A stretch of DNA of 34,145 nt, taken from Bdellovibrionales bacterium (GTDB lineage: Bacteria > Bdellovibrionota > Bdellovibrionia > Bdellovibrionales > UBA1609). The stretch is from NCBI GenBank assembly GCA_023299885.1, contig JALZUS010000083.1, positions 1 to 34,145 on the forward strand, read 5' to 3'. Position 1 is the stretch's first letter, and every line of letters begins with the position of its first letter. Below the pieces are notes generated by a model, which saw only the letters and a list, made by a program, of their open reading frames with translations, had not been told where the DNA came from and made no database searches. The position numbers were made by a program, and so were the translations under genes. This document shows positions 1-34,145 of the stretch, in pieces.

Positions 1-29
1 TTTGCCCTAGTTTTGCCCTAGTTTGCCCT
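1..29. repeat. Iteron-like tandem repeat (11-bp period)
   Basis: TTTGCCCTAGT occurs at 1-11 and again at 12-22, and a partial copy (TTGCCCT) follows at 23-29. The period is one helical turn, so the copies lie on the same face of DNA. The array is cut by the window edge. Its position upstream of a RepA-like ATPase suits a replication-origin iteron or a binding site for an element-encoded protein; that role is inferred. Confidence 0.5.
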
Positions 30-54
30 TTCAAAAAACTTACCGAGAACCTAA

Positions 55-113
55 CCTCCTGAAATCAAAAAAGCCCAGGCATGAACTGGGCCTTAAAACT
101 AACCCTCAGGAGG
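55..113 (+). promoter_or_regulatory. Leader structure that can mask the ribosome binding site
   Basis: CCTCCTGA at 55-62 is the exact reverse complement of TCAGGAGG at 106-113, which is the Shine-Dalgarno sequence of the ATPase gene starting at 121. Between the arms lies a second hairpin, GCCCAG (73-78) with CTGGGC (86-91). On the minus strand that inner hairpin is followed by six T residues, so it could also be a minus-strand terminator. The mRNA leader could therefore fold with its SD paired, limiting translation until opened. The complementarity is seen; the regulation is inferred. Confidence 0.45.
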
Positions 114-120
114 GAAAATT

Positions 121-1626
121 ATGATAACTGAAGATAACCTAAAACCAGATAGCCTGCCTGTAAAGACAAATCTATCTCAAAGCCAAATACGTGGCAGCAA
201 AGATGGAAGCTTCTTGTCCGCAAGTCAGAAGCCAAGGAGAGTTATCCATATTTTTGGTAAGGATAAGGACTCAGCTACCGCAGAGCACACACTCAGAAAA
301 GTAAATTCAAAAGTTGAATGCATATGTTATCAAAAGAATTTACCAAAAAAGCTAAAGGCAGAGAATGCCGACATTAGTATTCATATAAATAAAAAAAGCC
401 CCCTAAACAAAAAGGAAGCAAATTCTCTTTACAGACAGCTTAATTCAAAAGGTAATAATATTAAAATACTAAAGCCTCTTCATGACGGTGAAAGCTTCTG
501 CGCTTGGCTTAATAAACAGTTATCACAAGGCAAGAGTAATTCAGAAATGAACAAAGAATTTAGTGAAATCTTAGAAAACCCCACGATGTTAATCCCTAAA
601 CCCAAGAATCATATCTCAAAATTAATTGATAAAGACGAGAAAGATATTGAATGGGTTATTCCAGGCCTTATTCCCAAAGGTGAACTTAGCAATGTTTCTG
701 GAATGGGCGGCGTTGGAAAATCAACAATGCTACTGAGCATGGTTTCTGCAATTACTAATGGAGGAATTTTTAATGGCAAGAAATTAGAGCAAGGTAACGT
801 CTTGCTGCTTAGTTTCGAAGACTCTGCAGAAAAAGTTCTACGCAGACGGTTAAGGTCCATGGGAGCAGACTTATCTAAAGTACTTGTTGCAGACAACCTA
901 GATTCACTAGACGAGCTTTGCAAGGAAGAGGTTATGGATGAGTACATGAAGCTGTACAAACCTATTGCTACCGTCATAGACCCTGTCGTAGCTTTTAAAG
1001 CGGAAAGTACCGACATTAATAAAGCCAATGAGGTGAGAAAAAACTATAAAGTTCTTAATAAAATTGCCCAAGATCATAATGTAGCCATGATTACTGTGTC
1101 TCACTTTAACAAAGGCACACATGGCAGAGCAGCCAACAAAGTTAGCGGAAGTGTCGACATGATTAATGGCGTGCGCTCAGCTATGCAGGTTTATATTGAC
1201 CCAGACAATGAAAACAAAAGAATACTCGTTCAATGCAAGTCCAACTTTACTAAAAAAATGAGTCATGGACTTAGTTTTGAGATTACTGACAATAATGTAA
1301 ATTGGCTAGGAGAGTCTCCCTATTCGGCAGATGACTTGAGCATTATGGAGTCACAATTTGAAAGACAAGATAAAAAAATTAGCTGCATGCTTTATGTTTT
1401 AAATGCTCTTAAAGATGGGCCAATAAAAGCAAAAGAGTTCACCACTAAAGCAATCGAGGATGGCCATAGTGAACGCATGCTTGATAATGTTAGACCGTTA
1501 CTCACGAGATCTGAAAGAACTAACGTTAAGGGAGAAGGGCGTGGAAAAGGATACTCAACGATATACCTTAAAGATGACTTCTTGCCTTCTGACTTGCGGA
1601 GTAGAACAGGAGGCTTAAATGAATAG
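121..1626 (+). CDS. RepA/DnaB-type AAA ATPase of an integrated element
   Basis: This 501-residue protein has a RecA-like core with Walker A GMGGVGKST at about 194-202, an SFED segment at 231-234, Walker B ending in D287, and HFNKG at 328-332. That pattern matches the RepA/AAA_25 family of hexameric helicase ATPases found in plasmids, phages and integrative elements, so a role in element replication is likely. Residues about 40-135 faintly resemble the end of a TOPRIM primase module (a GKDKDSA stretch, then an FCAWL segment where such proteins often have a DWL motif), which would make it a reduced primase-helicase; this is weak. The C-terminal 100 residues look like a winged-helix region. The start is ATG at 121 with a strong SD (AGGAGG, 108-113). 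It overlaps the next gene by 8 bases. The substrate has not been shown. Confidence 0.75.
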   Translation: MITEDNLKPDSLPVKTNLSQSQIRGSKDGSFLSASQKPRRVIHIFGKDKDSATAEHTLRKVNSKVECICYQKNLPKKLKAENADISIHINKKSPLNKKEANSLYRQLNSKGNNIKILKPLHDGESFCAWLNKQLSQGKSNSEMNKEFSEILENPTMLIPKPKNHISKLIDKDEKDIEWVIPGLIPKGELSNVSGMGGVGKSTMLLSMVSAITNGGIFNGKKLEQGNVLLLSFEDSAEKVLRRRLRSMGADLSKVLVADNLDSLDELCKEEVMDEYMKLYKPIATVIDPVVAFKAESTDINKANEVRKNYKVLNKIAQDHNVAMITVSHFNKGTHGRAANKVSGSVDMINGVRSAMQVYIDPDNENKRILVQCKSNFTKKMSHGLSFEITDNNVNWLGESPYSADDLSIMESQFERQDKKISCMLYVLNALKDGPIKAKEFTTKAIEDGHSERMLDNVRPLLTRSERTNVKGEGRGKGYSTIYLKDDFLPSDLRSRTGGLNE

Positions 1627-1804
1627 CCTCTACCTTAACACCAAGCAGGCGGCCAACCTACTTAATGTTTCAGTCGCTACAATCTATCGCTGGACATCAG
1701 AAAGGCGCATTAAAACAAGGAAGCATGGGGGCAGGAATATCTACTACAAGCCAGATTTAGAGGCCTGGAGTAAAAACTCCGGAAAACCCCCATTTAACTA
1801 CTAA
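1619..1804 (+). CDS. Excisionase-like helix-turn-helix protein
   Basis: This 61-residue protein has a MerR/excisionase-type winged helix: LNTKQAANLLNVSVATIYRW at about 5-24, then a basic wing (RRIKTRKHGGRNIYY). It matches the HTH_17 / DNA-binding excisionase family. Such proteins bend DNA at the attachment site to drive excision, or repress the element's genes. ATG at 1619 lies inside the end of the ATPase gene and has AGGAGG at 1608-1613, so the two are translationally linked. The integrase follows about 170 bases later. It could be a regulator rather than a true excisionase. Confidence 0.75.
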   Translation: MNSLYLNTKQAANLLNVSVATIYRWTSERRIKTRKHGGRNIYYKPDLEAWSKNSGKPPFNY

Positions 1805-1973
1805 GAAATTTCAAGAAACTAGGGATTAACTGGGTTAAAACTCCAAAAAACTCCCTAAAAAATTTACAGAACCAAGACTTCTCTTAGGTTTATTGGATAA
1901 CTTTGCTAAAAATAAGCACTGTTCTTTGAAAACTGAAGAGGTCTTGCGTTCTGACACCAATAGGAGGTCAGAA

Positions 1974-3050
1974 ATGGCAATAATACCAACTACAAGAGGA
2001 AACTACCAAGTTAGGGTTCGTGACTGTAACAATAGATTCTACCCTTACAAAACTTTTAATACTCGAAAAGAAGCAAGGAGCTACGAAAGGCAACTCTGCT
2101 TAAAGCGTGATGCTAATGAGATAGCACCTTCAAAGCTAGCTAAGAGTATTACACTCAATGACTACAATAAGCTTTGGGAAAAAGAGTGTCGCAGTAAAGT
2201 CTCAAATGGATGGATAAAGACTCAGGCCAAAAACTATAAGTATCATGTAGCACCAATTATCGGAGACAGAAAGCTTACTAGCCTTACTAAGCGAGATGTA
2301 AACCATGTGTTTATTCAAGCGAGCAATAAAGGGTTATCGTCACAATCTATAGTGCATATCTTTAACTTGCTTAATAAAATGTTTGGAGATGCCGTAGATC
2401 ACTTTGAGTTTATTAGTACTAAACCTATAAGCTTAAAGATGAAACCAAAAGTACACTCCAAAGAAAGAGCTTATCTAAACGAAGTGGAAGCCGCTAAACT
2501 TATTACTATAAGCAAAGGTACATGGCTAGAAACGCCCATACGCCTAGGGCTATTCACAGGAATGAGGGCTGGAGAGATGCAGGCTCTTATATGGAACTAC
2601 GTTAACTTTAAAGAGCAAACTATCTCTATTAGAGCGACCTATGACCGCAAAGAAAAGGTTTATAAAAACCACCCTAAACAAAAAGATTGGGGCCAGGCAG
2701 ACATGTCAGATGAACTTACGTCTTACTTAAAAAGTATTCGTGGCTTTGGGAATGACTTTGTTTGCAAAAGTCCAAAAGGTGAACCCATAAGTTATCATTC
2801 GTTTTTAAAAGGCTTAAAGCGCCTATGTCGTGAAGCAGGGATAACAGTAATCACTCCCCATGAGCTAAGGCATACTTGCGCTACTCTTATTAGGAATGCA
2901 ACAGGTAGCGAAGGCTATGCTAAAGATATGTTAAACCAGAAGTGTTTGCGTACAACTAAGCGCTACATTCATGGTTCTAATAAAAACTTAAAGCATGCAG
3001 CCAATACTTTTGCTAATGTGATTAAGGAGAAAGTCAGTCAAATAAACTAG
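1974..3050 (+). CDS. Tyrosine site-specific integrase
   Basis: This 358-residue phage-type integrase carries an N-terminal arm-binding segment (about 1-45), a SAM-like core-binding domain (about 58-150) and a catalytic domain. Visible catalytic residues are R198 (TGMRAGE), H296 and R299 (PHELRH) and the nucleophile Y331 (KRYIH). The box III position nine residues before the tyrosine, normally His or Trp after Gly, is Q322 in LNQKC. I start at ATG 1974 because AGGAGG lies at 1962-1967 and the domain begins there; the frame is open back to a TTG at 1893 but that has no SD. It is expected to insert and excise the element, probably near the adjacent tRNA-Ser. Confidence 0.9.
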   Translation: MAIIPTTRGNYQVRVRDCNNRFYPYKTFNTRKEARSYERQLCLKRDANEIAPSKLAKSITLNDYNKLWEKECRSKVSNGWIKTQAKNYKYHVAPIIGDRKLTSLTKRDVNHVFIQASNKGLSSQSIVHIFNLLNKMFGDAVDHFEFISTKPISLKMKPKVHSKERAYLNEVEAAKLITISKGTWLETPIRLGLFTGMRAGEMQALIWNYVNFKEQTISIRATYDRKEKVYKNHPKQKDWGQADMSDELTSYLKSIRGFGNDFVCKSPKGEPISYHSFLKGLKRLCREAGITVITPHELRHTCATLIRNATGSEGYAKDMLNQKCLRTTKRYIHGSNKNLKHAANTFANVIKEKVSQIN

Positions 3051-3051
3051 C

Positions 3052-3072
3052 ATGTTCCCTTTTATGTTCCCT
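3052..3072. repeat. Tandem 9-bp repeat after the integrase gene
   Basis: ATGTTCCCT occurs at 3052-3060 and 3064-3072, a 12-base period, starting two bases after the integrase stop codon. Short tandem repeats beside an integrase gene are often arm-type binding sites for Int or Xis. That role here is inferred from position only. Confidence 0.4.
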
Positions 3073-3157
3073 CTGCCCATTTTCTGTATATTTTAATGGC
3101 AACCAACAAACTCATTGATTTTATAACCCTTTGAATTTACGTTGGTTTATCTATTGC

Positions 3158-3248
3158 GGAGAGGTGGCCGAGTGGCTGAAGGCGCACGCTTGGAAAGCGT
3201 GTTTACGTTAATAGCGTAACGAGGGTTCGAATCCCTCTCTCTCCGCCA
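3158..3248 (+). tRNA. tRNA-Ser (anticodon GGA)
   Basis: The sequence folds as a class II tRNA. The acceptor stem is GGAGAGG (3158-3164) with TCTCTCC (3238-3244), the discriminator is G3245, and CCA is encoded (3246-3248). The anticodon stem CACGC/GCGTG encloses loop TTGGAAA with anticodon GGA at 3192-3194, which reads UCC and UCU. A long variable arm (TTACG/CGTAA) and T-stem GAGGG/CCCTC with TTCGAAT confirm serine. A weak promoter candidate is TTGATT (3115-3120) with TACGTT (3138-3143), 17 bases apart. The integrase gene ends about 100 bases upstream. Confidence 0.97.
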
Positions 3249-3262
3249 ACTTTAACCTACAA

Positions 3263-4108
3263 TTACTCTCTTACATAAACTTCAGAGTATGGGATTGAGT
3301 GCCTCTCAGTTGTTCTTTCCCACATGAAATTTGTCGGCGAATTCGTGCCCGCTGTTATCGAGCTACCATAAGAAAAGCCTCTAATATTTCCATGGTTGGA
3401 CCATGCCCAAGTGAAGATTCTTCTTCCATTATTACCACCAGCTACAACAGTGTCCCTGGTATTTGAAGAGCCCAGTGCAACCCCATCAACTGTATAGTTA
3501 TTAATAGCGTAACCAGAGCTTCCCATATCAAACAACCATGTCCAGCCAGCAAGGCTAGTAGCTTTCCAGCTGACTTCTTGAAATACTGTTCCCGTAGTAT
3601 TAAATGCTCTTTTTAATCTAACACCATCTGCTAGCGCACTCACATTAACATTACCGATAATTCCATCAACCGCTGCTGCCGAATAGTAAGAAGGTGTAAA
3701 AGCAGAGGTAGTCCCGACATCTAAAATAACATCCCCAGTATTTCTGCCCGCATCAGTCCAAGCCCAACCTTCTCTGCCGCGGCCAACAAGAGTCCACCCT
3801 CCACCAGAAGTTGTCATGTCACAGTAAGCTTCAAAAGGGGCATTACCACCAACACCGTCAGTATCAATCCTGTAAACACCATCACCCTCATGAGAGTCTA
3901 TAGTGCTTCTTAAATAATTAAGACAATTTGTTTCGTGAGTGCCGTCACTGTACTCGTAGGCGTTACCATTAAGTACTAATTCTACTGCAGCCGATTGAGC
4001 ATTATCAAAGCCACCTTCAACAGAAGAGCTTTTATTAGATGTTAAAAGATTATCTTCACAACCTAAAATTGTTAGAAATAAAATAGCTATTATTAATTTA
4101 TTAAACAT
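3263..4108 (-). CDS. Lipoprotein with fibrinogen-like YCD-GGGW domain
   Basis: This 281-residue protein has a lipoprotein signal with lipobox ILGC (C17), so it should be lipid-anchored in the envelope. Residues about 60-280 match the bacterial fibrinogen-like family: C62, then a GDGVYRID segment, then EAYCDMTTSGGGWTLVGR (C96). C62 and C96 are well placed for the first disulfide of the fold. The rest is rich in Gly, Ser, Thr and aromatic residues, as in sugar-binding or adhesive domains. Its function is unknown; binding of acetylated sugars or surface adhesion is a guess from the family. AAGGGG precedes the ATG. It ends 14 bases from tRNA-Ser and converges with it, in an accessory-type region. 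Confidence 0.8.
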   Translation of the reverse strand: MFNKLIIAILFLTILGCEDNLLTSNKSSSVEGGFDNAQSAAVELVLNGNAYEYSDGTHETNCLNYLRSTIDSHEGDGVYRIDTDGVGGNAPFEAYCDMTTSGGGWTLVGRGREGWAWTDAGRNTGDVILDVGTTSAFTPSYYSAAAVDGIIGNVNVSALADGVRLKRAFNTTGTVFQEVSWKATSLAGWTWLFDMGSSGYAINNYTVDGVALGSSNTRDTVVAGGNNGRRIFTWAWSNHGNIRGFSYGSSITAGTNSPTNFMWERTTERHSIPYSEVYVRE

Positions 4109-4201
4109 AATTAAGTACCCCTTAAGACTTATAAGGCATAATAACTTATGGGGACTAAATTAGAAAGTCTAGTATTCTTGTTTATCTAGCGCTAAGTGGG
4201 C

Positions 4202-4552
4202 TTAATTACAAACAATGGACTTATACTCTTTATAAAGCTTTTTTCGAGGCATAGCCTCATCTGCATTATCTACATAGAGACCTGTATTTACAGTAAGCTC
4301 TTCATCAATCTCAGCTTTAACTTCTTTATCTACTATTTTCTGAAAAGCAAAAGCCGAGTTGATAGCTAACACATCATGAACAACACTTGTTGCGCTTTGC
4401 GTATCTTGGATAGAGTTCACTTTATCAATAAAACCAATAACAGGCTCTTTAAAAGTCACTTCGCAATTAAATTTTTTGAGTTCAAAATTTGCTGCCTGCA
4501 ATATTGCGGGCATAATTACAAATAGACTTATTAAGAAAAAAACTAACTTCAT
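4202..4552 (-). CDS. Small exported protein of unknown function
   Basis: I do not recognise this 116-residue protein. It starts with a clear Sec signal peptide (hydrophobic residues about 3-18, likely cleavage after LQA at about 20), so it is periplasmic or outer-membrane associated. Mature residues include two cysteines, one near the start (KFNCEV) and one two residues from the end (IVCN), which could form a disulfide joining the ends. The middle is mixed and moderately acidic. GGAG lies about 8 bases before the ATG. It sits between the fibrinogen-like lipoprotein and gshA, with gaps of 93 and 159 bases, so it is probably transcribed alone. Confidence 0.65.
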   Translation of the reverse strand: MKLVFFLISLFVIMPAILQAANFELKKFNCEVTFKEPVIGFIDKVNSIQDTQSATSVVHDVLAINSAFAFQKIVDKEVKAEIDEELTVNTGLYVDNADEAMPRKKLYKEYKSIVCN

Positions 4553-4641
4553 GCAAAGCTCCAGTACTTGAATACAATACTTTTATCATGAACAAGCATG
4601 CCTCTACATAATTTAAAATGAGTTTGAAGTTAAAACAGAAT

Positions 4642-4660
4642 CTGTAAAAAAGTTTTACAG
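4642..4660. other. 8-bp perfect inverted repeat
   Basis: CTGTAAAA (4642-4649) and TTTTACAG (4653-4660) flank a 3-base centre in the gap between gshA and the small exported gene. It could be an operator about 90 bases upstream of that gene or a weak AT-rich hairpin. The same gap also carries the 11-base direct repeat CATGCAAAGCT at 4550-4560 and 4668-4678. No further role can be assigned. Confidence 0.35.
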
Positions 4661-4711
4661 TGAGCCTCATGCAAAGCTTTCACTAGCCCTGAGCTACGCT
4701 TCAAGTGAATA

Positions 4712-5929
4712 CTATATAGCTTCTTGAGCCACAGCAATTAAACTTAAGCGCGCCAACCAACCGTACACATTTTCCATAGGACTACCTGAGACATTTACAC
4801 TGAGGTCAGTAACACATAAGCGCTTATAAACTGCCCCTGGTGAATTCAAGCTATCTAAAGCCCCTTTTTTACTATGCGCCCTTAAAAAACCACCGGCAAG
4901 CTTATTGCCTATAAGGTAAATTGTAGGCTCAGCCGTTAAATCCTCCAGTGTAATATAAGTGGGTATACCCTCCTGAATAATCACTTCAGAAATAGAGCCA
5001 CCACCCTTTACTGCTTTCATTTTTTTTCTAGTTTTATAATTCCAAGCTAAAACCTCTTCAGCTGATTCTACTTTAGTAACGCCAAGCCCATAAGTACCCG
5101 AGTTATTTTTTACAAACAAATAAGGCTTAGCCTTAATGCCCATTTCTTTATACTGGCCAGCTAATTGCTCTAACACTTCTTCACAATGAGACGCTAATTT
5201 TTGAGCGGACTCTTCAGAGCCCACTTCAAAGCCTTCATGTTTTTGAGTCACTATCTTTATAAGCTCTGGATTAATCTCTATAATTTCAGAAAACTCTTCT
5301 GCTAACTTATTATAGTTTGCAAAAAAATCACTTTTTTTACGCCTATACCAACCTAGTGTAAGTAATGGAGTGATTGGCGTTTTTACGTTTTCAAGCCATA
5401 CATCAGTTTTTTTAGTGAAATCATTATTACAAACTACTAAATCTATCTTAGTGCTACCTACGCAAAGCACTTCCTCGCCAGCATCTTTTTTTAGAGCCCA
5501 AGGTTTGTATGTTATTTTTTTTCCAGTGCTTGTTTCAAGATCTCTGTCTTCATCAATGTTTGAAGGTATGCACAAGAAAATATTATAACCGGCCTGCTCA
5601 GCTATTTCTTTTATTGTCGCTACATTTTCAAGGTAAAATAAATTATTAGTATGCTCTTCAGTGAGTAGAATTATATTTTTGACATCTTTATAGTTGCTCT
5701 CTACATAGTCAGAAAATAAAGTGACTGCTGACCCACGATCTACTTCGCAAATATTATTAAAACCCGCAGGGAATATATTTGCATCAACTGGTGCTATTTT
5801 TTCGCCGGAATCCCTAATATCGAAACTTGTATATATCGGATATTTATACTGAGAAAAATTATCTTCAAACCAAAGAGTTAACTCTTTATGTTTTTTGCAT
5901 ATTTGCTGGTGAATATGGTCTTGAATCAT
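4712..5929 (-). CDS. gshA: Glutamate-cysteine ligase, Acidithiobacillus type
   Basis: This 405-residue enzyme should join glutamate and cysteine with ATP, the first step of glutathione synthesis in the cytoplasm. It belongs to the Acidithiobacillus/Neisseria-type family and is unrelated in sequence to E. coli GshA. Recognised segments are the N-terminal YTSFDIRDSG, then APVDANIFPAGFNN (about 47-60), LLTEEHTNNLFYLENVATI, and a C-terminal ATP-grasp-like part with KPYLFVKNNSGTYGLGV. The length is close to the family norm of about 430. ATG at 5929 has AGAGG about 6 bases upstream and overlaps the end of the EI24 gene by 44 bases, making it the last gene of the operon. No gshB is in the window, so the second step must be encoded elsewhere. 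Confidence 0.85.
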   Translation of the reverse strand: MIQDHIHQQICKKHKELTLWFEDNFSQYKYPIYTSFDIRDSGEKIAPVDANIFPAGFNNICEVDRGSAVTLFSDYVESNYKDVKNIILLTEEHTNNLFYLENVATIKEIAEQAGYNIFLCIPSNIDEDRDLETSTGKKITYKPWALKKDAGEEVLCVGSTKIDLVVCNNDFTKKTDVWLENVKTPITPLLTLGWYRRKKSDFFANYNKLAEEFSEIIEINPELIKIVTQKHEGFEVGSEESAQKLASHCEEVLEQLAGQYKEMGIKAKPYLFVKNNSGTYGLGVTKVESAEEVLAWNYKTRKKMKAVKGGGSISEVIIQEGIPTYITLEDLTAEPTIYLIGNKLAGGFLRAHSKKGALDSLNSPGAVYKRLCVTDLSVNVSGSPMENVYGWLARLSLIAVAQEAI

Positions 5930-6662
5930 CTTTTGCCTCTAGGTCTAAATGAACTTGTGTTGCTCCTAAGACATTAATAGGCATAATTAATAAGATCAAG
6001 CCAGGTACAAACATTGTCATGCCTATAAAGGCTGCCATACCAGAAAAGGCTGCGATATTATTTCTGAAGTAATCCATTCTCTCACTGAGGCCCATTTCTG
6101 CAATCTCAAAGCTATAGTCCACAACATCAAAAGCCATAATCAAGAAGGCACAAAAAGCAGCCACTAAACTCACCACAGGCACAAAAGACAATGCAAAAAG
6201 CACAACTGCAAATAAGCCAAAAAGTGCTGCCCTTAATAGTGAAATAACAAGCATTCTTATGTTTAGCTTAATCCATTCTTTAGTTTTTAATGGCCTAGTT
6301 TTTTTATAGCCTAAGTGCATATGCACTTTTTCAACTACAATAGAATAAAAAGGGCCAGCTATAATTGTTGCTATTAAGTATAAGCCTAAAAGCACAAAAA
6401 CAATAAACCCAAGAGAAGTAATAAGCTTTAAAGGATAGTATAATATTCTATAAAACCATGAAGCATTATCAAACATCATAGTTAATGCTTTCTCTGACCA
6501 AATTGATGTTTTAGGCAAGCCCCAAGAAAATAAAAAAGAAACTAGTAATAAATCAATTATAAAAGGGATAATAATCCAAACTTTTATACCGGGCACTGTT
6601 TTAAAGAGTCTCCACCCTTTTCTAAAATAACCAAAGCCTAGAAAAAAATCTTTTAGCGGCAC
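5886..6662 (-). CDS. EI24/CysZ-family membrane protein
   Basis: This 258-residue inner-membrane protein has hydrophobic helices at about 27-47, 75-110, 140-185 and 210-240. Its start (FFLGFGYFRKGWRLF) and the segment YLIATIIAGPFYSIVVEKV fit the EI24/CysZ family. CysZ transports sulfate into the cell in enterobacteria; many other members have no known substrate. A sulfate role would suit the neighbouring cysteine-using gshA, but that is inference. The start codon is GTG, 5 bases after the TPR lipoprotein gene, and its 3' end overlaps gshA by 44 bases, so all three should be on one mRNA. Confidence 0.7.
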   Translation of the reverse strand: MPLKDFFLGFGYFRKGWRLFKTVPGIKVWIIIPFIIDLLLVSFLFSWGLPKTSIWSEKALTMMFDNASWFYRILYYPLKLITSLGFIVFVLLGLYLIATIIAGPFYSIVVEKVHMHLGYKKTRPLKTKEWIKLNIRMLVISLLRAALFGLFAVVLFALSFVPVVSLVAAFCAFLIMAFDVVDYSFEIAEMGLSERMDYFRNNIAAFSGMAAFIGMTMFVPGLILLIMPINVLGATQVHLDLEAKDDSRPYSPANMQKT

Positions 6663-6667
6663 AGGAC

Positions 6668-7636
6668 TTATCTAAGCTGCTTTTGTATTGCAGACAATCT
6701 CAAATAAAGTTTATTCGACAAAGCCAGCTTATCTGAACCTGGCAGCCTTTGCGCCTTTGCCTTGTTTATAAGTGTTGATGTTTTTGCTGATAAATTTTTA
6801 TAGCGCTGTAACCAAAGCCTTCTGTCTTGAGCCGTGCCTTTTTTTGATTGTTTTTTGATTTTTTTAAGTAAAGAAAATACATTCTCATAAGAACTCATGA
6901 GTGCCTTAGCAGAGCTCATCGACCAAGCCTTACTATTAAGCTCAACCGACTTAAGTAAGTACTTTTGTTGCAAACCAAGGCTTATTAAATAATTTTTAGA
7001 GTCTTTTAACCTTAAGCTTTTAAGATTGTCTTTCCCTATTAAGTAAAATGACTTCGAGAGCGCATTTTGTTTATGAACTGATTCGCCAGCCTTATTAGAT
7101 AAATCAAAAGCTCTGCTCTCAGCTTTTTTAAAATAACCTTTTGCTACCTTAAAGCGACCCATCTTTGCATGAGCAGCAGCAAGTCGTGCCGGTATTTCCA
7201 CTTCGATTTGTTCTGCTGACAAATAAGAGGCTCTTTTTAAAACATCATTTAAAGTGGTAATCACACGCTTATAATCACCCAAGCACTCATAACCCTGGCT
7301 TAATCTAAATAACCCCTCTGCTTGAACTCTTGGGAAATCTCTTAAATTTTCACCCAGCAGTCGCTTATAGGCACCAACAGCCTTATGGCAAGACTGCTGC
7401 TCTTCATATGCAACACCCAAGTTATACAAGACAACTGCTTTTAAAGATCTGCTGATTGGCTCTCTTAATAAAGCTTCAAACTGGCTTGAAGCTAAAACAA
7501 AACTTCTGTTTTCTAGCGAATCATAAGCGTCTTCAAAAGTCTGATTATGCTTTACCTTTAAATGATTTGGAATTTTTGGCTCAGGATTATGAGCGCAGCC
7601 CGCTGCAAATAAAATCAATACCAATAATCTAAGCAT
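6668..7636 (-). CDS. TPR-containing lipoprotein
   Basis: This 322-residue protein has a lipoprotein signal with lipobox FAAGC (C14) and is likely anchored in the outer membrane. Residues about 30-170 form TPR-like helical repeats: LYNLGVAYEEQQSCHKAVGAYKRLL-type, FRLSQGYECLGDYKRVI, and AAAHAKMGRFKVAKGYFKKA. The C-terminal half is helical and very lysine-rich. TPR lipoproteins commonly act as scaffolds for envelope complexes. Here it directly follows two ArsA-like ATPases (9-base gap), which suggests a shared process at the envelope. AAGGAAA precedes the ATG. The specific function is unknown. Confidence 0.75.
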   Translation of the reverse strand: MLRLLVLILFAAGCAHNPEPKIPNHLKVKHNQTFEDAYDSLENRSFVLASSQFEALLREPISRSLKAVVLYNLGVAYEEQQSCHKAVGAYKRLLGENLRDFPRVQAEGLFRLSQGYECLGDYKRVITTLNDVLKRASYLSAEQIEVEIPARLAAAHAKMGRFKVAKGYFKKAESRAFDLSNKAGESVHKQNALSKSFYLIGKDNLKSLRLKDSKNYLISLGLQQKYLLKSVELNSKAWSMSSAKALMSSYENVFSLLKKIKKQSKKGTAQDRRLWLQRYKNLSAKTSTLINKAKAQRLPGSDKLALSNKLYLRLSAIQKQLR

Positions 7637-7645
7637 AAAATTTCC

Positions 7646-8653
7646 TTATGTTGTGAGGCTTGAGGCCATATCAATAAGCTCATCAATAGTATTTACCGGC
7701 TTATCTCTTTCAGAAATTGTAACAACTTTTAGATTATCGGAAAGCCTTTTTTTAAAGGACTCCACCCTATCCCCTCTATTTTTGAAAAGAAGGGTAAATG
7801 ATTCCTCAAGCTCTGTTTTTTGAGCTTGATTTTTAAGGCTTTCAGGCTCACCTACGCGATTAAAGTAAATTAGTGAAAGGCTAACACCCATCTCTTTAAG
7901 GCTCTTTATTTCGCGTTCAGCCTGTTCTATATGCTGACTATCGCCCCCAGTAACAAGAGCATAGCTAGTCGCCTCAGAATCTAAAAGCTGCCTAACTTCC
8001 TGAGCTCTATTTATAATTTTATCACCAATACTTGATGTAGCTAAAAAGAAATCTTTTAGCTCTTTAAAAAACTCTTTACCTGTAATTTTTGAAAGGGCTG
8101 AAATAGCTGTGGCTAAACCACCAGAGAGTATTTTTTTTATGGGGCCTGCTTTTTTTTCAGAGCTCATCCATTTGACAAATGATTTATTAAATAAAGCCTC
8201 TAACTTTTGCGGGCTTGTTATAAAATCTTTAGAATTTTGCAAAGGCGGCGTATCCAAAATAATATAGTCATATTTATTTTTTTTAAACTCGCTATAAAGC
8301 TGGTTAAGAGAAGTGAACTCTTGGGCCCCACTTAACCGCCCCCTTAGTAAGCTAAAAAGTTTATTATTTAAAAGCTTTTCAGAAGATCCCGCGCTCACTG
8401 TATTTAAAAAATTATCAAAGGACGTTTTGGCGTCTACACAACAAACCTCAAGTTCGCTTTCTTTATGACTCAAGACGACTTCTCTTTGTTTTTTAGCTTT
8501 AAACAGACTCATCAAGCTTTTTGAAGGGTCTAAAGTAAGCAGTAAAATCTTGTGCCCTTTGCTATAAAGCTTACAGCCCAACACTCCTGAAATAGTAGTT
8601 TTACCTACTCCACCTGTACCCATAGAGATAATGATTTTTGTTTTTATCTCCAT
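7646..8653 (-). CDS. ArsA/GET3-like ATPase lacking the signature lysine
   Basis: This 335-residue P-loop ATPase belongs to the SIMIBI/ArsA class. Its P-loop is GTGGVGKTT (G12-T20). The family consensus is GKGGVGKT, so the intermonomer 'signature' lysine is Thr13 here. Switch I reads LDPSKSL (canonical DPAHSL) and the Walker B/switch II is ILDTPPLQ. No arsenite-binding cysteine cluster is evident, so arsenic transport is unlikely. It overlaps the upstream ArsA-like gene by 10 bases. The two proteins probably form a heterodimer; paired ArsA-like genes are common in several phyla, but their cargo is mostly undefined. ATG at 8653 has a weak SD (GAGTGG). Confidence 0.8.
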   Translation of the reverse strand: MEIKTKIIISMGTGGVGKTTISGVLGCKLYSKGHKILLLTLDPSKSLMSLFKAKKQREVVLSHKESELEVCCVDAKTSFDNFLNTVSAGSSEKLLNNKLFSLLRGRLSGAQEFTSLNQLYSEFKKNKYDYIILDTPPLQNSKDFITSPQKLEALFNKSFVKWMSSEKKAGPIKKILSGGLATAISALSKITGKEFFKELKDFFLATSSIGDKIINRAQEVRQLLDSEATSYALVTGGDSQHIEQAEREIKSLKEMGVSLSLIYFNRVGEPESLKNQAQKTELEESFTLLFKNRGDRVESFKKRLSDNLKVVTISERDKPVNTIDELIDMASSLTT

Positions 8654-9456
8654 AAGCCACTCAATTCTAGCGCTTGCTCATATGAAGAACTATGAAAAGA
8701 ATAAGGCATCTTTACATTTTCATAATCATTAAAATCTTTAATTAGTTTTTTAGTTTCTTTTATTTGATGTAACACATAACCAGACCTTACCTGCTTGCCC
8801 GAGGCTTCGTTTACCACTTTATTAAGGATAATAATCGGTTTAATTTTTGTTAGCTTTTTAATTTCTTTAAATAAAAATAAAGCCTCTTCTTTAGGAGCTT
8901 CTTCTGAGTTAACAACCGCATAATAAGTTACAGAGTCTTTATCCTTTAAGCTTTCGACAATACCCAGGCATTGCTCGCCCATAGGGCCGCGACGAATAAC
9001 TTCTGACATACCCACAGGGACACTCAGCCAATTTATGAAATGCCCGGTAGAGTAGGCATCAACCACGACATGGTCATAATCATAAGAAGGTCCAAATTTT
9101 CTATTATAGCTAGTCAGCTTCCCTAAACTTGCTAGTTCTTTTAAGCCAGGCGCCGCTTGCACTAAACTGTTCATAGCTTTATTTCCAAAAAACAACTCGG
9201 TTATTTTCTTTATTTTAAAAAAATAATTAAACAAACCCTTCAGCTCATCTATAGGCCTCAAGCAAACCCAATCAAATTTTTTAGGCTTTTTAGAAAGCAT
9301 TTCTTCTAAGCTCTGAGAACCCTCAAGCTCAACAAGTAAAACTCTGCCTCCTGAAGCCGCCAAACTCATAGCTTTTGAGGCCGCCACTACAGACTTCCCC
9401 ACTCCGCCTTTTCCTGTAAAAAAGTGAATATTTTGCCTGTCTCTAGTCTTATCCAC
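8644..9456 (-). CDS. ArsA/GET3-like ATPase, partner subunit
   Basis: This 270-residue protein has a complete deviant Walker A, GKGGVGKS (G15-S22), with the signature lysine K16. The next motif is VVVDAYSTGHFINWL, close to the family's D-x-P-x-TGH switch II. The usual switch I DP is replaced by EG (LEGSQSL). It is the first gene of the minus-strand operon. The start is GTG at 9456 with GAGGAG about 10 bases upstream. A TATAAT is present on this strand at 9537-9542, but I see no good -35 for it. It retains what its partner at 7646-8653 has lost, so an asymmetric ATPase pair is likely; the function is unknown. Confidence 0.8.
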   Translation of the reverse strand: MDKTRDRQNIHFFTGKGGVGKSVVAASKAMSLAASGGRVLLVELEGSQSLEEMLSKKPKKFDWVCLRPIDELKGLFNYFFKIKKITELFFGNKAMNSLVQAAPGLKELASLGKLTSYNRKFGPSYDYDHVVVDAYSTGHFINWLSVPVGMSEVIRRGPMGEQCLGIVESLKDKDSVTYYAVVNSEEAPKEEALFLFKEIKKLTKIKPIIILNKVVNEASGKQVRSGYVLHQIKETKKLIKDFNDYENVKMPYSFHSSSYEQALELSGLWR

Positions 9457-9497
9457 CCTTTAATAGCTCCTCATGATTGTCTACCTATTAAGCTCTG

Positions 9498-9526
9498 TTG
9501 ACTCGCATCCATAGACGTTTTATCAA
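9498..9526 (+). promoter_or_regulatory. Sigma70-type promoter for tig
   Basis: TTGACT (9498-9503) and TATCAA (9521-9526) are 17 bases apart, matching the consensus at five and four positions. The start of transcription would be near 9533, about 25 bases before the tig start codon. Confidence 0.55.
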
Positions 9527-9558
9527 CTTTAAGAACATTATACGAAAGAGGCCTTATT

Positions 9559-10857
9559 ATGAAATCAAACCTTGAAAAAGTCGAGGGTTTAAAACGTGAA
9601 CTATCTATCGAAGTGCCAAAAGCAATGGTTACAAAAGCTTTTGAAGAGGCTTATGAAGACATCCAACGTAAAGTTGAGGTCAAAGGCTTTAGAAAAGGAA
9701 AGGCACCTATTGCCACCATCCAAAAACTTTACAAAGACAGAGTTCAAGATGATGTTATCAATAACTTAGTTTCTAAATCATATGTTGAAGCTTTAAAAGA
9801 GCATGACATAGAGCCTATTACTCAGCCTCAAATTGAGCTTAAAGAGTTTTCTGCCGAGCAAGACTTCACTTATACAGCCAAAGTGGAAGTAAGGCCTGAG
9901 GTCGAAATTAAGAAGATGGACGGCCTAGAGATAGAAAAAGAAAAAATTAATATTTCTGATGATAAAATTAATAATTTTGTAGAAGACATGAGAAAAAACT
10001 TTAAAGAAGAATCTCCTGTTATTGAAGACAGGGCTGCTAAAACTGGCGACATTACTGTTATTGATTTCAAAGGCACAATGGATGGCAACCCTCTAGAAGG
10101 TGGCAGCCTTGATAATCACTCACTCGAGCTTGGCTCTGGGCAATTTATCCCAGGCTTTGAAGACCAAGTGGCTGGAATGAAAATTGGTGACAACAAGCAG
10201 ATCAATATTAACTTTCCAGCTGATTACTTTAAAGAAGAACTTGCTGGAAAGCCCGTAACTTTTGATGTCACATTAAAAGAGCTTAAAAAAACAACTCTTC
10301 CAGAAGTTAACGACGAGTTGGCTCAAAAGATTAGTCCTGAATACAAAACAATGGACGCACTTAAATCTAAAATTAAAGAAAGCCTAGAGCAAAGCGAAAA
10401 CCAAAGAATTGCAGCTGATACTAAAGTTAACACTCTTAAAGCTTTTGCAATTGCCAACCCTTTTGATGTTCCTGAAGGATTAATCCAAGAACAAATTCAT
10501 AAATTACAACACAGAGCTGAAGATCAGCTGAAGTCTCAAAACATGACTGTTGAGCAAATTCAAGAGTACCATGTTAAATGGAGCAACCACTATAAAGAAG
10601 AAGCTGACTTCGGTATCCGTGTAAGCTTTTTACTAGAGGCCGCCTCTAAAAAACTAGGCATAAAAGTAACAGATGAAGACATTAAAGCTAATATTGCAGA
10701 AAAAGCAGTTCAAAACAATTTCGACCCTAAAGCCATCGAAGAGTTTTACTCAGCAGCCGATAAACGCAACATGCTTGCTTATGAAATCAAAGAGCAAAAG
10801 CTTGTTGATGAATTACTTAAAAAAGCAAAAATCAAAGAAGTAGAAAAGAAAGCTTAG
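9559..10857 (+). CDS. tig: Trigger factor chaperone
   Basis: This 432-residue protein is the ribosome-bound chaperone that meets nascent chains at the exit tunnel and has peptidyl-prolyl isomerase activity. The N-terminal domain carries the ribosome-docking signature GFRKGKAP at 43-50. A FKBP-type PPIase domain lies at about 150-245, with GSGQFIPGFEDQVAGM and the family FPADY motif. The C-terminal helical chaperone arms run from about 250 to the end. The length is normal (E. coli 432). AAGAGG is 5-9 bases before the ATG. In many genomes clpP and clpX follow tig; here a terminator and opposing genes follow instead. Confidence 0.97.
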   Translation: MKSNLEKVEGLKRELSIEVPKAMVTKAFEEAYEDIQRKVEVKGFRKGKAPIATIQKLYKDRVQDDVINNLVSKSYVEALKEHDIEPITQPQIELKEFSAEQDFTYTAKVEVRPEVEIKKMDGLEIEKEKINISDDKINNFVEDMRKNFKEESPVIEDRAAKTGDITVIDFKGTMDGNPLEGGSLDNHSLELGSGQFIPGFEDQVAGMKIGDNKQININFPADYFKEELAGKPVTFDVTLKELKKTTLPEVNDELAQKISPEYKTMDALKSKIKESLEQSENQRIAADTKVNTLKAFAIANPFDVPEGLIQEQIHKLQHRAEDQLKSQNMTVEQIQEYHVKWSNHYKEEADFGIRVSFLLEAASKKLGIKVTDEDIKANIAEKAVQNNFDPKAIEEFYSAADKRNMLAYEIKEQKLVDELLKKAKIKEVEKKA

Positions 10858-10870
10858 AATTTATTCTTTT

Positions 10871-10914
10871 TAAATAAAAAAAAGAGAGCCAATGTGCTCT
10901 CTTTTTTTTATTTA
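10871..10914. terminator. Bidirectional intrinsic terminator
   Basis: A perfect 19-bp inverted repeat (10871-10889 with 10896-10914) has a GAGAGC/GCTCTC core, a 6-base loop CAATGT and runs of eight A and eight T. It lies 13 bases after the tig stop and 13 bases after the ctp stop on the other strand, so it can end transcription from both sides. Confidence 0.95.
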
Positions 10915-10927
10915 AAATCGGTACACT

Positions 10928-12130
10928 TTATAGTGCCACCATGGCTGCGGCCACATCTGGGTCTTTTAACAACACTTCTTTTGTTAATTTAAATTTCTTA
11001 TACTTTGCTTTTTTCTTAATGGCTTTCTCGTCTGCCTTCTTAGCTTTTTTTTCTACAAGCTTAATCACTTTATGCGGAGCCACGCCTACGCCATCAATAG
11101 ATGTCCCATTAGGCGTATAGTACTTAGCAATGGTTAACTTTAAAGCGGATCCATCACCTAGTTTAATTACCGACTGCACAGAACCCTTACCAAAACTCTG
11201 TCGCCCCATAATAGTAGCCCTATTATGATCTTTTAAGGCACCAGCAACAATTTCACTAGCACTAGCTGAGTATTTATCTATAAGAACTACAATTTTAAAT
11301 TTGGGGTAAGTTGCCGATTTTTTTGCATAAGCAATTTCTTTTGATTCTTTTGTCTTCCCCCGAGTACTTACTATAATACCTTCATCTACAAAAAGATCAC
11401 TTACAAAAATAGCTTGGTCCAATAGGCCGCCTGGGTTTCTTCTTAAATCTAGAATAATACCACTTAGCTCACCTTGCTTAGCTATATGTTTATCAATCAA
11501 TTTCTTTAAGTCTTTACCTGTGTTTTCCACAAAGCTTGATATTCTAAAGTAGGCTCTATTTTTATCGAGGTTAATATACTTTACCGATTTCAATCTTATG
11601 ATTTTTCTTTTAATAGCTATTTCTATTGGCTGCCCCGCACCTTTACGTAAAACTTGTATCCTTATCTTTGAACCAATTTTGCCCTTCATATGCTCAGCAG
11701 CATCAGCCAAACTCATGCCCTTAGTACTTTTTCCGTTAATAGATATCACTTTATCGCCTGGCAAAACTCCTGCTTTTTGTGCTGGCCCATCATCAATAGG
11801 GGTAATAACTGTTAAAATCCCCTCATCAATTGTAACCTCTACTCCCAAGCCGCCAAACTTGCCACTTGTCTCTGCTTCAAACTGTTTAAAGTACTCTTTT
11901 TTCATATAGTAAGTATGCGGATCTAACTCCGACAGCATACCTTTGATACTTCCATACATTAATTTTTGAAGATCAACATCGTCCGTGTAGTACTCTTCAA
12001 CCAGACTTAATATTTTTGCAAACATTTGTAAATCTTGATAGCGGTCAGCCGCCCACGATTGCACTGAAGTTTTTTGAAATATAAAAACTGTTAGTAAAAT
12101 AGAAAAAATAATTGCCGATATTTTTTTCAT
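10928..12130 (-). CDS. ctpA: S41 C-terminal processing protease
   Basis: This 400-residue periplasmic protease has a signal peptide at about 1-28, an N-terminal helical segment, a PDZ domain at about 88-175 (GGLGVEV, AQKAGVLPGDKVISING) and an S41 catalytic domain. The catalytic dyad is S290 (YSASASE, the middle Ser) and K315 (FGKGS); their 25-residue spacing equals that in E. coli Prc. Family members cut proteins from their C-termini, often peptidoglycan hydrolases or their partners. It is the last gene of the run behind ftsE, ftsX and the LytM gene, 9 bases after the latter. That order suggests that it trims or regulates the septal wall-splitting complex. Confidence 0.92.
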   Translation of the reverse strand: MKKISAIIFSILLTVFIFQKTSVQSWAADRYQDLQMFAKILSLVEEYYTDDVDLQKLMYGSIKGMLSELDPHTYYMKKEYFKQFEAETSGKFGGLGVEVTIDEGILTVITPIDDGPAQKAGVLPGDKVISINGKSTKGMSLADAAEHMKGKIGSKIRIQVLRKGAGQPIEIAIKRKIIRLKSVKYINLDKNRAYFRISSFVENTGKDLKKLIDKHIAKQGELSGIILDLRRNPGGLLDQAIFVSDLFVDEGIIVSTRGKTKESKEIAYAKKSATYPKFKIVVLIDKYSASASEIVAGALKDHNRATIMGRQSFGKGSVQSVIKLGDGSALKLTIAKYYTPNGTSIDGVGVAPHKVIKLVEKKAKKADEKAIKKKAKYKKFKLTKEVLLKDPDVAAAMVAL

Positions 12131-12139
12131 TAAATTGTC

Positions 12140-13192
12140 CTACCTTCTAGCCATCATCCATCGATTTAAATTAATAGGGTCTGAGTAGTGTCGGATTTCA
12201 AAATACAAGCTAGATTTCTTTTTTGTTACCGCTAAAACTTCTTTGGCCTTAATCCTACTGCCAACATTTTTATTTGCAGCCAGTAGACCCTTATAAACAC
12301 TATAGTATTTGCCACCATGATCAACAATGATGACATTGTCATCCCCTACTATAGGCCCTATATATTTAATAACTCCGGGGCCTACAGCATACACATTGTC
12401 TTTCAGAGACATTTTATACGTGTGCCCTTTATAAATTCTTTTATAGCTATGCCTTGGATGCCTCCAAAAGCCATAGCTACGAATGATAGAATTACTTGTT
12501 GGGTGGACAACTTTACCTTCAGACAAAAAGAAACTTGATCTTAAATCATTCTTTAAACCCTCTATGTTAGCCTCTGAAAGCCTTATATTATAAGCTTTGT
12601 TAAATTCATTAACCGTTAGCTTAGATTTTTTTGCATCTTTAAATAATGACTGTAGTTTTTCTTTTTTTTGAGACTGTAGGCGCACTAGTGATTTTCGCTC
12701 ACCCTCAAACTCTTTTGATTTCTTTTTTAATTGAGATAATTTTTTTGAAACTTTATTTTTTTCGCTTTCTAAGCTTTTAATACGAATCATGCGTTTTTCT
12801 GTGTCTGTTAAAACATTATCATAAATTCGTCTAGAGACCTCATTAGACGTTGCTGACTGATGCAATGTTTTTCCTGAAAACAAAGATGCTGCAAGGCCAC
12901 TATTTCTTGCTTTTATGAGCTCTTTTAAAGAGTCTGAAAATGTTTTACTATTTTCTTTTAAAGCTTTTTCTTCCTTACCAATATAACTATTTATAATTTC
13001 AATATCAGATTTTAGTAAATAGAGCTTATTCTCTGATTTATAAATTGCGTTTGAAAGGAGCTCAATTTTTCTCTCCGTCTCAAACATGCTTCCCAGCTCT
13101 AGCCTAATCTTATCATTACTCTCCAGTGTCCCTGAAAACGCATCTAAACCTAAAATAAGTAAGCTAAGTACAACAAAAAGTAGTTTTACCAT
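12140..13192 (-). CDS. envC: EnvC-like murein hydrolase activator with degenerate LytM domain
   Basis: This 350-residue exported protein has a signal peptide (about 1-20), a long coiled coil (about 25-215) and a C-terminal LytM/M23 domain (about 228-345). Zinc ligands are absent: the HxxxD position reads YKGHT (Y255), the central His is K301 in VYKGL, and the final HxH is S328-L-Y330 in SLYFEIR. As in E. coli EnvC, it cannot be a zinc hydrolase and should instead activate an amidase. The gene lies 3 bases after ftsX, and FtsX is the known EnvC partner. I infer that the coiled coil binds FtsX and ATP hydrolysis by FtsE is passed to the LytM domain. Confidence 0.88.
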   Translation of the reverse strand: MVKLLFVVLSLLILGLDAFSGTLESNDKIRLELGSMFETERKIELLSNAIYKSENKLYLLKSDIEIINSYIGKEEKALKENSKTFSDSLKELIKARNSGLAASLFSGKTLHQSATSNEVSRRIYDNVLTDTEKRMIRIKSLESEKNKVSKKLSQLKKKSKEFEGERKSLVRLQSQKKEKLQSLFKDAKKSKLTVNEFNKAYNIRLSEANIEGLKNDLRSSFFLSEGKVVHPTSNSIIRSYGFWRHPRHSYKRIYKGHTYKMSLKDNVYAVGPGVIKYIGPIVGDDNVIIVDHGGKYYSVYKGLLAANKNVGSRIKAKEVLAVTKKKSSLYFEIRHYSDPINLNRWMMARR

Positions 13193-13195
13193 AAA

Positions 13196-14080
13196 TTAAA
13201 CCGCTGTAGCTATTTTTTTAGCTGATAATAGTGATGCAAAAACTACGCTTAAGATAAATAAACATAAATAGGCAGCAATAGCCTCAAAGTCTAAAAACTT
13301 AAGCTGCGATTTTGAAAGCCAAACACTAAAGAATTCACTTAATATCAAAGTATTAGCTTTAAAAAGAAAATATAAAGAAGATAAAGAGATAGTCGCCGCT
13401 ATCACACTCAAAATGAGAGCTTCAAATAAATAAGGTATATAAATAAAACTATTATCAGCACCAATAAGCTTATAGATTTTTATTTCTTCTTGCTTCCATG
13501 ACATCGATGAGTTTACAAGATTTCCAATAAGAAATAAGCCTCCAAAAATAAGTAGCATTATAATGCTGACAAAAAAGCTGTAAGCTACTTTTTGTAGCTT
13601 TACCGACTGATTCCATAAACTTTTTGCAAAAACAACCTCTTCAACACCAGGCATGTCACCAATATCACCTAAAACATCATCAACAGCCTTCAAACTATAG
13701 CCATCTACAAGCACAAGCTCAATACTATGTGGAAGCAGTTGATTTTCTTCTATGTAGCCTTTATCTAAACTTTTACCTGAGAAGTACTCCTCTATTAAAT
13801 CTGATGGAGTATTTAAATTAAGATTTTTTGCATAAGGCTTTTTATAAAGATTTTTAAAAAGACTTTTTACTTCAGAGTCATCTAGCGATTTTTCTAAAAA
13901 TAATGTGGCTTTACTACCAAGCCTCATTTTTTCTACAGAACCAATAAAGTTAGTAAACAGTAAATAGAAGAGTAAAATAATGAATGAAATTCCAGAAAGT
14001 GTAATTACAGAAGACATATAAAGGGGCCATCTTTTTGAGAATGAAGACTTAAAGTGCCTTAATGAATACTTTAAGCTCAC
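13196..14080 (-). CDS. ftsX: Cell division protein FtsX
   Basis: This 294-residue inner-membrane protein has the four-helix FtsX layout: helix 1 at about 20-46, a periplasmic domain at about 50-165 with the GDMPGVEEVVFAK segment typical of FtsX, then helices at about 168-190, 215-240 and 268-290. FtsX joins the ATPase FtsE in the membrane and relays its cycle to a periplasmic wall-hydrolase activator. The start is GTG at 14080, overlapping the ftsE stop (GTGA). The downstream EnvC-like gene provides the expected partner. Confidence 0.92.
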   Translation of the reverse strand: MSLKYSLRHFKSSFSKRWPLYMSSVITLSGISFIILLFYLLFTNFIGSVEKMRLGSKATLFLEKSLDDSEVKSLFKNLYKKPYAKNLNLNTPSDLIEEYFSGKSLDKGYIEENQLLPHSIELVLVDGYSLKAVDDVLGDIGDMPGVEEVVFAKSLWNQSVKLQKVAYSFFVSIIMLLIFGGLFLIGNLVNSSMSWKQEEIKIYKLIGADNSFIYIPYLFEALILSVIAATISLSSLYFLFKANTLILSEFFSVWLSKSQLKFLDFEAIAAYLCLFILSVVFASLLSAKKIATAV

Positions 14081-14733
14081 AGCACTACCTCGCCTTCTTT
14101 TATTTCTAAAAGACGAGAGCCTTCAAGGTTAACTAAAGACCTATCATGAGTTGCCACAAATACCGTAGTTCCCTTTTTATTAAATTGCTTTAAAAGTGTT
14201 ATAATATCTCTGCTGAGCTCTGAGTCTAAATTACCTGTTGGCTCATCAGCAATAATAAGCTTAGGCTCATGCACAAGTGCACGCCCGATAGCCACTCTTT
14301 GCTTTTCTCCGCCCGAAAGCTGCTCTGGATAATGGTTTTTTCTGTGTGTAAGACTAAGCTCCTTAATGATGCCATCAACCATGGTAGCCTTATCAGTGTC
14401 TTTATTTAGGCCACAAATATCTAAAGTGAGCTCAATATTTTCATAAACAGTTCTGTCGGGCAAAAGCTTAAAATCTTGATAAATAATACCCAAGCTGCGG
14501 CGTAATTTTGCAACAGAAGAAGAACTTAAACTTTTGAGCTCTTTTCCGTCTACCAGCAACTGCCCAGCAGATATTTTCTCATAGGCACTTATTAAATTAA
14601 AAATTGTAGTTTTGCCCGCCCCGCTTGGCCCCATCAAAAAAACAAATTCTCCAGAATTTATTTTGAAACTCATATCTCGCAACACATGAGTTGGCCCTGG
14701 GTAGGTCTTATAAATGTTTTTAAATTCAATCAC
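14077..14733 (-). CDS. ftsE: Cell division ATPase FtsE
   Basis: FtsE is an ABC ATPase with Walker [11 protein letters not shown]-loop region [10 protein letters not shown], signature [15 protein letters not shown] and Walker [13 protein letters not shown]. It powers FtsX during septal peptidoglycan splitting. I place the start at GTG 14733, giving about 218 residues that begin [13 protein letters not shown], the usual FtsE start (E. coli 222). The frame is open to an ATG at 14796, which would add 21 residues without family support. Neither start has a clear SD. With the GTG start there is an 80-base gap to the upstream gene, where I see no convincing promoter. Confidence 0.93.
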
Positions 14734-14813
14734 TCTGAAATCATAGCTTAACTTGATGTAAATATTAAATAAGAAGGAACCAGCTAACGCCGTCATCTGA
14801 CAAAACTAGACTC

Positions 14814-15071
14814 TTATTCTATTTTTCTAGTCTCAATAAATTGAATCACTTTATTATGCTGAACCTCTAAGGCTTGCTCTATTTCATTAAGCTGAGGGCT
14901 ATTATTTTTATTAAAAAGCTGCTCATACATTACCTTAATCTGTCTTATACTTTGGCCACCACTAAATACCTGAGTCACTATACATGACTTATTTGAGCCC
15001 CAGTCCTCCGTCTGAATATGATAACGAATAGATCCAACAATAATATCTGTATTAAGACCCGCAACTACCAT
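14814..15071 (-). CDS. Small conserved protein of unknown function
   Basis: This 85-residue protein has the pattern RYHIQTEDWGSNKSCIVTQV followed by a FSGGQ turn and a helical C-terminal half. I recall similar short proteins as conserved hypotheticals in myxobacteria and related former deltaproteobacteria; no function is known to me. The first half looks like a small beta domain. It starts directly after the nfu stop codon (TAA then ATG), so it is co-transcribed with the Fe-S genes and lies between them and ftsE. It has one cysteine only, so it is unlikely to hold a cluster alone. Confidence 0.65.
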   Translation of the reverse strand: MVVAGLNTDIIVGSIRYHIQTEDWGSNKSCIVTQVFSGGQSIRQIKVMYEQLFNKNNSPQLNEIEQALEVQHNKVIQFIETRKIE

Positions 15072-15662
15072 TTAAATAGGAACCACTAACAGCTCAGGGT
15101 AACTCATTTCTTGACGTAATATACCCTGAATAGCATCCAAAGTTCCCATCATTGCGCTTGGACAACCGCCGCAAGCCCCTTGATACATAATTCTAAGCTC
15201 GTCATTATCAAAAGATATAATCTCCAGATCTCCACCGTCAGCTTGCAGCCCCGGCCTAATAGTTCTGTCTAGAATCTCTTCCATCTCGTTAAGTTTTTCA
15301 TTAGTGTGCTCTTTTTTACTGCTTGTTGCTGCAAACTGATTTTTTTCTTTTTCAGTCACAAAGTTAGCATCATGAATTGGCAGCCTCGTATTAATTACGG
15401 CAATCACAAAATCTTTTAGCTCTTCAGCTGGCAACAAACCTTCGTGAGTTATTGTCACAGTATTTTCAAAAAAATAAACCTGCTTAACTCCAAGTAAGTT
15501 TATAAGACCCTCAACAAGTGATAACCCTTGGGCCTCAGAGACATCACTAAATGTAGCTTTGCCTTGGTTTTTTAATGGGTAATTTACAATAAATTTTAAA
15601 GCATAAGGGTTAGGAGTGTCTTGGACCCTCACTAAAATATTTTCTGTTTTAATATTAGACAT
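15072..15662 (-). CDS. nfu: Nfu-type Fe-S cluster carrier
   Basis: This 196-residue protein has two domains. Residues about 10-85 form an Nfu N-terminal domain (VQDTPNPYALKFIV). Residues about 125-195 form a NifU C-terminal domain with PGLQADGGDLE and the cluster-binding CxxC in GACGGCPSAMMGT. Such proteins carry assembled [4Fe-4S] clusters from the SUF scaffold to target enzymes. It follows sufS by 14 bases and is part of the same run, so it probably delivers clusters made by SufBCD. Confidence 0.93.
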   Translation of the reverse strand: MSNIKTENILVRVQDTPNPYALKFIVNYPLKNQGKATFSDVSEAQGLSLVEGLINLLGVKQVYFFENTVTITHEGLLPAEELKDFVIAVINTRLPIHDANFVTEKEKNQFAATSSKKEHTNEKLNEMEEILDRTIRPGLQADGGDLEIISFDNDELRIMYQGACGGCPSAMMGTLDAIQGILRQEMSYPELLVVPI

Positions 15663-15676
15663 AATTAAACCTGTTC

Positions 15677-16879
15677 CTAGAAAAAACTTTTAACTTTTTT
15701 AAGCGCCTCTATAAAGGCTAAAATATCACTCTCTGTGCTGTAAATAGAAACACAAGCTCTAATGGTTCCTGAAACTTCAAGCTCCTTCATAAGCGGCTGA
15801 CAGCAATGATGACCCGTCCTTACAGCCACCCCTTGCTCGTCTAGCAGTGATGAAACATCCGATGGGTGAATATCTTTTAAATTAAAGCTTAGCACGTTAA
15901 TCCTTGGCTGGTCTTCAGCATAAATTATTACATCGCCAACTTCTTCTTTAAGCTTTTTAACTAAGAGCTGGATTAAGCTTTTTTCATGATTTTGTATATC
16001 TGAAAAGTTTTGCTTTTGCAGGTATTCTATAGCCGTGCCTAAGGCTACAGCCTCAGCAATGGCCGGCGTTCCTGCCTCAAATTTTTGAGGGGCCTCTAAA
16101 AATGTTGAGCTCTCAGTAGAAACCTCAGAGATCATAGAACCACCCGACTGATAGGGTGGCATTTTCTTTAGAAGCTCTGCTTTACCAAATAAAACGCCCA
16201 CTCCCGTAGGTGCAAATATTTTGTGACCTGAAAAAGCTAGGAAATCACAATCCAAATCTACAACATCAATCTTTTCACAAGTCATAGCCTGTGCTGCATC
16301 TAAAACGACAATAGTATTAAATGTTTTCGCATAAGCAATCATCTCTTTAGCTGGGTGCACAGTACCCAAGGCATTTGATACAGAAGAAAAACTAGTTAGC
16401 TTTGTGCGCTCATTAAATAAAGATTTAAAATGATCAAGGTCTAATCGTCCAGAGCTATCTACATTCGCCCATTTTATTTTTATTTTTTTTCTTTTTGCCA
16501 ATAACTGCCAAGGTACAATATTAGAGTGATGCTCCATTTTTGTAAGAACAATCTCATCGCCATCATCTAATAACTCCCCAAAGCTAGAAGCCACTAAATT
16601 TAAGCTTTCTGTAGTTCCACGAGTAAATATGATTTCCTCAGGTTTAGCATTAATAAAATTTGCGATAGTATTACGGCTATTTTCATAATGCTCTGTAGCC
16701 TGGGCACTTAAACGATGCGCTCCTCTATGTACATTAGAAGCCTCTTGAGAGTAAAAACTTTGCAAGCGGTCGACAACTACCTGGGGCTTTAATGTCGAAG
16801 CGCCACTATCTAAATAAATTAATGGCTTCCCATTAATTTTTTGTCTGGTTTCAGGAAAGTCCTGCTTTAGGTTTAACAC
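15677..16879 (-). CDS. sufS: Cysteine desulfurase SufS
   Basis: This 400-residue PLP enzyme takes sulfur from cysteine for Fe-S cluster assembly. PLP lysine K220 is in FSGHK, other PLP contacts are in MEHHSN and LDAAQ, and the persulfide cysteine is C359 in RTGHHCCQPL. This matches the type II SufS group. The start is GTG, directly after the sufD stop. No sufE or sufU gene is in the window, so the sulfur acceptor that assists SufS must be encoded elsewhere or be absent. A second cysteine (C360) lies next to the active one. Confidence 0.95.
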   Translation of the reverse strand: MLNLKQDFPETRQKINGKPLIYLDSGASTLKPQVVVDRLQSFYSQEASNVHRGAHRLSAQATEHYENSRNTIANFINAKPEEIIFTRGTTESLNLVASSFGELLDDGDEIVLTKMEHHSNIVPWQLLAKRKKIKIKWANVDSSGRLDLDHFKSLFNERTKLTSFSSVSNALGTVHPAKEMIAYAKTFNTIVVLDAAQAMTCEKIDVVDLDCDFLAFSGHKIFAPTGVGVLFGKAELLKKMPPYQSGGSMISEVSTESSTFLEAPQKFEAGTPAIAEAVALGTAIEYLQKQNFSDIQNHEKSLIQLLVKKLKEEVGDVIIYAEDQPRINVLSFNLKDIHPSDVSSLLDEQGVAVRTGHHCCQPLMKELEVSGTIRACVSIYSTESDILAFIEALKKVKSFF

Positions 16880-18100
16880 TTAAAATACTCCGTTTACTTT
16901 TTGAGATATTAATTTTTTAGCTAAAGGGTCTGAAATCACTTCTAAGCAAGATCCCGCAAAGCCTTTTTGCAGCAACTTAACAGCATCTCTCTTTGGAATA
17001 CCTCTAGACTGCAAATAAAAAAGCTCTGTTTCCTCTAATTGTCCTGTAGTTGTTCCATGGTTAGCACTCACATCATCAGCATAAACTTCTAACTCTGGCT
17101 TTGTAAAAACCTGAGCTCCCTTAGCCATTAATAAGTTTCTGTTAATCATTGCTGAATCTATTTTTTGAGCTTGTTTTTCTATAAAAATCTTACCGTTAAA
17201 AACAGCTGTTGCTTTATCATCTGCTAAATATTTATAGCTCTGCCTGCTAAAACCATGTGGGAACTTATGATTAACTTCAGTTCTCCAGTCGCAATGGTTT
17301 TTCTCTTTAACACTAATAAAACCATTAAGATTTATATTAGACTGCTCACCAGCTGTTGTTGCTGTTGTCTCCATTCGTGTCCATAGGCCCGACAAACCAA
17401 ACTCGGCTGTATTTAAACTTGCAGACTGAGCCACATTAAAATTACTTCTGCCAAAGTTAAAACCCTTAGAGTCTACTAGCGACTGATAATTAAAAACAGA
17501 ACGTTCACCAACATCAACATTTAACTTTCTATTAACAAAAGCCTCTTCGCCTACAACAAAAGCCTCTAATAAGTTTACCTTTATATCTGGATGAATATTA
17601 ATTTTGACAGATGACACCTGAGAAGCACTCACCTGGTCACAGAGATGCTCAATATAAAATGTGTCGACTTCTTTGTAACTTGAAGTAAATTCAAGCACGC
17701 CACCAATATAACCCACAGACTTAAAAAGTAAATCCATCGAATCACCAGCTTCTTTATGAAAATTAGATATAGTGTCAATATCCATGTCTTGCCAAGATTT
17801 AAAAACAACACCGTCGGGCAAATGACTGTTAACTTCGCCATTAGAGATTGTAATTTTATTTACAAAACTACTAGCTAGGCTTTGCAAATAAGCTGCCTTA
17901 TCTGAAGACGGAAGTTTCCAGTCTTGGCTTTGAATTTTATTTGTTGATGTATACTTCCAATTCTCTAAAGACCTACTTGGCCATGCTGCTGACGCTAAAC
18001 CCTCAAAAGCTTTTTCGCTATAAGCTTGCAATAATGGTTGCATAGTTTTTTTGTGGCTTGAAAAGTAGCCTTCAAAAGACTCTCTGATAGTTTTAGACAT
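16880..18100 (-). CDS. sufD: Fe-S assembly protein SufD
   Basis: SufD is part of the SufB-SufC2-SufD scaffold on which Fe-S clusters are built. The sequence has the SufB/SufD beta-helix core and the C-terminal signature DVSANHGTTTGQLEETELFY, followed by LQSRGIPKRDAVKLLQKGFA. The start is ATG at 18100, overlapping the sufC stop (TAATG) with GGTG upstream, giving 406 residues. A TTG at 18115 in the same frame sits right after a stop codon and is less likely. The length is close to E. coli SufD (423). Confidence 0.93.
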   Translation of the reverse strand: MSKTIRESFEGYFSSHKKTMQPLLQAYSEKAFEGLASAAWPSRSLENWKYTSTNKIQSQDWKLPSSDKAAYLQSLASSFVNKITISNGEVNSHLPDGVVFKSWQDMDIDTISNFHKEAGDSMDLLFKSVGYIGGVLEFTSSYKEVDTFYIEHLCDQVSASQVSSVKINIHPDIKVNLLEAFVVGEEAFVNRKLNVDVGERSVFNYQSLVDSKGFNFGRSNFNVAQSASLNTAEFGLSGLWTRMETTATTAGEQSNINLNGFISVKEKNHCDWRTEVNHKFPHGFSRQSYKYLADDKATAVFNGKIFIEKQAQKIDSAMINRNLLMAKGAQVFTKPELEVYADDVSANHGTTTGQLEETELFYLQSRGIPKRDAVKLLQKGFAGSCLEVISDPLAKKLISQKVNGVF

Positions 18101-18852
18101 TAATTCACCAACCAATCATAACCTTCTTTTTCAAGTTTCTCGGCCAACTCAAAAGTTCCACTTTCTATAATTTTGCCGTCAGCTAATACATGTACATAAT
18201 CAGGCTTAATATAATTAAGTAATCTTTGGTAATGAGTAATTAAAACAATAGCTTTATCACCACCCCTCAAAGTATTTACCCCTGTTGCTACTGTTTTTAA
18301 GGCATCAATATCTAAACCAGAATCTGTTTCATCAAGAATAGCGAGTCTTGGGTTAAGCACAGCCATTTGTAAAATTTCATTACGCTTTTTTTCTCCACCA
18401 GAAAAACCTGTGTTTACTGAGCGCTCTAAGAAACTGGAGTTTAAGTCTACAAGTTTAGCTTTTTCTTTTACATATTTTAAAAAAGACTCGTCATCCATAG
18501 CGGCCACACCTTGATGTTCACAAACAGCATTAAAAGACGTTTTTAAAAAATTAAGGTTATTAACCCCAGGGACCTCTACTGGATATTGAAAAGCCAAAAA
18601 GACACCTTCACGGGCTCTTTCATAAGCCTCTAAGTCTAATAAATTTTTATAGTTAAAATTAACTTCGTAATCTAGTGTGCCACCAGTAACTTCATAATCT
18701 GGATGGCCAGCTATTACTTTTGATAATGTGCTTTTACCTGAACCATTGGGGCCCATAATAGCATGCACTTCTCCAGCTTTAACTTCTAAATTTAAACCTT
18801 TTAATACCGGCTTATCTTCTATTGATACTTCTAAATTATTTACTTTTAACAT
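18100..18852 (-). CDS. sufC: Fe-S assembly ATPase SufC
   Basis: This 250-residue soluble ABC ATPase belongs to the SUF scaffold complex. Walker A is GPNGSGKSTL, the signature is FSGGEKKRNE (typical of SufC rather than transporters), and Walker B is LAILDETDSGLD. ATP-driven dimerisation changes the SufB-SufD interface during cluster assembly. The gene starts 3 bases after sufB ends and overlaps sufD by one base. The length matches E. coli SufC (248). Confidence 0.96.
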   Translation of the reverse strand: MLKVNNLEVSIEDKPVLKGLNLEVKAGEVHAIMGPNGSGKSTLSKVIAGHPDYEVTGGTLDYEVNFNYKNLLDLEAYERAREGVFLAFQYPVEVPGVNNLNFLKTSFNAVCEHQGVAAMDDESFLKYVKEKAKLVDLNSSFLERSVNTGFSGGEKKRNEILQMAVLNPRLAILDETDSGLDIDALKTVATGVNTLRGGDKAIVLITHYQRLLNYIKPDYVHVLADGKIIESGTFELAEKLEKEGYDWLVN

Positions 18853-18855
18853 CTC

Positions 18856-20307
18856 TTATCCAATACTGTTTTCTAATTTCATTTCTATTAATTTCACGGC
18901 TTCTACTGAAAATTCTAGGGGAAGCTCTTTAAATACATCTTTACAAAAACCATTCACTAATGAAGAGATAGCTTGCTCTTGATCCATACCCCTCGCCTGC
19001 ATGTAAAAAAGCTGGTCTTCACTAATACGCGAAGTTGAAGCCTCATGCTCTACGTTTGCAGTCTCTTGGTTTACTTCTATATAAGGATAAGTATTAGCGC
19101 TGCACTGATCACCCACTAGCATGGAGTCGCACTGCGAGTAGTTTCTAGCGCCAACGGCCGATGGTAAAATCTTAACCTGCCCTCTGTAAACATTAGAAGA
19201 CTGGTCAGCAGAAATCCCTTTAGAAATAATTGTGCTCTTTGTGTTTTTACCTATATGAATCATTTTTGTGCCTGTATCAGCCTGCATCTTATCATGAGTA
19301 AGAGCTACAGAATAAAAGAAGCCCTCAGAGTTTTCACCCATCAAAATACAACTTGGATACTTCCAAGTAATAGCAGAACCTGACTCTACCTGTGTCCAAG
19401 AAATTTTAGAGTTTTTTCCTAAGCATTTTCCACGCTTAGTTACAAAGTTATAGATACCACCTTTGCCCTCTTTATCTCCAGCATACCAGTTTTGTACTGT
19501 TGAGTACTTTATCTCTGCATCGTCTAAAGCCACAAGCTCTACTACGGCTGCATGCAATTGGTTCTCGTCACGCATAGGAGCTGTACACCCCTCAAGGTAA
19601 TTCACATAACTCTCTGGCTCAGCAACAATAAGAGTTCTTTCAAATTGCCCCGTCTCTTCAGCATTAATCCTGAAATATGTTGATAAGTCTACCGGGCAAG
19701 TTACGCCCTTCGGAATATACACAAAAGACCCATCCGTAAAAACAGCAGCATTTAAAGCTGCATAAAAATTATCTTTATAAGGAACAACTGTGCCAAAATA
19801 CTTTTTAACAAGCTCTGGGCATTTCTTTAAAGCTTCAGAAATAGAACAAAAAACAACTCCATGTTTTTCTAAAAGCTCTTGGTGAGTTGTACCGACAGAA
19901 ACACTATCAAAAACAGCATCAACAGCTACGCCTGATAATCTTTTTTGCTCACCTAAAGGTATCCCCAAGCGCTCAAAGGTTTTAATTAGCTCTGGATCTA
20001 GCTCATCGACTGACTCTACGTTATCTGTGCCCAATAAGTTTTTCTTTTTCTTGGGCGCTGAATAATAAATAATATTATTATAATCAATAGGTGGATATGT
20101 GACCTCAGCCCATGTTGGCTCTGATAATGTTAGCCAATACCTGTAAGCCTTTAAGCGATAATCTAGCATCCACTCTGGCTCATCCTTAATTTGTGAAATC
20201 CTAATAATAACATCTTCATTAAGCCCTTTTTCAAAAGAGTCTGTTTCTATATCGGTAAAAAAACCGTGCTCGTACTGCTTTTCAAGTACTTCTTTTGTTT
20301 CACTCAT
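18856..20307 (-). CDS. sufB: Fe-S assembly scaffold SufB
   Basis: SufB, 483 residues, is the main scaffold on which the cluster is assembled. Recognised segments are [15 protein letters not shown] near residue 38, [33 protein letters not shown], and the C-terminal [20 protein letters not shown] with RGMDQEQA. The length is near that of E. coli SufB (495). Its ATG overlaps the stop of the Rrf2 regulator gene (ATGA), so the two are translated together. Confidence 0.97.
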
Positions 20308-20744
20308 AAGCTCACCTGCGCTGAAATTCTTGTATCTATTTTAGAGTTTGATAATAAATCTTTGATAAAAATTGTTTTATAGTAATCAATAAGCCCCTGG
20401 TTAAGCCTATTTACTGGCGTTTGGATATTACAGCTTGCTGTCATATCGCAATTACCCTCAATACACTTAACAAGTTTTAAGCCGCCGCTAATGAGCTCTA
20501 CCAGATTATGCAAAGTAACTTCGGCAAATAAGTCTTCGTCTAAGACATAGCCACCATGAGTTCCTTGCGCTGATTTTAACCATGCCGATCTAGACATTTT
20601 CTGTAAAACTCTTGATGTAGAGTCAAAAGGGCTCGACAATTCATCACAAATTTCTTTAACAGAAACAGGTCGACCTTGGGCCTGCCCCTTAATAAACTGA
20701 AGTGCCATGAGTGCATACTCAATATTCCGATTCATCTTAACCAT
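20304..20744 (-). CDS. Rrf2/IscR-like regulator of the suf genes
   Basis: This 146-residue Rrf2-family repressor has an N-terminal winged helix (about 1-65, [13 protein letters not shown] then SRVLQKM and GTHGGY) and three cysteines, C94, C99 and C105. The spacing is CX4C X5C, while E. coli IscR has CX5C X5C. These could bind an Fe-S cluster and let the protein sense cluster supply. It is the first gene of the suf run and overlaps sufB, so it probably controls its own operon. AAAGGA is about 9 bases before the ATG. It could be named sufR or iscR; I leave the symbol blank. Confidence 0.88.
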
Positions 20745-20808
20745 TCAATGGGTCCTTTAGGTTGTTTTGGCTGTGAATCTAAATGAAAACTAAATGAAAA
20801 ACAAGAAT

Positions 20809-20827
20809 TAAGTTATTTTTTAACTTA
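20809..20827. promoter_or_regulatory. Candidate operator for the suf regulator
   Basis: TAAGTTA (20809-20815) and TAACTTA (20821-20827) form a perfect 7-bp inverted repeat around five T residues. It lies 65 bases upstream of the Rrf2-type gene, in the divergent gap. Symmetry, size and place suit a dimeric repressor site. It does not match the classical IscR type 1 consensus closely, so the assignment is inferred. Confidence 0.4.
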
Positions 20828-20907
20828 TATACATAGTTTTTACTGTTTTAAGCCCAGACAGACAAACAGATTAGACAAAGCTTAATAATTTCAGTATTTT
20901 GCAGCCT

Positions 20908-21519
20908 ATGTTAAATGCTTTTGTTAGACTCTTTTCGATAAGTTTTATTGTGATATTCGCAACAATTATACTGGCTTTAAGCTTTAGGTTTTTAGGCAGC
21001 TCAAGCTATCGGGGGTCAGGCTTTGAGCATCCCCTTAAAAGCTTTTTAGAAACAAACCCAACATTTTCTGCACAAAAAGCCATTGGCAATTCACTACTTT
21101 ACTTAAGAGTAACCCACACCGAAGGCCAGTGGATGGCTACCAATAAAAACTTTAACTTAGACGATTTATTAAACTCTAAGACTAAGCTTTTTTTGCAAGT
21201 TGAGGGGCGAGCCAATGTGCCCTTTAATAAACTCGCCACGCTTATTAATAGAGCCAATAAAACAGAAGATATTATTATTGGAGCTGACTATTTACAGACC
21301 CTAAAGGTGGCCCGAAAAGTTGAGCCTCGCTTTTTATACACATCCCATGACAATCAAATTTTACAGCTCAATATGATTTCTAATGTGTTTATGGATAAGC
21401 TAGCCAGTACTAAATATGATGTTGTTGCACTCATAGAAACTAGTAAAAATAAACCCAGCCTTAAGGCCCGCAAAGAGCTTAAAGAGAGAAACATAAATAT
21501 CATAGAGCTTATTCAATAA
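20908..21519 (+). CDS. Membrane-anchored protein of unknown function
   Basis: This protein of about 203 residues has one N-terminal membrane helix (about 6-28) and the rest facing the periplasm. I do not recognise it with confidence. The segments DLLNSKTKLFLQVEGRA, then DIIIGADY, PRFLYTSHDNQILQL and a final helix-strand pair vaguely resemble the second half of a glycerophosphodiester phosphodiesterase barrel, without the catalytic HR/E-D residues; this is weak. ATG 20908 is chosen over an in-frame TTG at 20899; neither has a clear SD. It precedes tolQ by 45 bases and may be co-transcribed with the tol genes. Confidence 0.6.
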   Translation: MLNAFVRLFSISFIVIFATIILALSFRFLGSSSYRGSGFEHPLKSFLETNPTFSAQKAIGNSLLYLRVTHTEGQWMATNKNFNLDDLLNSKTKLFLQVEGRANVPFNKLATLINRANKTEDIIIGADYLQTLKVARKVEPRFLYTSHDNQILQLNMISNVFMDKLASTKYDVVALIETSKNKPSLKARKELKERNINIIELIQ

Positions 21520-21564
21520 AATAAGACATTCACAGCTTTTTACATTCCTGGTAGCCTCTTTGTT

Positions 21565-22242
21565 ATGGAAAATACAAAAATAACAAGCCACCCAGGAATT
21601 TTAGAATCTATCTTAGAAGCCAGCCCCATTGTACAAGGCACACTACTTATTTTAATAGCTATGTCTGTAATTACATGGGCCATAATCTTTTTTAAAAAAA
21701 ATGAATTTAAAAAAATAAAAAAAAGTAATTCTGATTTTGACCAACTTTTTGATAGCGGCCTTTCCATGAATGAACTTTACGAAGAAGTCGATAATTACAA
21801 ACATAGTACTCTTGCTAACGTCTATGACTCAGCCTACTCACATATAAAAAGTAGCTCTAAAAATGGCGGCGTAGAAACTGTTTCTTTAGAGCGCGTACTC
21901 AGAAAAGCCTCTGAAAGAGAAATTGAGAAACTAGAATCAAAACTTACTTTTTTAGCAACAACAGGAAGTACAGGCCCCTTTATTGGTTTGTTTGGTACCG
22001 TTTGGGGTATCATGGGCTCTTTTCAAAAAATTGGCGAAACAGGAATGGCCAACCTTGCCGTTGTTGCGCCAGGCATCTCTGAAGCCCTTGTTGCCACTGC
22101 TGTTGGTTTAGCTGCGGCTATACCAGCAACTATTGCCTACAACCACTATGTGACTCAGTTAAGACTTCAAGAAAACACTTTAAATCATTTTTCTGGAGAC
22201 ATACTTAATCTTATTAATTCTTTTAAGGGTGAAAATAACTAA
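21565..22242 (+). CDS. tolQ: TolQ proton channel subunit
   Basis: This 225-residue inner-membrane protein of the TolQ/ExbB/MotA family has helices at about 22-45, 130-155 and 168-192, with the conserved TGSTGPFIGLFGTVWGIMG and APGISEALVATAVGLAAAIP segments. With TolR it uses proton flow to energise TolA and keep the outer membrane tied in during division. The TolQ rather than ExbB assignment follows from tolR, a TolA-like gene and tolB directly downstream. Its stop overlaps the tolR start (TAATG). No strong SD is visible before the ATG. Confidence 0.93.
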   Translation: MENTKITSHPGILESILEASPIVQGTLLILIAMSVITWAIIFFKKNEFKKIKKSNSDFDQLFDSGLSMNELYEEVDNYKHSTLANVYDSAYSHIKSSSKNGGVETVSLERVLRKASEREIEKLESKLTFLATTGSTGPFIGLFGTVWGIMGSFQKIGETGMANLAVVAPGISEALVATAVGLAAAIPATIAYNHYVTQLRLQENTLNHFSGDILNLINSFKGENN

Positions 22243-22661
22243 TGGGTGCTAGCAACTCATCTGGAGGCGGGCGCCACAGAGCTCATAGTGAAATCAATGT
22301 AACTCCATTTGTAGATGTTATGTTGGTTTTACTTATTATCTTTATGGTGACAGCACCCATGCTACAACAAGGCATAAAAGTAAAACTTCCTGAAACATCA
22401 AGTTCGGGCACAGAAACAAAAGCCAACTCATTTGTTTTAAGTATTGATAAAAACAATACAATTTTTTTAGCAGAAACACCCATTAAGCTGAATCAGTTGC
22501 AAACCAAGCTAACAGCAATTTTTAAAACACGACCTAATAAGCAAATTTATATTAACGCCGATGAAGCCGCCAACTATGGGACTGTTGCCAAAGCACTTGC
22601 CGAAATACGAGCCGCTGGCATTAGTAATATAGGCCTTGTAACTACACCTAGAGGCAACTAG
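22242..22661 (+). CDS. tolR: TolR proton channel subunit
   Basis: This 139-residue protein has a basic cytoplasmic N-terminus, one membrane helix (about 24-40) with the proton-carrying aspartate D25 in TPFVDVMLVLLIIFMV, and a periplasmic ExbD/TolR domain. It pairs with TolQ. It overlaps both neighbours by one base, showing tight co-translation. Confidence 0.94.
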   Translation: MGASNSSGGGRHRAHSEINVTPFVDVMLVLLIIFMVTAPMLQQGIKVKLPETSSSGTETKANSFVLSIDKNNTIFLAETPIKLNQLQTKLTAIFKTRPNKQIYINADEAANYGTVAKALAEIRAAGISNIGLVTTPRGN

Positions 22662-23368
22662 TGAAACAACAATCTGGCTTTAAAAAATTCTTAATTTTTT
22701 CTCTAGCTATACATTTAGGTTTTTTTATTATTTCTGTGGCAAAAGTAACTTTTTTGCCAAAAAAAACGATTACAATTGAGCCCACTATGCGTGTTGATAT
22801 TGTAGCGTTGCCAGACAAAATTGATAAAATTGCACCGGCTCCAAAAAAAGCTGAAGAAAAAACAATAAAAAAACTAGCAAAGATACCCAAGAAAAAGCCT
22901 GCTAAAAAACCAAAAAAGAAGTTAGCGAAGAAGCCCAAGGAAAAATTAGCTGACAAACCAAAGGAAGAAAAATCAGAACCTGAGGCTACATCTAAAGAAA
23001 CAGCTCCAGAGGAAACTAGTGAACCCGTTCCTGTAATCAAAGGCAATGTACTCTCTAAAGGCACTCAGCTTGAAGGCCTTGTGAAACTCGACTTTGATGA
23101 CTATTTTGACCTCATAGCCAGCACAGTAAACTCTAACTGGAGCACGCCAGAATGGCTTAGCGAAGAGCAGCTCAGAGCTACTGCCATCATTAAACTAAAT
23201 CCTGATGGCAGTATTGCCAGCAGAGCCATTAAAGAAAGCTCAGGCAATGATGTGTTTGATAATTCAATACTTAAGGCTTTCGATACTATAGGCCGTTTAC
23301 CTGAGCCTCCAGAAAGGATAAAATCCCTTATCAATGCATATGGGATTTCATTTGGCTTCCCAGAATAG
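22661..23368 (+). CDS. tolA: TolA-like energy transducer
   Basis: This 235-residue protein has a membrane helix (about 9-29) carrying the SxxxH pattern of TonB/TolA (S14, H18), which contacts the TolQR motor. A Lys/Pro/Glu-rich linker (about 45-115) is built of KKPKKKLAKKPKEK-like repeats that should span the periplasm. A C-terminal TonB/TolA-type domain (about 130-235) has the TAIIKLNPDGSI segment typical of that fold. It is shorter than E. coli TolA (421). GTG at 22661 overlaps the tolR stop and has AGAGG upstream. A TonB name is possible, but the tol context favours TolA. Confidence 0.85.
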   Translation: MKQQSGFKKFLIFSLAIHLGFFIISVAKVTFLPKKTITIEPTMRVDIVALPDKIDKIAPAPKKAEEKTIKKLAKIPKKKPAKKPKKKLAKKPKEKLADKPKEEKSEPEATSKETAPEETSEPVPVIKGNVLSKGTQLEGLVKLDFDDYFDLIASTVNSNWSTPEWLSEEQLRATAIIKLNPDGSIASRAIKESSGNDVFDNSILKAFDTIGRLPEPPERIKSLINAYGISFGFPE

Positions 23369-23377
23369 GAGGTCCTA

Positions 23378-24751
23378 ATGAGACTTATATTTACACTAAT
23401 ACTTTTTTTATCTACTACTGCCTTCGCACAAAGCGATAGCTCTGTTTATCTAAAAGTTGGAAAAGGGAAAACACAAAAAAGCCTTATGGCTCTTCCTTAT
23501 TTTAAATACTCTGGACAAAAAAATAATATAAAAAATTTAACAGCTAAAGATGATCTCTATAAAAAACTTTTTAGTAACTTAGAACTATCATCTTATTTTA
23601 CGATGATAGACCCTAAGGCCAACCTAGAAACTGAAAATAAAAATGACGGCCTAAAACCAGCACCACACAGCCAAGGCTTTGATTATAAAAACTGGGAAAA
23701 CCTTAATACGGATTACCTTGTTAAAGCAGGCTTTAGAGTTATACGTGGCAATATAGAACTTGATTTATACACTTACTATATACCATCAAAAAAAATGATT
23801 TACGGCAGAAACTACAATGCAAAGATAGAACACACATCATTGCTTGGTAATAGAATTGCTAGTGATTTAGTAAAAGCTATTACTGGCAAAGAAAGCTTCT
23901 TTAACTCTAAGCTACTTACTATTAGCAACTATGGCGGAAGAAAAGATAAGTCTGTTTTCACTATGGACATTGACGGCAGCAACCTAAAAAAGGTCTCTAA
24001 CCTTAATACGACTCACTTGTCTCCAACATGGTCTAATGACGGCAAACGCATTGCTTATACAGCCTATGCCTTCCATACACGCTCAAGAATGAGAAACCCT
24101 GATTTATTTGTATACGAATTGGCCACAAAAAAAAGATGGTTAGTTTCTTATAAAAAAGGAACCAACTCTGGAGCTGTTTTTTCGCCTGATGATTCAAGCC
24201 TTTATTTGACGATCTCTAAAAATGGAACTCCCAATATTTATAAAGTGAATACTGATGGTAAAAACTTTCAGAAAATAACAAATGGCCCAGGCAGAGCTCT
24301 TAATATTGAGCCTGATATCTCTAGTGATGGTAAAAAAATAGTATTTTCTTCTGATAAAAGTGGCCAGCCCATGATTTACACGATGAATGCGAGTGGTGGG
24401 AATACAAAACGTCTAACTTTTGGTGGCATTTATAATTCGCAACCCACATGGTCTCCAAAAGATAAATGGATTGCTTTTGCCGGGCAACAAACTAAAAACT
24501 ATGACATTTATATTATTAAGCCCGATGGCAAACAGATTAAAAAATTAACTTCTGCCTTTAAGCGCAACGGGAAACCAGCCAACAATGAAAGCCCTAGCTT
24601 TTCGCCTGATGGTCGCAAGATAGCCTTTGTAAGCGATAGGCATGGCCCAAGACAAATTTATACAATCAATATCGACGGCACTGGCGAAAAGAGAATCACT
24701 AACGACAACTACGATTACTCTGAAGTTTCTTGGTCACCAAGCTTAGATTAA
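23378..24751 (+). CDS. tolB: TolB periplasmic beta-propeller protein
   Basis: This 457-residue protein has a signal peptide (about 1-17, cut after AFA), an N-terminal alpha/beta domain (about 20-170) and a propeller with repeated WD40-like PD40 motifs such as PTWSNDGKRIAYTA, DISSDGKKIVFSSD, PTWSPKDKWIAFAG and SFSPDGRKIAFVSD. TolB links TolA with Pal at the outer membrane. A strong SD (TAGGAGGT) precedes the ATG. In most genomes pal follows; here glnE follows after 9 bases. Confidence 0.95.
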   Translation: MRLIFTLILFLSTTAFAQSDSSVYLKVGKGKTQKSLMALPYFKYSGQKNNIKNLTAKDDLYKKLFSNLELSSYFTMIDPKANLETENKNDGLKPAPHSQGFDYKNWENLNTDYLVKAGFRVIRGNIELDLYTYYIPSKKMIYGRNYNAKIEHTSLLGNRIASDLVKAITGKESFFNSKLLTISNYGGRKDKSVFTMDIDGSNLKKVSNLNTTHLSPTWSNDGKRIAYTAYAFHTRSRMRNPDLFVYELATKKRWLVSYKKGTNSGAVFSPDDSSLYLTISKNGTPNIYKVNTDGKNFQKITNGPGRALNIEPDISSDGKKIVFSSDKSGQPMIYTMNASGGNTKRLTFGGIYNSQPTWSPKDKWIAFAGQQTKNYDIYIIKPDGKQIKKLTSAFKRNGKPANNESPSFSPDGRKIAFVSDRHGPRQIYTINIDGTGEKRITNDNYDYSEVSWSPSLD

Positions 24752-24760
24752 TTTTTATTT

Positions 24761-26986
24761 GTGGAGACTTTAAAACACTACAAAGACTATGACCAAAATC
24801 AAATAGCGGGCCTCTCACCCGCTATTGATCGCTATCTTTACTTAACCACAAAAACAACAACCTCTTTTTCTGATGAGCTTAGAGCACTAAGACATACTCA
24901 TTGGCTTAACGCGGCATTAGCTACGCACTTTAATACGGCCACTACCAAACAAATCACTAATTACTGGAGCCACCGGGCAGAAGTCATTGTGGATAAAGCT
25001 TGGGACAATAGTGGACTATCAAGCTTTGATGTATCTGCTTTTTCATTAGGTAAACTTGGCTGCGCAGAACTTAATTTGAGCTCTGATATTGACCTAGTTT
25101 TAGTTTCTGAAGCACCCCCTACCAAAGAGCTATTGCGTGCTGTAAAAAAATTTACAAGACTAATATCAGAGCAAACTTCTTTTGGATTTTGCTTTCGGCT
25201 AGATTACGATTTAAGGCCTAACGGCAGACTGAGCCCTATCGTTTGCACACTTACAGAGCTTGAAAATTACTACTGGTCGCAAGGAGAAAATTGGGAGCGA
25301 TTAGCTTTAATCCGACTCAAACATCTAGCTGGAAAAAAAGAGCTTTCCAATAAAGTAATACAAATAGTAAAGCCTTTTAGTTTTAGAAAACATATCGACA
25401 GAACTTATATCCAACAACTTTCATCTATCAGGCAGCAACTTAGTAAGAGTGGCGATGATACACTAACCAATATTAAACTCTGCCCTGGCGGCATTAGAGA
25501 TATTGAACTTTACACCCATGCCTTACAGGCCATATACGGCGGCAAATTTACTGACCTACAAATAAAACCAACTGATGAGGCCCTCAACAAATTAGCTGAC
25601 CTTAAGTTAATTAAAACAGAGGATGCCGACCTATTAATTCAAAGCTATTGGAAATACAGAGATCTTGAGCATAAGGCACAACTAAAAGACGACCAACAAA
25701 CTCATGAGATAAAGACAACAAAAGAAATCAGTGAAATTACTCACTATATACAAAACCACATATCCTCGTTGTTACCTAAGCCAGAAGCCTCAACGACCGA
25801 GGCCCTTACAGCCAAAAAGAATGTAATTAAAAATATTTTAGAAACAAGTAATAACGAGCCTATGCTGGCTTTTTTAAAAGGCATTAAAAATCATTCTAAA
25901 ATATTTCAAACACTCAATGAGCACACTGAGCTTTTGGAGCTTTTAAAAAGTCTGTTTAATGCTTCACCGCCCATGGCTCAAGTCTTTTTAGCACGCCCCT
26001 CTTTGGTGCAGGCCTTTCTTTACAAAACAACAACTCTTGATAAATCAGATGAAGAGTCTTTTTACAGTTCTCTTGTAGACCTTAAACTTTTGCACACTAT
26101 TGTCGCCAGCAGTGAATTTTTATATCATTTAGACCTCTTTAAGCTTCACAAAAAATGCACCCATACCGCTGATACTATTATCACCGAACTCATTGATTTT
26201 TTAAATCCCAATAAGCTCACCATCACCCCGCTTTGCCTTGGCAAATGGGGCGGACAGGAAATGGGACTGTACTCTGATTTAGATTTTGCCTTTATTACAG
26301 ACGACCAGCCCACACAAAAGCACCATAGGCTCGCCAAAAAAATACTAAGCCGACTCACAGAACAACATAGAGGCGGCCACATCTACCCTGTTGATTTAAG
26401 GCTGAGGCCCTTTGGAGACTCGGGGCTAATTATAACCTCTGTAAAAAGCCTTGAAAACTTTATTGCAAATGAATCAGAACTTTGGCAAAGACAGGCTTAT
26501 TTAAAATCTAGATTTTTAAACTCTAGCTACTTTTTAAAATACAAAAGCAATCAAGAAAGCGACTTTAACGAGCTTAATAAAATAAGAGAAAAACTCCTTA
26601 TAAAAAAAACCTCAAGCAAAACAGATATCAAATATAATCCAGGCGGCCTTATTGATATTGAGTTTAATATTCAATATCAGTTTTTAAAAAAAGGCATAAA
26701 GCCCATATCACCAAATACATTTACACAAATAGACCAATTAATAAGCCTCAATCAAATAGACGCTGAGGCCGGGCAAGACCTGAGAAACAACTATGAGTTC
26801 TTGTGTGTCCTCTCTCAGCTCTTACAGCTCTTTCATGGAGCCAGCACCCACCAGGTTGGCTCTCAATCAAAAGGGCTCGATAATATTTCCCATAAGCTGA
26901 GCTTATCTAATATGGAATTATTGACCAAAGTTGGCCGTATTATGGGACATAATACGTCGCTTCTAGGGTTATTTTTACCAAAATAA
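24761..26986 (+). CDS. glnE: Glutamine synthetase adenylyltransferase, short form
   Basis: This protein of about 741 residues controls glutamine synthetase by adding or removing AMP. Both nucleotidyltransferase halves are present: FSLGKLGCAELNLSSDIDL at about 94-112 and LCLGKWGGQEMGLYSDLDF at about 490-508. Each is followed by its companion motif, CPGGIRDIEL and NPGGLIDIEF. It is much shorter than E. coli GlnE (946), with reduced linkers and tail. The start is GTG at 24761, with no clear SD, 9 bases after tolB, so it probably depends on tolB transcription and translation. glnA and glnB (PII) are not in the window. Confidence 0.88.
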   Translation: METLKHYKDYDQNQIAGLSPAIDRYLYLTTKTTTSFSDELRALRHTHWLNAALATHFNTATTKQITNYWSHRAEVIVDKAWDNSGLSSFDVSAFSLGKLGCAELNLSSDIDLVLVSEAPPTKELLRAVKKFTRLISEQTSFGFCFRLDYDLRPNGRLSPIVCTLTELENYYWSQGENWERLALIRLKHLAGKKELSNKVIQIVKPFSFRKHIDRTYIQQLSSIRQQLSKSGDDTLTNIKLCPGGIRDIELYTHALQAIYGGKFTDLQIKPTDEALNKLADLKLIKTEDADLLIQSYWKYRDLEHKAQLKDDQQTHEIKTTKEISEITHYIQNHISSLLPKPEASTTEALTAKKNVIKNILETSNNEPMLAFLKGIKNHSKIFQTLNEHTELLELLKSLFNASPPMAQVFLARPSLVQAFLYKTTTLDKSDEESFYSSLVDLKLLHTIVASSEFLYHLDLFKLHKKCTHTADTIITELIDFLNPNKLTITPLCLGKWGGQEMGLYSDLDFAFITDDQPTQKHHRLAKKILSRLTEQHRGGHIYPVDLRLRPFGDSGLIITSVKSLENFIANESELWQRQAYLKSRFLNSSYFLKYKSNQESDFNELNKIREKLLIKKTSSKTDIKYNPGGLIDIEFNIQYQFLKKGIKPISPNTFTQIDQLISLNQIDAEAGQDLRNNYEFLCVLSQLLQLFHGASTHQVGSQSKGLDNISHKLSLSNMELLTKVGRIMGHNTSLLGLFLPK

Positions 26987-26995
26987 GGTTTAAGG

Positions 26996-27024
26996 TTTAA
27001 AGCATTATTAGCATAGCTTATATT
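26996..27024 (+). promoter_or_regulatory. Possible promoter of the exported-protein gene
   Basis: TTTAAA (26996-27001) and TATATT (27019-27024) are 17 bases apart and match the sigma70 consensus at four and five positions. A 7-bp tandem repeat TAAGGTT (26984-26997) overlaps it. CGGGGGACT occurs at 27043-27051 and again at 27060-27068, the second copy serving as SD for the gene at 27070. Confidence 0.35.
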
Positions 27025-27069
27025 CACATCACGCCAAAAAGTCGGGGGACTTAAATTAACGGGGGACTA

Positions 27070-28143
27070 ATGTTCGCAAAAGTAAGCATGTTTATTTTAA
27101 TACTATCAAGCACGGCCTACGGGGCTGGTGATTGTGCAGACTACTTAAAAAAAAGTAGCCAAATTAGCAACTACAGTAAGCCAGCCATTGGCTTTAATTC
27201 AAACCTTACTGAAACACTGCAAGTAAATATTCTTAAAGCAAAAATTATAGTAGAGGCCTCTCAAGAAGCTTCTGAAAAACATGCTGCCGAGTATTTACTT
27301 TCTAATGGAGTTAACTTAGAAAATGACATAGAACTCTCACTTTTTACTGGCTTTGTTTTAGGGGCTCGCAACAGGCATCTTGTTATGTATGACGGCGGAA
27401 CACCCAGCATATCGGTGAAACAGAAAGTTAATAATAGCAACAAAACAAAAGTAAGTAAAACATCGCAAGCCACAGCAGACCTACTTGGTGTTTCTACAAA
27501 TAAAAATTTTGCAAAAGAAAAGCTATACAAGCCTGCATTCCTTTCTAAAAGCTTTCCCGCATCTTTAAAAATTGCCGAAAAATTAGGTCTTATTAAAATG
27601 ACTGACAAACAAACCTTTGCCAGCCTCGAAAGCACTCTGACGCCATTACAAATTGAAGAGCAAATACAACACATGGCCATGATGATACATAGCGGACAAG
27701 CACAAGTGGCTTATGGAGCTCTTAAAGAAATCTTTGAGCTTTCAAAAGATGATGAAAACTTAAGTAAAATTGATCCTCTCGTCTCTCAAATTGAAAACCT
27801 GAACCCTTTATTTGCAAGCTCTCAATACTATCTTTTGAGCGTACTTTCAGGCAAAGTTCAGTTTTCAAAAGATGGCTATCAGCAAGCAAGCTTAACTGAT
27901 TTTCAAAACTTTACTGAAATTATTTTTGATAGCTCAACTAATGAAAATACTTGGAAAAAAAGAGTGCATGACACAGCTGTTGCTAGGTTGCAGGCCACCA
28001 AAAAGCCGACAACAAAAGAGCTTACTGAAGAAGAATACTTAACTCTTAAAAAGCAATATGATTATATCTACAGAGCTCCACTAAGAATTTTTGAAAGCTA
28101 TACAAGATTAGACAGCCCTGGCTTCGCTACCCCAGCCAACTAA
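27070..28143 (+). CDS. Exported protein of unknown function
   Basis: I do not recognise this 357-residue protein. It has a signal peptide (about 1-19, cut near AYG/AG) with a cysteine soon after (C23), but no lipobox. The mature part is mostly helical, with a Ser/Asn/Lys-rich stretch around 117-140 that may be a flexible linker, then a helical block rich in Leu and Gln from about 180 to 330. No enzyme motif is visible. GGGGGA is close before the ATG. The next gene starts 4 bases after its stop, so both are on one mRNA. It is probably periplasmic. Confidence 0.6.
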   Translation: MFAKVSMFILILSSTAYGAGDCADYLKKSSQISNYSKPAIGFNSNLTETLQVNILKAKIIVEASQEASEKHAAEYLLSNGVNLENDIELSLFTGFVLGARNRHLVMYDGGTPSISVKQKVNNSNKTKVSKTSQATADLLGVSTNKNFAKEKLYKPAFLSKSFPASLKIAEKLGLIKMTDKQTFASLESTLTPLQIEEQIQHMAMMIHSGQAQVAYGALKEIFELSKDDENLSKIDPLVSQIENLNPLFASSQYYLLSVLSGKVQFSKDGYQQASLTDFQNFTEIIFDSSTNENTWKKRVHDTAVARLQATKKPTTKELTEEEYLTLKKQYDYIYRAPLRIFESYTRLDSPGFATPAN

Positions 28144-28147
28144 ATAA

Positions 28148-29143
28148 ATGCAGAAAAAAGCACTTATTACTGGAGCCACTGGTTTTGTTGGTTCTTGGCT
28201 AACAAAAAGGCTTATCAAAGATGGGTATGACGTTATTGCCCCCGTTAGAAATATCAAAAAAGCTCAAGAACTAAATTCAGAAGGCGCTACCTTAGAGCCC
28301 TATTCTTTAACAGACTCAAAGTCTATTAATTCTATTTTTAAAAAGCACCAGCCTGATATTGTGTTTCATTTAGCAGGATACATAGCTTACAAAAAAGAAG
28401 AACGTCAAAAGATGTATGAGGCCAATGTTACTGGCACACAAAATATTGTTTCTGCATGCACAAAATATAAAACCAGCAAACTTATTTATATGAGCTCTGT
28501 TGTCGCTATTGGTGCCGGGCAAAACAAAAATGATGTCTTAGATGAAATGTCCCCCTTTAATGTGGGTCAATATGATTTTGGATATTTCGAAACAAAAAAA
28601 GAGGCTGAGAGTATTGTCATGGCTGCCCATAAAAAAGAAGGCCTCCATGCTATCTGCCTTAACCCATCTACAATTTATGGCCCTGGAGATATGCTTAAAG
28701 GCAGCCGTAAAGCTCAGCTTAAGGCTGCAAAAGGGAAAATGCCTTTTTACCCTAAAGGCGGAGTTAGCATTATTCACATTGAAGACCTTATAAGTGCAGT
28801 GATGGCCTCTATAACAAAAGCAAAACCTGGCGAACGCTATATTTTATCTGGTGAAAACATAAGCTTAAAAGAGCTCTTTAGTATCATATCAAAAGCCGCA
28901 AAAGTTCAGCCTCCAAAAATTGGCTTGAACCGCCCTGTAATGCTAACTATAGCTTACCTTTTTAAAGGACTTGGCATTTTGGGCATCAAAGCCCCTTTAT
29001 CTGTAGAGAATGCTTATATCGCCTCTATGTATCATTGGTTTGATAATACAAAAGCTACAAACACACTTGGGCTTGTCACAAGGCCTGCAGAAGAAACAAT
29101 TAAAGAGAGTGTTCTCTGGGCTAAAGAACATAGCCTTATATAA
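28148..29143 (+). CDS. NAD(P)-dependent epimerase/reductase, extended SDR
   Basis: This 331-residue extended short-chain dehydrogenase has an N-terminal Rossmann motif ITGATGFVGSWL (about 7-18), VFHLAGYIAY in the first half, catalytic YxxxK as YFETK (about 149-153) and NPSTIYGPGDM with a substrate-side segment beyond. It is closest to dihydroflavonol-4-reductase/hopanoid-associated sugar epimerase-like members, which reduce or epimerise varied sugar or lipid substrates. The substrate cannot be told from sequence. It follows the exported protein by 4 bases. Confidence 0.82.
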   Translation: MQKKALITGATGFVGSWLTKRLIKDGYDVIAPVRNIKKAQELNSEGATLEPYSLTDSKSINSIFKKHQPDIVFHLAGYIAYKKEERQKMYEANVTGTQNIVSACTKYKTSKLIYMSSVVAIGAGQNKNDVLDEMSPFNVGQYDFGYFETKKEAESIVMAAHKKEGLHAICLNPSTIYGPGDMLKGSRKAQLKAAKGKMPFYPKGGVSIIHIEDLISAVMASITKAKPGERYILSGENISLKELFSIISKAAKVQPPKIGLNRPVMLTIAYLFKGLGILGIKAPLSVENAYIASMYHWFDNTKATNTLGLVTRPAEETIKESVLWAKEHSLI

Positions 29144-29168
29144 AGCTAAGCAAGACTCTTGTTTAGCT
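29144..29168 (+). other. Stem-loop at the 3' end of the SDR gene
   Basis: AGCTAAGCAAG (29144-29154) pairs with CTTGTTTAGCT (29158-29168) over 11 positions with one G-U, around a 3-base loop. It starts just after the stop codon. No T-run follows, so it is more likely an mRNA-end or processing structure than an efficient terminator. Confidence 0.45.
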
Positions 29169-29208
29169 AATATTGTAAGTCCCTATAATCAATATATAAT
29201 TGTTTTGA

Positions 29209-30027
29209 ATGGCTAAGAAAAAAACAAAAAAACGCAAAACTTCTAATAAAAAATCTGGAGTAAAAAAAAGAGGCAAAAGAAAAAAGCCTAAAGCTAAGAA
29301 AAGTTATGCTTTTAAAGCTTTGTTTTCTTTATTTTGTCTTTCCGTTTGCATTACGTTCGCTTTTTTAGTTTATATTATATTTCCATTGCCAAAATTTTCT
29401 GAATTAAATTCCTGCTTTACGACAACTATGACACAACAAAAAAGATGTGTTGGCAGCAATAACTACGCAAAGCTTTCCAACATTTCTCAGTATATTAAAC
29501 AAACTGTTGTAACCTCTGAAGACCAAAAATTTTACACACACTCAGGCGTTGATTACGGATCCATCAGGCACAGCATTCAATCTAACCTTAAAGAAGGTAA
29601 AATTGTACGAGGCGGGTCAACTATCAGCCAACAGCTCATTAAAAACCTTTATCTCAATACAGAAAAAAGTTTTTTAAGAAAGTTTAAAGAGCTTATTTAT
29701 ACTTTTGAACTTGAAAGGCGATTTACAAAAAATAAAATACTTGAGCTTTATTTAAATGTCGCTGAATTTGGGCCAAGAGTTTATGGTGTTAAAAAAGCTT
29801 CTCATTTTTATTTTAAGAAAACACCTTCTCAACTTAGCCTCTTTGAAAGTCTTTTTATGACTCATGTTTTGCCAAGCCCTTACTATTACTCTGAAAATTT
29901 CTTGAACGGCCGGCTTTCAGAATTTAATAAAAAACAAATGAATAGAATCAATAACTGGATGCTTAAATTTAATCATATCAGTAACGAAGAGCATCAGCTG
30001 ACCCAACAAGAAATTACCAATTGGTAA
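29209..30027 (+). CDS. mtgA: Monofunctional peptidoglycan glycosyltransferase (GT51)
   Basis: This 272-residue GT51 enzyme polymerises lipid II into glycan strands on the periplasmic side. Motifs are TSEDQKFYTHSGVD (catalytic E104), GGSTISQQLIKNLYLN (135-150), and ELERRFTKNKILELYLNVAEFG. One membrane helix lies at about 35-59. There is no transpeptidase domain. The cytoplasmic tail (1-32) is unusually basic, about two thirds Lys/Arg, and resembles the histone-like protein at the right end of the window. ATG 29209 has no clear SD. One base separates its stop from that of dusB on the other strand. Confidence 0.9.
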   Translation: MAKKKTKKRKTSNKKSGVKKRGKRKKPKAKKSYAFKALFSLFCLSVCITFAFLVYIIFPLPKFSELNSCFTTTMTQQKRCVGSNNYAKLSNISQYIKQTVVTSEDQKFYTHSGVDYGSIRHSIQSNLKEGKIVRGGSTISQQLIKNLYLNTEKSFLRKFKELIYTFELERRFTKNKILELYLNVAEFGPRVYGVKKASHFYFKKTPSQLSLFESLFMTHVLPSPYYYSENFLNGRLSEFNKKQMNRINNWMLKFNHISNEEHQLTQQEITNW

Positions 30028-30028
30028 A

Positions 30029-31072
30029 CTAACCGTGGCCACCCATTAAGAAAGCTTCGGCAGAAGTGTCTGCCTGCTCTAGCGCGTCTAATTTTGTAAA
30101 ATAAGAATGTATTAAATCTATAAGTGGCGCTTTTTCTTTTATTTGAAAAACTTCTCGCCTATAGGCCGCCGAGTTAGGGTAACCGGAAGCATACCAGCAG
30201 GATAATTTTTTAAGCTGCAGGGTTTGGATGCGCTCCTCACAATGGGCTTCTAAAAACTTAGTGAGCTTTTCAAAGATTGGGATAAAACTTTTCTTACTCT
30301 GTTGGCTTTCAACACCATTAAGTAACTCCATGGATTCTTTAAAAATCCATGGGTTTTTTAAGCAGCCACGGCCTATCATAACTCCATCACAGCCCGACTC
30401 TTTTAATTTATTTACTGATTTTTTAGCACTGGTTAAATCACCATTACCTAAAATTGGAAGCTTAGCATTATCTTTTACATATTTAATGTAATCCCAATCA
30501 GCCTCACCCTTATAAGCTTGTGCACGCGTACGCCCATGAATCGCCACCCATTCTATACCTTCATCAAAAGCCACTTGTGCAAGCTCTAATGAGTTACGCG
30601 TGTCTGCGTCCCACCCCGTCCTGATTTTAACAGTGACGGGCAAACTTGTTGCTGACTTTGTAGTCCTAAAGACATCACGCACTCTATTAAGATCTTTTAA
30701 AATGGCAGCGCCGCCACCCTTTTTTACAACTTTATTTACTGGGCAACCAAAGTTTAAATCAACAAAATTAGCTCCAGCCTGCTCGACCTCTTTGGTCGCA
30801 AAAGCTAAGTCTTCTAAAGAGTCTCCAAAAATTTGTATACCTACAGGCTCTTGAATCTTTTCAAAGTCCATAATTCGTCTTGTTTTTTCAGAATTAAATT
30901 TTAAGCCTGTCGCAGAAACCAGTTCTGTGATTACAACACTACAGCCCATAGTTTTCATAAAGCTCCTGAAGGGCTTATCTGTAATCCCAGCCATAGGGGC
31001 CAAAACAAAGGGATTTTTTTGCAATTGCTGTAAAAGAGTACTCATTAAGAGTGAAATACCCTGTAGAGACAT
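30029..31072 (-). CDS. dusB: tRNA-dihydrouridine synthase
   Basis: This FMN enzyme reduces uridine to dihydrouridine in tRNA D-loops. Its TIM barrel shows APMAGITDKPFR near the start, VDLNFGCPVNKVVKKGGGAA (catalytic Cys in GCP), VTVKIRTGW, IHGRTRAQAYKG and the FMN phosphate site GVMIGRGCLKNPWIF. A helical C-terminal domain follows. These features suit the DusB group. The start at ATG 31072 gives 347 residues; ATG 31045 would give 338 and suits the family equally; neither has a clear SD. tRNA-Phe lies just upstream on the other strand. Confidence 0.92.
   Translation of the reverse strand: MSLQGISLLMSTLLQQLQKNPFVLAPMAGITDKPFRSFMKTMGCSVVITELVSATGLKFNSEKTRRIMDFEKIQEPVGIQIFGDSLEDLAFATKEVEQAGANFVDLNFGCPVNKVVKKGGGAAILKDLNRVRDVFRTTKSATSLPVTVKIRTGWDADTRNSLELAQVAFDEGIEWVAIHGRTRAQAYKGEADWDYIKYVKDNAKLPILGNGDLTSAKKSVNKLKESGCDGVMIGRGCLKNPWIFKESMELLNGVESQQSKKSFIPIFEKLTKFLEAHCEERIQTLQLKKLSCWYASGYPNSAAYRREVFQIKEKAPLIDLIHSYFTKLDALEQADTSAEAFLMGGHG
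30328..30359 (+). terminator. Intrinsic terminator inside dusB, on the opposite strand
   Basis: On the plus strand CCATGGATT (30328-30336) pairs perfectly with AATCCATGG (30344-30352) across a 7-base loop and is followed by a G and six T (30353-30359). This is a complete terminator shape placed about 300 bases past the mtgA stop, antisense to dusB. No terminator is seen nearer to mtgA, so mtgA mRNA may end here. Confidence 0.55.
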
Positions 31073-31131
31073 TTATGTCTACAAAACAAGCATAATAAAG
31101 AAAGATTTCTATAGTTATTGGTGAGCCCACA

Positions 31132-31160
31132 TTGACAGAAAACAGCTAGAAGAATACAAA
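31132..31160 (+). promoter_or_regulatory. Promoter of tRNA-Phe
   Basis: A perfect -35, TTGACA (31132-31137), and TACAAA (31155-31160) are 17 bases apart. Transcription would start near 31167, about 7 bases before the mature tRNA end. Confidence 0.7.
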
Positions 31161-31173
31161 TTATATCTTACGT

Positions 31174-31249
<76 letters not shown>

Positions 31250-31276
31250 TTTTTTAACTTAGCCTAATTACAAAGC

Positions 31277-31453
31277 CTACTTCTTATTTGGCTTCTCTTT
31301 AAAACTCATTAATTTTAATACGTAGTTAATTCTTGAAACAGGATCTTTTTGATAATCGAGCCCAGCCTCTTTCATATAGTTTTTTACAAGATCTTCATTC
31401 GGAACTTCTTTTATAAGTTCATCTACTAAAATTTCTAATTGCTGTAACTCCAT
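31277..31453 (-). CDS. Small conserved-looking protein downstream of uppP
   Basis: This 58-residue soluble protein is not recognised. It is acidic in the first half and lysine-rich at the end, and is probably all helical (LQQLEILVDELIKEV, then LVKNYMKEAGLDY). I start at ATG 31453 because GGAGGA lies about 6 bases upstream; an ATG at 31465 in the same frame has no SD. It is 34 bases after the uppP stop in the same direction, so co-transcription is likely. It converges with tRNA-Phe. Confidence 0.6.
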   Translation of the reverse strand: MELQQLEILVDELIKEVPNEDLVKNYMKEAGLDYQKDPVSRINYVLKLMSFKEKPNKK

Positions 31454-31487
31454 AATATCCTCCATGAAATTATAGAGGGGCCAATAC

Positions 31488-32285
31488 TTACCCCATAAAG
31501 TAAACGATAGTGAATGCTCCTGCTAAAAACAAGTACGGAGCGAATAAATAAAGCTTACCTTTATCTAAAAGCTTTAAAAGCACCTTTAAGCTGAGCACAC
31601 CAAAAATATAAGCTGAAAAAGCCCCGGCCAGTAACATCATGATCTCTGACTGACTTAGGTGGCCGTAGCTCGCACCTGCGGCCTCATAGAGCGAAGCCCC
31701 AATAATAGCCGGTATTGATATAAAAAAACTAAAAGCAGCTGCAGACTTTGATTTTACGCCTAACAGCAAAGCCACTGCTATAGTTAAACCTGACCGACTA
31801 ATACCAGGAAGCACAGCTAAGCCTTGTGCTATACCAATTATTAATGCCTGCATATACGTGACATCTACTTTTAAAAAATTAAATCTATCGCTTTGATTTT
31901 CTGATGCCACTTTTCTTTTAGTAAAAAGTAATATCAGCCCCGTAATCCAAAAAAGCACTCCCACTATATAAGTGTTTTCATAAATACTGTGCCAAACTGG
32001 CTTTAATGAAAGACCTATAACTGCTGTCGGAAGTAAGGCCAAAAAATAAATAATGAAAGTTTTTTGAGTGAGCGACCAGCCTTTTAACGAATACAATAAG
32101 TCTTTTCTATAAACAGTCACAATACTAAGGACAGTAGCCACATGGACGGCTAAATCAAATAGGAATGGAGATACTTTTAACTCCGTAAGCTTTTGCAAGA
32201 CTACTAAGTGGCCCGAACTTGAGACTGGTAGAAACTCTGCTACCCCCTGAACTAAGCCTAAAAAGATTGAAATAAAAAAATCCAG
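31488..32285 (-). CDS. uppP: Undecaprenyl-diphosphatase with a non-AUG start
   Basis: UppP (BacA) removes a phosphate from undecaprenyl diphosphate so that the lipid carrier can be reused in wall synthesis. The family's second motif is intact (AQGLAVLPGISRSG) with several membrane helices. In the usual ORF reading the first standard start is a TTG at 32198, which would delete the essential N-terminal motif. Reading upstream in the same frame gives VQGVAEFLPVSSSGHLVV, a perfect family match, reaching CTG at 32285 or ATT at 32288 and then a stop nine codons upstream of the CTG, with no ATG, GTG or TTG. AAGG lies six bases before the CTG. I therefore extend the gene to 32285 (about 265 residues). 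Confidence 0.88.
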   Translation of the reverse strand: MDFFISIFLGLVQGVAEFLPVSSSGHLVVLQKLTELKVSPFLFDLAVHVATVLSIVTVYRKDLLYSLKGWSLTQKTFIIYFLALLPTAVIGLSLKPVWHSIYENTYIVGVLFWITGLILLFTKRKVASENQSDRFNFLKVDVTYMQALIIGIAQGLAVLPGISRSGLTIAVALLLGVKSKSAAAFSFFISIPAIIGASLYEAAGASYGHLSQSEIMMLLAGAFSAYIFGVLSLKVLLKLLDKGKLYLFAPYLFLAGAFTIVYFMG

Positions 32286-32363
32286 AATAAACCTTACTGT
32301 AAGTTGTTACCCTAGTATTTCAAATCTATTTTTACTTTTTGGCAAACAATAATTAGCCTCTAT

Positions 32364-32822
32364 CTAAAATTGCCCACCTATTGAAGAAGACAATCTGCCA
32401 ATAAAAGGCATAAACCCTATTATCATTAATGATGGCAGCTGCAGAAATAAAAGTGGGAACAATGAGTAAAGCGGCATTTTTTTAAGCTGACGATCTATAT
32501 CGTCGTCTATGGCTTTACTTAGTTTTATCTCAAATTCTAATAACTTCTCTAATACAGGTTGCCCCTTAATACCTATTTCTAAAATTTCTAAGAGAATTCT
32601 TCTATGTATACTTTTTATTTTAATTAAAACACTATCTGTCTCTTGGCCTGCCTTAATTTTTTCAAACCATTCTTTAATGTTTTTTGTAAAATCACAGGCC
32701 TCTGGCCGAATCACATAACTTTCGATAGCCTCATAAACAGAGTCCCCACTTATTAATGCTGTTTTTATAAAAAATAAAAGCTCTAAAGGCGGAGCTATAT
32801 TTAGTTGTTTTTTTCTTTTCAT
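32364..32822 (-). CDS. T2SSF/TadC-like membrane protein
   Basis: This 152-residue protein has the T2SSF fold pattern: a helical cytoplasmic part beginning PPLELLFFIKTALISGDSVYEAI, a second amphipathic repeat, and a hydrophobic C-terminal segment (about 122-145). Such proteins form the inner-membrane platform of type II secretion and Tad/Flp pilus machines. It is short and lacks the N-terminal helices of full TadC. ATG 32822 overlaps the stop of the upstream gene (ATGA) and has GGAAGG upstream. It probably works with that gene's product as a TadB-TadC-like pair. Confidence 0.6.
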   Translation of the reverse strand: MKRKKQLNIAPPLELLFFIKTALISGDSVYEAIESYVIRPEACDFTKNIKEWFEKIKAGQETDSVLIKIKSIHRRILLEILEIGIKGQPVLEKLLEFEIKLSKAIDDDIDRQLKKMPLYSLFPLLFLQLPSLMIIGFMPFIGRLSSSIGGQF

Positions 32823-33574
32823 ACCTTCCACTTTATAAACCTCCCCATATTAAATAAGATAAAGAGTCCAAATAAATTAAGTAAAAAAGAGAATAAAATA
32901 ATTTCTTTAAGCTCTAATAACGAAAAATGAGTAGCGGTAACTAGTAGTAAAACTAGATAAAGTGTTGCCATAAATAAGGCCTGAAATTTTGGCTGATAAA
33001 GTATATTGCTAGACTTACGTCTATAATTTGCATGTTTTTTTAGCTGCTCTACTAAGGACTGTAAGCGCGACTCAATATGATACGACTCAGCTGAAATCTT
33101 TATTAGTTCTTGGATATAAAACTCATATTTGACGAATTGACCAGGCTTCGACTGGACCTTTGATAGAGGCAGTGCCCTCACAATATTTACGTAATAGGAC
33201 TGAACCAATAATGGCTCGCTTAAAGCCAGGCCAAGCATAGCTTCTGAGAGGTTTTGCCCCACAGAAACCCTCAATAAAACTCTCTCTAAAAAGACGGGGA
33301 AACCTTTATCTATAAGGCTTTCCCGGCAAGCAGAAATTATAAAAGGCAAAGCCGAGTACAAGCCATTCAATAAAAAAAATAAAGTATAAAAAAGTAAATT
33401 ATTAAGGTTGAAATATGTGTAAATAATTAAAGTCAGCAACAAATAAATTACACAAAAAGCACTACCTAAGTTGTTAGTTATTATTTTTTTTAAAACTAAT
33501 TTATTCAGATAGTGAATTTGTATTTTTGTGACGGCAAACACGCAAATTAAATTAAAAAAACAGGTGTATTTCAT
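32819..33574 (-). CDS. T2SSF/TadB-like membrane protein
   Basis: This 251-residue membrane protein has hydrophobic helices at about 33-55, 60-82, 203-222 and 225-245, with a helical cytoplasmic domain between them (FLERVLLRVSVGQNLSEAML, then LIKISAESYHIESRLQSL). The layout and the 'vGqnLseAm' segment fit TadB/GspF-type platform proteins. It is the first gene of a two-gene unit and faces away from the histone-like gene. No TadA-type ATPase, pilin or secretin gene is in the window, so its machine must be encoded elsewhere. Confidence 0.6.
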   Translation of the reverse strand: MKYTCFFNLICVFAVTKIQIHYLNKLVLKKIITNNLGSAFCVIYLLLTLIIYTYFNLNNLLFYTLFFLLNGLYSALPFIISACRESLIDKGFPVFLERVLLRVSVGQNLSEAMLGLALSEPLLVQSYYVNIVRALPLSKVQSKPGQFVKYEFYIQELIKISAESYHIESRLQSLVEQLKKHANYRRKSSNILYQPKFQALFMATLYLVLLLVTATHFSLLELKEIILFSFLLNLFGLFILFNMGRFIKWKV

Positions 33575-33622
33575 AATGAATACTTAAGTCTGCAAGATTT
33601 AAACTTAAGAAATACTTTTTTA

Positions 33623-33650
33623 TTGACGATGAGAGTCACGTAAGTAGAAT
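33623..33650 (+). promoter_or_regulatory. Promoter of the histone-like gene
   Basis: TTGACG (33623-33628) and TAGAAT (33645-33650) are 16 bases apart, each one base off the sigma70 consensus. Transcription would start near 33657. Two CTTAAG palindromes (centres 21 bases apart, 33583-33609) lie just upstream, between the divergent genes, and could be regulator sites. Confidence 0.6.
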
Positions 33651-33713
33651 TTTAATATAAGAATTTATATTTTTAATAAAAAGCTATAAGTAAAAACAAA
33701 TTTAGGAGGACTC

Positions 33714-34145
33714 ATGGCAGCCAAGAAAAAAACAAAAAAGAAGAAAGCGACTAAGCGTAAGACAACTAAGAAGAAGTCTACAACTAGAAAAAAAGCTACT
33801 AAGAAAAAGACGACTAAGCGTAAAGCTACTAAAAAGAAGTCTACTAAGAAAAAGACGACTAAGCGTAAAGCTACTAAAAAGAAGTCTACTAAGAAAAAGG
33901 CTACTAAGCGTAAAGCTACTAAAAAGAAGTCTACTAAGAAAAAGAAGACTACTAAAAAGAAGGCTACTAAGCGTAAAGCTACTAAAAAGAAGTCTACTAA
34001 GAAAAAGAAGTCTACTAAAAAGAAGGCTACTAAGCGCAAAGCTACTAAAAAGAAGTCTACTAAGAAAAAGAAGACTACTAAAAAGAAGGCCACTAAGCGT
34101 AAAGCTACTAAAAAGAAGTCTACTAAGAAAAAGAAGACTACTAAG
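33714..34145 (+). CDS. Histone-H1-like lysine-rich DNA-binding protein (5' part)
   Basis: From ATG 33714, with SD AGGAGGA at 33704-33710, the frame stays open for 144 codons to the window edge. After MAAKKK the protein consists only of Lys, Thr, Ala, Arg and Ser, in repeats such as KRKATKKKSTKKK. This matches bacterial H1-like proteins (Chlamydia Hc1/Hc2, Bordetella BpH1 type), which coat and compact DNA and may affect gene expression. The C-terminus is not visible. The long minus-strand frame across it (Phe/Leu/Val-rich) is the mirror of the repeat and not a gene. A strong promoter and SD suggest high expression. Confidence 0.88.
   Translation, partial: MAAKKKTKKKKATKRKTTKKKSTTRKKATKKKTTKRKATKKKSTKKKTTKRKATKKKSTKKKATKRKATKKKSTKKKKTTKKKATKRKATKKKSTKKKKSTKKKATKRKATKKKSTKKKKTTKKKATKRKATKKKSTKKKKTTK
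33753..34145 (+). repeat. Coding tandem repeat with 45- and 63-bp units
   Basis: The unit start AAGCGTAAAGCTACTAAAAA or a close variant recurs at 33753 (degenerate), 33816, 33861, 33906, 33969, 34032 and 34095. The spacings are therefore 63, 45, 45, 63, 63, 63. All are multiples of three, so copy changes keep the reading frame. The 63-bp unit is the 45-bp unit plus 18 bases (six codons). The array continues beyond the window. Confidence 0.9.

Follow-up and report, generated by a model that had tools for sequence, protein, structure and literature searches.

An apparent CTG start codon of the uppP gene in a draft genome of Bdellovibrionales

The stretch of DNA analysed in this study (hereafter the window; 34,145 nucleotides) is one whole contig of the draft genome G000 of a Bdellovibrionales bacterium (1.84 Mb, 86 contigs, 92% complete), and carries on its minus strand a uppP gene, the features of which are listed in Table 1. 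Profile search gave a match of its product to PF02673 at 221.2 bits against a cut-off of 33.4, covering profile positions 2-256 of 257. The residues Q13, E17, S22-H26, P160, S163, R164 and T168, all invariant among 20 aligned sequences, are present in the uppP product of the window, in keeping with the Q/E-x3-E, SSSGH and PGxSRSxxT motifs of UppP/BacA. Genome search identified only one copy of the BacA family in G000. Alternative UPP phosphatases belong to the PAP2 and VCA0040-like/DUF368 families, and neither PAP2 nor VCA0040-like/DUF368 gave a match in this genome, which is 92% complete. The uppP frame lacks a standard start codon (herein ATG, GTG or TTG), as might be the case for a recent pseudogene that had lost its start, but the 265-codon frame and the invariant residues are intact, and searches of G000 for PAP2 and DUF368 proteins brought up no second UPP phosphatase; we regard such a loss of function as extremely improbable.

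Table 1. Features of the uppP locus in the window
Feature	Position	Strand	Remarks
uppP (BacA family) CDS	31488..32285	-	265 codons + stop from CTG; PF02673, open frame, single copy, invariant motifs kept
In-frame TAA closing the uppP frame upstream	32307..32309	-	read from the sequence
TTG, first in-frame standard start	32196..32198	-	past QGVAEFLPVSSSGH; start there removes the catalytic motif
CTG, likely start (CUG would be read by initiator tRNA)	32283..32285	-	codon -12 from motif Q; start column of the order
ATT adjoining CTG upstream, disfavoured start	32286..32288	-	3 bases from AAGG
Second ATT (codon 5), disfavoured start	32271..32273	-	18 bases from AAGG; lies four codons beyond the conserved start column
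AAGG, weak Shine-Dalgarno (SD)	32292..32295	-	6 bases before CTG; duplex GUAAGGU -3.9 kcal/mol
Palindrome CTTAC-T-GTAAG	32293..32303	.	overlaps SD; not significant

The minus strand reads, from the upstream stop, TAA (32309-32307), CAA CTT ACA GTA AGG TTT ATT, CTG (32285), GAT TTT TTT ATT TCA ATC TTT TTA GGC TTA GTT CAG GGG GTA GCA GAG, and no ATG, GTG or TTG occurs in the uppP frame between this TAA and TTG 32198. The original prediction that the conserved motif lies upstream of any in-frame standard start is thus borne out, as QGVAEFLPVSSSGH precedes TTG 32198. The stop that closes the frame was also seen correctly, except that it is the eighth rather than the ninth codon before CTG, with seven sense codons between. 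The T-run, in which an indel had been proposed as a source of the anomaly, exists but is located at 32280-32274, one base away from the 32273-32279 first given. An indel in this run cannot supply a standard start because ATG, GTG and TTG are absent from both remaining frames between the last upstream stop and the T-run, and only a substitution could do so.

As a test of the start position, the start register was determined by reading the N-termini of uppP in 63 genes from the order, with the window's own gene included and the truncated uppP of G023 excluded. At codon -12 from the motif Q/E we found ATG in 35 genes, TTG in 8, GTG in 7, CTG in 2 and another codon in 11; a start codon including CTG is therefore located at this column in 52 of the 63 genes (50 of 63 for ATG, GTG and TTG), and the 11 genes with another codon carry a standard start at another nearby codon. 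Only two of the 63 genes lack a standard start, those of the window and of G033 (L011, another genus), and both carry CTG at -12. It had been proposed that ATG in relatives would speak against a non-standard start; many relatives do have ATG here, but with CTG at this column in G000 itself, their ATG locates the start rather than refutes it. Altogether, no standard start is present upstream of the conserved N-terminus, and CTG stands at the orthologous start column behind an SD of weak energy at a usable spacing, indicating that CTG 32285 is likely the uppP start, as far as comparison of sequences can tell. uppP was without a match in 5 of 47 genomes of the family, and one in-frame stop each was counted in the uppP matches of G002:C25 and G043:C3 (TGA and TAG, respectively).

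The second CTG gene is informative in several respects. Its CTG is preceded by CGGGAG, with an SD energy of -6.9 kcal/mol, better than that of the window, and G022, a congener of G033, carries TTG at the same uppP codon, one transition from CTG. The uppP products of G033 and G000 share about 44% identity and are not neighbours in the tree, for which reason G033 supports the kind of event but not the base in the window. The tree sets the two CTG rows apart with weak support, and both may have a single origin. The gene of G033 also bears on whether the true genome has TTG (or ATG or GTG) at 32285 and the CTG stems from an error of assembly or consensus: G000 is a draft broken into 86 contigs, and TTG, one transition away, occupies this codon in 8 of the 63 orthologues, but CTG is also present at this codon in an independent assembly, that of G033, and an error of one base in precisely this codon was judged a priori to be rarer than a CTG start. 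An error of this kind is in our estimate very unlikely.

The spacing of AAGG was compared with that of 40 control starts of G000, assigned automatically and in some cases doubtful, of which 20 carry an SD word, with gaps of 5-9 bases in 16 of these 20 and of 12-14 bases in 4, and no gap of 3. The 6-base gap to CTG is within the usual 5-9 range, in agreement with the original prediction that AAGG is well placed for CTG 32285, whereas its energy falls short of the -4.4 kcal/mol cut-off used in PMC4117421, a value set with another program. The original choice between CTG and ATT can accordingly be narrowed to CTG, which has the register of 52 of 63 genes in its favour, while the two ATT codons lie at gaps of 3 and 18 bases from AAGG. 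For an infC-like start at ATT 32288-32286 one may cite ATG at codon -13 in 4 of the 63 uppP genes (L025, L031, L050 and L057) and the rule of AUU, AUC or AUA starts for infC in the order; against it, a gap below 5 was found in none of the 20 SD-bearing control starts, and the uppP of G033, which likewise lacks a standard start, has no ATT or ATC at codon -13. We consider initiation at this ATT distinctly unlikely. The palindrome overlapping the SD is present at 32293-32303 as described, but is trivial and at the level of chance, with 68 palindromes of 5-base arms and 1-base centre in the window; it was rejected as an operator or SD hairpin, the fold of the 56-base region also being average (z -0.09). 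A promoter scan gave 3 sites against 6.5 expected.

In order to estimate how rare such a start is, we searched for a uppP DNA pattern with CTG at -12; it matched 2 genomes among the 140 of the order and 2 among the 368 of the phylum set, which takes in these 140. The same pattern with ATG, GTG or TTG was found in 109 of the 140 genomes (110 matches, from which one in G108 was left out as not uppP-like); the pattern misses some true uppP genes such as that of G005. Reversed-pattern controls gave 0 matches, and a standard start was absent in 0 of 80 named, more distant uppP genes. Within a 306-kb sample of G000 (about 17% of the genome), 87 conserved frames with an upstream stop were tested under a lenient criterion, a standard start no more than 5 codons from the homology, and uppP alone had none. 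A general loosening of start choice in G000 is thus unsupported, and since only 1 of 87 frames is affected, CTG starts do not seem to be in general use in this genome, uppP being the exception. CTG accounts for 0.47% of codons in the conserved frames of G000, so that its occurrence by chance at that one uppP codon is unlikely. A preference of the family's uppP for weak starts was also considered: non-ATG starts were counted in 12 of 29 genes against 10 of 82 elsewhere in the order (p = 0.002, G108 left out), the 12 of 29 being 10 of 27 with GTG or TTG plus the 2 CTG genes, read by eye and from related, non-independent species. No clear difference was found from the control starts of G000 (10 of 40 non-ATG, p = 0.19), and the preference was not adopted.

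The best explanation, which we hold with considerable confidence, is that an intact uppP gene initiates at CTG in place of a former standard start, and that this gene is a working gene for undecaprenyl-diphosphate phosphatase. One base substitution at the conserved start position would have turned an ancestral ATG, GTG or TTG into CTG. The weak SD AAGG would place the ribosome, and initiator fMet-tRNA would read CUG as a near-cognate start, so that the N-terminus of UppP is predicted to be M-D-F-F-I-S-I-F-L-G with methionine at the first position. The yield of UppP from CUG would presumably be low, and this low yield might be tolerated because little of the enzyme is needed.

CUG may also have been kept for regulation, such that translation of uppP answers to the level of IF3 or to an upstream translated frame. 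For infC, AUU, AUC or AUA stands behind an SD in 30 of 35 genes of the order (21 of these 30 without a standard start before the domain); among the starts read by eye are ATC for G033 and ATT for G025. Because of the 30 among 35, feedback by IF3 is probably usual in the order. For the infC gene of G000 (L118, G000:C71) the apparent start is TTG, preceded by AAGGAG, which places this genome among the 5 of the 35 in which a standard start follows an SD at infC; G000 therefore seems to lack the AUU signal usual for feedback, and the feedback may be altered there. IF3 represses non-canonical starts, as described for the GTC start of sigR in PMC5472188, and a CUG start on uppP would by analogy be expected to be IF3-sensitive in the same way.

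As to upstream frames, in G033:C24 (L011) the TAA of the frame upstream of uppP lies one base before CTG (1497-1503 of the reverse complement), an arrangement that suggests translational coupling to uppP. In the window, a 12-codon TTG...TAA frame at 32345-32307 on the minus strand, in phase with uppP and possibly due to chance, ends 21 bases before CTG, and the distance from the end of the upstream gene to CTG is 78 bases. The 96-base leader is somewhat stable in its fold (z -2.57); values as low occur at 4 of the 40 control starts, and the result depends on the chosen length, the folding of shorter leader windows being unremarkable. Both the stop arrangements and this fold could be taken in favour of regulated initiation, but the CTG is unconserved, and the infC of G000 speaks against it as noted above. 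The uppP CTG, unconserved across the family, gives no indication of having been selected. Retention of CUG for such control is hence doubtful, and equally improbable is the broader proposal that, in a family of Bdellovibrionota, uppP has moved twice to CUG as a selected brake via IF3 or reinitiation, tying recycling of the lipid carrier to the state of translation.

The reading favoured here, initiation of an intact gene at CTG, can be set beside several known systems. CTG starts make up 0.7% of the mapped coding sequences of Caulobacter crescentus according to PMC4117421, likewise a small minority of ordinary genes, except that the Caulobacter starts come from ribosome profiling while the uppP start is deduced by comparison. 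Streptomyces sigR, described in PMC5472188, resembles uppP in having a non-canonical start (GTC) on a chromosomal gene, but that source reports an extensive conserved ribosome-binding site and a start conserved in 32 of 34 species, whereas the SD of uppP is weak and its CTG unconserved. The infC gene, with AUU or AUC starts and IF3 feedback, also starts outside ATG, GTG and TTG, but its non-canonical starts are widespread in the order behind SDs, while the CTG of uppP is limited to 2 of 63 genes. The non-canonical uppP start of the window is, then, neither conserved nor preceded by a strong SD, given the CTG count of 2 of 63 and the energy of -3.9 kcal/mol. Rare switches of start codon to CUG, in which uppP finds its likeness, are reported in PMC5622118 for 2 of 61,358 AUG, 1 of 5,080 GUG and 1 of 2,468 UUG starts; that source used triplets of close genomes, while the uppP of G000 was compared herein with that of genomes from other genera. 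Near-cognate N-termini of E. coli are catalogued in PMC13245402. Our literature search found nothing on a CTG start in Bdellovibrio and, judging by titles and abstract openings, nothing on non-AUG starts of uppP/bacA.

CTG starts are already known, and uppP adds an instance but no new mechanism. Gene callers that accept only ATG, GTG and TTG would begin UppP at TTG 32198 with loss of the active-site motif, or would omit the gene, and a fixed start register provides a way to find genes with such starts. A natural CUG start on the seemingly sole enzyme of its step in G000 also offers a clean test of the minimal need for UppP. With respect to the neighbouring frames, two frames upstream of uppP (32364-33574 of the window, minus strand) have no Pfam match and give us the impression of TadB/TadC-type membrane proteins. 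At 33714-34145 on the plus strand, a lysine-rich repeat frame (KKKATKRKATKKKS...) runs off the contig end, and we take it to resemble histone H1-like proteins.
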